DNA from: Kushneria konosiri
Lineage (GTDB): Bacteria; Pseudomonadota; Gammaproteobacteria; Pseudomonadales; Halomonadaceae
NCBI RefSeq assembly: GCF_002155145.1
Contig: NZ_CP021323.1
Coordinates: forward strand, 1,240,001-1,304,000
Length of the DNA stretch: 64,000 bases
Direction of reading: 5' to 3'
Positions within the stretch are counted from its first letter, which is position 1, and every line of letters starts with the position of its first letter. The position numbers and the translations under genes were made by a program. Of the stretch, positions 1 through 64,000 are shown piece by piece. The notes under the pieces are model-generated. The model was given only the letters and a program-made list of their open reading frames with translations, did not search any database and was not told the origin of the DNA.

Positions 1-847
1 GAAAGGCCGTGCCGCCTCGAGCGTGACCACCTTCAGCAACCTGATCGATCAGCTCGACAACGACACCGCAGGGCTGGCGCTGCATGAAATGATCGATCAC
101 GTGATCGGTCAGACCGGACTGATCGAGCACCACCGCGCCGAAAAGGGGGAAAAGGGTCAGGCGCGGGTCGAAAACCTTGAAGAACTGGTCAGCGCGGCGA
201 AGGCCTATACCCAGGGCAATCCCTTTGACCCGATGAGCGATCGGGAAGGTGACACCCTCGGCACCTTCCTGGCAGAAGCCGCGCTCAACTCCGGCGAGCA
301 CGAGGCCGATGAGTTCGAGGATGCCGTGCAGATGATGACCCTGCACTCGGCCAAGGGGCTCGAGTTTCCGGTGGTGTTCGTCGCCGGCATGGAAGAGGGT
401 CTCTTCCCGCACAAGATGTCGCTGGAAGAGCCCGGCCGTCTCGAGGAAGAGCGCAGACTCTGCTACGTCGGGGTCACTCGCGCGATGGAAAAGCTCTATC
501 TGACCCACGCCGAATCGCGGCGCCTGCACGGCAAGGAGACCTTCCAGCGTCCCTCGCGCTTTCTGCGTGAGCTGCCGGAAAACCTGGTTGAGGAGGTTCG
601 TCTGCGTGGACAGATCTCGCGCCCGGTCACCTCGAAGGCCTCCAGCGTACGCCAGGAGCAGGTCGACGGCGGTGAGGAGCTGCCGAGTCTTTCACTGGGG
701 CAGCGGGTCAGCCATCCGGTCTTCGGAGAAGGCGTGGTGATCAATGCCGAAGGTCAGGGCCAGCGCGCGCGGGTTCAGGTCAGCTTCGAGGAAGACGGTG
801 ACAAATGGCTGGTGCTGGGCTTTGCCAAACTGGTGCCGCTGGGCTGA
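1..847 (+). CDS. uvrD: DNA helicase II UvrD, C-terminal part (5' end outside window)
   Basis: Superfamily 1 3'-5' DNA helicase of nucleotide excision and mismatch repair. Only the last ~280 residues are present; the reading frame is open from base 2, so the GTG at 23 is internal. Helicase motifs near the end are clear: the LMTLHSAKGLEF-type motif V region (here MMTLHSAKGLEFPVVF), then EEERRLCYVGVTRA (motif VI). The C-terminal tail (LGQRVSHPVFGEGVV...) is the UvrD-type tudor-like tail that binds RNA polymerase and repair partners. The alignment to E. coli UvrD is close throughout, which makes Rep or PcrA less likely. Confidence 0.93.
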   Translation, partial: KGRAASSVTTFSNLIDQLDNDTAGLALHEMIDHVIGQTGLIEHHRAEKGEKGQARVENLEELVSAAKAYTQGNPFDPMSDREGDTLGTFLAEAALNSGEHEADEFEDAVQMMTLHSAKGLEFPVVFVAGMEEGLFPHKMSLEEPGRLEEERRLCYVGVTRAMEKLYLTHAESRRLHGKETFQRPSRFLRELPENLVEEVRLRGQISRPVTSKASSVRQEQVDGGEELPSLSLGQRVSHPVFGEGVVINAEGQGQRARVQVSFEEDGDKWLVLGFAKLVPLG

Positions 848-874
848 AGTATCCAATACATCAGGCAGGTCGGT

Positions 875-892
875 CTGTCATTAAATTGTCAT
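875..892 (+). promoter_or_regulatory. Pho box (PhoB binding site) upstream of phoU
   Basis: CTGTCAT-TAAA-TTGTCAT: two 7-base PhoB half-sites in direct repeat at 11-bp spacing, the canonical Pho box layout. It lies 69 bp before the phoU start codon and points into phoU. It suggests phoU has its own PhoB-driven promoter, consistent with no pst genes lying directly upstream here. Confidence 0.8.
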
Positions 893-961
893 GACTCTGC
901 GCGATGCTTGCGACAACATGGCACTGCCAGGCAGTGCCCCTGATCCGTGAACGGAGTCAAC

Positions 962-1687
962 ATGGACATTACCAACGACCCTCACAGCCAGCATATTTCG
1001 CGTCAGTTCAACCAGGAGCTGGAGTCACTGAAGACCCAGCTGCTGGCGATGGGGGGGCTGGTAGAGCGCCAGATCAATGAGGTCATCACAGCGCTTCTGG
1101 AAGGCGATTTCGAGGCGGCCGAGCGGGTCCGTGACAATGATCGCGAGGTCAACAACTTCCAGCTTGATATCGATGACGAGTGTGCGCATATCCTGGCCCG
1201 CCGTCAGCCCACGGCCTCCGATCTGCGGCTGGTGCTGGCCGTGACGCGTGCGACCTCCGATCTGGAGCGCATGGGGGATGAAGCCAACAAGATCGCCCGT
1301 CACGCCCTGAGTCTGATCGAGGAAGGACTGACCAGCCGCGGCTTTACCGAAATTCGCCACATCAGTACCCGCGTGCGCGACATGGTGCGCCACGCTCTGA
1401 CCGCCTTTGCCCGCATGGACGTGCCCATGGCCCGTGAAGTGCTGGGTGAGGACGAGATCGTCGATCAGGACTATCAGACGGCCATGCGCTCGCTGGTCAC
1501 CTTCATGATGGAAGACCCGCGCTCGATCAGCTCGGTGCTCAACGTCATGTGGATTCTGCGCTCGCTGGAGCGTATCGGCGATCATGCCGACAACCTGGCC
1601 GAATCGGTGGTCTATCTGGTCGAGGGCGATGACATTCGCCATTCGAGCAGCGCTCAGCCACTGTCTGACAGGGCTTCCGGCGCCTGA
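962..1687 (+). CDS. phoU: Phosphate signalling regulator PhoU
   Basis: Cytoplasmic protein that couples the PstSCAB phosphate importer to PhoR, keeping the Pho regulon off when phosphate is plentiful. 241 residues, the same length as E. coli PhoU. It has two PhoU repeats; the first carries the conserved stretch RRQPTASDLRLV and the second ends in the ERIGD-type motif (LERIGDHADNLAE), a metal-binding signature of the family. Start chosen at ATG 962 because GGAG at 953-956 is 5 bases upstream and the protein then begins like E. coli PhoU; a GTG at 947 is in frame but has no ribosome site. It is separated from the pst genes, which are not in this window. Confidence 0.95.
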   Translation: MDITNDPHSQHISRQFNQELESLKTQLLAMGGLVERQINEVITALLEGDFEAAERVRDNDREVNNFQLDIDDECAHILARRQPTASDLRLVLAVTRATSDLERMGDEANKIARHALSLIEEGLTSRGFTEIRHISTRVRDMVRHALTAFARMDVPMAREVLGEDEIVDQDYQTAMRSLVTFMMEDPRSISSVLNVMWILRSLERIGDHADNLAESVVYLVEGDDIRHSSSAQPLSDRASGA

Positions 1688-1709
1688 ACGCCCTCCCCTT
1701 TTGTATTAA

Positions 1710-1738
1710 CCACCGGCCCTCTCTGCGAGGGCCGGTGG
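1710..1738. terminator. Strong GC hairpin between phoU and cysZ
   Basis: A perfect 12-bp inverted repeat (1710-1721 with 1727-1738) with a 5-base loop lies 22 bases after the phoU stop. No T-run follows on the plus strand, so it may stop transcription weakly or stabilise the phoU mRNA 3' end. Confidence 0.55.
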
Positions 1739-1783
1739 GTATGATAATCTGCCTGCCCAACCCCTTGATCGGATAATCCTTCA

Positions 1784-2512
1784 ATGGTGTATGCCGTCTC
1801 CGCGCTGGGGCGCGGGCTTTCCATGGTGCTCTCGCCCGGGCTTCGACGCTATGTCGTGATCCCGCTGCTGGCCAATCTGGCCATTTACGCGCTGATGTTC
1901 ACGCTGGTCATCCAGCGCTTCTCCGGCTGGGTCAACTACTGGATGGCCAGTGTGCCGGGCTGGCTCGAGTGGCTGGAATGGTTGATCTGGCCGCTGGTGG
2001 TGCTGTGTTTGATCATCGTGCTGGCCTTTACCTTTACGGTCGTGGCCAATCTCATCGCCTCGCCCTTTTACGGATTTCTGGCCGAAAACGTAGAACGGCG
2101 TCTGTCCGGTCAGCAGGAAAGCATTGATGATCGCTCGCTCTGGCGTCAGGGCATCGACAGTCTCAAGCGCGAGCTTCAAAAGCTGGCCTGGATGGCGCCC
2201 CGTGTCCTGCTGCTGTTACTGATCGGATTCGTGCCCGTGCTGCATCTGGCCGCGCCGCTGTGCTGGGCGCTGTTTTCCATCTGGAGCATGTCGATTCAGT
2301 ATCTGGACTATCCGATGGACAACAACGGCGTAAGCTTTCCGGACATGAAAAAGCGTCTGAGCGCGCGCTGGTGGCCGACGCTGACCTTTGGGGGCGTGAT
2401 CTCGGCCCTGATCTGGATTCCCATCGTCAATCTACTGGTCATGCCGGCGGCCGTGGCGGCCGGCGTCATGATGTGGCGCCGCCACTACATGGCCCTGCCG
2501 CGTCCGCAGTAG
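1784..2512 (+). CDS. cysZ: Sulfate transporter CysZ
   Basis: Inner-membrane sulfate permease of the CysZ/EI24 family that supplies the cysteine assimilation pathway. 242 residues, close to the 253 of E. coli CysZ. Four to five hydrophobic segments are visible: around residues 24-45, 62-92, 142-175 and 200-225. The conserved ASPFYGFLAENVE stretch after the second segment is characteristic. The next gene on this strand, the amidase at 2676, is 163 bases away and unrelated. No CysB site was recognised. Confidence 0.88.
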   Translation: MVYAVSALGRGLSMVLSPGLRRYVVIPLLANLAIYALMFTLVIQRFSGWVNYWMASVPGWLEWLEWLIWPLVVLCLIIVLAFTFTVVANLIASPFYGFLAENVERRLSGQQESIDDRSLWRQGIDSLKRELQKLAWMAPRVLLLLLIGFVPVLHLAAPLCWALFSIWSMSIQYLDYPMDNNGVSFPDMKKRLSARWWPTLTFGGVISALIWIPIVNLLVMPAAVAAGVMMWRRHYMALPRPQ

Positions 2513-2675
2513 CCGTGCCGCCAATCATGAGGCACACGGAAGTCACTCTGCCAGGATGTGCGCGGTTGCCGTAACATGATGTGACAATCTGTCCGGTGCA
2601 AGGGTTCGCACCGGTGTCGCGACTCGTATGGTAGGGCGCATCCCTTTCCGGTTCACCGTTTTTGCGGAATACAAC

Positions 2676-3647
2676 ATGTCAAAACCCCTGCTTGTGGGGC
2701 TGGCGCTGGCCGTAGTGCTGGCCGGCTGTGCCAGCGCGCCGACATCGGCCCCAACGCCTGTGGTCGATACCGACGCCATTGATCGCATCTTCAGCAATGT
2801 GCCGGTCATTGACGATACAACCCCACCCCGGCGCTACAGTCCGGCGCAGGGGGCGACGCTCGAGCGTCGCAGCGGTTATCGGGTTGATCGTTCGGTATCG
2901 TCACGCGGGCAGAATCAGCGCATTCGCTTTCTGGTACTCCACTACACCGGCGGCGATGACAAGGCCGCCTTCCGGGCGTTGACCGGAGGCAACGTCAGTG
3001 CCCATTACCTGGTCACGGCCACTCCGGGGGAGTATCAGAATCAGCCAGTGGTCATGCAGCTGGTCGATGAGAGTAAAAGAGCCTGGCATGCCGGTGTCAG
3101 CAGCTGGGCGGATCGCGTCAATCTCAACGACACCTCGATCGGCATCGAGATCGTCAATCGCGGCCATTACACCTCGCCTGACGGCATGGTCTGGGATCCC
3201 TACAGTCGGGCCCAGATCGAGCTGGTGACTGCCCTGGCCCGGGATATCGTTGATCGCTACCACATCGCGCCGGAAAACGTGCTGGGCCACAGCGACATCG
3301 CGCCCGGCCGCAAGGTTGATCCGGGCCCGTTCTTTCCCTGGCAGCGCCTTCACGAGGCCGGGGTCGGTGCCTGGCCCGAACGTCACGTCGTGACCCGCTA
3401 TCAGCGTGAGCTGAGCGCCTCACCACTGTCCATGGCGCAGCTGCAGCGGGCGCTGGGGCTCTGGGGTTATCCGGTAAGTGTGACCGGCACCTTTGATGAG
3501 CCGACCCGCAAGGCGCTGGGCGCCTTTCAGATGCATTTCCGACCGGCCGACACCCACGGCAATGTGGATGTGGAGAGCCAGGCCATCTTGCTGGCGCTGC
3601 TGGAGCGCTATCACGGTCTGGCCGACGTCCGCGCCGTGCGTCAGTAG
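2676..3647 (+). CDS. amiD: N-acetylmuramoyl-L-alanine amidase, AmiD-type outer-membrane lipoprotein
   Basis: Zinc amidase that cleaves the amide between MurNAc and L-Ala in peptidoglycan and its anhydro fragments. 323 residues. The signal peptide ends in lipobox LAGC with Cys at about residue 18. The Amidase_2 domain follows: VLHYTGG supplies the first zinc His, NVSAHYLV surrounds the acid region, and GHSDIAPGRKVDPG supplies the second His and an Asp ligand. A PG_binding_1 repeat occupies the last ~80 residues (LQRALGLWGYP...). The domain order matches E. coli AmiD and the cytosolic AmpD lacks a signal peptide. Start chosen at ATG 2676 because it begins a proper signal peptide; an upstream in-frame codon at 2628 does not. 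Convergent with phoR. Confidence 0.9.
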   Translation: MSKPLLVGLALAVVLAGCASAPTSAPTPVVDTDAIDRIFSNVPVIDDTTPPRRYSPAQGATLERRSGYRVDRSVSSRGQNQRIRFLVLHYTGGDDKAAFRALTGGNVSAHYLVTATPGEYQNQPVVMQLVDESKRAWHAGVSSWADRVNLNDTSIGIEIVNRGHYTSPDGMVWDPYSRAQIELVTALARDIVDRYHIAPENVLGHSDIAPGRKVDPGPFFPWQRLHEAGVGAWPERHVVTRYQRELSASPLSMAQLQRALGLWGYPVSVTGTFDEPTRKALGAFQMHFRPADTHGNVDVESQAILLALLERYHGLADVRAVRQ

Positions 3648-3690
3648 ACGGCTGGCAGGCCGCGGTGAGTCATGAGACAGCGCCCGGACA

Positions 3691-4989
3691 TCAGTTGGGC
3701 GCCTTCTCCATGCGGGTGGCGGGGAAAATGCAGCGAAAGCAGGCGCCTTCGCCGGGCTGGCTTTTGATATCGAGCCGGGCATCGTGGCGCAGCAGGACGT
3801 GCTTGACGATGGCCAGTCCCAGACCGGTGCCGCCGCTGGCCACCGAGCGACTCTTGTCGACCCGGTAGAACCGCTCGGTCAGCCGCGGGAGATGCTCGGG
3901 GGAGATGCCTTCACCGTTATCGATCACCTCGACGGCGGCGCCATCCTTGCCCCACCGGCGATAGACGATGGTGATGTGACAGCCAGGTGAGGTGTAGCGC
4001 ACTGCGTTGTAGATCAGGTTGGACAGGGCGCTTCGCAGCTCTTCGATATCCCCGAACAGCCGCCGGGTCTCCTCGAGCCGACAGGTGATCTCATGGCTGC
4101 CGGCGGAGAGCTCCTGTCCGTCCTCGGCGATCTGTTCGCACAGCGCTGCCATGTCGATGGAGCGCTCATTATGATGGCGTTCGCTGGTCTCGAGCCGTGA
4201 CAGGGTCAGAAGATCCTCGACCAGATGCTGCATGCGCACGGTCTGCTCCTGCATACGGCTCAGGCCGCGCTTGAACGAGCCGGGCAGCGCCTCATGGTTG
4301 TCCTGCCAGGTTTCAACGTAGCCGGTCAGCACCGTCAAAGGCGTGCGCAGCTCATGGGAGACGTTGGCCACGAAGTCGCGTCGAGTCTGCTCCAGACGCT
4401 GCAGGCGCGTCACATCGCGAATGATCAACAGACGTTCGTCGTCGCCAAAGCGGGTGATCTGACACGCCAGCGTGCGTGCCTCGTTGGTGGGAGCATTGAT
4501 CGTGATCGGCTCGCTGTAATCCATCCGACGGAAATAGCGAATGAAGTCGGGATCACGCAGATAGTTGGTCAGGTGATGGCCGCGGTCCTGACGGTTGTCC
4601 AGCCCGATAAGCCGCTCGGCGGCACTGTTCCACCAGTCCAGACAGCCGCGTGAGTCGAGCATCACGACCCCTTCGCTCATCGACTCGGCGGACTCCTGAA
4701 CACGCTTCAATACCGAGCGCAGGCGGTTTTGAAGCTGCTGCTGGCCCTTCTGGTAGCGGTAGAGCCGGTCGAACAGATCGCCCCACACCCCTTCGCCATC
4801 GGGCGGGCGTTGATCTACCGGGGCTTCCAGCCAGCGGTAGAGTCGCCTCAGGTGTCTGAGGGTAAAGGCGAGATGGATGCCCAGCCCCAGGGCCAGACCC
4901 CAGCCCGGATAGCCCAGCAACATGCCCAGAATGGTAAAGCATGCGGACAGATAGGCCAGACGCCAGAGTTCGTTGAGCCAGTAATGCAT
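3691..4989 (-). CDS. phoR: Phosphate regulon sensor histidine kinase PhoR
   Basis: Membrane histidine kinase that phosphorylates PhoB under phosphate limitation and dephosphorylates it when PhoU signals plenty. 432 residues, as in E. coli (431). Two close hydrophobic segments occupy residues ~10-45 with almost no periplasmic loop, typical of PhoR. A PAS domain (~95-190) precedes the HisKA box FVANVSHELRTPLTV (His near 210) and the ATPase domain with N box (LIYNAVRY), G1 (VIDNGEGI) and G2 (GGTGLGLAIVKH). It starts 6 bases after phoB and is surely co-transcribed with it. Confidence 0.95.
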   Translation of the reverse strand: MHYWLNELWRLAYLSACFTILGMLLGYPGWGLALGLGIHLAFTLRHLRRLYRWLEAPVDQRPPDGEGVWGDLFDRLYRYQKGQQQLQNRLRSVLKRVQESAESMSEGVVMLDSRGCLDWWNSAAERLIGLDNRQDRGHHLTNYLRDPDFIRYFRRMDYSEPITINAPTNEARTLACQITRFGDDERLLIIRDVTRLQRLEQTRRDFVANVSHELRTPLTVLTGYVETWQDNHEALPGSFKRGLSRMQEQTVRMQHLVEDLLTLSRLETSERHHNERSIDMAALCEQIAEDGQELSAGSHEITCRLEETRRLFGDIEELRSALSNLIYNAVRYTSPGCHITIVYRRWGKDGAAVEVIDNGEGISPEHLPRLTERFYRVDKSRSVASGGTGLGLAIVKHVLLRHDARLDIKSQPGEGACFRCIFPATRMEKAPN

Positions 4990-4995
4990 GGCCGG

Positions 4996-5679
4996 CTACC
5001 GTGACGAAAAGCGATAGCCGGTACCGCGTACGGTCTGCACCAGATGCTGATGGGCATCACCCAGCACCTTGCGCAGCCGTCGAATGTGTACATCCACCGT
5101 GCGCTCCTCGACATAGACATTGCCACCCCAGACCTGATCAAGCAGTTGGGTGCGGGTGTAGGCGCGCTCCTGATGGGTCATGAAAAACTGCAGCAGGCGA
5201 TACTCGGTCGGGCCGATCTCGAGCGCCCGACCATCGACACTGACGCGATGGCTGACGGGGTCAAGCATCAGCCCGCCTACCTCAACGGTCTCCTCGATAC
5301 CGGCCGGTGTCGTGCGCCGCAGCACGGCCTTGAGACGGGCGATCAGCTCACGGGGAGAAAAGGGCTTGGTGATGTAGTCATCGGCACCGCTTTCCAGCCC
5401 CTGAACCTTGTTGTCTTCCTCACTGCGGGCCGTCAACAGCACGATCGGGATGTCGCGGGTCGTGGGTTCGCGCTTGAGACGGCGGGCAAGATCAATGCCG
5501 CTGACGCCCGGCAGCATCCAGTCCAGTAAGATCAGATCGGGACGCTCGTCGACCACCAGTTCATGGGCGCTCCTGGCATCCTCGGCCTCGAGAATGCGAA
5601 AGTCCGCCATCTCGAGCGCCATGGCAATCATTTCACGAATCGGCGCTTCGTCGTCGACGATTAAAACGGTTCTGGACAT
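4996..5679 (-). CDS. phoB: Phosphate regulon response regulator PhoB
   Basis: OmpR-family transcription factor that binds Pho boxes. 227 residues. The receiver domain shows the acidic pair (VDDEAP), phosphoacceptor Asp in [10 protein letters not shown] (~53) and Lys in [10 protein letters not shown] (~105). The C-terminal winged helix spans ~130-225, ending in VRGTGYRF. First gene of phoBR; a Pho box sits ~105 bases upstream, so the operon is probably autoregulated. Confidence 0.96.
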
Positions 5680-5784
5680 GAGTGGCTTCCCCTGCCGGAT
5701 AGCGATGGCGACTGACGAGATGACCTATGCGGTGGCGCGCAGGTCATGGGCGTCGTCATGTGATCGTCATTCAAACGTCTTCAT

Positions 5785-5802
5785 ATGACAACTTTATGAC
5801 AC
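5785..5802 (-). promoter_or_regulatory. Pho box upstream of phoB
   Basis: Read on the minus strand: GTGTCAT-AAAG-TTGTCAT, two PhoB half-sites with 11-bp periodicity, in the 157-base gap between ubiA and phoB and pointing into phoB. Its second half-site is identical to that of the box ahead of phoU. Confidence 0.78.
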
Positions 5803-5836
5803 TGCGACCGGGGATGACGCCATCGCTTCCTGAGGA

Positions 5837-6703
5837 TTAAGCCTGCCAGGTCGCCAGCGCAATGCCGGCAAAAAGCAGAATGCCTACCCAGTGGTTGTTC
5901 AAAAAGGCCTGAAAGCAGCCCTCACGGGTGCGCGTTCGACAAAGCCGCTGCTGATGCACGAACACAACGGCGATGGCGATAAGCGATGCCCAGTAGAAGC
6001 CATCAAGCTCGGCCATGCGACCTACAACCGCCAGCAGCATCAGCATCAGCACCTGAAGTGCGCCCTGGATGACCAGATCCATCCGGCCGAATAGCACAGC
6101 GGTCGACTTGATGCCGATTTTCAGATCATCGTCGCGATCGACCATGGCATACCAGGTGTCATACACCAGCGTCCAGACAATATTGGCAAAAAAGAGCCAC
6201 CAGGCCACCGCCGGCACATGGCCCTGCTCGGCGCCGAAGGCCATGGGAATGCTCCAGCCGAACGCCGCCCCCAGTACCACCTGCGGCAGATGGGTATAGC
6301 GCTTCATGAACGGGTAGCTGGCGGCCAGTGCTGCAGCGCCGAATGACAGCATGATGGTGTAGGCGTTGGTGAAACACACCAGCACAAAGGCGATGGCCAG
6401 CAGCACGCCAAACAGCGTCAGCGCCTCGCGCTCGCTGATGCGCCCGGTCGCCAGCGGTCGATCATGGGTACGCTTGACGTGGGCATCGAAGTGGCGGTCG
6501 GCGTAGTCATTGATCACGCACCCCGCTGCGCGCATGACATAGACCCCCAGAATGAAAATGATCAGATTATGCCGGGTGGGCAGGCCATCGCCGGCCAGCC
6601 ACAGAGCCGCCAGCGTTGGCCACATCAAAAGCCAGGTGCCGATGGGCCGGTCAAGCCGGGTCAGACGCATGAAGTCAGGGAGACGAGCGAGGGGCGACGG
6701 CAT
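5837..6703 (-). CDS. ubiA: 4-hydroxybenzoate octaprenyltransferase UbiA
   Basis: Membrane prenyltransferase that joins the polyprenyl chain to 4-hydroxybenzoate in ubiquinone synthesis. 288 residues. Two Asp-rich prenyl-diphosphate motifs are present: NDYADRHFD (~65) and DTWYAMVDRDDD (~190), with about eight hydrophobic helices in between and after. Downstream of ubiC on the same strand with an 88-base gap, the usual ubiCA order. Confidence 0.95.
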   Translation of the reverse strand: MPSPLARLPDFMRLTRLDRPIGTWLLMWPTLAALWLAGDGLPTRHNLIIFILGVYVMRAAGCVINDYADRHFDAHVKRTHDRPLATGRISEREALTLFGVLLAIAFVLVCFTNAYTIMLSFGAAALAASYPFMKRYTHLPQVVLGAAFGWSIPMAFGAEQGHVPAVAWWLFFANIVWTLVYDTWYAMVDRDDDLKIGIKSTAVLFGRMDLVIQGALQVLMLMLLAVVGRMAELDGFYWASLIAIAVVFVHQQRLCRTRTREGCFQAFLNNHWVGILLFAGIALATWQA

Positions 6704-6791
6704 CGTCGGGGCTCCAGTCAGGGTAAAACGAGGATGTCAGCGTAAAAACATGAGTCTACCCGAAATGACCCGGTGTCGAGTCATTCATGCG

Positions 6792-7379
6792 TCATGGGCG
6801 CTGGCACCGGGTGAAGCGCTCATGCACAAAATACTCCTGCACCAGCAGCGGCGGGCGATCAGGCCCCAGGGTGAACAGTGAGCGCCGTCCCCACGCAACC
6901 GGCAGATCCAGAAATCCCGGGGCATCCCGGGTCATTTCGATGGCCGAGCGCCGTACCATGGACTTTTTGGGTGCCCGTGCGGCTCTGGCAAAGAGCTGAT
7001 GGCCAAGCGCCCGGGTGCCCAGGCGGGCCATCCAGGGCGGGCAGCCCCTGAGCGCCATGACCGACCGCGCCGCCACCAGCACCTCGCCCCCGGCTTCCAG
7101 AGTAACCTCCCGCCGCCAGACCCGCTGGCCGGTAGTCAGACCCAGCGCGGAAAGTTCGTCATGACGTCCGCGTCCGGGACCCTGAGCGTACAGTCGAACC
7201 GTAATGGGCGCATCGACCAGACGTGCCAATCGGGCCGTGAGCGAGTCCCGTGACCTCATCAGGCCTGCGAGCGGGTTTTCAAGGTGTACACCGGACAGGG
7301 CAATCGGTTGCCAGCGGGTCAGCGACGTAAAAGGCCTGGAAGATTCGGGCATGAAGGCAACATCCGAAAAGAGGGTCAT
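6792..7379 (-). CDS. ubiC: Chorismate pyruvate-lyase UbiC
   Basis: Converts chorismate to 4-hydroxybenzoate plus pyruvate, the first committed step of ubiquinone synthesis. 195 residues from the first ATG; a second in-frame ATG at residue 10 would give 186. The family pattern is visible: SLTxR near residue 55, VRLYAQG-type strand, REVxLE...(WRREVTLEAGGEVLVAARSV) mid-protein, and a C-terminal RRSLF segment. Position upstream of ubiA supports the call. Length is slightly above E. coli UbiC (165). Confidence 0.85.
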   Translation of the reverse strand: MTLFSDVAFMPESSRPFTSLTRWQPIALSGVHLENPLAGLMRSRDSLTARLARLVDAPITVRLYAQGPGRGRHDELSALGLTTGQRVWRREVTLEAGGEVLVAARSVMALRGCPPWMARLGTRALGHQLFARAARAPKKSMVRRSAIEMTRDAPGFLDLPVAWGRRSLFTLGPDRPPLLVQEYFVHERFTRCQRP

Positions 7380-7651
7380 CGGGTATCTTTTTGTACCCGT
7401 GAGGTAAAAATATCATCCATTAGGCCGGATATACGCGACAAAGTGCCATTTTGTGCAGTTTTGGCTGGCGTGAAGCAGGGCGGCGTTGCTAGTCTAGGCT
7501 CGTCGAACAGTGTTCGCCCTGCAAGGCCGGCTTCATGGCGCTGGTGCAGGGCAGTGAGCGACCCTTCGCGCACCCCCTTGCAGTGTGCGAATTCGATATA
7601 ACAATGGGCGGCACCAAAAATCGCCATGTTATTGCCCAACCAGGAGGCGTT

Positions 7652-7927
7652 ATGCGCAAACCAGAACTCGCCGCGGCCATTGCCGAGCAGGCGGATCTTT
7701 CAAAGGACAAGGCAGGTCAGGTACTCAACGTCGTACTCGACGAGATTACCCGCAGTGTTGCCAGGGGCGAAGATGTCACCCTGATCGGGTTTGGTACCTT
7801 CACCGTGCGCGAGCGCGCCGCACGTACCGGCAAGAACCCGCAGACCGGCAAGGAAATCCAGATTCCTGCCAGCAAGAACGTTGCGTTCAAGGCCGGCAAG
7901 GGTCTCAAGGACGCCGTTTCCAAGTAA
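7652..7927 (+). CDS. hupB: DNA-binding protein HU, beta-type
   Basis: Small histone-like protein that bends DNA and helps organise the nucleoid. 91 residues, the standard HU length. It starts MRKPELAAAIAE, has the GFGTF core and the DNA-contacting arm with RTGKNPQTGKEIQIPA, and ends with KAGKGLKDAV. Start fixed at ATG 7652 by AGGAGG at 7642-7647. It stands alone with a terminator directly after it; its promoter must lie in the 272-base gap after ubiC. HU-alpha versus beta cannot be settled by eye. Confidence 0.93.
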   Translation: MRKPELAAAIAEQADLSKDKAGQVLNVVLDEITRSVARGEDVTLIGFGTFTVRERAARTGKNPQTGKEIQIPASKNVAFKAGKGLKDAVSK

Positions 7928-7956
7928 TTCCTGTCACGGGATTACGGCGTTGATAT

Positions 7957-7990
7957 CACCGGCTGCCCCAGGGCAGCCGGTGTTGTTTTA
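7957..7990 (+). terminator. Rho-independent terminator after hupB
   Basis: An 11-12 bp GC-rich stem (7957-7968 with 7971-7982) with a very tight loop is followed by TTGTTTTA. It sits 29 bases after the hupB stop and just before the 3' end of the convergent trpA. Confidence 0.8.
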
Positions 7991-8812
7991 TCAGGCCGTC
8001 GCCAGGCGTGCCTGTCGAACCCCACGCGCGAGGTCACGCACCAGGGCGTGCACGTCCCGGGTGCCGGCCTCGACGCTGTCGGCATGTTCGATGCAGCTGA
8101 TCAGCGCAGACCCGACCACCACGGCATCGGCGAAACGACCGATGCTGGCCGCCTGCTCGGCGCTGCGGATGCCAAAGCCCACGGCAATCGGCAGATCGGT
8201 ATGGGCGCGAATGCGGGTGATCGAGCGCTCGACGCTTTCCGGCGTGGGCGCGGCAGCCCCGGTGACACCGGCTACCGAGACGTAATAGATAAAGCCCGAG
8301 GTGTTTTCCAGCACCCGCGGCAGGCGCTTGTCATCGGTTGTGGGCGTGGCCAGACGAATGAAATCAATGCCGGCACGCGTGGCCGGCAGACACAGTTCGC
8401 TGTCATGTTCCGGCGGCAGGTCGACCACAATCAGTCCATCCACGCCGGCCTCGGACGCATCCTTCAGAAACTGTTCAACGCCATAGCGATAGATGGGGTT
8501 GTAGTAACCCATCAAGACGATCGGCGTTTCCTGATTGTCACGGCGGAACTCGCGCACCATCTCGAGCGTTTTGTGCTGGGTGTGCTGACCCTTCAACGCG
8601 CGCAGGGCGGCCTTCTGGATTGATGGACCATCGGCCATCGGGTCGGTGAACGGCATGCCCAGCTCGATGATGTCGGCGCCGGCCTCCGGCAGGCCCTTGA
8701 GCGTGTCGAGCGAGGCCTGATAGTTCGGATCGCCGGCCATGGTAAAGGTGACCAGCGCCGCACGATCTTCAGCCTTGAGCGCCTCGAGGCGGCGAGTAAT
8801 ACGTGTGGCCAT
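7991..8812 (-). CDS. trpA: Tryptophan synthase alpha chain
   Basis: Cleaves indole-glycerol phosphate to indole and glyceraldehyde 3-phosphate; works in the alpha2beta2 complex with TrpB. 273 residues. Catalytic Glu and Asp lie in [16 protein letters not shown] (~48-62), and the phosphate site in the [10 protein letters not shown] and VVGSALI stretches near the C-terminus. Its ATG overlaps the trpB stop by one base (TAATG), so translation is coupled. Confidence 0.97.
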
Positions 8813-10140
8813 TATTCGGTCTCCCCGGTCTTTTTCGCCACGTCATGCGGCGGCTGCATGTCATCGATTCGGCCGGGCTCGGCGGCCTCTACCGTGGTGT
8901 TCGGCAACTTTTCGGTATCGCCGTGCTGCTCGAGCCAGTTGGCAACGCTGGCCATGTCCTTGTCACCGCGCCCGCTCATGTTGAGCACGATCAGGTGATC
9001 CTCGGGCAGGTCCGGGGCGATCTTTCTGAGATGCGCCAGCGAATGCGCCGATTCCAGCGCCGGAATGATGCCTTCGAGTTCACAGCAGAGCTTGAAGGCC
9101 TCGATCGCCTCGTGATCGGTGATCGAGACGTACTCGACCCGCTTCTGGGTATGCAGCCAGGCGTGCTCGGGGCCGATGCCCGGATAGTCCAGACCTGCCG
9201 AGACCGAGTGGGCGTCGGTGATCTGGCCATCCCTGCTTTGCAGCAGGAAGGTGCGATTGCCGTGCAGCACACCCGGCTCGCCACCGTTGAGGCTTGCCGC
9301 ATGTTCACCGGTTTCGATGCCGTGCCCGGCCGCTTCCACGCCAATCATGTGGACGCTTTCATCATCAAGCATGGGATGGAAAAGGCCCATGGCATTGGAA
9401 CCACCGCCGATGCAGGCCATCAGCGTGTCCGGCAGGCGCCCTTCCTTCTCGAGAATCTGCGCACGGGTTTCCCGCCCGATGACGGACTGGAAATCACGCA
9501 CCATGGCCGGATAGGGGTGCGGGCCTGCGACCGTGCCGATCAGGTAGAAGGTGGAATCCACGTTGGTGACCCAGTCGCGCAGCGCTTCGTTCATGGCGTC
9601 CTTGAGCGTACCGGTGCCGGATTCGACCGGGATGACCTCGGCGCCCAGAAGCTTCATGCGAAAGACGTTGGGCTGCTGGCGCTCGATGTCGGTGGCGCCC
9701 ATGTAGATCACACACTCCATGCCAAAGCGTGCCGCCACGGTGGCGGTGGCCACGCCGTGCATGCCGGCACCGGTTTCGGCGATGATGCGCTTTTTGCCCA
9801 TCTTGCGGGCCAGCAGGATCTGGCCGATGCAGTTGTTGATCTTGTGCGCGCCGGTGTGGTTCAGATCCTCGCGCTTGAAATAGATCTTCGCCCCGCCCAG
9901 ATGCTCGGTCAGGCGCTCGGCGTAGTACAGCGGTGTGGCGCGACCGATATAGTCGCGCTGATAGCCCTCGAGCTCGCGGCGGAAGGCCTCATCGGTACGT
10001 GACCATTCCCAGGCTTCCTCGAGTTCAAGAATCAGTGGCATCAGGGTTTCGGCCACGAAACGGCCGCCGAAATCGCCGTAGAAGCCGTTGATGTCGGGCC
10101 CTTTCGAGAAGCGGGTGTTTGATGCAGTAGCAGATGACAT
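8812..10140 (-). CDS. trpB: Tryptophan synthase beta chain
   Basis: PLP enzyme that condenses indole with serine to give tryptophan. 442 residues from the chosen start, against ~397-405 usual. The PLP Lys is in HTGAHKINN, the phosphate loop is GGGSNAMG, and [11 protein letters not shown] is near the end of the core. Beyond the core a polar tail of about 37 residues (ending KKTGETE) has no counterpart in E. coli TrpB. ATG 10140 is preferred over 10161 because AGGGAG lies 6 bases before it. The upstream trp genes are absent here, so trpBA forms its own unit, divergent from a TrpI-type regulator as in pseudomonads. Confidence 0.96.
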
Positions 10141-10296
10141 GGTGATCTCCCTGTCCGTCATGATGATGGGTCATGAAAGACGCGCTCATGAAACGGGTAT
10201 CGATGGCATTATCGATGATGCCCCTATCGTGACAGTTCCGGGCGCGGTATAACATCGATAAATTTGCCACAATGGTTGAGAAAAACTCACATCACC
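10141..10296. promoter_or_regulatory. trpBA / trpI divergent control region
   Basis: 156 bases between the two divergent starts. A 12-bp unit is tandemly repeated, TATCGATGGCAT (10198-10209) and TATCGATGATGC (10210-10221), with a partial third copy TATCGTGAC from 10225 and ATCGATAA at 10254. Such repeats are plausible TrpI sites; no experimental support is implied. Confidence 0.5.
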
Positions 10297-11196
10297 ATGT
10301 CGGATTCACTGCCTCCCCTTAACGCTCTGAAAGCCTTTGAAGCCGCTGCACGCCTGGGCAGTGTTACGGCGGCGGCGCAGGAACTGAGCGTCACACACGG
10401 CGCGGTCAGCCGTCAGATTCGTGCGCTGGAAGCACATCTGAATACGGCCCTTTTCGAGCGTGCCGGTCGCGGTCTGGTGTTGACCCGCCATGGCCGCCAG
10501 CTGCAGTCCGGGGTCAGCGAGGCCTTCACCGGGCTGCGAGCGAGCTGTCGGGCCCTGAGCCGTGACATCGAGGATGCCCCCTTCACGCTGGCCTGTCCGG
10601 GCAGCCTTTTGGCGCGCTGGCTGATCCCGCGCCTGGACCGGCTCCATCGGGAGCTGCCGGCGCTGAGACTCAACGTACTGGCCAGCGAGGGCGACCCTGA
10701 TCCACGCCGCAGTGACATCAGCGCGGCGCTGGCCTTTATCGCCCCGCCCTGGCCGTCCGACATGCAGGTCATCGAGATCACCGCCGAAACGATCGGTGTT
10801 GTCGCCGCACCCGACATTGCCGCACGGCTGACCGGGCGACCGTTCGAGGCGCTGTTCGAGGAGACGATGCTGGAGACCACCTCACGTCTTCAGGCCTGGC
10901 CGCAGTGGGCGAGAGCCTGCGGGCTTGATGAGCAGGCGCTGGCAGCGGCCCGCGAGAGCAGCCAGCGCTTTGAGCACCTCTACTATCTGCTGGAAGCGGC
11001 GCTGGTGGGTCTGGGCGTAGCGATTGCGCCGCGACTGGTCATCGAGGGCGATCTGCAAAGCGGTCGGCTGGTGGCCCCCTGGGGATTTGTCGATACTGAT
11101 GCCAGGCTCTGCCTATTGCTGGCACGTGGCACGCCGCGCCAGGGTGGCGATCAGTTGGCAACATGGCTGCGTGATGAGCTGACAACACCGGCCTGA
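10297..11196 (+). CDS. trpI: LysR-family regulator, TrpI/GcvA-like
   Basis: Transcriptional regulator expected to activate trpBA in response to indole-glycerol phosphate, as TrpI does in Pseudomonas. 299 residues. The N-terminal helix-turn-helix is LNALKAFEAAARLGSVTAAAQELSVTHGAVSRQIRALE in outline (residues ~7-45), followed by a periplasmic-binding-like effector domain. The opening PPLNALKAFEAAAR is typical of the GcvA/TrpI/AmpR branch. Start at ATG 10297; the in-frame TTG at 10264 adds nothing conserved. The assignment to TrpI rests on the divergent trpBA. Confidence 0.78.
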   Translation: MSDSLPPLNALKAFEAAARLGSVTAAAQELSVTHGAVSRQIRALEAHLNTALFERAGRGLVLTRHGRQLQSGVSEAFTGLRASCRALSRDIEDAPFTLACPGSLLARWLIPRLDRLHRELPALRLNVLASEGDPDPRRSDISAALAFIAPPWPSDMQVIEITAETIGVVAAPDIAARLTGRPFEALFEETMLETTSRLQAWPQWARACGLDEQALAAARESSQRFEHLYYLLEAALVGLGVAIAPRLVIEGDLQSGRLVAPWGFVDTDARLCLLLARGTPRQGGDQLATWLRDELTTPA

Positions 11197-11297
11197 GCCT
11201 CCGGCGTTATTGAGCAATAATGTTCAAGCCTGCCAATGGCAAGTCCCTTTAAGCTTCAAAACTGATGCTTTGGAACCGACGTTCCGGGAGAGCCACC

Positions 11298-12131
11298 ATG
11301 AGTCGCGCGTTCAGGTTTCAGTTTTCCAGCAGTCGGCATGTGCCGACGCTCAAGGTGCTCAGCGCCTCGATCAGTGACTTTCGCTACGACCGGCATGCCC
11401 ACACCGAATATGCCTTTGGCGTGACGCTGGCCGGCCGGCAGGATTTTTTCAGTGCTGGTGCCTATCATCGCAACCCACCGGGCAGCGTGATCTTTTTCAA
11501 CCCCGAACAGCCCCACGATGGCGAGTCCGGCGGCGACCACCGCCTGGATTACGTCATGACCTATGTTTCCCCCGATACGCTGGCGCCGCTGTTTGCCGCG
11601 GCCGCCGGCGACGAACAGGCCGGCAGGCTTTCAAGCCCGCAAACGCTGATCACGGACCCGGTGCTGCGTGATGCCATCCTGGCGCTGACGCGTCTGGTGC
11701 GGGGCGACATCGGCAGCCGGATCGACCAGGAGCATCTACTCGGCCAAATCGCCACCCGGATGACGCAGCGCGCCGGACGCTATCAGAGCGTCTCGGCGGC
11801 CACCACCCGCCCCGATCGGCTATTGATGCGCGCCTGTGACTATATCCGTGCCCATCTCGATCAGGAGCTCTCGCTTGAGCGTATCAGTGACGCCGCGAAC
11901 CTCTCCCGCTATCACTTTCTGCGTCTTTTCCGGGCCCAGTTTGGCATGACACCACATCAGTATGTGATCAGCTGTCGCATCGATGCCGCGCGCACTGCGC
12001 TGGAGTCGGGCGTCACGCCCGGCGAGGTGGCCCTGCGCTACGGCTTTGCCGATCACAGCCACTTCAACCGTCGCTTCAAGCGCATCCACGGCGTGACGCC
12101 CTTTCAATACCAGCAAAGCCTTGCCCACTGA
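11298..12131 (+). CDS. AraC-family transcriptional regulator
   Basis: 277 residues. An N-terminal cupin-type effector domain (H..H..YAFGVTLAG at ~33-45, GSVIFFNPEQPHDGE at ~63-77) is followed by two helix-turn-helix motifs (LERISDAANLSRYHFLRLFR and the GEVALRYGFADHSHFNRRFK type end). This architecture is that of regulators paired with LysE/RhtB amino-acid exporters, and such an exporter starts 16 bases downstream. ATG 11298 preferred for its GGGAG site. Effector unknown. Confidence 0.88.
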   Translation: MSRAFRFQFSSSRHVPTLKVLSASISDFRYDRHAHTEYAFGVTLAGRQDFFSAGAYHRNPPGSVIFFNPEQPHDGESGGDHRLDYVMTYVSPDTLAPLFAAAAGDEQAGRLSSPQTLITDPVLRDAILALTRLVRGDIGSRIDQEHLLGQIATRMTQRAGRYQSVSAATTRPDRLLMRACDYIRAHLDQELSLERISDAANLSRYHFLRLFRAQFGMTPHQYVISCRIDAARTALESGVTPGEVALRYGFADHSHFNRRFKRIHGVTPFQYQQSLAH

Positions 12132-12147
12132 TCCGGAATTTTCTCTC

Positions 12148-12768
12148 ATGCTTGCGATCATCGTTTATGCCCTGGGCATCATGTATTCACCCGGGCCCGT
12201 GAACCTGCTCGGCCTCAACATGGGCCTGCATGGTCAGGCCCGACGCGCCACCGGCTATTACCTGGGCGTGGGACTGGCCATGCTGCTGCTGTTTTTGCTG
12301 TTCGGCCTCGCCGGCGCGGCCTGGATCGAACCCGGTGTGCTGGCCCTTTTTGGGGCGCTGGGCTGCGGCTATATCCTTTATCTTGCCGTTAAAATTGCGC
12401 ACTCCAGCATCGACCCCAACGCACTTGGCGGTGCACCGCGCACAATGACCTTTCGCGACGGGCTGCTCATGCAGCTGGGCAATCCCAAGGGCGTGGTGGC
12501 CACGCTGCCGATCGCGACCCTGCAGTTTCCGGCCGCCGGCATTCACGGTGTGGGACTGGTGGTCTGGTCGTTTGGGCTTGCTGCACTGGCCGTGGGGGCC
12601 CCGAGCAGCTATGCCCTGCTCGGCGCGGTTCTTGGTCGGCGGCTGGAGAATGCCCGGGTACTCAAGGGCATCAATCTGGTCATGGCGGCGCTGCTGGTCG
12701 GGGTGGCACTTTCCATGGGCTGGGAGCATGTCTGGAGGCCGTTGGCATCAGCGCTTGAGCAGGCGTGA
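12148..12768 (+). CDS. LysE/RhtB-family amino-acid exporter
   Basis: Inner-membrane efflux protein of the LysE superfamily, 206 residues with about six hydrophobic segments. The family signature near the N-terminus is present as YSPGPVNLLGLNMG (~12-25), and MQLGNPKGVV lies mid-protein. Likely in one transcript with the AraC regulator upstream and controlled by it. The substrate cannot be read from sequence. Confidence 0.87.
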   Translation: MLAIIVYALGIMYSPGPVNLLGLNMGLHGQARRATGYYLGVGLAMLLLFLLFGLAGAAWIEPGVLALFGALGCGYILYLAVKIAHSSIDPNALGGAPRTMTFRDGLLMQLGNPKGVVATLPIATLQFPAAGIHGVGLVVWSFGLAALAVGAPSSYALLGAVLGRRLENARVLKGINLVMAALLVGVALSMGWEHVWRPLASALEQA

Positions 12769-12789
12769 GTTGATCTCCACGGGGTAAAC

Positions 12790-13638
12790 TTATCCCTGCT
12801 TACCCTGAAACCGCTCCAGTGCACGGCGGTAGGCACCGCTTCGCACCGCCTTGCTGATCATTGGCATTGCGCTTTTGATGCCGGTACGCACGGCATGACG
12901 CTCGATGCGTGACAGCCTTAGATCCAGCATGTCATTGGCCCAGTCGGGCAATAGATCAATTCCCGCCCGCATGAACAGCGCCCCGGCCGGACGCAAAACA
13001 AGATTGCGCGGCGGCGCCGCCAGAAGTACTTGAACCACCTCGCGGGTGCGCGCGTCGCAGACCAGCTCACCGCGCTTGCGTTCGAGATAGGCCGCCACTG
13101 CTACGCGACTGTCCGGCACGTGGCGCGCGCCGAGTGCCTCGGCAATACAGGCGGTCTCGAAGAAATAGCGGTCCTGGTCGGCATGACTCAGGTGCGGGTT
13201 GCGATAACGCAAATGCCCGGCCATGAAGCGACTCATCTCCGCGACGTGCACCCAGACCAGCAGATCGGGATCATCGGCGGCGTAGGGGCGGCCGTCGGCG
13301 GCGTGGCCCTTCACGTATCCATGAACATGCCGCACACGCGCAATCGCGGTCTCGGCCTGTTCGAACGTGCCAAAGCTGGTGGTGGCAATAAAGTCGCTGG
13401 TACGCCTGAGTCGCCCGATCATGTCCTCGCGAAAGCGCGAATGATCCCAGATGCCCGCCAGCGCCAGCGGATGCAGCATCTGCAGCAAAAGCGCGCTGAT
13501 GCCGCCACACATCATCGGCGTGAAGTCACCGTGCAGGTTTCTGACCAGACCATCACGGGGAAAGGGGCCGGGATTTTGATCGGTGCGCGTCTGTCCCAGA
13601 CGCTCGATCATGGCATCACGCAGGAAGGTCGTGGTCAT
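12790..13638 (-). CDS. DUF2236 / MpaB-like haem oxygenase family protein
   Basis: 282 residues. Matches the DUF2236 family (fungal MpaB, rubber oxygenase Lcp): the opening GDFTPMMCGGISALLLQMLHPLALAG carries the conserved HP, and ARVRHVHGYVKG supplies the presumed haem-ligand His region, with VHVAEMSRF after it. The family binds b-type haem, but most bacterial members have no known substrate. Start set at ATG 13638 because a hairpin lies between it and an upstream in-frame TTG (13725), and no conserved sequence precedes it. Downstream of recG on the same strand but separated by the hairpin. Confidence 0.75.
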   Translation of the reverse strand: MTTTFLRDAMIERLGQTRTDQNPGPFPRDGLVRNLHGDFTPMMCGGISALLLQMLHPLALAGIWDHSRFREDMIGRLRRTSDFIATTSFGTFEQAETAIARVRHVHGYVKGHAADGRPYAADDPDLLVWVHVAEMSRFMAGHLRYRNPHLSHADQDRYFFETACIAEALGARHVPDSRVAVAAYLERKRGELVCDARTREVVQVLLAAPPRNLVLRPAGALFMRAGIDLLPDWANDMLDLRLSRIERHAVRTGIKSAMPMISKAVRSGAYRRALERFQGKQG

Positions 13639-13670
13639 GGGCGCAGGGCTCGCATACCGGGCGTTGAAGG

Positions 13671-13700
13671 GAGCATCGGGGTTGCCCCGATGCTCTTTTA
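13671..13700. terminator. Hairpin between recG and the DUF2236 gene
   Basis: A perfect 11-bp stem (13671-13681 with 13685-13695), loop TTG, followed on the plus strand by TTTTA. The T-run is on the plus side; read from recG it is preceded by AAAA, so it may act weakly for recG. Confidence 0.6.
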
Positions 13701-13743
13701 GTGTAGGACAGTTGATTGCGATCAAAAGACGCCGGCAGTGTCT

Positions 13744-15852
13744 CTACACCTGACCATACTGGCCGGCGGCCTCGCCGAGCCAGCGGCGAATCAGCGGCTC
13801 GATCGACTCGGGGGCCTGATCGAGCATGGCGCGGGTCAGCTGGCGCACCGGGTCGAGCAGGTCACGGTCCCGGGTGAGATCGGCAATCTTCATGCCGACC
13901 AGCCCGGTCTGACGGGTGCCGAGCACCTCGCCGGGGCCGCGCAGTTCCAGATCGCGCTCGGCAATGCGAAAGCCGTCATTGGATTCACGCAGCACGGCCA
14001 GCCGTTCGCGGGAGGTGTCCGACAGCGGCGGGTGATAAAGCAGCACACAGAAGCTTTCAACCTTGCCGCGCCCGACCCGGCCCCGAAGCTGGTGCAGCTG
14101 GGCAAGCCCGAGACGCTCGGGATTTTCGATGATCATCAGGCTGGCATTGGGGACATCTACGCCGACCTCGATGACCGTGGTGGCGACCAGCAGGTCCAGC
14201 TCGCCGTCGCGAAAGGCATTCATTACCTCGGCTTTCTCGGCGGCTTTCATGCGACCGTGCACCAGCCCGACCTGAAATTCCGGCAGCGCCTCGGTCAGGG
14301 TGTCGCGGGTGACCTCGGCGGCCTGACAGGTCAGGGCTTCTGACTCCTCGATCAGCGTACAGACCCAGTAGGCCTGGCGACCTTCGAGACAGGCATTGCG
14401 AATGCGCTCGGTTACCTCGCCGCGGCGCTCATCGGACACCGCCACGGTCCTGACCGGCGTGCGACCGGGGGGCAGCTCGTCGATCACCGAGACATCCAGA
14501 TCGGCGTAGGCACTCATGGCCAGCGTTCGAGGGATGGGCGTGGCGGTCATGATCAGCTGATGCGGAGTAATACCGTTCACTTCCCCCTTCTGGCGCAGGG
14601 CGAGGCGCTGATGCACACCGAAGCGATGCTGCTCATCGATGACGGCCAGACCCAGCCGGTGAAAGTGAACGTCTTCCTGAAAAAGTGCATGGGTACCGGC
14701 CACCACCTGCGCGCGCCCTTCGCTGATCAGCGCCTTGGCGTCCAGCCGGGCACGGCCCTTGAGTTTGCCGGAGAGCCAGGCCACCTCGATGCCCAGCGGC
14801 TCGAACCAGCGCTTGAGGCTTTTGTAATGCTGCTCGGCCAGCAGTTCGGTCGGCGCCATGAGTGCGGCCTGGTGGCCGCCGCTGACGGCCTGGAGCATGG
14901 CCATGGCGGCCACCACCGTCTTGCCGGAGCCAACGTCGCCCTGCACCAGCCGTAGCATGGGGGTGGTCTGGCTGATATCGGCGCTGATCTCGCTCAGGAC
15001 CCGGCGCTGGGCGCCGGTCAGCGAAAACGGCAACTGTGTCAGAAATCGGGTCGCCAGTCCGCTGCTGGCGGGCAGTGCAGGTGCGGCGTCATCCTGAATG
15101 CGCAGGCGAATGCGATACAGGCTCAGCTGATGCGCCAGCAGCTCCTCCAGCGCCAGTCGCCGCTGGGTAGGGTGTTGACCTTCTGCCAGCTGCTCCAGTG
15201 GCGCATCCGGCGGCGGAAAATGCAGATAATCCAGCGATTCACGTAACGCAGGCAGACGAAAGCGCGTCCGAATGGCCTCGGGAATCAGCTCCTCGAGCGT
15301 CAGGCTACCCTGATCAAGATGCTCAAAGGCCTGACGAATCAGGGCGCGCAGGCGCGGCTGGGCGAGGCCTTCCGTGGTCGGATAGATCGGCGTGAGGGTC
15401 TCTTCAACCTCCTCCCCGGTCTCATCCTTCAAAAGCCGGTATTCGGGATGATACATCTCAAGGCCGGTACTGCCCGAGCGCGCCTCGCCAAACAGGCGAA
15501 TTCTGGCGCCGCGGGCAAACTGACCGACCTGGGCCTTGGAGAAATGAAAAAAGCGCAGCGACAGGATGCCGGAACCGTCGCGCAGGCGAACCAGCAGACT
15601 GCGCTTGCGGCCCTGAATCACATCGCTGGCGGTCACCTCGCCTTCCACCACGGCCTCGCTGCCAGCCTTGAGAGCTGCAATCGGGGTGACCCGGGTGCGG
15701 TCCTGATAGCGCAGCGGCAGATGAAAGAGCAGGTCCTCGGCCACCTGAAGATTGAGCCGCTCGAGGCGCTCGCGCATGGCCGGCCCCACGCCCTTGAGCG
15801 TGTTGAGATCCGTCGCGCCGCTGGCCGGGGCGTGCGATGGTGCGGCACTCAT
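13744..15852 (-). CDS. recG: ATP-dependent DNA helicase RecG
   Basis: Double-strand helicase that reverses stalled replication forks and branch-migrates junctions. 702 residues (E. coli 693). N-terminal wedge domain with OB fold (YQDRTRVTPI... at ~50), then helicase lobes: Walker A LVQGDVGSGKTVVAA, DEQH box (VIDEQHRFGV), motif III MTATPIPRTL, and motif VI QLRGRVGRG, ending with the RecG TRG-like tail. Start fixed at ATG 15852, which overlaps the oxyR stop by 4 bases (ATGA), so oxyR-recG are translationally coupled. Confidence 0.96.
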   Translation of the reverse strand: MSAAPSHAPASGATDLNTLKGVGPAMRERLERLNLQVAEDLLFHLPLRYQDRTRVTPIAALKAGSEAVVEGEVTASDVIQGRKRSLLVRLRDGSGILSLRFFHFSKAQVGQFARGARIRLFGEARSGSTGLEMYHPEYRLLKDETGEEVEETLTPIYPTTEGLAQPRLRALIRQAFEHLDQGSLTLEELIPEAIRTRFRLPALRESLDYLHFPPPDAPLEQLAEGQHPTQRRLALEELLAHQLSLYRIRLRIQDDAAPALPASSGLATRFLTQLPFSLTGAQRRVLSEISADISQTTPMLRLVQGDVGSGKTVVAAMAMLQAVSGGHQAALMAPTELLAEQHYKSLKRWFEPLGIEVAWLSGKLKGRARLDAKALISEGRAQVVAGTHALFQEDVHFHRLGLAVIDEQHRFGVHQRLALRQKGEVNGITPHQLIMTATPIPRTLAMSAYADLDVSVIDELPPGRTPVRTVAVSDERRGEVTERIRNACLEGRQAYWVCTLIEESEALTCQAAEVTRDTLTEALPEFQVGLVHGRMKAAEKAEVMNAFRDGELDLLVATTVIEVGVDVPNASLMIIENPERLGLAQLHQLRGRVGRGKVESFCVLLYHPPLSDTSRERLAVLRESNDGFRIAERDLELRGPGEVLGTRQTGLVGMKIADLTRDRDLLDPVRQLTRAMLDQAPESIEPLIRRWLGEAAGQYGQV

Positions 15853-16766
15853 TCCGGATGTATGGCCCTGTGGCAGGCCTTGATCGCACGCGTGATGGCA
15901 TCGATCGCCTTGGGACGTGGGAAGCTGGCACGCCAGGCCAATGCCACGGTCCGATACGGTGCCGGGTCCTTGAAGGGACGCGTTTCCAGCAGACCACTGG
16001 CATAATGCACGCTGCCGGTGGCGGATTGAGGCACCACGGTGATGCCAAGCCCGGAGGCCACCATATGACGAATGGTTTCCAGCGACCCGCCCTCGGCAAT
16101 CAGGGTATTGCCGGGCTGGTGCACGTGATCCTTGATGGTCGGGCACGCTTCCAGCACCTGATCGCGAAAGCAGTGGCCCTCGCCCAGCATCAGCATTTTC
16201 TCGTCGTACAGGACGTCCCGGTCGATCTCCTTGCGGGAGAGCCAGGCGTGACCGGCCGGCAGCAGCACCTCAAAGGGCTCGTCATAGAGCGATTTGGTCA
16301 GCACGTCGGGCTCGGCAAAGGGCAGCGCCACGATGATCACGTCCAGCTCTCCGGAGCGCAGCTTGCGCCGCAGTTCGCCGGTCAGATTCTCTTCGATGTA
16401 AAGCGGCATCTGCGGCGCTTCCTCGGAGAGTGTGGGGATCAGATGCGGAAAGAGATAGGGCCCGATGGTATGGATGGCGCCGACCCGCAGCGGGCTTGAA
16501 AGCTGGTCCTTGCCTTCGTTGGCCAGCTCCTTGATGGCGCTGGCCTGCTCGAGCACGCGACTGGCCTGCTCGACGATTTTTTCGCCCAATGGGGTGACCT
16601 GGACGGTGGACTTGCTGCGTTCAAACAGCGCCACACCCAGTTCTTCCTCCAGTTTCTTGACCGCCACCGACAGGGTCGGCTGTGAGACGAAGCAACGCTC
16701 GGCGGCGCGTCCGAAATGACGCTCCTGGGCCAAGGTTACGATGTAACGAAGTTCTGTTAGAGTCAT
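15849..16766 (-). CDS. oxyR: Hydrogen peroxide-responsive regulator OxyR
   Basis: LysR-family activator of antioxidant genes. 305 residues, as in E. coli. The helix-turn-helix is RHFGRAAERCFVSQPTLSVAVKKLE in outline. The two redox cysteines are present with correct spacing in GEGHCFRDQVLEAC, corresponding to Cys199 and Cys208, which form the activating disulfide. ATG 16766 gives the standard N-terminus (MTLTELRYIV). Overlap with recG mirrors the oxyR-recG arrangement known in Pseudomonas. Confidence 0.94.
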   Translation of the reverse strand: MTLTELRYIVTLAQERHFGRAAERCFVSQPTLSVAVKKLEEELGVALFERSKSTVQVTPLGEKIVEQASRVLEQASAIKELANEGKDQLSSPLRVGAIHTIGPYLFPHLIPTLSEEAPQMPLYIEENLTGELRRKLRSGELDVIIVALPFAEPDVLTKSLYDEPFEVLLPAGHAWLSRKEIDRDVLYDEKMLMLGEGHCFRDQVLEACPTIKDHVHQPGNTLIAEGGSLETIRHMVASGLGITVVPQSATGSVHYASGLLETRPFKDPAPYRTVALAWRASFPRPKAIDAITRAIKACHRAIHPE

Positions 16767-16877
16767 GTAGCAGACCGAGCCAGCACGTGGAACAGGAAGT
16801 TGTCGCATGAAGCGACCGTTCAACTCAGGGCCTTATAGTCAAACCTTATCGGCCCTATCAAGCAAGGAGCTTAGCGG

Positions 16878-17753
16878 GTGAATAAAACAATTCTCATCCT
16901 TGGATGCGGTGATGTGGGTACCGCACTGGGAGAGCGCAAGCTCGCGCAGGGATACAGCGTGGTTGGCGTACGTCGTCATGCGGCAGGTCTCCAGTCCTAT
17001 GGCATTGACCCATTGTCGATGGATATCAACGATGAATCCGCGCTTGAGGCGCTGCCTGATGCCGACATTGTAGTCTATGCGCTCAGCGCTGACCGCTTTG
17101 AAGAGAGTGCCTATCAGGCCGCCTACGTTGATGGCCTGAATCGGACGTTGAACCATTATGAAGGGCGCGAGCACGCACCGCAGCATGTGTTTTTCGTCTC
17201 CTCCACCTCGGTGTATGGCCAGCAGGATGGCGAGACGGTCGATGAAGACAGCGAACTCGACCCCAAAAGCTTCTCCGGACGCCTTCTGATCGAGGCCGAG
17301 CAGCGTCTGGCCTCAAGCCCGCTGCCGGGTACGGCCGTACGCTTTTCGGGCATCTATGGGCCCGGTCGCGAGCGGCTGATCGGTCAGGTACAGGAAGGAC
17401 GTATCGCCCCCAAGAGCCCGCCGATGTACTCCAACCGCATTCATCGCGATGACTGCGCCGGCGTGCTGGACTTTCTGATCGAGCGCGCCGTTAACGGTGA
17501 ACCGCTCGAATCGGTCTACCTGGGCAGCGACACCGAGTCCACGCCCTTACATGACGTGATGATGTGGCTGGCGGGGCGTCTTAACGTCGAGCCCAGCAGC
17601 ACCATTCAGTCACCGCTGCGCCGGCGCGCCAGCAAGCGCTGTGACAGTCGGCGTCTGGTCGAGGCGGGCTACAAGTTCAAGTATCCGACCTTCCGTGAAG
17701 GCTATGCTCAGGTGCTGAAGGCGGCCGGCATCAAGGTCAGCGAGCAGGCCTGA
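16878..17753 (+). CDS. NAD-dependent epimerase/dehydratase family protein (YeeZ-like)
   Basis: 291-residue extended SDR. The N-terminal nucleotide-binding glycine motif is GCGDVGTALG (~9-18), FFVSSTSVYG is at ~110-119 with its YG pair, and VRFSGIYGPGRERL follows. The usual catalytic YxxxK is not evident, as in YeeZ-type proteins, so enzymatic activity is uncertain. GTG start at 16878 is supported by AAGGAG at 16863-16868. Divergent from oxyR; a terminator follows. Confidence 0.8.
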   Translation: MNKTILILGCGDVGTALGERKLAQGYSVVGVRRHAAGLQSYGIDPLSMDINDESALEALPDADIVVYALSADRFEESAYQAAYVDGLNRTLNHYEGREHAPQHVFFVSSTSVYGQQDGETVDEDSELDPKSFSGRLLIEAEQRLASSPLPGTAVRFSGIYGPGRERLIGQVQEGRIAPKSPPMYSNRIHRDDCAGVLDFLIERAVNGEPLESVYLGSDTESTPLHDVMMWLAGRLNVEPSSTIQSPLRRRASKRCDSRRLVEAGYKFKYPTFREGYAQVLKAAGIKVSEQA

Positions 17754-17796
17754 CGCCTTTGGTGACGTACGTGTTTGACCGGCGGATCATGTAAAA

Positions 17797-17824
17797 GGGG
17801 GCGATGGCATCAGCCATCGCCCCC
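17797..17824. terminator. Bidirectional terminator between epimerase gene and ridA
   Basis: A perfect 12-bp GC-rich stem (17797-17808 with 17813-17824) with loop ATCA, flanked by AAAA on the left and TTT on the right, so it can serve both convergent genes. Confidence 0.85.
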
Positions 17825-17868
17825 TTTCACGAGCGCCCTGAACGGTTCGCTCGGTGCGTTGATGGACG

Positions 17869-18258
17869 TCAGTCGCCCAGCACCATGACCCCTTCGGCCT
17901 CAAACTGGCTGCCCTTGGGCAGTTCCTTGACGCCCACGGCGGCGCGGGCCGGATAGGGCGGCTGGAAATACTGCTCCATGACGCCATTGACCAGCGCAAA
18001 GTGCGACAGGTCGGTCAGATAGAGATTGAGTTTGACGACGTCGGCCAGCGTTCCGGCCGCTTCTTCACATACGGCCTTCATGTTCCTGAACACCTGATGC
18101 GCCTGCTGTTCGATGTCGTCGCTGACAATCTCCATGCTGACCGGGTCGAGCGGAATCTGGCCGGACAGATAAACGGTATTGCCCGCCTTGATGGCCTGTG
18201 AATAAGGGCCGATGGCTTTTGGCGCCTGGTCGGTATGGATGGCGGCACGATTGCTCAT
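17869..18258 (-). CDS. ridA: RidA-family enamine/imine deaminase
   Basis: Hydrolyses reactive 2-aminoacrylate and related enamines made by PLP enzymes. 129 residues. Conserved stretches: APKAIGPYSQAIKAG (~10-24), VYLSGQIPLDP (~28-38), and the substrate-binding Arg and Glu in YPARAAVGVKELPKG near the C-terminus. ATG 18258 preferred (GGGAG at proper distance). Last gene of the gmk-rpoZ-spoT-ridA group, 57 bases after spoT. Confidence 0.95.
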   Translation of the reverse strand: MSNRAAIHTDQAPKAIGPYSQAIKAGNTVYLSGQIPLDPVSMEIVSDDIEQQAHQVFRNMKAVCEEAAGTLADVVKLNLYLTDLSHFALVNGVMEQYFQPPYPARAAVGVKELPKGSQFEAEGVMVLGD

Positions 18259-18315
18259 GAACACTCCCTGCGTTGTTGTGACAGCTCTTTTGAAAAACGA
18301 TGATGCGTAAAATCG

Positions 18316-20439
18316 TCAGCTGCCGGTACGCGAGACACGACCTACATAGGCCAGATTGCGAATGCGTTTGATGATTCGCGCCAGATGTACGCGGTTACGC
18401 ACGGCCAGCGTCAGGTTGACGATCGACAGACGCTCATCACGCTCTTCGATATTGATGCGTTCGATATTGGCTTCGGCGTCGTTGATCAGGCTGGCAAGCT
18501 CTGCCACCAGGCCGCGGCGCGTTTCAATCTCAAGGCGCAGGCCCACCGGGAAGTCGTCCTCTACGGTGTCGGACCACTGCAGCGGGAAACACTTCTCCGG
18601 GTCTTCGTGACAGTCTTCCAGATTTCCGCATTCGCTGCGGTGTACCACAATGCCTCGTCCGGCACTGAGATTGCCCACGATGGTATCGCCCGGCAGCGGA
18701 TAGCAGCAGCGGGCAAAGCTGATCACCATGTTGCGGGCGCCGCTGATGGCCATGGCGCCCTGATCATCACTGTGGGCCTGAATTTCCTGCGGCTCGCTGT
18801 CGGCCAGACGCCGCGCCACACTCCAGGCCACACGACTGCCCAGCCCGATCTCCTCGAGCAGATCATCGAGCGAATTCAGCGTCAATGCCTTGAGCAGTGC
18901 ATCGATGTGAGTCTGTGACAGCGTTTCAAGCGTCAGATCAAACGAGGTGAGTGCCTGATTGAGCAGGCGTCGGCCCAGGGCCACCGAGTCATTGCGCTGC
19001 TGATGCTTGAGGGCGTGGCGCACCGCCGAACGGGCCTTGGCCGTGATCGTGAACGACAGCCACGCCAGGTTGGGCTGAGCGCCCGGCGCGGTAATGATCT
19101 CGACGGTCTGACCGCTTTCAAGCCTTGAGGAGAGCGGCGCCAGATGCCGGTCGATGCGACAGGCGATGCAGCTGTTGCCGATGTCGGTATGCACGGCGTA
19201 GGCAAAATCGATCGCGGTGGCCCCGCGCGGCAGCTCCATGATGTCGCCCTTGGGGGTGAACACGTAGGCATCGTCGGGGAACAGGTCATTCTTGACGTGT
19301 TCGATGAACTCCAGCGAGTTACCGGCGTGACGCTGCATTTCCAGCAGGCCGCGCACCCATTCGCGGGCGCGGGCGTGACTGCCCATGGCAATCGGTCGGT
19401 CGGTCTGGCCGGCCTTGTAGAGCCAGTGGGCGGCAATGCCGTTGTTGGCCATCGCCTCCATCTCGCGGGTGCGAATCTGCACCTCGATGGGAATGCCGTT
19501 GGGGCCAAAGAGCGTGGTGTGCAGGCTCTGATAGCCGTTGGCCTTGGGGATGGCGATATAGTCCTTGAAGCGCCCCGGCACCGGCTTGTAGAGATTGTGC
19601 ACCGCGCCCAGGATGCGATAGCAGGTATCGACCCGGTCGGTGACGATGCGAAAGCCGAACACGTCCATCAGCTCGTTGAAGGGCTTTCGCTGATCGCGCA
19701 TCTTGCGATAGATCGACAGCAGATGCTTCTGGCGGCCCATCACCGTGCCGGGCAGGTCGTCGCCATCCAGTGTGCTCTGCAGGGTGCTCTGAACGTGGCG
19801 AACCATCGAGCGGCGGTTGCCGCGCGCCTTGACCACCGCGCGCTGAATGCGCTCGGCGCGCATCGGGTGAATCGCCTGAAAGGAGAGATCCTCCAGCTCC
19901 ACCCGAATGGTATTGATGCCCAGGCGTCCGGCAATGCGCGAATAGATTTCAAGCGTTTCGCGGGCGATGCGGCGCTTCTTGTCCGGGCGCAGGGCGCCCA
20001 GCGTGCGCATGTTGTGCAGCCGATCGGCCAGCTTGACGATGATGACGCGGATATCGCGCGACATCGCCAGTACCATCTTCTGGAAGTTTTCCGCCTGGGC
20101 GACGGCCTTGTCCTCGAAGGTGATCTGGGTCAGCTTCGACACCCCGTCGACCAGCTCGGCCACTTCCTCGCCGAACTGGCGCGACAGCGCCTCCTTGGTA
20201 ATCCCGGTATCCTCGATCACGTCATGGAGCATCGCCGCCATCAGGCTTTGATAGTCCATGTGCATGTTGGCCAGGATATTGGCCACGGCCAGCGGGTGGG
20301 TGACATAGGGTTCGCCGGAGCGGCGATGCTGGCCGTCGTGGGCCTGTTCGGCGTAGTAGAAGGCGCGTCTGACCTGCGCGATCTCATCGACGGTCAGATA
20401 GCCGTCAAGGCGGTCGGAGAGATCATCGATCGTGAACAT
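18316..20439 (-). CDS. spoT: Bifunctional (p)ppGpp synthetase/hydrolase SpoT
   Basis: Makes and degrades the alarmone (p)ppGpp. 707 residues (E. coli 702). HD hydrolase domain with MLHDVIEDTGI (~70-80), synthetase domain with MDVFGFRIVTD and GYQSLHTT (~240-310), TGS domain (~385-445; KGDIMELPRGATAIDFAYAVHTD), and C-terminal ACT domain. The hydrolase HD motif is intact, so it is SpoT rather than RelA. 26 bases after rpoZ, same operon. Confidence 0.96.
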   Translation of the reverse strand: MFTIDDLSDRLDGYLTVDEIAQVRRAFYYAEQAHDGQHRRSGEPYVTHPLAVANILANMHMDYQSLMAAMLHDVIEDTGITKEALSRQFGEEVAELVDGVSKLTQITFEDKAVAQAENFQKMVLAMSRDIRVIIVKLADRLHNMRTLGALRPDKKRRIARETLEIYSRIAGRLGINTIRVELEDLSFQAIHPMRAERIQRAVVKARGNRRSMVRHVQSTLQSTLDGDDLPGTVMGRQKHLLSIYRKMRDQRKPFNELMDVFGFRIVTDRVDTCYRILGAVHNLYKPVPGRFKDYIAIPKANGYQSLHTTLFGPNGIPIEVQIRTREMEAMANNGIAAHWLYKAGQTDRPIAMGSHARAREWVRGLLEMQRHAGNSLEFIEHVKNDLFPDDAYVFTPKGDIMELPRGATAIDFAYAVHTDIGNSCIACRIDRHLAPLSSRLESGQTVEIITAPGAQPNLAWLSFTITAKARSAVRHALKHQQRNDSVALGRRLLNQALTSFDLTLETLSQTHIDALLKALTLNSLDDLLEEIGLGSRVAWSVARRLADSEPQEIQAHSDDQGAMAISGARNMVISFARCCYPLPGDTIVGNLSAGRGIVVHRSECGNLEDCHEDPEKCFPLQWSDTVEDDFPVGLRLEIETRRGLVAELASLINDAEANIERINIEERDERLSIVNLTLAVRNRVHLARIIKRIRNLAYVGRVSRTGS

Positions 20440-20465
20440 GGCAGATCAGCGTATGGGCAATGGGC

Positions 20466-20717
20466 TTATTCGCTCTCGGGCTCGTAGCGCGGACGCTGGG
20501 GCACCATGGCTTCCAGCGGCTCGTTGAGTACCGTACGGTCGACCTTTTGCGCGGCGATTTCGCGCAGGGCCATGACGGTGGCCTTGTCATTTTCCCAGGG
20601 GAGTTCGGCATTGCGCGAGCCGCGAGCCAGCTGACGGGCGCGGTGCGTTGCGACCATGACCAGCTGAAAGCGGTTATCCATGTATTGGAGACAATCTTCA
20701 ACCGTTACTCGTGCCAT
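20466..20717 (-). CDS. rpoZ: RNA polymerase omega subunit
   Basis: Small subunit that helps assemble RNA polymerase around beta-prime and takes part in ppGpp binding. 83 residues starting [10 protein letters not shown], with the [15 protein letters not shown] and [12 protein letters not shown] signatures. Lies between gmk and spoT, the standard order. Confidence 0.96.
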
Positions 20718-20808
20718 GATGCTGGCTCCTGAATGCGTGTGATCTGAATGAAGGCGCCCGGCGTGTCATCTGCCCGGCGTAAATCGTGTTCGGAAGGGGG
20801 AACCGAGT

Positions 20809-21477
<669 letters not shown>

Positions 21478-21515
21478 TTATGGCACAGCCCTGCAGATTT
21501 CGGTGAGGGGTTTGC

Positions 21516-22172
21516 TCAGGCGGCGATGGCCAGCTCATCGTGCAGCGGCACGTCGGCAAGCTGTGACATCGATTGGCGATAGGCTTCAACGTTTTCAGGG
21601 TACTTTACCCCTTCGACCAGCGAGAGCTGACGCAGCACCGGGAAGAGTTCGATGTCATCCAGCGACAGCACGCCGTTGACCGCCTCCGGCGACTGAATCA
21701 AAGCGTCCAGCTCGTTGAGCCAGCGCTGGGTGTCCACCAGAAGTTCGGGCGTCTGATCCAGCAGTGTTTCGAAATCGTCAAACATGGCTTGCTTGTCGTG
21801 TGTGAAATGCTCGGCGGCCTCGGGCGTTGCAAATTCTCCCAGTGGCGCTCTGGGCACACGGGGAATGAAAAGTTTTGCTACGGTCTCGGAGGCGGCACTG
21901 ATCCAGCGAGTGATCTCTGGATTGCGCGGGCCGTCCATCACCTTCACGCCTTCGTCTTCGCTATCAATGCACTTCACGATCGCCATGCTCTCGGCCAGGG
22001 TATAGCCATCCTCGAACTCGAGAATCGGCACCTTCTTCTCACCGACCAGACGCACAGGGGTCTCGGCGTCGTCGTTGAGCAGCGTCTGCAGCCTGACCGG
22101 GACATCGCGCAGGCCGAAAATCATGCGGGCCTTCACGCAAAACGGGCAGTGATCGTAGATATAAAGGTCCAT
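21516..22172 (-). CDS. grxB: Glutaredoxin 2 (GST-fold)
   Basis: Glutathione-dependent disulfide reductase of the GST-fold Grx2 type. 218 residues (E. coli GrxB 215). Redox site CPFC at residues 9-12 in YDHCPFCVKAR; thioredoxin-like N-terminal half with KKVPILEF (cis-Pro), then an all-helical C-terminal domain. ATG 22172 preceded by AGAGGA. A longer reading frame upstream has no conserved sequence. Confidence 0.93.
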   Translation of the reverse strand: MDLYIYDHCPFCVKARMIFGLRDVPVRLQTLLNDDAETPVRLVGEKKVPILEFEDGYTLAESMAIVKCIDSEDEGVKVMDGPRNPEITRWISAASETVAKLFIPRVPRAPLGEFATPEAAEHFTHDKQAMFDDFETLLDQTPELLVDTQRWLNELDALIQSPEAVNGVLSLDDIELFPVLRQLSLVEGVKYPENVEAYRQSMSQLADVPLHDELAIAA

Positions 22173-22243
22173 CTTCGTCCTCTCCAACGTTCCCTGTTGT
22201 TTACCCAGTCTGGGTGAGGAATAAGTCTTGCGCCAATAAAGTA

Positions 22244-22978
22244 TTAATTCTTTGGGCGGTCGAGCTGCGGGTAGCAACGGAAAAGCCCCTGCTCGGAAAA
22301 CGGCAGGCGTCGCTCGGAGGCAAGGTACTCGCTGATCAGGGGCAGCTCCAGCACGTGATCGTGCAGGGCGATGACCTTCGGGATATCGGTTTCCAGTGCG
22401 GCCATGGCGTTGGGAAAGGCGTAACGCAGGCCCTGCACCATGTGAAAGAGCGACAGATCCACGTAGGAAAGGCGCTTGCCGACCAGATACACCGGGCTGT
22501 CGGGGTTTTTATCGATGATGCGCTCGAAGTAGTGAAAAAACTTCGGCAAACGGTTGGCGATAAAGTTGTCCGCCCGGCGGATGGCCTCTGCCTCCTGATC
22601 CTCGAAGTAAAGCTCCGGTCCCATGGGGTGGTGGACATCGTGCGCCTCGGCGACAAAATCGGTGATGGTCAGCTGCAGGCTATGGGCCCAGAACTGATAG
22701 ACCTTGTCATCGCTGACCAGCTTGAGACGCGGGCCCAGGTATAAAAGGATATTGGCGACGTGGGAGATCACCTCCTTGCCGGCCTTTAAAAAGGGCGGGG
22801 CCAGCGGGGGGTAGTCGGTCATGCTGCCATCCAGCCATGCCGTGACGGCCTCGACCCCGTAACCGGGTTCGGTGCTGTTGCCCACATCGATATAGTCGGC
22901 CCCACCGGCTTCCAGTGCCAGACGAATGAATTCGCCCCGACCGGGGATGTCCGGCCAGTAATAGAGCTCGTAACGCAT
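22244..22978 (-). CDS. Glutathione S-transferase family protein
   Basis: 244 residues. N-terminal thioredoxin-fold domain begins YELYYWPDIPGRGEFIRLALEA, a form shared with sigma/pi/mu-type GSTs where the Tyr near residue 7 activates glutathione; PPFLKAGKEVISHVANIL resembles the cis-Pro/ES loop. The C-terminal helical domain has VGKRLSYVDLSLFHMVQG. Substrate unknown. Just upstream of grxB on the same strand (71-base gap), possibly co-transcribed. Confidence 0.82.
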   Translation of the reverse strand: MRYELYYWPDIPGRGEFIRLALEAGGADYIDVGNSTEPGYGVEAVTAWLDGSMTDYPPLAPPFLKAGKEVISHVANILLYLGPRLKLVSDDKVYQFWAHSLQLTITDFVAEAHDVHHPMGPELYFEDQEAEAIRRADNFIANRLPKFFHYFERIIDKNPDSPVYLVGKRLSYVDLSLFHMVQGLRYAFPNAMAALETDIPKVIALHDHVLELPLISEYLASERRLPFSEQGLFRCYPQLDRPKN

Positions 22979-23104
22979 GCTGTTCTCTCCGTACCGACGT
23001 GGTGGTTCGTCTTATATTGGCAGTTGAAGGTGACCGGAATGAAGACCTCTTTGTCCCCGGGCTGCAAACGGCATAGTGGCGGCCCGAGGCTTTTCTGATT
23101 CGGA

Positions 23105-24496
23105 TCAGACCGTCTGCCAGCGCGGCGGGGCGTTCTGGGACAGGGCGTCCACGATGACGCTCAGTGCCTGCGCCAGAGCGCCACGGTCCGGCGCGGCACT
23201 CAGACAGATCCGAATGGCCTGCGGTGCAGCAGTGCTGCCGACACAAAAGGCCTCTGCCGGTGCGACCCGGACGCCTTCCTTCTCCAGCGTCTCGACCAGC
23301 CGGGCGGCGCGATGTTCACCGGGCAGGACCAGCCAGGCATAGAAACCACCGCGGCGCATGGTGATATCAAAATCGCCCAATGCCTCACGCACCATGGCCT
23401 GGCGTGCCTCAAGCTCCTCGAACTGCCACGACAGCAGCCGGTCGGCATCATTGCTGGTCAGCCAGCGCCCGGCAATCTCGGCCATCAGCACCGGTGGTGC
23501 CCAGCACTGATTGCGCAGGCTGATGCGCAGTGGCTCCAGCACGCCCTTCGGTGCGCGCATGATGCCTGAGCGCAGGCCGCCACCCAGAATCTTGGCCACT
23601 GAAAACAAAAGGATCGTGCGCTCCGGGGCCAGCTGATACAGCGGCGTGCCGCGCGCATCATTGGGCAGATGCATCACGCCATCCTCGATCAGCCAGAAAT
23701 CACGCTCGCGGGCCAGTGCCACCAGCGCCTCGCGACGCTTTTCAGACAGCTGCACCGTGGTGGGGTTGTGATGCTCGGGCATGAGATAGAGCGCTCTGAA
23801 AGGCGTACGCTCACGGCGCGCGGCCAGTGCGGCCACATCGATGCCCTCGTCATCGAAGGGGATGGCCACCATCTTCAGCGACTGCTGACGCGCAGCGCTG
23901 ATCACCCCTGGATAACTCAGCGCCTCGGCCGCCAGACGGTCATTGGGAGAGAGCAGCGCCGACAGCGCCAGCGCGATGCCGTTCATGCCGCCCTGGGTGA
24001 TCAGCAGTTCTTCCGGGTCAACTGCCAGGCCCTGATGGCCCAGCCAGTCGGCGTAGCGCTGGCGATGGGTCGCCATGGTGTCATCCAGCGGGTAATGGAT
24101 GGCCTGCTCGAGTGCGGCGGGATCTGTACTGATCTCGCTCATGAGGCGTCCCAGCGTGGCCTGACGCTCGGGGTGGGGCGGTGGCAGCGACATGCCCAGA
24201 TCCACCAGCCCGTCGTGTGAGGTGCCCATCACATCGGCAAAGGCCGACCCCGGCTCCTGGCGGTGGACATAGGTACCGCTGCCCACCTGGGCGCTGACCC
24301 GCCCGCTCTGCTCTACCAGCGCATAGGCACGGGTCACGGTACCCACCGTGACCCCGAGCGCATCGGCCAGCCGGCGCTGGGGCGGCAGCTTGTCGCCGGG
24401 GGCGAGCTCGCCATTGTCGATCGCACGCTCGATGGCCTGTGCCAGAGCGCGATAGCGCGGGCCGTTCTCTGAAAGCTCGGGTATCCATATTGTCAT
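23105..24496 (-). CDS. MocR-type PLP-dependent transcriptional regulator (GntR/aminotransferase fusion)
   Basis: 463 residues. N-terminal GntR winged helix (~15-75; KLPPQRRLADALGVTVGTVTRAY in outline) fused to a class I aminotransferase domain. The PLP Lys is in LFSVAKILGGGLRSG (~300), and YLMPEHHNPTTV carries the conserved N-P-T. The aminotransferase domain in this family senses a metabolite through PLP rather than acting as an enzyme. It diverges from a LysE exporter that it probably controls. Confidence 0.9.
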   Translation of the reverse strand: MTIWIPELSENGPRYRALAQAIERAIDNGELAPGDKLPPQRRLADALGVTVGTVTRAYALVEQSGRVSAQVGSGTYVHRQEPGSAFADVMGTSHDGLVDLGMSLPPPHPERQATLGRLMSEISTDPAALEQAIHYPLDDTMATHRQRYADWLGHQGLAVDPEELLITQGGMNGIALALSALLSPNDRLAAEALSYPGVISAARQQSLKMVAIPFDDEGIDVAALAARRERTPFRALYLMPEHHNPTTVQLSEKRREALVALARERDFWLIEDGVMHLPNDARGTPLYQLAPERTILLFSVAKILGGGLRSGIMRAPKGVLEPLRISLRNQCWAPPVLMAEIAGRWLTSNDADRLLSWQFEELEARQAMVREALGDFDITMRRGGFYAWLVLPGEHRAARLVETLEKEGVRVAPAEAFCVGSTAAPQAIRICLSAAPDRGALAQALSVIVDALSQNAPPRWQTV

Positions 24497-24505
24497 GGTG
24501 ACAAT
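24489..24505. promoter_or_regulatory. Palindromic operator candidate over the MocR start codon
   Basis: ATTGTCA-TGG-TGACAAT, perfect 7-bp arms, covering the regulator's own start codon (24494-24496). A further ATTGTCA half-site lies at 24544-24550 in the divergent promoter region. Consistent with autorepression and control of the exporter. Confidence 0.55.
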
Positions 24506-24606
24506 AAATCCATTGACGGTGACATTGGAAAACGTATGCTCAAATTGTCACCCATAAGCGGGTAACACTTCCATAATTGTATTCATACAATGACAGCGAG
24601 GCCGTC

Positions 24607-25209
24607 ATGATGTCCATCAGCTGGTGGGTCTCCGTGACCCTGTTTGCCATCACCATGACCGGTACGCCCGGCCCCAACAACGTCATGCTGACGGCCTCCG
24701 GCGCCATGTACGGCTTTCGCCGCACCCTGCCTCATATTGTCGGCATTCTGCTCGGCGGCCTGACGCTGTTCACGCTGATCGCACTGGGGCTGGGCACGCT
24801 GTTTCAGCGTTATCCGATCATCCAGCAGGGGCTGCAGATCGTGGGCGCGATCTATCTGCTCTATCTGGCCTGGCGTATCGCCTCGGCGCCGCCGCCGCAG
24901 TTTGATGTTACAAGTGATGCCCGCCCCCTGACACTGTGGCAGGCGGCCACGTTCCAGTTCGTCAATCCCAAGGTCTGGGTGATGGGGCTGACGCTGATGG
25001 CCAGCTTTCTGCCCGCCGAGGGCCCGGTCTGGCTCAACGCCTTTGGACTTGCCCTGTTCATGGAAGCCGTCGCCCTGCCCTGCATTTCGCTGTGGGCGGG
25101 CTTCGGGATGGTCATTGCGCGTTTTCTGACCACCCCGCGGGCGTGGCGCCTCTTTAACGTCACCATGGGGCTGATGACTGCCGCCTGCGTGATGTTCATT
25201 GTAAAGTAG
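24607..25209 (+). CDS. LysE-family exporter
   Basis: 200-residue inner-membrane transporter with about six hydrophobic segments. LysE signature MTGTPGPNNVMLTASGAMYG (~18-37) and FQFVNPKVWVMGLTLMASF mid-protein. Divergent from the MocR regulator, the usual regulator/exporter pairing. Start at the first of two adjacent ATGs, with GCGAGG upstream. Substrate unknown, amino-acid-like. Confidence 0.88.
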   Translation: MMSISWWVSVTLFAITMTGTPGPNNVMLTASGAMYGFRRTLPHIVGILLGGLTLFTLIALGLGTLFQRYPIIQQGLQIVGAIYLLYLAWRIASAPPPQFDVTSDARPLTLWQAATFQFVNPKVWVMGLTLMASFLPAEGPVWLNAFGLALFMEAVALPCISLWAGFGMVIARFLTTPRAWRLFNVTMGLMTAACVMFIVK

Positions 25210-25245
25210 GGCTCATCTTCAACCATCAGCAGGGGCAGTAGCGGC

Positions 25246-25791
25246 ATGAGTGACAGGCCCGGAAACACCGGTGTGAGCGTACGTGAGGTGATGGATCAGG
25301 ATCTTGCGGCCATCCATGCCATTTACAGCCACCACGTCCGCCACGGGCTGGGCTCCTTCGAGGAAGTACCTCCCACGCTTGAAGAGATGACAAGACGCTG
25401 CGCAGGCACGCGCGAGGCAGGTCTGCCGTATCTGGTCGCCGTGATTGATGAGACCGTGGTGGGTTACGCCTACGCCGGCTTTTTCCATCCGCGCAGCGCC
25501 TACCGCTTCTGTCTGGAGGACTCGGTATATGTGAGCCACGATGCCCACGGCCGCGGTGTGGGCAGTGCGTTGCTCTCGGAACTGCTCGCCCGCTGTGAAC
25601 AGGGGCCGTGGCGACAGATGATCGCCTTGGTCGGTGACAGCGATAATGCCGGCTCGATCGCGCTTCACAAGCGCTTTGGCTTTACCCATCAGGGCGTCAT
25701 CAAGGCCTGCGGCTTCAAGTTCGGCCGCTGGGTCGATGCGGTCATCATGCAGCGCGCGCTCAACGAAGGCGACACAACGCTGCCGGAATAG
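25246..25791 (+). CDS. GNAT N-acetyltransferase, phosphinothricin acetyltransferase-like
   Basis: 181 residues. GNAT fold with acetyl-CoA loop AHGRGVGSALLSELLARC (~100-117), the entry HAIYSHHVRHGLGSFEEVPPT in outline typical of the Pat/YncA branch, and the C-terminal GFTHQGVIKACGFKFGRWVDAVIMQR. Such enzymes acetylate methionine sulfone/sulfoximine-like amino acids. 36 bases after the LysE gene, so probably co-expressed. Confidence 0.87.
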   Translation: MSDRPGNTGVSVREVMDQDLAAIHAIYSHHVRHGLGSFEEVPPTLEEMTRRCAGTREAGLPYLVAVIDETVVGYAYAGFFHPRSAYRFCLEDSVYVSHDAHGRGVGSALLSELLARCEQGPWRQMIALVGDSDNAGSIALHKRFGFTHQGVIKACGFKFGRWVDAVIMQRALNEGDTTLPE

Positions 25792-25800
25792 GGAAAGGAT

Positions 25801-25828
25801 AAGCGCAGGGTTTACCCTGCGCTTTTTT
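25801..25828 (+). terminator. Rho-independent terminator after the GNAT gene
   Basis: Perfect 10-bp stem (25801-25810 with 25815-25824), loop TTTA, then TTTT. Its right arm overlaps the last codons of the convergent MFS gene, whose TAA is in the loop (25812-25814). Confidence 0.88.
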
Positions 25829-27080
25829 GTGACCCCGGGCGTACGGCCTCTTCCTGCGTCTCTTCCAGCCGGTCGGTGCGCCGCAGCACCGGGAAGGCCC
25901 ACATCCAGAGGCCAACAATGGCCAGCGTGCCCATCGAGCCGATCACGGCCGCGGGCACCGTGCCGAACCAGGACGCGGTCACGCCGGACTCGAACTCTCC
26001 GAGTTCGTTGGAAGCGCCAATAAAGAGCATGTTGACGGCATTGACCCGACCACGCATCTCATCCGGCGTGGCCAGCTGCAAAAGCGTCAGGCGCACATAA
26101 ACACTGATCATGTCGGCCGCCCCGGCCACCAGCAGAGCGCCGAAAGAGAGCCAGAACCAGTGTGAAAGCGCAAACACCAGATTGGCGAGACCAAAGACGG
26201 CCACCGCAGCAAACATCACCAGGCCGGCATGTCGCTTGATGGCCCGCACCCCCAGATAAAGGCCCATCAAAAAGGCCCCCACTGCTACCGCACTTCTAAG
26301 CGCCCCCAGGCCTTCGGGGCCGACATGCAGGATCTCGTGGGCATAGACCGGCAACAGCGCCACGATACCGCCGAACAGTACGGCAAACAGATCCAGTGAA
26401 ATCACGCCCAGAATCACCGGTCGGCTTCGAATGTAGTCAATGCCGGCGGTAAAGCGCTGCCAGGCGGTATCGTCGGTGGCCTGGCGCTCGAAGGCATAAA
26501 GTACCGGCACGCCGGCCAGGGTGAGCTGGGCCAGTACGAAACATGAAAGCACCACGCTATAGGTCAGGGTGGGACCCAGGGCATACAGGAGACCGCCCAG
26601 CATGGGGCCTGCAATCACGCCGATCTTCATGATCGAGGAGTTGAGCGCGATTGCCTTGCCCAGCTGTTCACGGGGCACGATCTGCGGCAGAAGGCTTTGA
26701 AGCGTGGGGCCGGTAAAGGCGCGTGCCGCGCCAAAAAGCATCAGCACGGCGTAAAAGGGCGTGGCACTGCCAGGAGATTTTAGAGACAGCGCAATCAACA
26801 GCGCGCTGCAAAGCCCCTGCACTGCCCAACTCAGCTGCAGGATGCGCTTGCGATCAAAACGGTCGACCACGTCCCCTGCCGGCAACAGCAGCACCACCAT
26901 GGGCAGAAACTGCGCCAGCCCCACATAGCCCAGCGTCAGCGGATCACGCGTGATGTCATAGACCTGCCAGGCCACCACGATGGCCTGAATCTGCATGGCA
27001 AACACGGCCCCCAGGCGGGCCACAAGAAAGGGAATGAAACCGGGCTGGCGGTAAACGGGCGTATCGAAAGCGGCGGGCAT
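25812..27080 (-). CDS. MFS transporter, EntS-like (MFS_3)
   Basis: 422 residues, twelve predicted membrane segments. The first loop shows VGLAQFLPMVVLLLPAGDVVDRFDRKRIL, the MFS motif A region of the enterobactin-exporter-like branch, and NSSIMKIGVIAGPMLGGLLY repeats after helix 4-5. ATG 27080 chosen (AGGA just upstream); an in-frame ATG at 27098 lacks a ribosome site. The upstream sequence is a narH remnant, so the original promoter may have been replaced. Substrate unknown. Confidence 0.83.
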   Translation of the reverse strand: MPAAFDTPVYRQPGFIPFLVARLGAVFAMQIQAIVVAWQVYDITRDPLTLGYVGLAQFLPMVVLLLPAGDVVDRFDRKRILQLSWAVQGLCSALLIALSLKSPGSATPFYAVLMLFGAARAFTGPTLQSLLPQIVPREQLGKAIALNSSIMKIGVIAGPMLGGLLYALGPTLTYSVVLSCFVLAQLTLAGVPVLYAFERQATDDTAWQRFTAGIDYIRSRPVILGVISLDLFAVLFGGIVALLPVYAHEILHVGPEGLGALRSAVAVGAFLMGLYLGVRAIKRHAGLVMFAAVAVFGLANLVFALSHWFWLSFGALLVAGAADMISVYVRLTLLQLATPDEMRGRVNAVNMLFIGASNELGEFESGVTASWFGTVPAAVIGSMGTLAIVGLWMWAFPVLRRTDRLEETQEEAVRPGSQKSAG

Positions 27081-27156
27081 GGCGTCCTGCAATGGCATCA
27101 ATGAGCGGGATGGCCTTAAAGCATACCTCGTGCACTCGCAAAATGCCGATGCCGCC

Positions 27157-27522
27157 CACCGGCTGATGCCTGCCCTCACCCGCGCAGTGCAGGTGCTGGT
27201 AGTCGAAATCAAACGGCTCTTGGTAGTCATCGATTTCCGGCAGATCCGGGTTGGCAAAGAGCCTGGCCAGCACGCGAAAACGCCTGCCGATACGGGGCTC
27301 GATCGCGACATCCTGATGGCGCAGCCAGCCGCCCTTCCACTTGTTCTGGTTCTCCCACTTTTTTGGGTACCCGATGGTGGGCCTGGTCTCGACGCTATTG
27401 AACCAGGCGTACTCCATGCCCTCACGACTGGTCCAGACGTTCTTGCAGGTCATGGAACAGGTATGACACCCAATACATTGATCGAGGTTGAGCATAACGC
27501 CCACTGGTGAGCGAATGCTCAT
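27157..27522 (-). pseudogene. narH: narH remnant: 5' fragment of respiratory nitrate reductase beta subunit
   Basis: About 122 residues matching the N-terminus of NarH, beginning MSIRSPVGVMLNLDQCIGCH, with the first ferredoxin cluster pattern CxxCxxxCxxxW (CIGCHTCSMTCKNVW) and FANPDLPEIDDYQEPFDFDY. Homology stops near HQPV; a full NarH has ~500 residues and three further Cys clusters. The frame then runs on into the MFS start region without nar sequence. No narG, narJ or narI is in the window. Confidence 0.82.
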
Positions 27523-27681
27523 CATCACGGCCTCCACGACGATCGCGTATGGACTGCCCGCCACCGGCAGGATGCGCAGTTATGGGGCCAAGCGTGCGCG
27601 TGGCGGGGAGTGTTGATTTTGATGCAGGTCAAGGTGGGTGGGAGCGAGGAAGGAGGCTACCTCTTTGGGGGTAGCGACTAT

Positions 27682-27711
27682 CTATTGAATAAAAATATTA
27701 TAATTCAATAG
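27682..27711. repeat. AT-rich inverted repeat, distal
   Basis: Arms CTATTGAAT (27682-27690) and ATTCAATAG (27703-27711), a perfect 9-bp match with a 12-base AT spacer. Located 194 bases before the AT-rich gene; protein-binding site or border relic. Confidence 0.5.
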
Positions 27712-27854
27712 TTTGCGATGTAATGTAGTATCTAGGGCGTAATTGTTTTGAACAGTAGGTTCTTTAGATATAGCAAATACGCAGATATATAAAAGACTGT
27801 TTTTAATCTTAGGAGTACCTAAAGGAATTAAATTTTTGCATCCATTTGCCGATC

Positions 27855-27876
27855 TATATTAATCTGAATTAATATA
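27855..27876. promoter_or_regulatory. AT-rich palindrome just upstream of the 591-residue gene
   Basis: Arms TATATTAAT (27855-27863) and ATTAATATA (27868-27876), spacer CTGA, ending 28 bases before the start codon. The position suits an operator overlapping the promoter or a 5'-leader hairpin. Confidence 0.5.
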
Positions 27877-27904
27877 ATAGCCATTAATGTTTGAGGTCGG
27901 TGGC

Positions 27905-29680
27905 ATGAAAATAGAAATAGATGATCTTTGCGTAAGCAAAAACGCACAGTTTTATAAACTGAAAAAAACTCTGAGTGTAAAAGCGTTAAAAACTTTGTTT
28001 AAAGAAGTATCCCAAAATCGTTCTGGGAGCTATCTGTGTAATAAAGTTCGGTCAAATTATACATCTAATAATGATGTAGCCGTTAAGTATTCACTTCTTT
28101 CTTACAAAACAGTAGCAGAACCATCATTCCTTAAGGGTACACAGATTAAAGAGTATAAAGTTGCTTATTTGTTGTTAGTGGAACTAGATGATGCTGTAGC
28201 CGTAATAAAAAAACACGTAGAACCCTTTGCAAACTTTTTTGATGATTTTTTAGAAGAGTTTGACTACGATAATTTTTGTCATTTTTATGGCGACAAGAGT
28301 CCTGAGTATGAAAAAATCGCCATGAAAAACATGAGTATTTCTAATGCGGTTATTAGATCGCGATCTTTAGAAGCAAAAAATTTGGACGGGATCATGTCAT
28401 CAAATTCTTCTAGTAGATCTGTACCTACCAGCTTCAGGATGAAGATTGCCCAAGATGTATATACGCTGACTCCAAATACATCTAGAGTTAGCCATCGGGA
28501 TAAAAAAGCTGGCTTCGATGAATTAGTTGATTGGCTGTCTTTGACCAAGGAAGAAATAAAAATTGTTAATGGTAAGAGTGAGTTTTTAAATAATTTTGCA
28601 GTCCCTGTTTGTTTAGAAGATATACTAAAGATTCCTCATTCGATCACTGCTATTTTTTTAGATTTGGGAGAGGTCGAAAGAAAGATAGAATGCGGAGAAG
28701 CAAAATTAAAAAAACAAAACGGTGATTACCTGAATCAAAGTGAAGTCTATAGATTTTTTGATATTTTGAAATCCCCACTAAGAATTAATAGTGAATCAAT
28801 TTTTGTGAAAGGGAAAAAAGTAAAAGGAAAAATCCAGTGTTCAAAAAGTTCGATTGCTATTAAAAATACGATTTTGAACGATTTGGTGATAGAGGAGGAT
28901 GGGGTATTTGAATATAAGCTGTCTAAATTAGTTAATGAGGAAAAGCCATTTTCTGCTGTTTTTGATAGTCCAAATTACTCATATTATTCTCGCTCTTGCT
29001 TTGAAGATAAATCTCTTCTTAATAACATTGACTCTATGCTTACTATTTTTGATGACACCTTTGATTTTTCCAAAGTTAGAAGTGAGAAAGAAAAGAAACA
29101 TGAAGCTTCGCTCGCAAGATTCCCAGAAAAATCGCTTTTTAGAGCGATCGAGGATGAATATTGTGCTGAGTCTAATGTCGTTTTCTGCGATGACATGAAT
29201 GATGAATGGGCTGATCATATATCTTTTAATATCAATAGATCAGTACCAGAAGTTTCCTTTGTGCATTCGAAATTTGTTGTTAAAGACACCTATGGTGCTA
29301 GCGCTTTCCATGAAGTTGTTGCCCAAGCATTAAAAAACATTGGACGCACTCAGTCAGATAAAAAATCTTTTAAAGAAAAATACGATAAGAAGTGGTCCAA
29401 AATGTATGAGTCTACTCAGATACCTAGGACTATAGGAGCAAACAACTGGAAAGATATTGAAGATGTGATAGATGTTGTGCAAAAAAATCCAAATTCTATA
29501 AAAAAGGTGGTTTTAGCGACGCCATTTTTAAGCAAGTCAAAATTGAGTGATGAAATCGACCAGTTAAATACAGGGGGAAGATGTAAGCCACATTATGTTC
29601 AGTTGATATGGCTGATAAATACTTTTATAAGTTCCTGTAAGGAATATGGCGCTCAAGCTTATATTCTTTGTAAAAAGTAG
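27905..29680 (+). CDS. Unrecognised 591-residue protein in AT-rich island
   Basis: I do not recognise a characterised family. The protein is Lys/Ser/Asp-rich, cytoplasmic by look (no signal peptide or clear membrane helix), and intact. Base use is strikingly AT-rich (AAA, TTT, ATT codons) against GC-rich neighbours, so it was acquired. A C-terminal block, roughly residues 430-485, reads DEWADHISF ... VSFVHSKFV ... ASAFHEVVAQALKNIG; in outline this resembles a short module I associate with proteins of defence islands (TIGR04141/DUF6119-like), but that is memory-based and weak. The last block KKVVLATPFLSK ... HYVQLIWLINTF looks like a closing alpha/beta unit. ATG 27905 preferred over 27887 because GAGGT lies 7 bases upstream. 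Neighbours are broken genes, including a RES toxin relic. Confidence 0.7.
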   Translation: MKIEIDDLCVSKNAQFYKLKKTLSVKALKTLFKEVSQNRSGSYLCNKVRSNYTSNNDVAVKYSLLSYKTVAEPSFLKGTQIKEYKVAYLLLVELDDAVAVIKKHVEPFANFFDDFLEEFDYDNFCHFYGDKSPEYEKIAMKNMSISNAVIRSRSLEAKNLDGIMSSNSSSRSVPTSFRMKIAQDVYTLTPNTSRVSHRDKKAGFDELVDWLSLTKEEIKIVNGKSEFLNNFAVPVCLEDILKIPHSITAIFLDLGEVERKIECGEAKLKKQNGDYLNQSEVYRFFDILKSPLRINSESIFVKGKKVKGKIQCSKSSIAIKNTILNDLVIEEDGVFEYKLSKLVNEEKPFSAVFDSPNYSYYSRSCFEDKSLLNNIDSMLTIFDDTFDFSKVRSEKEKKHEASLARFPEKSLFRAIEDEYCAESNVVFCDDMNDEWADHISFNINRSVPEVSFVHSKFVVKDTYGASAFHEVVAQALKNIGRTQSDKKSFKEKYDKKWSKMYESTQIPRTIGANNWKDIEDVIDVVQKNPNSIKKVVLATPFLSKSKLSDEIDQLNTGGRCKPHYVQLIWLINTFISSCKEYGAQAYILCKK

Positions 29681-29783
29681 TTATTCCTAATAAAATGGCG
29701 CCTAGCGTTTTTTTAACGCCCTTTCATGGTTTTCTATTGAAAGTACTACTTGCCAAAAAGCAGCAAGTAAAGCTTGAACCTCT

Positions 29784-29957
29784 TCACTCAACCCACGTCA
29801 GTTCCAGGACATGCCAAATCCGCTCGCCGTCCCACTCGTAGCCAAGATGCCTTCCCTGCCGGGTCGCGCTCATGACCGGCGGGCGCAGTACCGCCGCATA
29901 TTCGCCCTCTGGGTCTCTCACGCTGGGGTAGACGATGCCATCGGCCCATTCTTTCTA
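29784..29957 (-). pseudogene. RES-domain (toxin-type) remnant, C-terminal end
   Basis: Read on the minus strand from 29945: ADGIVYPSVRDPEGEYAAVL, then RQGRHLGYEWDGERI and a stop at 29784-29786. The ADGIxYPSVR and GRHLxYxWDGERI patterns are those of RES-domain NAD+-degrading toxins (RES-Xre systems). A TAG at 29955-29957 is in frame upstream. Further upstream, to about 30080, a different frame gives YLSGFHNELFELRDNLEAMP, plausibly more of the same gene after a frameshift and deletion. No Xre antitoxin was seen. The rest of the 29681-30236 gap holds no other gene. Confidence 0.62.
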
Positions 29958-30236
29958 GAGGCTCAAGCCAAAGATCTGCCCTGCTTACCAGTTTTCGGGG
30001 TCGACAGGGGCATGGCTTCCAAGTTATCGCGCAGCTCAAAAAGCTCGTTATGAAACCCGGATAGGTAGACGCGCTGTTGAAGTAAAATCGGCAGACATTA
30101 CCCAATCCCGCCTCCGGCAACCTTTCTCCTACCCATTATTACGCTGTAGATACACCCGCGTCTTGCAACGGTCATCCAGCGCGCTCAATGTCCATCTGGC
30201 AGGTCCTTCTCTCCTGATCAGTTGAGGATTCGTGCC

Positions 30237-30476
30237 ATGCCCTTGCCCAACCGTTCGTTTCTCACCGTTTCTCCACGCGACGCCTTTGATATCGATACCG
30301 CCCGCCTTGCCGACTTCAGTGCCGAGAATTTCGAGCTGGTCGCTCACCGCGGTGCCAGCGGCTATCGCCCCGAACACACGCTTGAGGCGTATCAACTGGC
30401 GATCGAACAGGGGGCCGATACCATCGAGCCTGACCTGGTGCCCACCCGGGATGGCGTGCTGGTGGCGCGCCACGAG
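30237..30476 (+). pseudogene. glpQ: glpQ remnant: 5' fragment of glycerophosphodiester phosphodiesterase
   Basis: About 80 residues with the GDPD entry motif [19 protein letters not shown] (catalytic His-Arg) and [20 protein letters not shown] (metal-binding Glu, Asp and second His). Homology stops abruptly at the second His region near 30476; the usual protein has ~350 residues. What follows in frame is antisense to a lipoprotein signal peptide, so two unrelated genes were joined by a deletion. Confidence 0.85.
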
Positions 30477-30480
30477 GGTG

Positions 30481-30530
30481 CATCCGGCAAGCGCGACGAT
30501 GATGGCGAACATACAAAAACCGGCTTTCAT
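30481..30530 (-). pseudogene. Lipoprotein gene remnant: signal peptide only
   Basis: Minus strand [17 protein letters not shown]: a complete lipoprotein signal peptide with lipobox LAGC, cut at the Cys where glpQ sequence begins. It starts 20 bases after the TonB-receptor stop on the same strand, so it was once the next gene in that operon. The body is lost. Confidence 0.6.
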
Positions 30531-30550
30531 AAGGCGCGCTCTTTTTCTCG

Positions 30551-32605
30551 TTAAAATCCGACTTCCAGCCCGGCATAGAAGGTCCGCCCCGGAGCGGGCT
30601 CGAAGTAGCGGTTGTTATTGGCATTGATGCGGGTGTTGGCAAAATGCTCGCGGTCGAACAGATTGCGAATACCGGCGTAGACATTGAGGCGGGTATCCCC
30701 GCCAAGCCGCCAGCCCTCGCCTGCGCGCAGGTTGATCAGCCAGTAGCTGTCGACGTCCACGTCGTTGGCATTGTCGGCCACCATGTCGCCGATGTACTGG
30801 GTCTCGAGCGTGGCAAAGCGCTCATCCTGTCCTTCCCAGGTCAGCCAGTTGACCCAGGTCTGCTCCGGCAGGCCGGGAATGCGGTTGCCATCAAACCGCT
30901 CGCCGTTGGCCTCAAAGTCGTCAAAGCGGTAGTGGGCCAGCGTCAGCGCGCTGTCCAGCCGCCAGGTCTCATCGAGCTGCCAGCCCAGTGCGACTTCCAG
31001 CCCGTCACGCTCGGTGTTGCCGGCGTTTTGATAGAAGGTGCGGCCGTCCTCGCCTTCGAGACTGTAGGGCACCAGCTCGTCGCGCACGCGCACCGAAAAC
31101 AGTGCCACGTCGTAGTTCAGGCCGTTGTTGAAATGACCGCGCAGACCGAGCTCGCGGTTCCACGCCTTTTGCGGTTCGACGCTCGAATTGAAGCCGCCGC
31201 CCCCGGTGGGGTTGGCAAACTCCGAGAAGGTCGGTGTCTCGAACGAGGTACCGGTCGTCACATAGGCCTGATGGTCGGGCAGATAGCGATAGCTCAGGCC
31301 TGCCGAGCCGCTCCACTCGTTGAACTCCCGGTCGCCGCTGTCATCGCCGTTGCTGGTGAAATCGTCATCGACCTTGAGCCGAACGCGGTCATGGCGCGCC
31401 CCCAGTGAGGCGGTCCACTGATCGGTGAGGTCGAGATCACCCTGCCAGAAGATGCCGGTCGAGGTGGCGGTCTGGGTCTCGTCGGCGGCGGTGTCGGTGA
31501 CGTCGCCGCTGAAGGCGACATTGCGCCGCCAGCGATCATCGCGCTGGTGGGCGGCATCAATGCCGGCCACGTAGCGCAGCGGCATGTCGCCAAGACTTAG
31601 CGTCTGATGATACTCGACGCTGCCGCCGAAGACGTCGCGGTCATAGCCCAGCAGGCTATCGCCCGGATAGGGCAGCTGCTGCTCGAAATTGCGCCAGGTG
31701 TAGAAGCCCTTCACGTAGAGCTCGCCGGGGCCGGCGGAAAGGTCCTCGTACTGAAGCCCCACCACCTGCTGGTCAACGCTCTGGCCGGTGTCATATTCAC
31801 GGGTAAAGCGCCCGGCCTGATGGCGGTTCTCGGAGACCTGCTCGCGGGTCAGCCCGCCCGGGTCTTCCGAGCGCGGATTATCCAGCAGATTGACGATGGC
31901 GGTGAGCGCACGGTCGTCGTCCAGCTCGCGGCGCAGTTTGGCGTTGAGCAGGTATTTTTCCACCGAGCTGTGGTCACGATAGCCGTTCTGATTTAGCGCC
32001 GAGAGGCTGACGTGATGCGACCAGTCGCCGTTGGCACTGCCGGTCTGCAGGGAGGCCTTTTTGTAGTCGTCGCTGCCGCCTTCCACACGCAGGCGGGTAC
32101 CCGGGTCGTCACGGCCGTTGGCGGTAGTCACCGAGATCACCCCGCCGGCGGCGTTGCCGTAGAGCACCGAGGAGGGCCCGCGGATCACCTCGATGCTTTC
32201 GGCGCTGTCGAGATCGATCGCATCGATCTGGGCCTGGCCGTCCGGCAGCGTATAGGGAATGCCATCCATCAAAATGGTGATGCCGCGCACGCCGAAGGGC
32301 GCGCGGGCGCCGAAGCCGCGAATGGCAATGCGCTGGCCCTGGGCGAAGTTGTCCCGGTTCTGGATAAACACCCCCGGCACCTGCCCGAGCGATTCATCCA
32401 GCCGCACCCGCTGCTGGCCGCGCTGGATGCTTTCGCGCTCGACAGTCGAGACAGCCGCCGGGGTATTGTAGAGCTCGCGGGCCAGCCGCGGGGCGCTGAT
32501 CACCATGGTCTCGATGGCGTCATCGCCCGTGATCTCTTCACCGTGGGCGGTCCCCGCCGTCATGGCGCCCGCCAGCGCCAGCAGCAGCGTTCTGCGTGAT
32601 GTCAT
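30551..32605 (-). CDS. TonB-dependent outer-membrane receptor
   Basis: 684 residues, FecA-like length without the N-terminal signalling domain. Signal peptide ends near AHG-E (~23). A TonB box ETMVISA lies at ~32-38. Plug domain (~45-165) contains RIAIRGFG and [20 protein letters not shown]; the barrel follows and ends in Phe (LEVGF), as outer-membrane proteins do. Divergent from a dipeptide/nickel-type ABC importer with a Zur-like site in between, so the ligand is probably a metal chelate or peptide-like metallophore. Ligand not shown by sequence. Confidence 0.9.
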
Positions 32606-32845
32606 GTTGTTCCCTTGAAAGCGATGAAGGTGTTGTTGTCGTTGTGTTGTCTGTTGGATACCGAGTCTAGCATCCGGCGAGGTCGTTGCCGGGGGCTTTC
32701 ATCCTGTCATGAGGGGACGAGTTCAATAGGAGCGATCTTTCGAGAGCCGTTTCAGAAAGGCCTGTGACATGACGTTCTGTCACACCCGACAGGATGGGCA
32801 ACCCCTTCAATAAACTTGAGAAAAGCCCGATACAGTTTCTTTATT

Positions 32846-32858
32846 GTTATGATATAAC
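32846..32858. promoter_or_regulatory. Zur-like palindrome upstream of the ABC importer
   Basis: GTTATGATATAAC. The gammaproteobacterial Zur core as I recall it is GTTATANTATAAC; this differs at one position. It ends 41 bases before the first ATPase start and ~240 bases from the divergent TonB-receptor start. Suggests zinc-dependent repression of the uptake genes. Confidence 0.5.
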
Positions 32859-32899
32859 TTCACACGTTAATCCTCAGTGAGACGGTCAGGGCGCTACCC

Positions 32900-33736
32900 A
32901 TGGCGACGAATACGGTGCTAAAGGTCGATAAGCTGTGCCTGCATGTGGAGGGCCAGCCGGTCGTGAAGGATCTTTGCTTTCATGTGGCCGCCGGAGAGCG
33001 GGTCTGCCTGCTGGGGCCATCAGGCTCCGGCAAGTCGCTGACGGCAGGGGCCATTCTGGGCCTGTCGCCGCAGTCGGTACAGATCGATGGCAGCGTCTGC
33101 ATCAATGGGGTGGAGGTGGCCGACATTCGGGCCACACGGCGCTCGGCGCAGTCACGTTCGGGGATGGTCTTTCAGGACACGCACTCGGCGCTCAATCCAC
33201 TGGTCAGCGTCGGGGCGCAGCTGCGTGAGCCGTTCATGCGCTTTCATGGGCTTTCCCGCAACGCTGCCATGGAGGCGGCGGTGGCCATGCTCGCCGCCAT
33301 GAACATTGAGCGACCCCATGAGATATTGCAGCGCTCGCCGGCCGAGCTCTCCGGTGGACAGCGCCAGCGTATCTGCATGGCGCTGGCACTGGCCTGCAAA
33401 CCGGCGCTGATCGTGGCCGATGAGCCCACCACGGCGCTGGATGTGCTCACCCAGCAAGAAGTGTTGAAGCTTCTGCGCGAATGCACCGGCACTGCGGATA
33501 CCCCGGCGCTGTTGTTCATTTCCCACGACATCGGCGCCGCCTGCCGACTGTGTGAGCGCGCGGTCATTATCGATGAGGGCCGGCTGGTCGAGAGCAACAC
33601 ACTGACCCACATCATCGCCAGCCCCCAGCACCGCTTTACCCGTCAGCTGGTGCATGCGCTGCGGGAAAGTGCTCCCGGCATGCCTCCTTATGCGCCCGGT
33701 TTCGATGCACGCGAGGGGCTTTTGTGCACGGCGTAG
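32900..33736 (+). CDS. ABC transporter ATPase, DppD/NikD-like
   Basis: 278 residues. Walker A GPSGSGKS (~37-44), signature LSGGQRQRI (~150), Walker B LIVADEPTTALD (~172), switch His in FISHDIG. It ends soon after the ATPase core (residues VHALRESAPGMPPYAPG), lacking the long Cys-rich OppD tail. First gene of a four-gene operon: two ATPases, binding protein, fused permease. The Zur-like palindrome is just upstream. Confidence 0.9.
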   Translation: MATNTVLKVDKLCLHVEGQPVVKDLCFHVAAGERVCLLGPSGSGKSLTAGAILGLSPQSVQIDGSVCINGVEVADIRATRRSAQSRSGMVFQDTHSALNPLVSVGAQLREPFMRFHGLSRNAAMEAAVAMLAAMNIERPHEILQRSPAELSGGQRQRICMALALACKPALIVADEPTTALDVLTQQEVLKLLRECTGTADTPALLFISHDIGAACRLCERAVIIDEGRLVESNTLTHIIASPQHRFTRQLVHALRESAPGMPPYAPGFDAREGLLCTA

Positions 33737-34578
33737 CGTCCAGCGATGCCCCATCGCCACTGCTGTGCGCCAAAGGGCTTTATAAACATCTTTATCAGCC
33801 GAGCCTGGCGTTCTGGCGCGTTCGAAAGCCACGCACGATCCTGCGCGATATCAGTCTTTCGATTCACCCCGGCGAGCGTATTGGTCTTGCCGGCGTATCC
33901 GGTGCGGGCAAAACGACGCTTTTGAACCTGCTGCTGGCGCTCAAGGGCGCCGATGCCGGCACCATCACCTGTCAGGGTCGAGCGGTGCGCCCTGCCTCCG
34001 TGCGCGCGCTGCGCTGGTATCGCCGGCAGGTGCAGTACATTCCCCAGGCCCCGGCCTCTTCTCTGGACCCGCGCATGAGCGTGCGCGACCTGATCCGTGA
34101 GCCGCTGGTCCGCCTGAACGTTGAAGGCCACCACGACCAGCGCATCGATGAGGCGCTGGACCGGGTGGGGCTGGATCAGACGTTGCTGCACGCCCGCCCC
34201 GGGGCGCTCTCCGGCGGGCAGGCACAGCGCGTGGCCATTGCCCGCGCCGTGGCCCTGCGCCCGCGGCTGCTGCTCGCCGATGAGCCGCTCAGCGGGCTGG
34301 ACCTTCCGGTGCGCGCTCGGGTCATGCAGCTTTTCGATGACATGAGCCGGCTCGATGGCACCGCCCTTTTAATCATCTCGCATGATCTCTCGGTCATGCC
34401 GCGGCTGTGTGAGCGCACGCTCATCCTGCATGACGGCGCCATCATCGAGGATCGGCCGACCCAGGCCCTGTTCGAGACGCCCTGTCATGACCATACCCGG
34501 GCGCTGGTGCGCGCCGCACGGCTGGATCACGCCCTGATCACGCCAGTGTCCACCCCTTCCCTTCACCCTGTTTCTTGA
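33724..34578 (+). CDS. ABC transporter ATPase, DppF/NikE-like
   Basis: 284 residues, GTG start overlapping the previous gene by 13 bases. Walker A GVSGAGKTT (~59-67), signature LSGGQAQRV (~160), Walker B LLLADEPLSGLD, switch His in IISHDLS. The early insert KHLYQPSLAFWRVRKPRTIL before the core is typical of DppF/NikE partners. Pairs with the first ATPase as a heterodimer. Confidence 0.9.
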   Translation: MHGVASSDAPSPLLCAKGLYKHLYQPSLAFWRVRKPRTILRDISLSIHPGERIGLAGVSGAGKTTLLNLLLALKGADAGTITCQGRAVRPASVRALRWYRRQVQYIPQAPASSLDPRMSVRDLIREPLVRLNVEGHHDQRIDEALDRVGLDQTLLHARPGALSGGQAQRVAIARAVALRPRLLLADEPLSGLDLPVRARVMQLFDDMSRLDGTALLIISHDLSVMPRLCERTLILHDGAIIEDRPTQALFETPCHDHTRALVRAARLDHALITPVSTPSLHPVS

Positions 34579-34603
34579 GACCTGATTAGCCAGGAGATTT
34601 GCC

Positions 34604-36121
34604 TTGATCCTTCGTCGCGCGGTTTATCTGTCCCTTGGGGCCCTGTCGCTGGCCCTGCTCACCGGTTGTCAAAAGGAGGACGCCACCGAGGAAGCCAGCG
34701 GTGCAAGGGCGGCGGATGATCGCGTGCGGGTGGCGATGCTGCAGCCGCCGCGCTCCGGCTTGAATCCGCTGACCGATGACGCCTTCAAACTGTCGCGCTG
34801 GCGTACCGCCGAAACCCTGATTCGTCTCAATGATGACGGCGATCCGCAACCGTTTCTGGCCACCGAGTGGGAACAGCTTGACGAGCGCAGCTGGCGTTTC
34901 GAAATTCGCGATAACGTCACCTTCCACGACGGCACACCCCTGACCGCCTCGCAGGTGGTGCGCGCGCTGACGGCCGCCACCAGGGCGGTGCCGCGTCCGC
35001 GCATTCTCGATGGCGTCAACATGACCATCGAGGCCGACGGTGACAACGCCGTGCGGGTCACGACCGAAACGCCTGATCCGCTGGTGCCCAATCGGCTCTC
35101 CAGTCCGCAGCTGGCGATCATGGCGGCGAAGGCCTACGGCGAGGACGGCCGGGTCAATCCGATCGAGGCCGGCACCGGGCCGTTCGTGTTGAAGGAGATC
35201 AACGGCACCCAGAGCGCGACGCTTGATCGCTATGACGACTACTGGGGCGAGCGCGCAGCACTGGCCGGCATTGATGCCGACTACGTGCCCGATGGCACGG
35301 CGCGTGCTGCGGCACTGCGTACCGGGACCGCCGATGTGGTCGAGGCCGTACCGGTCTCCCAGGTGGCGCTGATCGATCCGGAGCGGGTGCATGAGGTGCC
35401 GATGCCGCGTACCAATACGCTCTATCTCAATACCGAACACGGCGTATTCAGCGATCCGGCCATGCGCGCCGCCGCCCGTGAGGCGCTCGATCGGGCCGCC
35501 CTCGTCAGAACGGTCTATGAAGGCCGTGCCGATGAGGCGAAGGGGCTGCTGGGGCCGGCACTGGCCTGGGCCGATGGGCTGCGCTCATCGATCGAAGGGC
35601 GCAGTGAGGCCGCTGCCCCCAACGGTGCTCGCATCACGCTTGGGACCTTCACCGACCGGGCCGAGCTGCCGGAAGTGGCGGTGCTGCTGGAGCAGCAGCT
35701 TGAGGCCGCCGGCTTTGATGTCCAGCAGGAGGTGCGCCAGTACGCTCATATCGAGTCCGACATGCTCGCCGGTCAGTTCGATGCCTTTATCCTGTCGCGG
35801 GCGACCATGCTCGACTCCGGTGATCCGGTCGCCTACATGTACAGCGACTTTGCCTGCGAGGGCTCCTTCAATATCGCTCAGCTCTGCGACCCGAAGGTTG
35901 ATGCGGCGATTTCTCGCGCCGGTGACCTGCCCACCGGCCCCGAGCGTCGTCAGGCCATCATCGATGCCGAGGCTGCGATTCTGAGTACCGATGCCGCCGT
36001 GCCGATGCTGCATGAGCGGGTCATTCAGGGCGAATCGCTTCGTGTTCAGGACGCCGTGCGTGATCCGCGCGAACGTGAGCTGATCACCGAGCACACGCGC
36101 CTTGATGGCGCCTCTCGTTAA
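34604..36121 (+). CDS. Extracellular substrate-binding lipoprotein, SBP_bac_5 (dipeptide/nickel type)
   Basis: 505 residues. Start is TTG at 34604, set by AGGAG at 34592-34596 and by the signal peptide that follows; the lipobox is LLTGC (Cys ~22). The family 5 binding-protein core includes WRTAETLIRLNDDG, WRFEIRDNVTFHDGTPLTASQV and GTGPFVLKEING. Captures the substrate delivered by the TonB receptor for the permease. Substrate could be a peptide, nickel or a metallophore complex. Confidence 0.88.
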   Translation: MILRRAVYLSLGALSLALLTGCQKEDATEEASGARAADDRVRVAMLQPPRSGLNPLTDDAFKLSRWRTAETLIRLNDDGDPQPFLATEWEQLDERSWRFEIRDNVTFHDGTPLTASQVVRALTAATRAVPRPRILDGVNMTIEADGDNAVRVTTETPDPLVPNRLSSPQLAIMAAKAYGEDGRVNPIEAGTGPFVLKEINGTQSATLDRYDDYWGERAALAGIDADYVPDGTARAAALRTGTADVVEAVPVSQVALIDPERVHEVPMPRTNTLYLNTEHGVFSDPAMRAAAREALDRAALVRTVYEGRADEAKGLLGPALAWADGLRSSIEGRSEAAAPNGARITLGTFTDRAELPEVAVLLEQQLEAAGFDVQQEVRQYAHIESDMLAGQFDAFILSRATMLDSGDPVAYMYSDFACEGSFNIAQLCDPKVDAAISRAGDLPTGPERRQAIIDAEAAILSTDAAVPMLHERVIQGESLRVQDAVRDPRERELITEHTRLDGASR

Positions 36122-36131
36122 GGTTTCGAGC

Positions 36132-37889
36132 ATGAGCACTTCCAGCGTCGGCGTGACGCCCTCCTTCGCCCTGATGCCCATGCTGCGCGCGCTGGTGCCC
36201 ACCCTTTCAAGGCTGATAACGCTGGCCGGGGTGGTCGTGCTGGTGGGGCTTCTGCCCTGGCTTTCCGGGCGTGATCCGGCGCTGAGCATCCTGCGCGCCC
36301 GCGCCGGGGATCAAAATCCAACGCCCGAGGCGCTGGACTCGATTCGTGCCCAGCTCGGGCTCGATATGGGCCCGTGGGAGAAACTCGGCCACTGGCTATC
36401 CAATCTTTTACACGGCGATGCCGGCGTGTCATGGATTTCGGGCGGGCCGGTACTGCCGGGTATGCTCGAGGCCACCGGGGTCTCGCTGACGTTGATGCTG
36501 GCCGCTCTGCTGGTGGCACTGGTGACCACCGCGGCGCTGTGCGTGACGGCCGTGCGTCGTGGTCTGAGCGGCGAGCCTGCGCCCACGTCCGGTGCGCTGG
36601 GAGCAACCCTCACGGCGCTGCCGGAATTCCTGCTCGCCGCGATCCTGCTGGTGATCTTCGCGGCCGGACTCAACTGGCTGCCGCCCTACGGCTGGGGCGA
36701 GATACGCCATCTGGTGCTGCCGGCACTGGCGCTCGGTCTGCCGGCCGGCGGGCTTCTGGGGCGGTTGTTCAGCGACGGGCTGACCGCCGGTTTTTCCGAG
36801 CGCTGGGTGGCGACCTGGCACGTGGCGGGCTTTGGCCGGCGGCGCATCGCACTCGCGGTACTCAAGCGCATCCTGCCCAGCCTGCTGCCGCAGGTGGGGC
36901 TGGTGATCGTCGGGCTGACCGGCGGGGCGATTGCCGTCGAGCAGGTGTTCTCGATTCCGGGGCTCGGGCGGGCGACGCTGGGGGCGGCCTCGGCGCAGGA
37001 TCTGCCGGCGCTTCAGACCGGTATCCTGCTATTGCTGATCATGGCCGTAGTGCTGGGCGGGGCAGCCGAGCTTGGACGAACGCTGCTGCTGGGACGTACC
37101 CTGCGTGCCGGGGCCGTGCCGGTCTCGCGTCATGAGTCTTGTCGCGGGCGCTGGCCGTGGCTGGTGCCCTCGGTGGTGGTCCTGTTGCTGGTGCTTGTTA
37201 TCGCTGCCGGCATCACGCGCGACCCGCTGGCGTCCCAGTATCTGCGCCTGCAGACGCCGAGCCTTGACCTGCCGCTGGGGGCCGATGGCACCGGGCGCGA
37301 CATTCTCGCCCGCGTCAGCCATGGGGCGCTGTCCACCATGGGTATGGCGCTGCTGGTGGTGTCGATCACTTTCGTGCTGGGTGTGGTGATCGGTCTGATG
37401 CCGCGGCTGGCGGCCGGGCCGATCGAGGTCACCAACGCTACCCCGCCGGTCATTGCCGGACTGGTGGTGGCGGGGCTCATGGGGCCAAGCGCCAGTGGCG
37501 CCATCATTGCGGTCACGCTGGTGAGCTGGGCACCGCTGGCAGCCCACACGGCGGCGCTGGTGACCGAGGTGCAGGGTCAGGCGCATGTGCGCATTACCCC
37601 GATGCTGGGGGTGGGGCGAGTGCGCCTTTTGAGCCGCTATCTTCTGCCTGCAGTGATCGGCCCGGTCTTTCGTCACGCCATGCTGCGCCTGCCCGGTATC
37701 GCGCTGGCGCTTGCCGCGCTGGGCTTTCTGGGGCTCGGGCCGCGGCCGCCTGCGCCCGAGTGGGGGCTGCTGCTGGCTGAGGGCATTCCCTATCTGGAAC
37801 GCGCCCCCTGGGCGGTGCTGGTGCCTTCGCTGGCGCTGGTGTTGATGTCGGTGCTGGCTGTGTCGCTGTCGAGTCTCTGGCGGCGTTAA
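36132..37889 (+). CDS. Fused ABC permease (DppB-like plus DppC-like halves)
   Basis: 585 residues, where dipeptide/nickel permeases are normally two proteins of ~310. The N-terminal half (to ~335) looks like DppB/NikB: N-terminal anchor, RAQLGLDMGPWEKLGHWLSNLLHGDAGVS in outline, and EQVFSIPGLGRATLGAA (the EAA-type coupling region). The C-terminal half (~345-585) looks like DppC/NikC, with LPLGADGTGRDILARVSHGALST and LGLGPRPPAPEWGLLLAEG, another conserved end segment. No stop or frameshift lies between. 10 bases after the binding-protein gene. Confidence 0.87.
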   Translation: MSTSSVGVTPSFALMPMLRALVPTLSRLITLAGVVVLVGLLPWLSGRDPALSILRARAGDQNPTPEALDSIRAQLGLDMGPWEKLGHWLSNLLHGDAGVSWISGGPVLPGMLEATGVSLTLMLAALLVALVTTAALCVTAVRRGLSGEPAPTSGALGATLTALPEFLLAAILLVIFAAGLNWLPPYGWGEIRHLVLPALALGLPAGGLLGRLFSDGLTAGFSERWVATWHVAGFGRRRIALAVLKRILPSLLPQVGLVIVGLTGGAIAVEQVFSIPGLGRATLGAASAQDLPALQTGILLLLIMAVVLGGAAELGRTLLLGRTLRAGAVPVSRHESCRGRWPWLVPSVVVLLLVLVIAAGITRDPLASQYLRLQTPSLDLPLGADGTGRDILARVSHGALSTMGMALLVVSITFVLGVVIGLMPRLAAGPIEVTNATPPVIAGLVVAGLMGPSASGAIIAVTLVSWAPLAAHTAALVTEVQGQAHVRITPMLGVGRVRLLSRYLLPAVIGPVFRHAMLRLPGIALALAALGFLGLGPRPPAPEWGLLLAEGIPYLERAPWAVLVPSLALVLMSVLAVSLSSLWRR

Positions 37890-37921
37890 TAAATTTTTTC
37901 ATTTTACAGACAGGGTGCCGA

Positions 37922-38398
37922 TTAACGATTGCCGACTGTATTAACTACAGTTGCGCCGCTACATTTTTTGTCAATTAAATATTCTTCCAATGCTGATGCG
38001 AAATATCGAGGTAAAGGGCCGTTTACCGGAATGGCCAAAATGGCTTCAAGTAAAAATTTATGATTACCCAGTTTATAAATACCTTCTTTCCTGTAAGGAA
38101 TTAGATGGTTCCATATACGGTAACCAATATTTTGGCTAGAAGCCTTGCCTATATAAATTCCTGGTTGGCCTGGAGGTTCCGGGCTTCTACCACACAATAC
38201 ATATACTCCTGGAGAGTCCTTGCTGGGCCAATGCTGATCGGCCCATTTGCAATTCCATATGATCGAGAAGTTGGCCGGGTTTTCGATATCTATCGGGCTT
38301 AATTCAAAGGGTTCCTTTAGATGCTGGTTAAAGTTGGCAAGGTGCAGGTTAATTTCTTTAATTATATTTTCGTAGCGATTTTTAATCTCGTCATTCAT
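37922..38398 (-). CDS. Small GIY-YIG-like nuclease-fold protein
   Basis: 158 residues, noticeably AT-richer than neighbours. The middle reads SPGVYVLCG (GIY-like strand) and PGIYIGKASSQNIGYRIWNHL (YIG-like strand plus the Arg helix), and a Glu in SALEEYLIDKK fits the metal-binding Glu of the GIY-YIG fold. Function unknown; members act in repair, restriction and mobile elements. It is antisense to the ABC operon and alone. Ribosome site is weak, so the start is approximate. Confidence 0.6.
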   Translation of the reverse strand: MNDEIKNRYENIIKEINLHLANFNQHLKEPFELSPIDIENPANFSIIWNCKWADQHWPSKDSPGVYVLCGRSPEPPGQPGIYIGKASSQNIGYRIWNHLIPYRKEGIYKLGNHKFLLEAILAIPVNGPLPRYFASALEEYLIDKKCSGATVVNTVGNR

Positions 38399-38677
38399 GG
38401 CTTTTCTGCAAAGTACCTGGGTGCTGGATGTAAACTTTTTTAGTTTGATTTTCTTTAAAGAAACGTTTGATAATCTGGCGAGTTATGTTGTTTTACCATG
38501 ATAATAAAACTGTCCGTACTCGCAATTCGTTCAGAAGATATTATATAAATTTTAACGCTATGGAATTCCAGGGCAGTGGTCCGGGCGGCCCGGGGTGGGA
38601 AAATGAGTGCGGGACTGGTCAGCTTTATCCTGTCCGGCTAGTCTGACGGGCCCTACCCTGTGACTGGAGCGCTATTC
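38399..38677. other. AT-rich intergenic stretch
   Basis: 279 bases between the GIY-YIG-like gene and the cyclophilin gene. The left ~170 bases are AT-rich like that gene. No coding region, repeat or RNA gene was seen. GGAG at 38666-38669 is the ribosome site of the next gene. Confidence 0.5.
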
Positions 38678-39244
38678 ATGCTGAAACCGTTACTGCGCGG
38701 CTGCCTGCTGGCGCTGCCGCTGTTCTCCTCCCTGGCGCTGGCCGATGCCGAGCATCCGCACGTCGAAATCCGCACCAGCCAGGGCAATATCGAGCTGGAG
38801 CTCGATGCCACGGCAGCACCCAACACGGTGGAGAACTTCCTGCGCTACGCCAATGAGGACTTCTATCAGGGCACCGTGTTTCACCGCGTCATTGATGGCT
38901 TCATGATTCAGGGCGGTGGCATGACCGCCGACATGGCGTCCAAAGAGACCCATGATCCCATCGCGCTGGAAGAAAGCGGGCTCAAGAACACCCGCGGCAC
39001 CATTGCCATGGCGCGCACCAGCCAGCCGGATTCGGCCACCAGCCAGTTCTTCATCAACCTGGTTGACAATCAGGCGCTCGATTACCGCAATCTCTATGAA
39101 CCCGGCTACACCGTGTTTGGTCATGTGGTGTCGGGCATGGATGTGGTCGATGCCATTGCCGGGGCACCGACCGGCCGTCGCGGGCCCTACGCCGATGTGC
39201 CCAGCAACCCGATCACCATTTTGTCGGTCGAACGACTGGATTGA
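38678..39244 (+). CDS. ppiA: Periplasmic peptidyl-prolyl cis-trans isomerase (cyclophilin, PpiA-like)
   Basis: 188 residues. Signal peptide MLKPLLRGCLLALPLFSSLA with a likely cleavage after ALA (~28). Cyclophilin core: APNTVENFLRYAN, GTVFHRVIDGFMIQGGG (catalytic Arg in FHRV), and MARTSQPDSATSQFFINL. Speeds proline isomerisation of exported proteins. Start fixed by GGAG at 38666-38669 and by the signal peptide. Confidence 0.92.
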   Translation: MLKPLLRGCLLALPLFSSLALADAEHPHVEIRTSQGNIELELDATAAPNTVENFLRYANEDFYQGTVFHRVIDGFMIQGGGMTADMASKETHDPIALEESGLKNTRGTIAMARTSQPDSATSQFFINLVDNQALDYRNLYEPGYTVFGHVVSGMDVVDAIAGAPTGRRGPYADVPSNPITILSVERLD

Positions 39245-39260
39245 TGCACCCCTGACATGA

Positions 39261-39300
39261 CGGCCCGGAATGCCTGCCCAGGGCTTCCGGGCCGTTTTTT
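39261..39300 (+). terminator. Rho-independent terminator after ppiA
   Basis: 10-bp stem (39261-39270 with 39285-39294), 14-base loop, then TTTTTT. Sixteen bases after the stop codon. Confidence 0.88.
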
Positions 39301-39379
39301 GTGGCTCATCACAAGGGCGTGTACGCGGTGTGTCTCGAAGCTGCGATGATGGTCACTCGAATCATCACGAGGGCGGTAC

Positions 39380-40147
39380 ATGAGACTTCAGGGACAGCGG
39401 GCCGTGGTGACCGGGGCTGCCAGCGGCATCGGGCTTGCCACGGTCGAGCGTTTTCTCATTGAAGGGGCAAGCGTGGCACTGCTGGATCAGGACGCGCCTG
39501 CCCTGATCCGAGAGGGCACCCGGCTGGGGCGGACGTATCCCGGCAGGGTTCATGTCGAGACGGTGGACGTGGCCGATCATGATGCCGTCAGAGGCGTCAT
39601 GGCCTCTTCGCTCGACGCTCTGGGCGGGATCGATATCCTGGTCAACGCCGCCGGCGTCAACGTTTTCGCCGACCCGCTGGCGGTGGATGCCGAGCTCTGG
39701 CAGCGCTGTCTTTCGATCAATCTGGAAGGCGCCTGGCACTGCATTCAGGCGCTGTTGCCGTCGATGCTTTCGCAGTCGCGCGGCCATGTGGTCAACATCG
39801 CCTCGGTCCATGGGCATCGGATCATTCCCGGGGCCTTTCCCTATCCGGTGGCCAAGCACGGCCTGATCGGGCTGACCCGTTCGCTGGGCATTGAATACGC
39901 GGCCCGGGGCATTCGGGTCAATTCGATTTCGCCTGGGCTGATTGCAACGCCCTCCGCGCAGGCCTGGCTTGACGGATTGAGCGAGGCAGAGCGGTTGCAA
40001 CAGATCGAGCTTTTGCCCTGCAAGCGCTTTGGCGACGCCAAAGAGGTGGCCGCCACGGCGCTGTTTCTGGCCGGTGACGAGGCGCGTTTTATCAATGCCA
40101 CCGACATTCTCATCGACGGCGGGCGCAGCCAGGTCTATCACCTCTAA
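39380..40147 (+). CDS. Short-chain dehydrogenase/reductase
   Basis: 255 residues, classical SDR. Glycine motif TGAASGIGLAT (~12-22), NAAG (~87-90), catalytic Ser in NIASVHG and YxxxK in YPVAKHG (~152-156), and the C-terminal FLAGDEARFINATDILIDGGRS. The sugar/3-oxoacyl dehydrogenase branch is likely; substrate unknown. Convergent with hmp. Confidence 0.88.
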   Translation: MRLQGQRAVVTGAASGIGLATVERFLIEGASVALLDQDAPALIREGTRLGRTYPGRVHVETVDVADHDAVRGVMASSLDALGGIDILVNAAGVNVFADPLAVDAELWQRCLSINLEGAWHCIQALLPSMLSQSRGHVVNIASVHGHRIIPGAFPYPVAKHGLIGLTRSLGIEYAARGIRVNSISPGLIATPSAQAWLDGLSEAERLQQIELLPCKRFGDAKEVAATALFLAGDEARFINATDILIDGGRSQVYHL

Positions 40148-40185
40148 ATCTCACCCCGCCGTCGATCGGTCTTCCCTTTGGGCCG

Positions 40186-41364
40186 TCAGTGCAGCTGACC
40201 GGAGGGGCCGAAATACTCGAAATGACGATATGGCGTGTCGATGCCCAGTGCCGCCAGAGCGCTGTCCACATCACGCATGAAACCGGTCGGGCCGGTAAAA
40301 TAGCAGCTCGGTGTCACGTCGCGCGGCATATAGTCGGCCAGCAGGGCGCGGTTAATGATGCCGCGATGGCGCCGTTCATCGGTCGTTGTCGGATCGCTGT
40401 AGACGTAGCGGTAGATGAGCTGGCTACCGTACTGCTCGGCCATCGCCTTGAGAGACTCATGAAAGGCATGCACCCGGGCGTTGCGCGTGCCATGCAGATA
40501 GATGACCTGACGCCCGGCATCGAGTGCCTGGGCCATCAGCGAGAGCATCGGGGTCTGACCGACACCGGCGCTGATCAGCATGACCGGTGCTTCGCGATCA
40601 TCGAGCACCATGTCACCCACCGGCGCCAGCAGGCGGACATGATCGCCGACCTTCATATGATCATGCAGGTGGCGGCTCGCGCGGCCCTGGCCTTCACGCT
40701 TGACCGAAATTCGGTAGACATCGTCGCCCGGCCGCGAGGTCAGGCTGTACTGGCGCAGGGCCTGTTCGCCGTCGATGTCGAGTGCCACGCCCAGATACTG
40801 CCCCGGCTGGAAGGTGCGCACCGGGTGCTCATCCAGCGGCTTGAAGTAAAACGACACAATCTCCTCGCTTTCCGCCACGCGATCGGCGAGATAGAAGTCC
40901 CGCTCGCCGCGCCAGCCACCCGGCGCCTCTTCAAGCACACGGTAGGTGGCCTCCTCGGCGTCGATCAGCCGCTCGGCGAATTCCCAGTAGAGCCCGCTCC
41001 AGGCGTCAAGGATCTCGGCGGTGACGGCATCGCCCAGCACCTTGCCGATCGCTGCCATCAGGCATTCGGCGACAATGGTGTATTGATCGGGCTGCAGATT
41101 GATCGCCACATGCTTGTTGACGATCGGGCGCATGAGTCGCTCCAGCGCTTCCGGGTCGTTGCGGTTGAGTGCGTAGGCGACCACCGAGCGGGCCAGCGCG
41201 CGGGGCTGCTCGCCGGTCTGCTGATGACGCATGTTGAACATCGAGCGCACGTGCGGGTAGCGCTCGAACATCAGCGGATAAAAGGTGCTGGCGATGGTTT
41301 CGGCGTTTTCGGCCACGACCGGGGCCGTGGCGTTGATGAGATCAAGCTGCTTCTGGTTAAGCAT
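40186..41364 (-). CDS. hmp: Flavohaemoprotein Hmp, nitric oxide dioxygenase
   Basis: Oxidises NO to nitrate using O2 and NAD(P)H. 392 residues. Globin domain (1-140) with NKHVAINLQPDQY carrying the proximal His (~85) and FNMRHQQTGEQP with the distal region; FAD domain with RQYSLTSRPGDD; NAD domain with ISAGVGQTPMLSLM and the C-terminal HFEYFGP. ATG 41364 chosen because it opens the globin domain. Divergent from norR, with a sigma-54 promoter upstream, so NO-induced expression by NorR is expected. Confidence 0.95.
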   Translation of the reverse strand: MLNQKQLDLINATAPVVAENAETIASTFYPLMFERYPHVRSMFNMRHQQTGEQPRALARSVVAYALNRNDPEALERLMRPIVNKHVAINLQPDQYTIVAECLMAAIGKVLGDAVTAEILDAWSGLYWEFAERLIDAEEATYRVLEEAPGGWRGERDFYLADRVAESEEIVSFYFKPLDEHPVRTFQPGQYLGVALDIDGEQALRQYSLTSRPGDDVYRISVKREGQGRASRHLHDHMKVGDHVRLLAPVGDMVLDDREAPVMLISAGVGQTPMLSLMAQALDAGRQVIYLHGTRNARVHAFHESLKAMAEQYGSQLIYRYVYSDPTTTDERRHRGIINRALLADYMPRDVTPSCYFTGPTGFMRDVDSALAALGIDTPYRHFEYFGPSGQLH

Positions 41365-41401
41365 GGCGTGCTCCTGGCGAAGGGTTGACCCTTCTGACAG
41401 C

Positions 41402-41416
41402 GCAAGCGCCGTGCCA
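41402..41416 (-). promoter_or_regulatory. Sigma-54 (-24/-12) promoter of hmp
   Basis: Minus strand TGGCAC-GGCGC-TTGC, an exact match to the sigma-54 core TGGCAC-N5-TTGC. It lies ~40 bases before the hmp start codon, correctly oriented. Confidence 0.8.
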
Positions 41417-41528
41417 AGGGAGACCGAATGCGACCGGTTGCCACACGCTACCGGCCTTAAAGCCCGTGTCAGGCGGCTTTCTTCCAGGTGAGGCAGCAAT
41501 GCCCGGTGGCATCATGCGTCGCGTCATG

Positions 41529-41563
41529 GTCATAATGACGATGATGCATGGTGTCAAAATGAC
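41529..41563. promoter_or_regulatory. Two NorR enhancer sites
   Basis: GTCATAATGAC (41529-41539) and GTCAAAATGAC (41553-41563), each fitting the NorR core GT-N7-AC and centred 24 bp apart. They lie ~115-150 bp upstream of the hmp -24/-12 element, a normal enhancer distance, and just ahead of norR itself. Confidence 0.75.
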
Positions 41564-41587
41564 CATACGACAGGCCGGAGTGTCGAT

Positions 41588-43150
41588 ATGACCATCTTTT
41601 CAAGAGCGCTGCGGGATCTGCTGGCCGCCCTGAGTGACGGCAAGGGTTTTGATGCGCTGCATCCGCAGTGGTCGCGGCTGCTGGCGGCGCTGGTCGGCCA
41701 CTATCCGGCCGATGCCAGCACGCTGATGGTCAGCGTCGAAGGCGGGCTTCAGCCGGTGGCGGTGCTGGGTATGGGCCACGAAGTCTGTGGTCGGCGCTTT
41801 CAGCTCAATGCTCACCCAAGGCTGGCCGCTATTGCTGCCCATCCAGGCGTCTGTCGTTTCCCGTGTGATTGTACTCTGCCGGACCCCTTCGATGGCCTGC
41901 TTGATGCCGACCTGACCCATGTTCATGACTGCATGGGCGTGGCGCTGCGCGACGGTGACCGGCTGCTGGGCATGCTGACGCTGGATGCCCTGATCCCTCA
42001 GCAGATGCTCGGCATCGATGACGAGGAGTTGATGGCCGCCGCCGAGCTTTTGGCCACCTGTCTGCGTCTGACCGGCCAGCTCGAGGACACCCGCTCCAGG
42101 CTCAACCAGGTGCTGTCATCAGATCAGAGTGCGTCACTGCACACCCCTGGCTGGCGCAGCCCGGCCATGACCCGGCTTCATGAAAGCATGGCACTGGTGG
42201 CTCCCACCGATCTGAGCGTACTGCTGCACGGCGAAACCGGCGTGGGCAAGGAGCATCTGACTCGCCACCTGCATGAGCGTTCACGCCGTGCCAGCGGCCC
42301 ACTGGTTCGGGTCAACTGCGCCACGCTGCCCGAATCACTGATTGAAAGCGCGCTGTTTGGCCATCGACGCGGCGCCTTCTCGGGCGCCAATCGTGACCAT
42401 CGCGGCCACTTTGCCATGGCCGATGGTGGCACCCTGATGCTCGATGAAATCGGTGAACTGCCGCTGTCACAGCAGCCGCGATTGCTGCGCGTGCTGCAGG
42501 AGGGCGAGATTCAGCCGCTGGGCAGCGATCAGCCAATAAAGGTGGATGTGCGACTGGTGGCCGTCACCAACCGTGATCTGGCCGAGGAAGTTGCCGCAGG
42601 GCGCTTTCGTGAGGATCTTTATCACCGATTGAGCGTCTTTCCGCTGCGCATTCCGTCGCTGCGTGAACGTCGCGAAGACATCCTGCTGCTGGCCGGGCAT
42701 TTTCTGGAGGACAATCGGGTGCGTCTCGGGCTTGCCAATCTGCGGCTGGACATCGGCGCCGAGCAGGCACTGCTGGCCTGGCACTGGCCCGGCAACGTGC
42801 GCGAGCTTGAACACACCCTGAGCCGAGCGGCCCTGCGTGCCATGGGCGAGGCACGTTCGGAATCGCGCCGGTCGGCCGTGGTCTGCATCGGCGTCAGACA
42901 TCTGGACCTGCCCCTCGAGGCGGCGACAGGAAGCGCCAGGCCGCTGGTCGCCAGTTTATCCACATCCTCACACTTTCAACCGGCTGTGGATAACGCGCTC
43001 TCCCTGCGAGAAGCCACTGATACCTTCCAACGCCATCACATCGAACAGGTACTGATGGCACACGATTACAACTGGGCTGCCAGCGCCCGGGCGCTCGATC
43101 TGGACAGCGCCAACCTGCACCGGCTTGGCCGGCGACTGGGGCTTAAATAG
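41588..43150 (+). CDS. norR: NO-sensing sigma-54 activator NorR
   Basis: 520 residues. N-terminal GAF domain (~15-170) for the NO-sensing iron, AAA+ domain with Walker A GETGVGKEH (~218-226), sigma-54 contact loop GAFSGA (usually GAFTGA), Walker B LMLDEIGEL, and a C-terminal Fis-type helix-turn-helix (YNWAASARALDLDSANLHRLGRRLG in outline). Divergent hmp with sigma-54 promoter supports NorR over other activators of this class. GGAG at 41576-41579 precedes the ATG. Confidence 0.92.
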   Translation: MTIFSRALRDLLAALSDGKGFDALHPQWSRLLAALVGHYPADASTLMVSVEGGLQPVAVLGMGHEVCGRRFQLNAHPRLAAIAAHPGVCRFPCDCTLPDPFDGLLDADLTHVHDCMGVALRDGDRLLGMLTLDALIPQQMLGIDDEELMAAAELLATCLRLTGQLEDTRSRLNQVLSSDQSASLHTPGWRSPAMTRLHESMALVAPTDLSVLLHGETGVGKEHLTRHLHERSRRASGPLVRVNCATLPESLIESALFGHRRGAFSGANRDHRGHFAMADGGTLMLDEIGELPLSQQPRLLRVLQEGEIQPLGSDQPIKVDVRLVAVTNRDLAEEVAAGRFREDLYHRLSVFPLRIPSLRERREDILLLAGHFLEDNRVRLGLANLRLDIGAEQALLAWHWPGNVRELEHTLSRAALRAMGEARSESRRSAVVCIGVRHLDLPLEAATGSARPLVASLSTSSHFQPAVDNALSLREATDTFQRHHIEQVLMAHDYNWAASARALDLDSANLHRLGRRLGLK

Positions 43151-43177
43151 GTCGTCGCCGGCGCCCGGAAAGAATCA

Positions 43178-43193
43178 TGTTTCACGTGAAACA
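43178..43193. other. parS centromere-like site (ParB binding)
   Basis: TGTTTCACGTGAAACA, the canonical 16-bp perfect parS palindrome; with flanks it extends to 20 bp (43176-43195). It sits in the 71-base gap between convergent norR and a LysR gene. ParB loads here to segregate the origin region. parS sites cluster near oriC, so the window is probably origin-proximal. Confidence 0.9.
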
Positions 43194-43221
43194 TGGCCGC
43201 CTCTGGTTCCGATCGACGGGT

Positions 43222-44118
43222 TCATTGATGGAATCGGGCTGCCTGAAGGAAGGTCTCCGTCGCCGGTGTTGTTTTACGTGTGGCCAGCATCAGCGCAAAG
43301 GTACTCTCCAGACCCTGAATCGGAAAGTAGCGGATACGATCGCTTCTGAAACCCTGCATGCTCTCGGGCACAATGGAGACGCCCGCTCCCGCTGCGACCA
43401 GTGACAGCACGGCATGCATGCCATGGGCCTCCTGAACCACTGTCGGCACGAATCCGGCATGGGCACACAGCCGAAAGACCTGTAGATGAAAGCCGCGTCC
43501 TTCCAGCATCGGCCAGAGAATGAAGGGCTCGTCGGCCAGCACCTCAAGGGTCGGTTCGGTCCCCATGACCAGCGGATGATGAACCGGTAGCGCCATGCAA
43601 AGGCGGTCCTGATCAAAGTCGGCAAGTTCAAGGTCGCTGGCATCGGCCAGAGGCGGAATGAGGATGCCTATATCCAGCCTGTCTTCCCGAAGGGCTGCCA
43701 GTTGAGCGGTCGTAGTGGCTTCACGAAGCTCCAGTCGAATGTCTGGGAAGCCCCTGCGAAAGTTGCTCAGAATCTCCGGCAGCCGACCGTAAAGCGCACT
43801 GCCAACGTAGCCCAGCCTTACTGTACCGGTGCGCCCGTCAGCGATGTCACGGGTGACGGAAACGGCGTGCGTCGCCTGCTCAAGCTTGCGTTTGGCTTCT
43901 TCCAGAAAGACCTGCCCGGCGGTCGTCAGGCCCAGCACTCGCTGGCCGCGTTCGATCAGAACCACACCGAGCGTTTCTTCAAGTCTTCGAATGGCATGCG
44001 TCAGCGGCGGCTGTGACATGTTCAGGCGTTGCGCCGCACGATGGAAATGACGCTCCTCGGCCACGGCAATGTATTGCTCCAGCGCACGAAGGTTGAGACG
44101 AATGGGGCTATTGGTCAC
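43222..44118 (-). CDS. LysR-family transcriptional regulator
   Basis: 298 residues. N-terminal helix-turn-helix (LRALEQYIAVAEERHFHRAAQRLNMSQPPLTHAIRRLE in outline, ~10-47), of the CatM/BenM-like branch, then the ligand-binding domain from ~95. It diverges from an SDR gene, with a perfect LysR-type palindrome between, so the SDR is the probable target. Inducer unknown. Confidence 0.88.
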   Translation of the reverse strand: MTNSPIRLNLRALEQYIAVAEERHFHRAAQRLNMSQPPLTHAIRRLEETLGVVLIERGQRVLGLTTAGQVFLEEAKRKLEQATHAVSVTRDIADGRTGTVRLGYVGSALYGRLPEILSNFRRGFPDIRLELREATTTAQLAALREDRLDIGILIPPLADASDLELADFDQDRLCMALPVHHPLVMGTEPTLEVLADEPFILWPMLEGRGFHLQVFRLCAHAGFVPTVVQEAHGMHAVLSLVAAGAGVSIVPESMQGFRSDRIRYFPIQGLESTFALMLATRKTTPATETFLQAARFHQ

Positions 44119-44152
44119 TGATCGCTCCCTGACTTAAACCGATGTCCGGCCA

Positions 44153-44175
44153 TTTGATATCGCTTCTGTATCAAA
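44153..44175. promoter_or_regulatory. LysR-type operator between the LysR and SDR genes
   Basis: TTTGATA-N9-TATCAAA, perfect 7-bp arms with the T-N11-A core of LysR sites. A second repeat CTCCAA-N5-TTGGAG lies at 44182-44198. Confidence 0.65.
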
Positions 44176-44256
44176 ACGCCACTCCAACAGTATTGGAGCT
44201 ATCGAAATGCGCGCCCTATTGTCGTCTCATCTTGCATCTGAAAGGAGGCAGTGAGG

Positions 44257-45123
44257 ATGACATTCGAGAGGCAGGTCATACTGTTGACCGGTGCTGGCCG
44301 AGGGCTGGGACTGGCTTATGCACGCTATCTGGCCGCTCTGGGGGCCACAATTGTCCTGCAGGATACGGGGGCTGACCGCTATGGTTTCGGAGAGGATGAC
44401 GCCGTAGCGGAGATGGCCGCAGAGCGACTCCGTTTCATGGGCGGTCGGGTACATGCCATGGGCGGCTCACTGGACTCGCGCAAGCAGTGTCATCGTCTGG
44501 TTGAAACGGTGCTTGAAAGGCACGGACGGCTGGATGGCCTGATTCACAATGCCGGCTGGGTCGCGCATCAGGAAGTTGAAGAGATCGATGAGGTTGCCTT
44601 TGACAGCATGATGACCATCGCAGCCAGGGCTCCGCTATGGCTGGCCCAGGCCGCCTGGCCGGCCATGAAAGCGGCTGGTGGTGGTCGAATCGTCGTGACG
44701 ACGTCCTGTCGTGCAATCTATCCGCAGTATGTTCAAAAGGGACTGGCGTCCTATGCCGCCGCCAAGATGGCGGCACTGGGCATCGTGAACGTACTCGCCC
44801 GGGAAGGTGCTTCCCATAAGATTGTGGTCAATGCGCTGTCGCCGGTAGCCAAAACCCGCATGTGGGGCGTGGACGGTGAGCCCGAAGAGCTGCGGCCGGA
44901 TGAGGTGGCGCCCGGAGCGGCCTTTCTGGTGTCCGAGGCCTGTGTCGATGGTGGCTGGGTGCTGCGAGCGGCGAATGGGCAGTTTCATGCCACTCGGGCC
45001 ACAGAAGCCGAGGGCGTGGATTATCCGCAGGATCTGCAGGGCGTTTGCGCCACTTCGGCAGCCGAGATCGCTGCCCGCTGGTCGCGGATTGCCCTGCCTG
45101 CCGTGGAGCCCCGCAGTCGCTGA
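44257..45123 (+). CDS. Short-chain dehydrogenase/reductase
   Basis: 288 residues. Glycine motif TGAGRGLGLAYA (~10-21), HNAG (~95), YxxxK in YAAAKMA (~170), and an extended C-terminal part (~200-288) containing RMWGVDGEPEELRPDEVAPG, as in peroxisomal multifunctional-enzyme 2-type hydroxyacyl-CoA dehydrogenases. ATG 44257 set by AAGGAGG at 44242-44248. Probably regulated by the divergent LysR gene. Substrate unknown. Confidence 0.85.
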   Translation: MTFERQVILLTGAGRGLGLAYARYLAALGATIVLQDTGADRYGFGEDDAVAEMAAERLRFMGGRVHAMGGSLDSRKQCHRLVETVLERHGRLDGLIHNAGWVAHQEVEEIDEVAFDSMMTIAARAPLWLAQAAWPAMKAAGGGRIVVTTSCRAIYPQYVQKGLASYAAAKMAALGIVNVLAREGASHKIVVNALSPVAKTRMWGVDGEPEELRPDEVAPGAAFLVSEACVDGGWVLRAANGQFHATRATEAEGVDYPQDLQGVCATSAAEIAARWSRIALPAVEPRSR

Positions 45124-45126
45124 ACA

Positions 45127-45163
45127 CAACAACGCCCGCCTGTGTGGCAGGCGGGCGCTGTTG
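45127..45163. terminator. Bidirectional hairpin between the SDR gene and ohr
   Basis: Stem of about 15 bp with one mismatch (core 45133-45142 with 45148-45157, loop TGTGG). It starts 3 bases after the SDR stop and faces the convergent ohr gene. No long T-run on either side. Confidence 0.65.
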
Positions 45164-45188
45164 ATCAGGCCTTTTCCATTGCAGCCGT

Positions 45189-45617
45189 TTAGACCTCGAC
45201 GTTGAGTGTCACGTCGATATTGCCGCGCGTGGCATTGGAATAGGGGCAGACCACGTGGGCCTTTTCGACCAGTTCATTGGCCCGGGCCTGATCCATCTCG
45301 GGGAGGCGAATGTTCAGGGCCACTTCGATGCCAAAGCCGGTTTCGATCGCCCCGATCCCGACTTCGGCACCCACCCAGGCACTGGCCGGCAACTTGACCT
45401 TTTCCTGAGCGGCGACGTGCTTGAGCGCGCCCATGAAACAGGCCGAATAGCCGGCGGCAAAAAGCTGTTCCGGATTGGTGCCGTCGCCGCCGTTACCGCC
45501 AAGCTCCTTTGGGGTGCTCAAAAGGACATCGAGTTTCTCGTCAGAGGAGACGGCGCGGCCTTCACGGCCACCAGTGGCCTGAGCGCTGGCGCGGTAGAGT
45601 ACCTTTTCAATCGACAT
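45189..45617 (-). CDS. ohr: Organic hydroperoxide resistance protein Ohr
   Basis: Thiol peroxidase of the Ohr/OsmC family that reduces organic and lipid hydroperoxides. 142 residues. The two catalytic cysteines are in [10 protein letters not shown] (~60) and [12 protein letters not shown] (~124), with the Ohr marker [13 protein letters not shown]. 65 bases after the ohrR-type gene upstream on the same strand. Confidence 0.94.
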
Positions 45618-45639
45618 GGTCCTGTTTCCTGTGTCTGGC

Positions 45640-45670
45640 GCGCGCGATCCAATCGCGCGCTATTTAAATA
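45640..45670. promoter_or_regulatory. ohr upstream region: hairpin and palindrome
   Basis: GCGCGCGAT (45640-45648) pairs with ATCGCGCGC (45652-45660), followed by the palindrome TATTTAAATA (45661-45670). The ATTTAAAT core also lies upstream of ohrR at 46183-46190 within GATTTAAATC, so it may be the OhrR operator. Confidence 0.4.
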
Positions 45671-45682
45671 AACAAAAAATGA

Positions 45683-46144
45683 TCAAATGCTGTCCAGCTG
45701 CTTTTTCAAGGCGTTGAGCTGATCGCGCAGCGCCTTCATTTCTTCACTCGAGCATCCCGAGGCGCGTTCGACTTCTGCCGGCAGTGGGCGCGCCCTTTCA
45801 CGCAGTGCGCTGCCCCTGTCGGTCAACGACACCTCGACCTGGCGTTCGTCTTCGCGACTGCGCTGACGTCTGACCAGGTCGGCGCCTTCCAGTCGCTTGA
45901 GCAATGGGGTCAGCGTGGCGGAGTCCAGTGCCAGCCGCTCGCCGATACCTGACACGGTCAGATGGTCTTCCTGCCACAGTACCTGCATGACCAGATACTG
46001 GGGATAGGTCAGATCCAGCTGCTTGAGCAGACGTCGATAGAGCTTGCTCATGGACAGCTGAGTGGCATAGAGCGCAAAACACAGCTGTGACTCCAGTGCC
46101 AGCATGTCGTTGTCCTGCCCGGTAGTGTCGTTGTTATCGGTCAT
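45683..46144 (-). CDS. ohrR: MarR-family peroxide regulator, OhrR-like
   Basis: 153 residues. OhrR signature: reactive Cys in [11 protein letters not shown] (~22) and [13 protein letters not shown] (~45), then a winged helix with [20 protein letters not shown] and [15 protein letters not shown]. Oxidation of the Cys releases it from DNA to induce ohr. Immediately upstream of ohr on the same strand. Confidence 0.9.
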
Positions 46145-46353
46145 GTACGTAACTTATATAGTGCGCTATTGAATGGCCAGCGATTTAAATCTATCAGTGT
46201 CATAGTGCCAGCCGCGAGTACCGTGATGATTCGAAGAGAGCATCGTCCAAGAAACCATCGTGAGGGTCGGCGGCTCTCATCAACAATAACCCGGATCATG
46301 TATCAGAAGCCGGCGCATCACCGAAGGGTGCGCGCCGGGTTGAAAGCAGGAGG

Positions 46354-47187
46354 TCAGTCGATCAGGAAATCGAACTTGTCGCGCAGGGCTTCCCAGCTGT
46401 CCTTTGAGTTGGCCGCCATCATGCGACCCTGATGGATCGTCGGGTTATAGGGTGTGCCGTCAAGCAGCGCGGCATAACCGCCGGCTTCCTGAACGATCAT
46501 GACACCGGCAGCATGATCCCAGGGCATCAGCTTGGCGGTCAGCATGAAGTCGACAAAGCCAAACGCCATGGTGCGATATTCGTGACAGGCACAGCCAAAG
46601 GACATCATGCGGTCAAAGTCGGGGAAAAGCCCGGCCAGATCGTACTGGGTCTCCTTCGGGAAGCGGCGAATGGAGGTGGAGCCGACCATGCTGGAGAGCC
46701 TTGTGGTGTTGGACATCTGCAGGCGCCGCTCGGTGCCGTCCGGGCGGCCATACCAGGCGCCCTCCCCCTTGCGGGCCATGACCCAGTCATCGACCAGCGG
46801 GTCATACAGCAGACCAAACACGGTCTCGCCGTGGCTGACCACGGCCACCATGACGCCGAACTGATTGAGATTGCGCGCGAAATTCCAGGTGCCATCGATC
46901 GGGTCGATGATGACGGCCATCTCGGCGTCGCGAATGGTGTCCAGAAGCGTCTTGTCTTCGGCCACGGCCTCCTCACCCACGATGGTGGCTTTTGGAAAGG
47001 CGCGGGCCACGCCCTGGGTAATCACCTTCTCGGCGCCCTTGTCGGCAATGGTGACCAGGTCATCCGGGCCGCTCTTGGTGTCGATGCTGTCGGGATCGAG
47101 CCTGCGAAAACGCGGCAGAATCTCGGTTTTGGCCGCGTGGCGAACAATGTCGATAATCGTTTTGGTGGCAGCCTGATCCAGGGTCAT
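46354..47187 (-). CDS. Inositol monophosphatase family protein
   Basis: 277 residues. Metal-binding motifs of the family are present: GEEAVAED (~70), IDPIDGTWNFARN (~97-109), and WDHAAGVMIVQEAGGY (~215). The family covers inositol, histidinol and PAP phosphatases, and which applies is not readable here. ATG 47187 fixed by AAGGAG. It stands alone. Confidence 0.86.
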   Translation of the reverse strand: MTLDQAATKTIIDIVRHAAKTEILPRFRRLDPDSIDTKSGPDDLVTIADKGAEKVITQGVARAFPKATIVGEEAVAEDKTLLDTIRDAEMAVIIDPIDGTWNFARNLNQFGVMVAVVSHGETVFGLLYDPLVDDWVMARKGEGAWYGRPDGTERRLQMSNTTRLSSMVGSTSIRRFPKETQYDLAGLFPDFDRMMSFGCACHEYRTMAFGFVDFMLTAKLMPWDHAAGVMIVQEAGGYAALLDGTPYNPTIHQGRMMAANSKDSWEALRDKFDFLID

Positions 47188-47395
47188 GACGGGGCTCCTT
47201 GGCAAGGGATAACAATCGGGCGGCTTTGCCGCGGCAGACGAGAGGCGCTGCCGCGGCGCCGGCTGGCTATAGCATGGCGGTCATCGCAGGTGATCACCAG
47301 CACCATTGGCGTGCAGGGATGATTACCGGCCCCGCGACACTGTGCCGCCCGTCACAAAACGAGGAAAGATTGCCACGCTACCGTTTCGATGATTA

Positions 47396-47409
47396 ATATA
47401 TTGGTATAT
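47396..47409. promoter_or_regulatory. AT palindrome upstream of the Old Yellow Enzyme gene
   Basis: ATATA-TTGG-TATAT, ending 23 bases before the start codon, with more AT-rich sequence after it. The layout would suit an ArsR-type operator, and an ArsR gene follows the target. Confidence 0.35.
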
Positions 47410-47432
47410 CTCTATATTTATGAGCAGGCAAC

Positions 47433-48566
47433 ATGAAGACATCAGCACAGGCCCTGGCAGCACCACTGTTTGAACCGCTTTCACTCGGCCCGGTCACGAT
47501 CCCCAACCGTATCGTCATGGCCCCCATGACGCGCAACCAGTCACCGGGCGGGGTGCCGGGCGATGACGTGGCCGCCTATTACAAAAGCCGCGCCGAAGGC
47601 GGTGTGGGGCTGATCATCACGGAAGGCACCTACATCGATCACCCCGGTGCCAACGGCTACCCTGCCGTGCCGGCCTTCTACGGCGAGGCGGCACTGGCCG
47701 GCTGGAAGAAGGTGGTCGACGGCGTCCATGCCGCGGGTGGCAGGATCGTTCCGCAGCTGTGGCATGTCGGTCGCGAACGTCGCCCCGGTGTCGAGCCGGA
47801 CATGAGCGTGCCGGGATTCGGGCCGATGTCGATCGTCGAGGACGGTGTCGAGGTCGTAAAGGCGATGACCGAGCAGGACATCCAGGACGTGGCAGCCTCC
47901 TTTGCCCGCGCCGCGCGCGAGGCGAAAGCGATCGGGTTTGACGGCATCGAGCTGCACGGCGCGCACGGCTATCTGATCGATCAGTTCCTGTGGGCGCAGA
48001 GCAATCAGCGCCGCGATGAATACGGCGGCAGCGTGGAAAATCGGCTGCGCTTTCCGCGTTTGATCGTGCGTGCGGTGCGTGAGGCGGTCGGTCCGGACTT
48101 CCCGATCATCTTCCGCTTTTCACAGTGGAAGCTCTCCGACTACGAAGCGCGCATTGCCGAGACGCCCGAGGCGCTGGGCGAGCTGCTTAATCCGCTGGCC
48201 GCCGATGGCGTGGACATCTTCCACGCCAGCACACGCCGTGTGTGGGAGCCGGCCTTTGAGGGCAGCAGCAAGACGCTGGCCACCTGGGCGCGTGAACTGA
48301 CCGGCTGTCCGGTGATTGCCGTGGGTAGCGTGGGGCTCGACAAGACCTTTCGCACCGGGCATTTCACCCGCACCGAAGATCCGACCTCCAAAAGCCGGGT
48401 CAACGTCGAGGAGCTGGCCATGTGGCGCGCCCGCGGTGATTTCGACATGATCGCCATCGGTCGCGCCCTGCTCTCCGACCCGCAATGGGCCCGCAAGGTA
48501 CGTGACGGCCGACTCGATGAGCTGAGTGACTTCGATACCCGCGCGCTGGATGAGCTGGTGCGCTGA
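47433..48566 (+). CDS. NADH:flavin oxidoreductase, Old Yellow Enzyme family
   Basis: 377 residues, TIM-barrel FMN enzyme reducing activated C=C bonds. It starts with LFEPLSLGPVTIPNRIVMAPMTR (flavin site), has FDGIELHGAHGYLIDQFLWAQSNQRRDEYGGS in outline with the active-site H-G-A-H and N/R residues, and the C-terminal FDMIAIGRALLSDP. Typical of alkene reductase/N-ethylmaleimide reductase enzymes. An ArsR gene follows 72 bases downstream. Confidence 0.92.
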   Translation: MKTSAQALAAPLFEPLSLGPVTIPNRIVMAPMTRNQSPGGVPGDDVAAYYKSRAEGGVGLIITEGTYIDHPGANGYPAVPAFYGEAALAGWKKVVDGVHAAGGRIVPQLWHVGRERRPGVEPDMSVPGFGPMSIVEDGVEVVKAMTEQDIQDVAASFARAAREAKAIGFDGIELHGAHGYLIDQFLWAQSNQRRDEYGGSVENRLRFPRLIVRAVREAVGPDFPIIFRFSQWKLSDYEARIAETPEALGELLNPLAADGVDIFHASTRRVWEPAFEGSSKTLATWARELTGCPVIAVGSVGLDKTFRTGHFTRTEDPTSKSRVNVEELAMWRARGDFDMIAIGRALLSDPQWARKVRDGRLDELSDFDTRALDELVR

Positions 48567-48638
48567 TGCGCCCTTGCCGGGCTGTCTCGGCAGCCCGGCC
48601 GTGAGGGCGTATAATGCTCCGGCCTCCAACGCCTGGCC

Positions 48639-48953
48639 ATGATCATGGATATCAATACGATTTTAAGCGCACTGGCCAACCCGGTGCGTCTGGACATTGT
48701 GTGCTGGCTCAAGGAGCCGGAGCGCCACTTCCCGCCTCAAAAGGAGATTGCCCCGCCCGGGGGCATCTGCGTCAGCCACATTCGCGAAAAGACCGGCCTT
48801 TCCCAGCCGACCATCTCGCTGTACCTGTCGACGCTCTCCCGCGCGGGGCTTGTCTCGTCACAGCGGGTGGGCCAGTGGACCTATTACCGTTACGAACATG
48901 TGGTCGCCGAGGCCTTTCTCGACGCGCTCGGTGAGCGGCTTTTGAATCGCTGA
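48639..48953 (+). CDS. ArsR-family transcriptional regulator
   Basis: 104 residues, winged helix. Recognition-helix region SHIREKTGLSQPTISLYLSTLSRAGLV (~46-72) and wing RVGQWTYYRYE. Metal-site cysteines of ArsR (CVC) are absent, with only Cys22 and Cys44 in different places, so the signal may not be a metal. Two near ATGs (48639, 48645) are possible starts. Likely regulator of the Old Yellow Enzyme upstream. Confidence 0.83.
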   Translation: MIMDINTILSALANPVRLDIVCWLKEPERHFPPQKEIAPPGGICVSHIREKTGLSQPTISLYLSTLSRAGLVSSQRVGQWTYYRYEHVVAEAFLDALGERLLNR

Positions 48954-48986
48954 CCGGTGCTAAAGCCCCTGATCGAGGCGCGGGAC

Positions 48987-49451
48987 TCACGATGGCGAGT
49001 CTTGTCGCCGGGCTTTCAGTCGCCCGGTCATTCTGAAGCCGTCTCGCATATTGCGGCCCATAAGCACCAGATTGACCGCACCCGCCATCAATTCGAGCAC
49101 CTGCACGCCATAAAATGCGGTATCGAACTCCCCTGCTTTTACCTTTGAGGCGAGAAACAGCGCGCATGGGATCAGGACCAGCACTCCATTGGCGGCGATA
49201 ACAGGCATTCGTTTCAGCTTGGCCGCGACCAGCCCCACCCTGCGCCCCCTTGCCAGAGAAAAGCCCGTGCCGCCCGTGGCCGCAAGCGCGGGGAGCAGCA
49301 GCACAAAGCCCCACGGGATGGCCGACTTCACGGCAATGACGGTCTCCTTCGAACCGACCAGTTCGCTGAGCGCCGTCGAAAACCAGAACGTGGCGATCGT
49401 CAAAAGTGCGATCGTACCTGCCATGGGATGAATCAGCTTTTTCATGGGCAT
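48987..49451 (-). CDS. Small integral membrane protein of unknown function
   Basis: 154 residues with four hydrophobic segments (~8-26, 40-60, 75-98, 108-128). I do not recognise the family. ATG 49451 follows an AGGGGG ribosome site; 49445 is an alternative. A longer reading frame extends into the divergent MarR gene but is unsupported. Divergent from marR across a double palindrome, so probably a MarR target, perhaps an efflux or stress protein. Confidence 0.72.
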   Translation of the reverse strand: MPMKKLIHPMAGTIALLTIATFWFSTALSELVGSKETVIAVKSAIPWGFVLLLPALAATGGTGFSLARGRRVGLVAAKLKRMPVIAANGVLVLIPCALFLASKVKAGEFDTAFYGVQVLELMAGAVNLVLMGRNMRDGFRMTGRLKARRQDSPS

Positions 49452-49467
49452 GCGCCCCCTGGTTGCG

Positions 49468-49507
49468 ATATGGTTACTAAAAACCATATTTGACATCATG
49501 ATGTCAA
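49468..49507. promoter_or_regulatory. Double palindromic operator between the MarR and membrane-protein genes
   Basis: Two perfect inverted repeats: ATATGGTT-N6-AACCATAT (49468-49489) and TTGACATCATGATGTCAA (49490-49507, 18-bp). The second starts on the next base. It is 19 bases upstream of the marR ATG (49527). Confidence 0.7.
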
Positions 49508-49526
49508 TATAAATACAGGGTGTCAT

Positions 49527-49991
49527 ATGACAGATTCGATGGAACCGTCGAAAGCCGAAACGTTGACCGATTTGATCCTCACCATGTTTCGGACCAACAA
49601 CACGACGCTCGCATGGGGGGATCGCATCGTGTCGCCACTCGGGCTCACCAGCGCGCGCTGGCAGATTCTGGGTGCCATCGTTCAGGCCGAGCGGCCTCAG
49701 CCGGTCGCATGGCTGGCGCGTGATCTGGGCGCGAACCGCCAGAATGTGCAGCGCATCGTCAACGATCTGCACAAGGATGGATTGGTGTCGTTCGAGCCGA
49801 ACCCGCATCACAGACGGGCACAGCTTGTGGTCCTGACGTCCAGGGGGCAGCAGACCTATGGTGCCGCGATCAGCCTTTATAATCCGCTTGTAGAGGCATT
49901 GGCGGAGGAGCTGCCTCCTGAGGATGTCCAGGCCGCACAGCGTGTTTTGTCGGCACTACGCGCACGGCTTGAAACCTCCTCTGGTGAATAG
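49527..49991 (+). CDS. MarR-family transcriptional regulator
   Basis: 154 residues. Winged helix with LTSARWQILGAI, VAWLARDLGANRQNVQRIVNDLHKDGLV (recognition helix) and PHHRRAQLVVLTSRG wing. No reactive Cys, unlike the OhrR-like protein. Divergent from the small membrane protein with a perfect palindrome overlapping the shared promoter region. Confidence 0.88.
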   Translation: MTDSMEPSKAETLTDLILTMFRTNNTTLAWGDRIVSPLGLTSARWQILGAIVQAERPQPVAWLARDLGANRQNVQRIVNDLHKDGLVSFEPNPHHRRAQLVVLTSRGQQTYGAAISLYNPLVEALAEELPPEDVQAAQRVLSALRARLETSSGE

Positions 49992-50126
49992 CGCCATTCG
50001 ATAGGCCGCAGCGGGGTTGAGGCGACGCGATACTGTCAGCCATGACGGTGCCCTGGCTGCTTTGAAGCATGACGAGAACCTGCCGGCGGCGATGACAGCC
50101 CGGGCGTTGCGATGCACGACCGGGTC

Positions 50127-51104
50127 TCAAATGGCGGCCATGGCATTGCGCCGTCCTCTGACGGGGCGACAGGCGCCCAGATAGCGCAGGCTGACGTAAC
50201 CCACGATGACGGTCGCCACCCCGAGTTCCAGCGTCGCCAGCCCGCGCACAAGCTCGATCTCGTGAACGCTGAACCCGTGCCCGGTCATCCAGTCGGCGGT
50301 TTTGGTCATGGCCGTGGCGCCGATGACCATGGGGAAGGTAAAGGCGGCGTAGCCCGGGCTATAGGGAAGGCGCAGCAGTTTGATGAAGGCCAGATAGATG
50401 ACCAGCGTCATCAACACCGCAATGCCTGCCAGCAGTGCGACAATCAGCGGTGAGGGAGCGGCTGACACGGTGAGATAGCCGGCCAGCGACAGGCTGGCGG
50501 GGGCGGCCATGATGGCGATGGTCGGTTTGGCCGGATCGGGGATCTCCTCGATAAACAGCAGTCGGTACATCATGACCGGCAGCAGCACGGCATACAGCAG
50601 CATGCCCGAATAGAGCAGCCCCATGGCCAGCGGCTGAAGTTCGGCAATGTCCGGGAAGGCCACGTCGGCCACGATGATACCGACCGGTGGCACAAACCAT
50701 GCCGGCACCATGTGATGCAGTTCAAAGGCGCGCAGGCGATGTGTGATAAAGGCCACAAGAAAGATCAGGTGCAGCATCACCGCCATCAGCCAGAGCGTCG
50801 CCCCCGCCGCCGGCAGCAGCCACGTGCCCACGCTTTTCGAGATCACCATCAGTGCCATGGCAAAGGTGGGCACGACACTGCCCACCACCGGGTGGGCCAG
50901 ATCCGCCCACAGCGACTGCGGATAAACCATGAATCGACCCGCGAGTGCCAGCAGCAGCGCGGCGGCGATGACGGCGCCCGTCAGCTGTGCCCAGCCGCCC
51001 AGCGGGGCGAAGCTCTCCCAGCTCCAGCCCAGGCTGGCAATACCCAGCGCCAGACCGGCAAGGGGCGTCGGAATGGCCTGCAAATCTCGAACGGATAACG
51101 ACAT
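50127..51104 (-). CDS. TDT-family C4-dicarboxylate / tellurite-type carrier (TehA-like)
   Basis: 325 residues with ten hydrophobic helices, the SLAC1/TehA fold. The start PLAGLALGIASLGWSWE and FPMVIGATAMTK in the C-terminal half are characteristic. Members export dicarboxylates, sulfite or act in tellurite resistance; the substrate here is unknown. GAGGAG before ATG 51104. Divergent from a LysR gene, so probably under its control. Confidence 0.85.
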   Translation of the reverse strand: MSLSVRDLQAIPTPLAGLALGIASLGWSWESFAPLGGWAQLTGAVIAAALLLALAGRFMVYPQSLWADLAHPVVGSVVPTFAMALMVISKSVGTWLLPAAGATLWLMAVMLHLIFLVAFITHRLRAFELHHMVPAWFVPPVGIIVADVAFPDIAELQPLAMGLLYSGMLLYAVLLPVMMYRLLFIEEIPDPAKPTIAIMAAPASLSLAGYLTVSAAPSPLIVALLAGIAVLMTLVIYLAFIKLLRLPYSPGYAAFTFPMVIGATAMTKTADWMTGHGFSVHEIELVRGLATLELGVATVIVGYVSLRYLGACRPVRGRRNAMAAI

Positions 51105-51215
51105 GACAAGGCTCCTCAACAGCAGTGAGGGCATTTTATGCCGGTCGAAACTATCGTTATATTTTAACTTTTATCACCTATCGTTGAGTAAAATTTAACA
51201 ACCAGAGGAGCCTTC

Positions 51216-52109
51216 ATGGCCGTCACACTGCGACAACTGCAGGTGTTTATCGCTGTGGTGCGGGAGCGAACGTTGACGGCGGCGGCAGCATCGCTTCATC
51301 TGACCAAGCCGGCGGTCAGCGTGGCACTCTCGGAGCTGGAGAAACAGTGTGGAAAGACCCTGTTTGACCGTCATCGCAACCGCCTTCATCTCAACGATCA
51401 GGGGCGTCGACTGCTGCCGCTGGCGGACGAGCTCCTGATGCGAAGCGACGCCATCGATCGGCTGTTTGAAGACGATGTTCCCGGCGGGCAGCTGCGCGTC
51501 GGTGCCAGCTACACGATCGGCCATCAGCTTCTGCCGGCGCTGCTGCAGGCGTTTCGCACCGACACCGGCCACCGGGATCAGCGCGTCACGATCGCCAACA
51601 GTACGGCCATCTGTCAGGCACTGGAAGCCTTCGAGCTGGATGTCGGCATGATCGAGGGGCGCATCGTTGATGATCGTTTCGATGTTCTGCCGTGGTGTCA
51701 CGACCACATGCGGGTGGTGGCCGCCCCCGGACATCCGCTGGCCCGGCGTCAGAGGGTCGAGCTTGCCGAACTGGCCGATCACGACTGGCTGCTGCGTGAG
51801 CCGGGGTCCGGCACGCGCGAGCAGTTCATGCGCTTTATCGCCCCCGGGTTGCCTCAGTGGCGCCTGGGCATGGAGATCAACTCCGCCGAGGCGATCATCA
51901 ATGCCGCCGCGGTCGGACTGGGGCTGACCTGCGTCTCGGCGCTGGAAGTGCAGCACGCCCTGAGCGATGGTCGGCTGGTCGAGATTCCGGTCAATCTCGA
52001 GATGACCCGCGAGTTCAGTCTGGTGTTGCACCGCGACAAATATCGCAGCCCGCTGATCGAGTGCTTTGTCGCGTTCTGTCTGGCGCATCCGCATGAGGCG
52101 CCATTCTGA
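51216..52109 (+). CDS. LysR-family transcriptional regulator
   Basis: 297 residues. Helix-turn-helix (LRQLQVFIAVVRERTLTAAAASLHLTKPAVSVALSELE in outline, ~5-42), then the ligand-binding domain. Resembles regulators divergent from TDT carriers. The 111-base gap contains the repeated word CTATCGTT (twice, ~25 bp apart), a possible binding pattern. Confidence 0.85.
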   Translation: MAVTLRQLQVFIAVVRERTLTAAAASLHLTKPAVSVALSELEKQCGKTLFDRHRNRLHLNDQGRRLLPLADELLMRSDAIDRLFEDDVPGGQLRVGASYTIGHQLLPALLQAFRTDTGHRDQRVTIANSTAICQALEAFELDVGMIEGRIVDDRFDVLPWCHDHMRVVAAPGHPLARRQRVELAELADHDWLLREPGSGTREQFMRFIAPGLPQWRLGMEINSAEAIINAAAVGLGLTCVSALEVQHALSDGRLVEIPVNLEMTREFSLVLHRDKYRSPLIECFVAFCLAHPHEAPF

Positions 52110-52191
52110 CCAACCAGGTCCGGCCTTCGCACTACAGATGAGCCGAAGCCTGCCGTCAATACATTAGATGTAACGTATAAGGCGAGCAGGG

Positions 52192-53274
52192 ATGGCATTG
52201 ATGACGCCGCTGGGGCGGCTGGACACGCTGGATATTGATTGCCCGAACACGCAGATGACGCTGCTGTCGATGGACAAGCACCGACTGCTGGAAGGGCTGG
52301 TGGTGGAGGCCCTCATCGAGGGCATCCTTTCGCGACTCGAGGCTCACGGAGCGGTCATTTTGCCGCTTTCGCTGGTGCGCGCCGGTCGGCGCGGCAGACA
52401 GACCGCCTGGTGGCTCTGGGCGCATCGCCCGATGGATGATACCGATGCGCTGTTCGATGCCCTGTCGGTTCGTCATCCGCGCGCCGTGGTGCGCTGCCAC
52501 TATGATCGTGGCCGTCGGGATTTCCTGATCGAGCGCTACCCGGGGCATGACGGCTCTCCATTACAGGCGTTTCTGATGCGGCTATGTCAGAAAGGCTCGC
52601 TCGACTTTCGCCATCCCGACCCGGACGTGTGCGAAGCCCTTCGCACCACCCGCGCCTTCTGGCGCATGACCGAGTGCCGGGTCGGCATCGACATGTTTCA
52701 TGACATCGTGCTTCACCGGCTCTACAAGAACTGTGTGCTGGCGCCCTTTTTTGACTGGCTGTGGGACATCGACACGATCCTGCAACTGCCCAACGGGCAG
52801 CAGATACAGCTCGAGATCAAGCACAAGTACCCGTATCAGGGCCGGGGCGGGCTGTGCTTTGGCATCAACAAGGGGCAGGTGATGACCATGCAGGCCCTGG
52901 CCGAGAGCGACATCGATACCTTCCATGTCATTCTGGTCAAGCCCTGGTGGGACAGGGCGACGGGGCCGGGCTATCTCACCCAGGACCACGCCCATCAGGA
53001 TCAGGTACTGGTGATCGGTCACTATCTGGATCTGGACGCACTCAAGGCCCTGAGTCGGGCCGTGGATGGGGAAAGCGGTATCACCGAGTCCCTCTACGGT
53101 CGAAGGGCCCAGGCGCACAAGGGCATTGCCGCGGCGCAGTTCGTTTTGATCGGCACGCTGGCTGACTCGGCTGAAACCCTGGCCCGCAACCTGTTGGCCG
53201 GCGCTCTGCGACAACCCCTGCCGCGCCTTACCGATGAATGCCTGAGAAAACACCGCCGAGGCCCTGGAGGCTAG
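52192..53274 (+). CDS. PD-(D/E)XK nuclease-like protein, next to dcm
   Basis: 360 residues; I do not recognise the family. Residues 185-215 read [15 protein letters not shown] ... IQLEIKHK, giving D194, E208 and K210: the D-x13-E-x-K core of a PD-(D/E)XK nuclease, with a strand pair around it. [13 protein letters not shown] and [11 protein letters not shown] follow. It lies 61 bases upstream of a Dcm methyltransferase in the same direction, so it may be a restriction partner. First ATG at 52192; 52201 also possible. Function inferred from fold and context. Confidence 0.65.
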
Positions 53275-53335
53275 CCATCGCTTCCCCCTACAATGGCCTG
53301 CCGCCCTGCCTGATCAGACTGACCCGCGAGCGCCC

Positions 53336-54760
53336 ATGACCCTGTCTTCATCAGAACCGTATTCACCGGACCTGCTGCCCCCGGAGCTCGAGACCGAACG
53401 TGCCCCCGTGGGGGCCTGCCCTTATGACGTGCTGGATGATGCGGCGCTGCTGGCTCGGGTACTGGAAATCTTTGATCGTGGCGCGGTGGCCGAAAAGCTC
53501 TCCGAGGTGAGCGCTCACTGGTCGCGCGAGGCGCTGGTGCGGCATCTCAAGGCGCTCGAGCCATCCCCTCTCAGTGACGCCGAGCGTCGGGTGCTGATCA
53601 CCCTGCTGCCCGCACCGCCGTCGCATCAGCATCAGGCGGATTTCACCTTTATCGATCTGTTTGCCGGCATTGGCGGCATTCGTCAGGGTTTTGAGGCCGT
53701 GGGCGGTGAGTGTGTGTTCACTTCCGAATGGAACAAATACGCCGTGCGCACCTACAAGGCGAACCACTACTGCGACCCGCAGACCCACCGCTTCAACGAA
53801 GACATCCGCGATGTGACCCTCTCCGCGCGCGACGACGTCGATGAAGAGACCGCCTACGCCCACATCCGTAAGCAGATTCCCGAACACGACGTGCTGCTGG
53901 CAGGTTTTCCGTGCCAGCCCTTCTCGCTGGCCGGGGTTTCCAAGAAAAACGCTCTGGGGCGCAAGCACGGCTTCGAGTGCGACGCCCAGGGCACGCTCTT
54001 TTTTGACGTCGCGCGCATCATCGCCGCCCGCCGCCCGCCCGCGTTCGTGCTGGAAAACGTCAAGAATCTCAAAAGCCACGACCAGGGCAAGACCTTTCGC
54101 ATCATCTGCGAAGCGCTCGATGAGCTGGGCTATGACGTCGCCGACGCAGACGCCCCGAAGGGCCGCGACCCCAAGGTGATCGACGCCCGCCACTTCGTGC
54201 CCCAGCACCGCGAGCGCATCGTGCTGGTCGGCTTTCGCCGTGACCTCAACGTGCATGAGGGCTTCACCCTGCGCGATATAGACGCGCACTTCCCCGCCCA
54301 AAAGCCCACCTTCGGTGAGCTGCTGGATAGCGAGGTCGATGCGAAGTACGTGCTCACACCCAAGCTCTGGAACTACCTCTACCAGTACGCCCGCAAGCAC
54401 AAGGAAAAAGGCAACGGCTTCGGCTTTGGCCTGACCCGGGCCGAGGACACCGCCCGCACGCTCTCGGCGCGCTATCACAAGGACGGCTCGGAGATTCTCG
54501 TCGATCGCGGCTTTAATGACGCGCTGGCCTTTGACGCCCCGGAGAACCTGACCAATCGCCCCCGTCGCCTCACGCCGCATGAGTGCGCGCGCCTGATGGG
54601 CTTTGATGCCCCGGGTGAGCGGCGCTTCGTGATACCGGTGTCGGACACCCAGGCCTATCGCCAGTTCGGCAACTCGGTGGTGGTACCGGTGTTTAAGGCC
54701 GTCGCGGAGATGATGAAGCCGAGGGTGATGAAGGCGAAGGGGAAAAGCGTCACCCGTTGA
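53336..54760 (+). CDS. dcm: DNA (cytosine-5) methyltransferase, Dcm type
   Basis: 474 residues, E. coli Dcm 472, with close similarity along the whole length. C5-methyltransferase motifs in order: [30 protein letters not shown] (catalytic Cys), [46 protein letters not shown]. coli Dcm methylates the second C of CCWGG, so the same target is likely. An orphan in E. coli with vsr next door, but here no vsr is in the window and a nuclease-like gene precedes it. Confidence 0.94.
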
Positions 54761-54800
54761 TGTCAGAAAAAAGGTTTTAGAGGCACAAAAGGCATATAAA

Positions 54801-54829
54801 AAGGCGAACCGAAGTCTTCGGTTCGCCTT
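54801..54829. terminator. Bidirectional terminator after dcm
   Basis: 12-bp stem (54801-54812 with 54818-54829), 5-base loop, A-run before and T's after. It serves both dcm and the convergent glucose dehydrogenase gene. Confidence 0.85.
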
Positions 54830-54882
54830 TGGTATTGCCTTGAAAGACGCTTTATCTCTTTGGTTGCTTGCTCTGGCCTCAC

Positions 54883-57405
54883 TTACTCCGGCAGCGCATA
54901 GGTCAGCACGTAATCCCCCGACGGCGTTTCCATGAAGTGGTGGCCGGTGGCGACGATCATCAGGTACTCGCGCCCGTTGGCTTCATACACCAGCGGATTG
55001 GCCTGACCGCCGGCCGGTAGTGGCGCGCTCCACAGCGTTTCACCGCTTTCGATGTCGATGGCCCGAATCAGGTCGTCGGTGGCGGCGGCAATGAAGATCA
55101 AACCGCCTGCGGTGACGGCCGAGCCGCCATTGTTGGGCGTGCCGATGTTGATTGGCAGGCCTGAGCGAATGCCCCAGGGGCCGTTGGCACGGGCGGTGCC
55201 CAGCGGGCGGTTCCACAGCGTGTTGCCGGAGGCGACATCAACGGCGCGAATATGGCCGTAGGGCGGCTCCTTGCAGAGCAGGCCGGTGTAGGGCACGCGC
55301 CAGCCGGCGTTGACGTTGACGGCATAGGGCGTGTTGGCCTGCGGATCTCCTGCCCCTTCGGCGCCGCCGTCGTCACTGGCCATCTCTTCGCGCGGTTTCC
55401 AGCCGTACTCGTTGGCCTTCTCGCGCGGCACGAGAATGTTGTGGTTGGGCATGTCGTTGTAGTTGGCAATCAGCACACCGCGTTCCGGGTCGATCGCGAT
55501 GCTGCCCCAGTCCGAACCGCCGTTGTAGCCGGTGTACTCGACCCAGTGCTGATCGGCGGTCGGCGGCGTGTACATGCCTTCATAGCTGGCGTTCTGGAAC
55601 TGGATGCGACAGAACATCTGATCAAAGGGTGACATGCCCCACATGTCGCGCTCGGTCAGCTCGGGCTGCTCGAGGGTGTGGTAGAGCGACCAGGGCTGGG
55701 TTTTCGAGCGCTGCTCGGGTTCCACCCCACCCTGCGGGACCGGGCGCTCCTCGGCGCCGCCGCCGAGCAGTTCGCCGCTGCGACGATCAAAGACATAGAT
55801 GCCGCCCTGCTTGGTTGGCATGACCACTGCCGGCACGCGGCCGTTATCGGTGGGAAAGTCGATCAGCGTCGGCTGGGAGCCGGGGTCGTAGTCCCAGACG
55901 TCCTTGTGTGCGGTCTGAAACTTCCATTTGGGCAGCCCGGTGGTGACATCCAGCGCCACCAGCGAGCTGGCCCATTCGTTTTCGGCCGGCGTGCGCGAGC
56001 TGCTCCAATAGTCCGCGGCGGAGTTGGCCATCGGCAGATAGACCAGCCCCAGATTGTTGTCGCCCACGGCGGTGGTCCACATGTTGGGCGAGCCGCGCAC
56101 GTAGGTCTCGTCACCGCTGAGCGGCTCGCTGCGGTCCGGCCGGCCGGCATCCCAGGCCCATTCGAGTTCGCCGGTCACGGCGTTATAGCCCTTGATCACG
56201 CCGGAGGGCGGATAGCGACGCTGACCGTCGAGCACCTGATGGCCGGTGACCAGCACGTTATCGACAATCACCGGGGCCGAGTTGATCGAGACATAGCCCG
56301 GCGGCGTCTCGCCCATGTTCTGCTTGATATCGACCTGGCCGTTATCGCCAAAGTCGGTACAGGGCTTGCCGGTCTCGGCATCCACGGCAATGATGCGACC
56401 ATCCAGCGTGCCCGAGAAAATGCGCGTCCGGCACTGCTGTGCGCTGTCACTTGACGAGGCGGCCACGACGCTTTCGGCACCGTCATCAGAGGGTGCGGCG
56501 CTGTCATCGCTCAGTGTCGTCGTGCGGTTTGTGTCTGTGCTGTCATCCTGTGTCGGGGCGTTTTCCGGCACCTGATAGTACGTGACCCCGCGACAGGCCG
56601 CGGTATAGGGGATGGCGTCTTCCGAGACCTGCGGATCATGGCGCCAGCGCTCCTCGCCGGTTGCGGCGTCCAGCGAAATCAGGATGTTGCGCGAGGTGCA
56701 CAGGTAAACGCTGTTGCCGACCTTCAGCGGTGTGGTCTCGGCGCCCCAGCGATGGTCGAGCAGGTCTCCGGTGCGATAGGTCCAGGCCTTTTCCAGCTTG
56801 CCCACGTTATCGGGGGTGATCTGATTGAGCGCGGTGTAACGGGTGGCGGCGTTGTCGCCGCCGTAGGCCGCCCAGTCGCCGCGTGCGGGCTGATCGGCTG
56901 GCTGAGCGCTGCCGGTATTCGTGGCAAGCGACGCCGATTGCGGCCCGGGCACCTCATTGGGGTGCGAGACATTGTGCGGCAAAAAGGCCAGCGCTCCGGC
57001 ACCGGCCAGCACCAGCGTCAGCCCGCCTGCGGAAAACAGGGAGGTGCGCCGGGACGGGCCATCCACGGTGCGCCAGGCCACCAGCGCCACCAGAATGGCA
57101 AGGATCAGTACCACATCCATGCGCGGAATCCAGCGCCAGTAATCAAGCCCCGACTCCCAGGCCGCCCACAGCAGTGAGCCGATAAAGACCAGAGCGTAGA
57201 GCACAACGCCGGTACGGTGTCGTCTGATCAAAAGCCCGCCGGCGAGCAGCATGCCGATGCCGGCCAGCAGGTAATACCAGGAGCCGCCAACGATCGCCAG
57301 CCAGGCGCCGCCGACGATCAGTGCCAGTCCGACCAGCGCCACCAGTGCGCCGACCCCCATGAGCGCGAGGTTCCATCGCCGCGCCTTGCCTGATGATGTG
57401 CCCAT
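54883..57405 (-). CDS. gcd: Membrane-bound PQQ-dependent glucose dehydrogenase-type quinoprotein
   Basis: 840 residues; E. coli Gcd has 796. Five hydrophobic N-terminal helices (~15-150) anchor it, then an eight-bladed PQQ propeller domain: WAAYGGDNAATRYTALNQITPDNVGKLEKAWTYRTGD in outline, and ends with EYLMIVATGHHFMETPSGDYVLTYALPE. Oxidises aldoses in the periplasm, passing electrons to ubiquinone. An extra Ser/Asp/Thr-rich insert at residues ~282-320 (TQDDSTDTNRTTTLSDDSAA and on) accounts for much of the length difference. PQQ synthesis genes are not in the window. Confidence 0.88.
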   Translation of the reverse strand: MGTSSGKARRWNLALMGVGALVALVGLALIVGGAWLAIVGGSWYYLLAGIGMLLAGGLLIRRHRTGVVLYALVFIGSLLWAAWESGLDYWRWIPRMDVVLILAILVALVAWRTVDGPSRRTSLFSAGGLTLVLAGAGALAFLPHNVSHPNEVPGPQSASLATNTGSAQPADQPARGDWAAYGGDNAATRYTALNQITPDNVGKLEKAWTYRTGDLLDHRWGAETTPLKVGNSVYLCTSRNILISLDAATGEERWRHDPQVSEDAIPYTAACRGVTYYQVPENAPTQDDSTDTNRTTTLSDDSAAPSDDGAESVVAASSSDSAQQCRTRIFSGTLDGRIIAVDAETGKPCTDFGDNGQVDIKQNMGETPPGYVSINSAPVIVDNVLVTGHQVLDGQRRYPPSGVIKGYNAVTGELEWAWDAGRPDRSEPLSGDETYVRGSPNMWTTAVGDNNLGLVYLPMANSAADYWSSSRTPAENEWASSLVALDVTTGLPKWKFQTAHKDVWDYDPGSQPTLIDFPTDNGRVPAVVMPTKQGGIYVFDRRSGELLGGGAEERPVPQGGVEPEQRSKTQPWSLYHTLEQPELTERDMWGMSPFDQMFCRIQFQNASYEGMYTPPTADQHWVEYTGYNGGSDWGSIAIDPERGVLIANYNDMPNHNILVPREKANEYGWKPREEMASDDGGAEGAGDPQANTPYAVNVNAGWRVPYTGLLCKEPPYGHIRAVDVASGNTLWNRPLGTARANGPWGIRSGLPINIGTPNNGGSAVTAGGLIFIAAATDDLIRAIDIESGETLWSAPLPAGGQANPLVYEANGREYLMIVATGHHFMETPSGDYVLTYALPE

Positions 57406-57535
57406 GTCGCTCTCCCTTGCCCTGGTGGCCGCTTCAATGCGTGTGGTGTGATTGTCCTTCTGCCATGACAGCCTGCGCGCCTCGCTAATAAAAATAAATT
57501 GGATAAAAGGTGTGGGGCGGGCAGGAAAGCACGAC

Positions 57536-58243
57536 TCAGCCTTGAAACAGCGCTCCCATCAGGCCGATGCTCGAGACCAGCGCATGCAGCAGCATCGGCA
57601 GCAAAAGCCCTCGGGTGCGCCAGCGGTAGTAGCCCAGCACCAGCCCCCAGCCCAGCAGCGCTGCAAAGGTCAGCAGGTGGTGATACTGGAACATGTGCAG
57701 CCCGGCAAAACACAGTGCGCTGAACAGGATCAAAAGTGTGGCGCGCCAGCCCTTCGGCTGGTCATCGATTCTTGCGATCAGAAAGTGTCGAAAGGCCAGC
57801 TCCTCGATGACCGGTGCCCAGATCAGTACACAAAGCGCCATGACCAGACTCTGCAGCAGGCTCTTGCCGTCATACAGGGCGCTCATGAACGCCTCGGGCG
57901 CCATGTCCAGCCAGAGACTGATTGCAGCCGCCAGCCCCTGAATCAGCAGTATCAGGCCGACGCCCCGGGCAACGTCCCCCGGGGTGAAGCGTCCGATGAG
58001 GGTGGGTATCGGGGAACACCAGCGCCGCCACACCCAGAAGCCTGCCAGCATCAGCGCCAGTGATGGTGCCAGAAGCACCGCAAAGCCATAGCTGCGCATC
58101 AGCGCTGCAAACGAGGCGTCTCTCAGGACATGCTGCAGTACCCACACGCTCAGAAACTGGCTGCCCAGATAGACGGCAAACATCAAGAGACCGAATAGAA
58201 CCTGAAACAGCGGGCGTTGATACACAGGGCGGGTGATGGTCAT
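57536..58243 (-). CDS. CPBP-family intramembrane metalloprotease
   Basis: 235 residues with about seven hydrophobic helices. CPBP (Abi) motifs: EELAFRHFLIAR (~131-142, the EExxxR type), GLHMFQYHH (~165) and LLLPMLLHAL (~215). These residues coordinate metal. Bacterial members process membrane proteins or give bacteriocin self-immunity; the target here is unknown. Alone on this strand between gcd and an MFS gene. Confidence 0.82.
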   Translation of the reverse strand: MTITRPVYQRPLFQVLFGLLMFAVYLGSQFLSVWVLQHVLRDASFAALMRSYGFAVLLAPSLALMLAGFWVWRRWCSPIPTLIGRFTPGDVARGVGLILLIQGLAAAISLWLDMAPEAFMSALYDGKSLLQSLVMALCVLIWAPVIEELAFRHFLIARIDDQPKGWRATLLILFSALCFAGLHMFQYHHLLTFAALLGWGLVLGYYRWRTRGLLLPMLLHALVSSIGLMGALFQG

Positions 58244-58454
58244 GACTCTGGCTCCGGCGATGGAAGGGATTCAAAAAAGCGGTCAGGGAATATTCAGCCA
58301 TGTCTGACAATCTCATGCATTGAGACACCCGACCTGTCACCCTTTGAGGATCAGGCGTTCACCTGCCCGCTGGCGTTCTCGACGGCCGCGGCGTTCGAGG
58401 CGGCGTTTCAAGCGCCGCCGACAAAGTCATGTGTTGATAGCGAGTCACTCAAGC

Positions 58455-59639
58455 ATGCAACAGCAAAAGAATCGAGCAGAGACCGTCAAGGCGGTGTCCA
58501 TTGCGGCGGGCGGTGCCCTGTGTACCGCCATCGCCTTCGGGCCGGCCCGAATGGGGTATGGGCTGTTTCTGCCCCAGTTTCGTGATGTGTTCTCGTTGAG
58601 CACGGCTCATGCCGGCCTGATCGCCAGCAGTGCCTTCGTGGCCTTTTTACTGGCGCTGCTGGTGTCTGCGTATCTGGTCATGCGTTATGGCGGGCGTGTG
58701 CCGGTGGTGGCCGGTCTGCTGGCCGCCACGGTCGGTCTGGCAATGGTGGCCGGTACGCAAGGTACGCTGATCTTTGCCATCGGTATCATCCTTTCGGCCA
58801 CCAGCGCCGGTCTGTGCTGGTCCCCCTTCAACGACGCCGTGGGGCGCGCCATCATCAGTGAGTGGCATGGTCGCGTGCTGTCCGTGGTCAGTACGGGCAC
58901 GACCTTTGGCATGGCCGGGGCGGGGGTCATGGCACTGGCCGTCGCTCTGCTGGGCTGGGACTGGCGCACCATCTGGTTCGGGTTTGCCGGGCTGGCCCTT
59001 GTGTGTGCGCTGTATCATCTGGTGGTGCTGCGTCAGCTGCCGGAAACAACGGCGTCGTCATTTGATCGAAAAAAATTCAGGCGACTGATGCACAGGGGCA
59101 TCCGACCCATTTACTGGATCGCCGTGTCGTTTGGTATCACCAATGGCATCTATCTGTCGTTTGCCGTCAATCAAATCGACGCCATGGGTGGGCTTGCAGG
59201 TCTGCAGATCGATGGCGCAGGCGCAGTACTGTTCATGGCCTTCGGAGCTGGCGGGGTAGCCGGTTTATGGACGGCAGATGTTGAGCGGCGTATCGGCCTG
59301 CGTCGTCTGGTGCAGGGCATCTTTGTGTGTTCTGCAGCCTCCCTGTTGTTGATCGGTCTCGGGGCAGACATCTGGGCCGGCGTGGTGGTCTCGGCCGCCC
59401 TTCAGGGTCTTTGCCTTATGAGCCTGAGCGCGCTCTTTTCATTTATCAGTCAGCGGCTTTATCCCGACATCTCGAGCGTCAGCTTTACCGCGGTGCTGTG
59501 CGTCTATGCCCTGGGCAATGTCGCAGGCCCTGCCCTGGCGGGTTATCTGGCCGGTCTTTCCAGTCTGATGATGGTGTTTACAGCAACCGCGGCGCTATCG
59601 CTGATGACCGGTCTGCTGTTCCGGGCCAGGTACACCTGA
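58455..59639 (+). CDS. MFS transporter, YbfB/YjiJ-like
   Basis: 394 residues, about twelve membrane helices. Opening GPARMGYGLFLPQFRDVF and early helix loop SAYLVMRYGGRVPVVAG contain the MFS motif A-like basic residues. ATG 58455 chosen because an upstream in-frame extension is Arg-rich and not membrane-like. Convergent with acuI. Substrate unknown. Confidence 0.82.
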   Translation: MQQQKNRAETVKAVSIAAGGALCTAIAFGPARMGYGLFLPQFRDVFSLSTAHAGLIASSAFVAFLLALLVSAYLVMRYGGRVPVVAGLLAATVGLAMVAGTQGTLIFAIGIILSATSAGLCWSPFNDAVGRAIISEWHGRVLSVVSTGTTFGMAGAGVMALAVALLGWDWRTIWFGFAGLALVCALYHLVVLRQLPETTASSFDRKKFRRLMHRGIRPIYWIAVSFGITNGIYLSFAVNQIDAMGGLAGLQIDGAGAVLFMAFGAGGVAGLWTADVERRIGLRRLVQGIFVCSAASLLLIGLGADIWAGVVVSAALQGLCLMSLSALFSFISQRLYPDISSVSFTAVLCVYALGNVAGPALAGYLAGLSSLMMVFTATAALSLMTGLLFRARYT

Positions 59640-59668
59640 ACGATAGCGCCTTGTGATGCCTGTTGGGA

Positions 59669-60652
59669 TCAGCCGTTGACGTCCACCACCAGCCGGCCAC
59701 GTATGTTGCCTGCCAGAAGCTGCTCGGAGGCGTCCAGCGTGTCGCCCAGGCGGATGTCCCGCGAAATCTCGCCGAGCAGGACGGGATCGATGTCTTCGGC
59801 CAGTCGCGCCCAGGCGTGCTGGCGTTCCTCGGCGGGGCGCGTCACGCTGTTGATGCCGAGCAGGCTGATGCCGCGCAGAATGAAGGGGGCCACGGTCGCC
59901 GGAAACTCCATGCCCTGGGCCAGGCCGCAGGCGGCGACCAGACCATCGGGGCGGGTCATGGCGCAGGCGTTGGCCAGGGTATGGCTGCCCACCGAGTCGA
60001 TGGCAGCTGCCCATCTGGCTCTGGCAAGCGGTTTCCCCGGCTGTGAGAGCTCACTGCGATCAAGGATGTCGGCCGCGCCCAGCCGCTCGAGAAAGGCCGA
60101 CTCCCGAGGGCGGCCGGTCGAGGCGATCACCCGGTAGCCGCGTGCCGCCAGCAGGGCAATGGCGTAGCTGCCGACGCCCCCGTTGCCGCCGGTCACCAGA
60201 ACCTCACCACGATCCGGTGTCAGGCCGTGACGCTCCAGCGCCAGCACGCTCAGCATGGCGGTATAGCCGGCAGTGCCGATGGCCATCGCCTGGTGGCTGT
60301 TCAGCGAGAGCGGTAGCCGGGTAAGCCAGTCGCCGTTGACGCGCGCGTACTGCGCAAGGCCGCCCCAGTGCTCCTCGCCGATGCCCCAGCCGTTGAGCAG
60401 CACGTGATCGCCCGCTGTCCATTCGGGATGCTCGCTGTGCTCGACGACACCGGCAAGATCGATGCCCGGCACCATGGGGAAGCGGCGCACAACCGCGCCC
60501 TTGCCGGTGATCGCCAGCGCGTCCTTGTAATTGAGCGTGCTCCATTCGACGCGAACCAGGACGTTGCCCGGCGGGAGCGATGCCGTCTCCAGCTGTGTGA
60601 CGATCGCGCGACCTTGCTGGTCGGTCTGCTCCACTAAAATGGCGTTGAACAT
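59669..60652 (-). CDS. acuI: Acrylyl-CoA reductase AcuI / YhdH-type quinone oxidoreductase
   Basis: 327-residue MDR-family NADPH oxidoreductase. Marks: VEWSTLNYKDALAITGKG, PMVPGIDLAGVVE, GGNGGVGSYAIALLA (NADPH site), GINSVTRPAEER near the end. AcuI reduces acryloyl-CoA to propionyl-CoA, detoxifying acrylate from DMSP breakdown; YhdH in E. coli has the same activity. GGGAGG precedes ATG 60652. The neighbouring TetR regulator matches the acuR-acuI pairing. Confidence 0.87.
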   Translation of the reverse strand: MFNAILVEQTDQQGRAIVTQLETASLPPGNVLVRVEWSTLNYKDALAITGKGAVVRRFPMVPGIDLAGVVEHSEHPEWTAGDHVLLNGWGIGEEHWGGLAQYARVNGDWLTRLPLSLNSHQAMAIGTAGYTAMLSVLALERHGLTPDRGEVLVTGGNGGVGSYAIALLAARGYRVIASTGRPRESAFLERLGAADILDRSELSQPGKPLARARWAAAIDSVGSHTLANACAMTRPDGLVAACGLAQGMEFPATVAPFILRGISLLGINSVTRPAEERQHAWARLAEDIDPVLLGEISRDIRLGDTLDASEQLLAGNIRGRLVVDVNG

Positions 60653-60715
60653 GTGAGCCTCCCTGAAGGATGGACGGTAAGTCGAAGCGGGCATTGCGCG
60701 CTTGTCGGATCGAGA

Positions 60716-61351
60716 TCAGCGTGGCAATCGTGCGAAGAATTCCTGACGAAAAAGCACCAGAGGCGCCGGTCCGCGGACCAGCCGTGCACGCTGTACGGCC
60801 CCCTCCCAGCCGATCCAGAAAAAGGCGGCCAGTGCGTCACAGTCGGCGTCATCGGCCAGTTCGCCCTGCGTTTGAGCCAGTCGCAGGCAGTTGGCAACCC
60901 GGCGTTGCCAGTCCTGCAGGATGGCTTCCAGCCGCTGGTCAAAGCCTTCGGGGAGAAGCGTGACTTCCTGCCCCAGATTGCCCACCAGACAGCCTCTGCG
61001 GTAGTCGTGACGTGCCATGCCTTCCTGAGCGTTTTGCGTGAAATGTCGAAGCCTCTCCAGCGGCGATAGACCGGCATCGAGCAGGCAGCGGTCGAGCCTG
61101 CAGGCAAAATAGTCGGCATAGCAGGCCAGCACGGCGTGCCCGAAGGCCTCCTTGCTGTCGAAGTAGTGATAAAACGAGCCCTTGGGCACGCCGACCCGTT
61201 TCAACACGCCGTCAATGCCGGTCGAGACGAACCCCTGCTCGGTGAGCACTTCAACGCCACAGTGAATCAGGGCCTCCCGGGTGTCGGGATGATGGCGGGG
61301 CACTTTGGGTGGGCGGCCGCGGCGCTTGCCCGAAGGTGTGGGTGTCTGCAT
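60716..61351 (-). CDS. acuR: TetR-family regulator, AcuR-like
   Basis: 211 residues. N-terminal helix-turn-helix (EVLTEQGFVSTGIDGVLKRVGVPKGSFYHYFDSKEAFG in outline, ~32-70), with the basic GKRRGRPPKVPRH leader of AcuR-type proteins. AcuR of Rhodobacter represses acuI and dddL and responds to acrylate. Just upstream of acuI on the same strand (63-base gap). The palindrome at 61363-61375 fits its operator. Confidence 0.78.
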   Translation of the reverse strand: MQTPTPSGKRRGRPPKVPRHHPDTREALIHCGVEVLTEQGFVSTGIDGVLKRVGVPKGSFYHYFDSKEAFGHAVLACYADYFACRLDRCLLDAGLSPLERLRHFTQNAQEGMARHDYRRGCLVGNLGQEVTLLPEGFDQRLEAILQDWQRRVANCLRLAQTQGELADDADCDALAAFFWIGWEGAVQRARLVRGPAPLVLFRQEFFARLPR

Positions 61352-61362
61352 GGAATTAATTT

Positions 61363-61375
61363 AGACCGACCGTCT
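61363..61375. promoter_or_regulatory. Candidate AcuR operator
   Basis: AGAC-CGACC-GTCT, an inverted repeat with 4-bp arms, 11 bases before the acuR start codon and ~90 bases before the divergent metallo-hydrolase gene. Confidence 0.4.
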
Positions 61376-61463
61376 CCAATCATCAACACCTCATGGTCAC
61401 GGCACCCATCGATCCTGGCTGAAATCACGCTAGACTGAAGACGCCTCTTTGACTGGAGCCGCC

Positions 61464-62378
61464 ATGAAGACCTTTGCCCTCTCCCCGGGAGATCAGGACC
61501 GTGCCCGGCCCGATGTTGCCGGCTTTTTCGATCCGCGCACCTTCAGCATTCAGTACGTGGTATCAGACCCCGCCACACGCCGCTGCGTGATCATTGATCC
61601 GGTGCTTGATTTTGATGAGAAGGCCGGGGCGACCGCCACACTGCAGGCCGATGCGCTGCTTGAATATATCGAGCGGGAAAGGCTCGAGGTCGACTGGATT
61701 CTGGACACGCATCCGCATGCCGATCATTTCTCCGCGGCGCGCTATCTGCATGAAAAAACCGGCGCGCCGACTGCCATTGGCCGGCCGGTGACGCAGGTTC
61801 AGGCGCTGTGGAAGGAGATCTACCACTGGCCGGAACTAAAGGATGACGGCAGCCAGTGGGATCGTCTGTTCGACGACGGGGAGACGTTCAGGGTGGGCAG
61901 GCTCGAAGCCCGCGTGATGCACTCGCCAGGGCATACGCTGGCCTCGATCACCTATGTGATCGGTGATGCCGCCTTCGTCCACGACACGCTCTTTCAGCCG
62001 GACTTCGGCACCGCCAGGGCCGACTTTCCCGGCGGCAGTGCCCATCAGTTGTGGCACTCGATTCAGGCCATTCTGGCCCTGCCGGAGGACACGCGGCTCT
62101 TCACCGGCCATGACTACATGCCGGACGATCGCGAACCGCAGTGGGAAAGCACGGTGCGCGAGCAGCGCGACACCAACAAGCATCGATTGACCGAGAGCAG
62201 CGAAGCCGAATTCGTCGCGCTGCGCCAGAAGCGTGACCGCGAACTGCCGATGCCAAAGCTGATCCTGCACGCGCTGCAGGTCAACATTCTTGGCGGGCGC
62301 CTGCCGGAACCCGAAAGCAACGGCCGGCGCTATCTGAAGATACCGCTGGATGCCCTTGATGGAGCCGCGTGGGCGTAG
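61464..62378 (+). CDS. Metallo-beta-lactamase-fold hydrolase (Blh / persulfide dioxygenase-like)
   Basis: 304 residues. Metal motif THPHADH (HxHxDH, ~76-82), His in MHSPGHTLAS (~155), bridging Asp in FVHDTLF (~173) and His in FTGHDY (~220). The N-terminal IQYVVSDPATRRCVIIDPVLDF resembles the ETHE1/Blh group, which oxidises persulfides or cleaves sulfur-linked thioesters. Divergent from acuR across 112 bases, hinting at a shared regulatory region. Substrate not proved. Confidence 0.78.
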   Translation: MKTFALSPGDQDRARPDVAGFFDPRTFSIQYVVSDPATRRCVIIDPVLDFDEKAGATATLQADALLEYIERERLEVDWILDTHPHADHFSAARYLHEKTGAPTAIGRPVTQVQALWKEIYHWPELKDDGSQWDRLFDDGETFRVGRLEARVMHSPGHTLASITYVIGDAAFVHDTLFQPDFGTARADFPGGSAHQLWHSIQAILALPEDTRLFTGHDYMPDDREPQWESTVREQRDTNKHRLTESSEAEFVALRQKRDRELPMPKLILHALQVNILGGRLPEPESNGRRYLKIPLDALDGAAWA

Positions 62379-62726
62379 CCGGTCCTACTCGATATTCTGA
62401 ATCTTAATGTTGATTTGATTTAAAAATCTTTTATTATCAATGGCTTGATGTATTTTTAGAATGGCTTTTATTTTTTACTACCCAAATTGCTACCCATTCG
62501 GTAATGAGCTGAGATAGCTAATGTATCTTTTCCTGCCCATCAGTATCTGTGAACTGTAGCCTTTAACAAAGTGTATAGGCAGCCTTTGATTGATACGGGC
62601 AAAGTTGCATAACAGCACGGCAAAGCTGACCAGAAAATAAAATGCTGCGCTTGATGCGCATGCCCAGCTAGGCATTGATGATCAGTGTAACCATGGTAAG
62701 CGTGCCGCCATATTGACCTGTCTGAT
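62379..62726. other. AT-rich intergenic stretch, no clear gene
   Basis: 348 bases with AT-rich patches between the metallo-hydrolase and the sensor kinase. A short minus-strand reading frame (62490-62675) encodes a hydrophobic piece (AAFYFLVSFAVLLCNFARIN), perhaps a broken membrane or transposase tail, but I cannot identify it. CTACCCA occurs twice, 12 bp apart, near 62480-62495. No tRNA or repeat array seen. Confidence 0.45.
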
Positions 62727-64000
62727 TCAGGACCGAGCCGATACCGGAAGGCATAACGTAAAGCGTACCCCCGAATGTTCATTGCTGACCGTCGCCAGAC
62801 CGCCATGAAGTTGAGCGATGGAGCGTACGATCGCCAGTCCCAGTCCGCCGGAATCGCCGGGCGTATGGCGCGACGCATCCACACGGTAGAAACGCTCGAA
62901 TAGCAGCGACAGATGCGCCTCGGGAATCGGCTCTCCCTGATTGAGGACACTGATATGGTGCAGGTGATCAATCTGCTGCTGATCAATGACGATGGGCGTT
63001 TGCGTCTGACCGTAACGCAGAGCATTGGCGATCAGGTTGGCCAGCGCACGTCGTAGCAGATCCGGGTCGGCATCAAGACGGCCATGAGTTCGATTGATCA
63101 GTGTCATACCCCGCTCTTCGGCCATGCCTTCGAAATACTCGCAGAGCTGATCGACCATGTCGTGAAGCTCGATCGGCTGTCGATCGAGGCTTGCATCGGG
63201 CTGCTCGTTACGCGCCAGAAAGAGCATGCTGTCGATCATGCGCGCGAGTCTTTCAAACTCCTCCTGATTAGAAATCAGTATCTCTTTGTATTCATCGCCG
63301 GTCCGGTCATGACGCAGCCTCTGCTGTGTCTGTCCCATCAAATTGGTCAAGGGCGTTCGCATCTCATGGGCGAGATCTTCGGAAAAGCGTGAAAGCTGCA
63401 GAAAACCGGCTTCAAGGCGAGTCAGCATACCGTTCAGGGCAAGGCTCAAGTCACGCAGCTCGCTGACTTCCGAGTGCTCGGGCAAACGATAATAGAGATG
63501 CTGCGTATCGATAGTGGCTGCTCGAGCCGTTAACCGCCTGACCGGAGCCAGTCCGCGTCTTGTGACGATCCAGCCGAGCAAAAAGGCCGCCAGAGAACCA
63601 CCCGCCAGCGAAAGCCAGAGCTTGCTGCGATAACTCGCCAGCATGCGGTTACGCTCGGTCAGACGCTTGCCGGCAATCAGCGTGACCTGTTGGCCATCAA
63701 GACGGGCATCAATCCAGGCAAGTCTTGCCGGTGCGCCATTCAAAACGGTACGCAGCTGCACCTCATCACTGCCTTTCAGTTCAGGCACCGGCTGATGCAT
63801 GGGATTGACTTCTATGATAGGACGGTCGTCATCCGTCAGCACCCAGAGCACGCTTTCGCGATTATCAAGCATGTTGGCATACAGTCGAGGGCGGTGACGC
63901 AGTGCCTCGACGCTGGCGCTATTGTCCAGCAGCACGATCATGCGCTCCAGGCGGCCCCGCAGCATCTGATCGTCACGCCAGGTAATTTCGCTATACAGGG
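62727..64000 (-). CDS. Sensor histidine kinase, CusS-like heavy-metal family (5' end outside window)
   Basis: At least 423 residues; the frame remains open to the window edge, so the true start is upstream. A periplasmic sensor part (to ~110), a membrane helix LWLSLAGGSLAAFLLGWIV, a HAMP domain (RRLTARAATIDTQHLYYRL), HisKA box SEDLAHEMRTPLTNLM, and ATPase domain with ALANLIANALRYG (N box) and GGLGLAIVRSIAQLHGG (G2). Kinases with this HAMP/periplasmic layout (CusS/CopS/IrlS type) usually sense copper, silver or zinc. Its response-regulator gene should lie beyond 64000. Confidence 0.9.
   Translation of the reverse strand, partial: LYSEITWRDDQMLRGRLERMIVLLDNSASVEALRHRPRLYANMLDNRESVLWVLTDDDRPIIEVNPMHQPVPELKGSDEVQLRTVLNGAPARLAWIDARLDGQQVTLIAGKRLTERNRMLASYRSKLWLSLAGGSLAAFLLGWIVTRRGLAPVRRLTARAATIDTQHLYYRLPEHSEVSELRDLSLALNGMLTRLEAGFLQLSRFSEDLAHEMRTPLTNLMGQTQQRLRHDRTGDEYKEILISNQEEFERLARMIDSMLFLARNEQPDASLDRQPIELHDMVDQLCEYFEGMAEERGMTLINRTHGRLDADPDLLRRALANLIANALRYGQTQTPIVIDQQQIDHLHHISVLNQGEPIPEAHLSLLFERFYRVDASRHTPGDSGGLGLAIVRSIAQLHGGLATVSNEHSGVRFTLCLPVSARS

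Follow-up and report, generated by a model that had tools for sequence, protein, structure and literature searches.

A probably horizontally acquired PDC-S71 gene beside a narH remnant in Kushneria konosiri: a single-gene anti-phage candidate with a predicted PD-(D/E)XK-like domain

The window analysed here is a stretch of 64,000 nucleotides from Kushneria konosiri (genome G000; contig NZ_CP021323.1, positions 1,240,001 to 1,304,000 of the forward strand), and all positions refer to it unless another locus is named. The longest open frame at the locus under study spans 27887-29680 and comprises 597 codons; translation from the ATG at 27905 yields a protein of 591 amino acids. This start was preferred over 27887 because a GAGG motif lies 8 nt upstream and most homologues begin within a few residues. 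The coordinates and the length of 591 residues given in the first-pass annotation were borne out by the same evidence. The gene had also been described there as intact and sharply AT-rich in a GC-rich chromosome, and this agrees with the open frame and with a GC content of 33.6% vs 61.9% for the remaining window. For the terminator-like site downstream (Table 1), the scan found three such sites in the region vs a shuffle mean of 1.3. A separate AT-rich frame of 158 aa (37922-38398, minus strand) lies in a GC dip (38-39 kb, 48.6% GC) and looks GIY-YIG-like by eye.

Table 1. Features at the PDC-S71 locus (window positions).
Feature	Position	Strand	Basis
AT-rich insert (33.2% GC), cargo slot between narH and RES remnants	27676..29778		blastn against five sister genomes; GC content
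narH remnant, 136 of 538 residues	27154..27561	-	comparison with other genomes of the genus
GAGG, possible ribosome-binding site	27893..27896	+	read from sequence; 8 nt 5' of the ATG at 27905
PDC-S71 gene	27905..29680	+	591 aa; open frame, profile match, homologue starts
N-terminal strand-rich part, residues 1-128	27905..28288	+	AF2 secondary structure; L103 match begins at residue 129
Module also found behind DEAD/DEAH helicases, residues 129-591	28289..29677	+	hhalign to L103; PDC-S71 profile in L103 and L104
PD-(D/E)XK-like core, residues 405-485	29117..29359	+	invariance; AF2 helix-strand-strand-strand-helix
Core residues E434, D437, H454, K456, Q474	29204, 29213, 29264, 29270, 29324	+	invariance
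Terminator-like stem, then T run	29697..29709	+	pattern scan
RES-gene remnant, ~305 bp	29779..30083		77% to region of the intact RES gene in L062
glpQ-region remnant, ~380 bp	30096..30475		79% to L064, 78% to L065
Lipoprotein-gene remnant	30477..30545	-	short matches of 48-85 bp in L062, L064, L065 and L066

The gene lies in an AT-rich insert, the edges of which were placed by blastn against five sister genomes. In four of the five, left-hand homology broke off immediately upstream of narH, at 27674/27675, and the right edge fell at 29779/29780 in two of the five; the bounds (about 27675/27676 and 29778/29779) are approximate, being set by sister-species homology. The glpQ-region remnant also matched L063 at 91% over 30117-30463. 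Its label follows the naming of the first-pass annotation, and the lipoprotein label was given by look only. Since narH is full-length in six of nine other genomes of the genus and the RES gene is intact in G004, the remnants were interpreted as local decay. The earlier statement that all surroundings are fragmentary holds for the narH, RES, glpQ-region and lipoprotein remnants; it fails for the MFS gene left of the insert and for a 684-aa frame at 30551-32605 (receptor-like by look), both of which are open.

Nine genomes of the same genus were compared with the flanks, and the site was read in five of them (G002, G003, G004, G008 and G009). A 301-aa gene occupies the slot in G004 (L062 3183-4088; insert GC 39.4%), and searches of Pfam and PADLOC with its product gave nothing at E <= 0.1. 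The slot of G008 (L063 4791-6335; insert GC 36.8%) contains a 514-aa GmrSD_N and HNH protein. That of G009 (L064 7037-8822; insert GC 36.4%) encodes a DUF3644 protein, which is PADLOC PDC-S19 (E 9.2e-135), and as second gene a KilA-N protein with a BstA C-terminal match (E 9.6e-20). Merely 144 bp precede the return of glpQ-region homology in G003 (L065 2637-2780), and narH is lost at the site in G002. G001 and G007 matched the left flank only up to window position 27535; G005 and G006 gave no match to it. The slot beside narH is a small turnover hotspot: four different AT-rich cargoes were found in the four occupied sites read (window included), and defence-type families were present in two of the three occupied sister-species slots (G008 and G009). 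The gene of the window was absent from all nine other genus genomes, which, together with the other inserts at this place in sister species, upholds the earlier suggestion of horizontal arrival.

The window protein is a full-length member of the PADLOC family PDC-S71 (PDLC05077), with a match of E 2.6e-222 over profile positions 3-589 of 589 and residues 10-597 of the longer (597-codon) frame; no difference from the family was found. The profile also matched all eight homologues scanned (L002, L009, L010, L013, L014, L017, L018 and L019; L003, L004, L005, L007 and L008 were left out) at 3.4e-61 or better. The gene is not a new family, because the protein family was already catalogued. No Pfam or NCBIfam model reached its cut-off with the window protein. 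A Pfam DUF4722 match (E 5.7e-4) was rejected at 20.1 bits vs a cut-off of 27, and matches in PHROGs (E 0.19) and NCBIfam (E 0.046) were taken as chance, as were sequence searches of solved structures with the window protein, A2 and A4 (lowest E 1.8, 1.3 and 0.25, respectively). The prefix PDC denotes a phage defence candidate in PADLOC, a resource assembled in part from co-location. The PDC names reportedly go back to Payne et al. 2024, probably their defining work. In PMC12482510, the phrase phage defence candidate occurs together with PDC-S names. The name PDC-S71 was absent from the main texts of the open-licence PMC papers searched, and a test of the family may have appeared under another name. 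The family appears to be a catalogued, uncharacterised defence candidate. No description of its domain plan was found in the open-licence PMC literature on PADLOC and PDC names, Hachiman, Cap4 and integrons.

The C-terminus has the layout E-x2-D...H-x-K, which is PD-(D/E)XK-like. Invariant columns numbered 29 among 14 family members, and nine of them fall within residues 428-456 (C428, D429, D430, D433, E434, W435, D437, H454 and K456). The alignment was extended to 21 proteins, namely 14 PDC-S71 members, two rhizobial helicase fusions, four G033-type proteins and one 607-aa protein; L006 (frameshifted) and eight E. coli copies (near-identical to L014) were omitted from the alignments. D429, D430, E434, D437, K456 and Q474 were invariant in 21 of 21. 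The three C-terminal blocks pointed out in the first-pass annotation (DEWADHISF, VSFVHSKF and ASAFHEVVAQALKNIG) contain the greater part of the invariant core in this shared domain. An AF2 model of the C-terminal part (10 sequences, mean pLDDT 86.7) showed a helix, three strands and a helix, with D437 on the second predicted strand and H454 and K456 on the third, in the predicted arrangement of a PD-(D/E)XK core (helix-strand-strand-strand-helix, strand 2 bearing an acidic residue and strand 3 bearing xK). A hairpin formed by the second and third strands, turning at about residue 445-446, would place D437 opposite H454. The acidic residue of (D/E)xK was not found: histidine (H454) takes its position in 19 of the 21 proteins, and A or V in the two rhizobial fusions. 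Variants at this acidic site are known in the PD-(D/E)XK superfamily.

Foldseek searches of the PDB with the C-terminal model gave Cap4 as best row at a sub-significant level (E 0.012, prob 0.51, TM 0.23), and the best 11 rows were all Cap4 chains (E 0.012-0.11). With the model of the whole protein, only poor rows were obtained, DPP8/9 first, and these were disregarded; no PDB row at E <= 1e-3 was found with either model. Comparison by hhalign with HamA and Cap4-like sequences was not significant (E 0.13-0.59), with the motif in register in some runs. This test has little power, because HamA vs a small Cap4-like set also fails (E 0.33). By eye, the E/D...D...Q-x-K spacing of Cap4/DUF4297 resembles E-x2-D...H-x-K of PDC-S71. 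Membership in Cap4 had no profile support: PF14130 gave no row at E <= 1 with the window protein and no match in genome G000, no SAVED sensor domain was found in the protein at E <= 1, and hhalign was not significant. HamA membership was rejected as well, with no PF08878 row at E <= 1, no significant profile match, and no PF08878 match anywhere in G000. The idea of a PD-(D/E)XK-type nuclease is common to both proteins; the HamA nuclease is tied to an SF2 helicase (passages of PMC12278908) and has E-x-K, whereas PDC-S71 has H-x-K, and no HamB helicase was seen as partner among the open frames at 23-34 kb (by eye, and by Pfam on the main left-hand frames). With considerable confidence, the C-terminal domain is therefore predicted to be PD-(D/E)XK-like and neither a HamA nor a Cap4.

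The same module occurs behind DEAD/DEAH helicases. A tblastn search with the Thioclava member led to Sinorhizobium, Bradyrhizobium and Rhizobium proteins annotated as helicases. For one of them (L103, Sinorhizobium numidicum, 1025 aa), hhalign against the family profile gave E 2.9e-22 over 440 columns, collinear to the C-terminal end, and BLASTP with L018 gave 2e-15. Both rhizobial fusions scanned matched PADLOC PDC-S71 (E 3.5e-33 and 3.3e-41) in their back half, at profile positions 136-588 in L103 and 136-586 in L104 (Bradyrhizobium japonicum). They keep D430, E434, D437, K456 and Q474 of the window protein, and differ from it in having an SF2 helicase in place of residues 1-128 and A or V instead of H454. 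The L103 fusion (2866-6746) resides on a conjugative Sinorhizobium plasmid and is directly followed by an AbiV-family gene (PADLOC E 9.1e-7); no AbiV-family gene is annotated beside the L104 fusion. A more distant helicase-fused C-terminal domain in G033 was first seen as a weak match (E 2.6e-4), and the reverse search led to the window gene (E 4.8e-5). The profiles of the G033-type and PDC-S71 domains matched by hhalign at E 5.1e-9, the best of 20 column shuffles reaching 0.046. For the part before the nuclease in G033-type fusions, a match of E 0.007 outscored each of 100 shuffles, which is no more than suggestive. The G033 fusion (L015, 4010-7297) had no PDC-S71 PADLOC row at E <= 0.1, and no relative of its helicase was found in the viral contigs searched. 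L015, L042 and L043 have SF2 helicase domains with the same H-x-K domain at the end, and L044 ends likewise. A 607-aa protein in G609 (L048 1402-3222, minus strand) has a different N-terminus and the same CDD...E..D...HxK...Q C-terminal domain; it has no Pfam match, its match to the PDC-S71 profile is confined to residues 446-570 (E 3.6e-10), and it may represent a further solo family. Neither the helicase-fused form nor the narH hotspot was met with in the open-licence PMC literature on PDC names, integrons, Hachiman/HamA, Cap4 and P2-like hotspots.

The whole protein was modelled with a mean pLDDT of 73.5, and residues 129-176 are mostly below 50. Searched against viral structures, this model gave RdgC as top match (E 4.6e-3, prob 0.77), with three RdgC-type rows among the best 20. 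RdgC is a DNA-binding recombination protein. As a relative of the N-terminal part it had no sequence support, since hhalign gave E 0.78 vs 0.2 for the reversed and 0.12-0.84 for ten column-shuffled controls, and the predicted resemblance is a structural lead only. Genome G000 contains two rdgC-family matches of its own (Pfam PF04381; C1:48724-49626 and C1:3468080-3468979), as do some relatives.

Homologue searches yielded nine loci in the genome contig collection, one locus (recovered twice) in IMG/VR, and three records in PLSDB, one of which is a 3.97-Mb Acinetobacter record filed as plasmid. There was no match at E <= 0.01 among 50,697 phage records. The gene was present in one of 368 further genomes sampled from the class and in eight of 5,426 complete E. 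coli genomes, where every copy shares 99% identity or more with the one from IMG/VR. This sparse and scattered occurrence is what would be expected of a mobile gene. Eight homologues share 43-61% identity with the window protein over the whole length, L014 44%, and more distant ones 22-29%. From dN/dS values of 0.06, 0.09 and 0.15 in three homologue pairs, it follows that the gene is under purifying selection.

Not counting the window and the copies in E. coli, 14 homologue loci were collected; their contexts are given as a list and do not amount to a test of enrichment. Four copies, from four gammaproteobacteria (L002, L004, L005 and L006), are integron cassettes with GTTAGGG 5' and CCCTAAC 3' of the gene in four of four, and in each the gene is alone in its cassette. 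This was established from directly read flanks and from many VCR-like repeats around L002; automatic attC and core-site scans missed these four. L004 adjoins an integrase with Pfam integrase domains and, by reading, IntI-like features. L003 has a single cassette-like edge only. Around the window copy, neither GTTAGGG before nor CCCTAAC after the gene was present in the flanks read, where one lone RYYYAAC without partner lies 105 nt downstream. That integrons bank defence genes has already been published. The cassette preceding the gene in L002 is an AbiD/Abi_2 gene, and the gene preceding it in L006 encodes a PDDEXK_4 protein matched in part by PDC-S26 (best E 2.4e-16). The L006 copy itself is frameshifted, its frame being broken after 53 codons.

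L014 is a P2-like prophage in which the gene lies antisense between the tail sheath FI and tail-fibre assembly genes. Slot and orientation are those of P2 fun(Z), which is annotated as blocking growth of T5; the proteins are unrelated, and homology to Fun(Z) was rejected (BLASTP E 1.1, hhalign E 0.43). The slot also differs from the gpA-gpQ hotspot of P2-like phages as presented in passages of PMC9122126. LmuA and LmuB (Lamassu) are encoded upstream of the gene in L018, a gene with an FtsK/SpoIIIE domain and a partial SspH match follows it in L010, and the L019 copy lies between conjugation genes. In Yersinia aldovae (L008), the gene is preceded by an integrase and followed by a DEAD helicase resembling the fused ones (E 2.7e-25 to L015, 4e-16 to L104). 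No defence neighbour was seen by eye in L003, L007, L009, L013 and L017, one L003 neighbour being checked via a family library. Among the eight E. coli copies, L105, L106 and L107 were read, and HNH and DUF6602 neighbours were common to all three. The DUF6602 gene has a PD-(D/E)XK PADLOC match in L105 and L107, and the upstream side varies between strains. In L107 (seawater isolate, 6652-8334), HEC-08 is the gene immediately upstream, and an integrase and a dynamin-family gene lie close by. These contexts of several homologues and the full-length PADLOC match lend weight to the guess of a single-gene defence system made in the first-pass annotation.

On balance, we lean towards reading the gene as a horizontally acquired single-gene anti-phage candidate that encodes a solo sensor-nuclease, a helicase-free sibling of the helicase-nuclease proteins. 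The predicted fold and the conserved residues make nuclease activity of the protein probable, and a role in defence is likely from family and context, although the defence reading leans on PADLOC and thereby in part on co-location. Also counting against the overall reading are the five loci at which no defence neighbour was seen, the absence of matches among the phage records, the sub-significant fold match, and the replacement of H454 in the rhizobial fusions. About residues 1-400 would form an N-terminal sensing or regulatory part, followed by the PD-(D/E)XK-type nuclease, the core of which would be made up of E434, D437 and K456, with H454 at the usual acidic (D/E)xK position. The protein would be silent in healthy cells; a phage-specific DNA state or protein would act as trigger, and the triggered protein would cut DNA, leading to phage clearance or to death of the infected cell. 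This trigger and this mode of killing are proposed tentatively. The helicase-free protein may detect DNA unaided or make use of a helicase supplied by host or phage. From the fused form, DNA unwinding or DNA ends are suggested to be part of the signal, as in Hachiman, where helicase action has been proposed to release the nuclease and the helicase can restrain it (passages of PMC12278908). A more specific and rather doubtful version would make PDC-S71 the helicase-free branch of a helicase-sensor-nuclease lineage for which no description was met with. Its ~460-residue H-x-K module would occur solo with a ~130-residue N-terminus, or as SF2 fusion or neighbour; the solo form would sense phage DNA processing directly, possibly by an RdgC-like, DNA-embracing N-terminus, and would have been dispersed in integron cassettes, as an accessory gene of prophages and as cargo of hotspots.

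The module behind DEAD/DEAH helicases and the DEAD helicase gene next to the Y. aldovae copy also fit a bipartite helicase-nuclease system in which the protein is the effector, and for which Hachiman, with a helicase restraining and releasing the nuclease (passages of PMC12278908), provides the logic; the window protein would then lack its partner and would either depend on a borrowed host helicase or be idle. This is unlikely, since an adjacent helicase was seen neither in the window nor at the PDC-S71 loci viewed except L008 (nearest genes, by eye or annotation), and the integron copies are alone in their cassettes. Idleness is opposed by the low dN/dS in three pairs with no helicase seen adjacent, and the Y. 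aldovae likeness is weakened by the general similarity among SF2 helicases.

The occurrence of the gene on plasmids, in integrons and in a prophage would likewise suit a protein that limits plasmids or other mobile elements, or serves in competition of element versus element, rather than acting on phage. Phage is instead indicated by the fun(Z) slot and by neighbouring genes of the Abi, Lamassu and HEC-08 types, though weakly so, because plasmids are also considered targets of Lamassu and others; we regard such a function as quite improbable. That the gene is mobile-element cargo with a role in DNA repair or stress, as the RdgC match of the whole model could indicate, is highly improbable: that match has no sequence support, being no better than its controls, and the patchy distribution in the class and in E. 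coli speaks against it.

For the anti-phage candidate preferred here, a catalogued family that had been blank gains a domain plan, a candidate active site (E434, D437, H454 and K456), a link to helicase-nuclease proteins, and independent mobile contexts. The hotspot on the narH side, with a different cargo at each occupied site read, is a place where further small defence genes may be sought.
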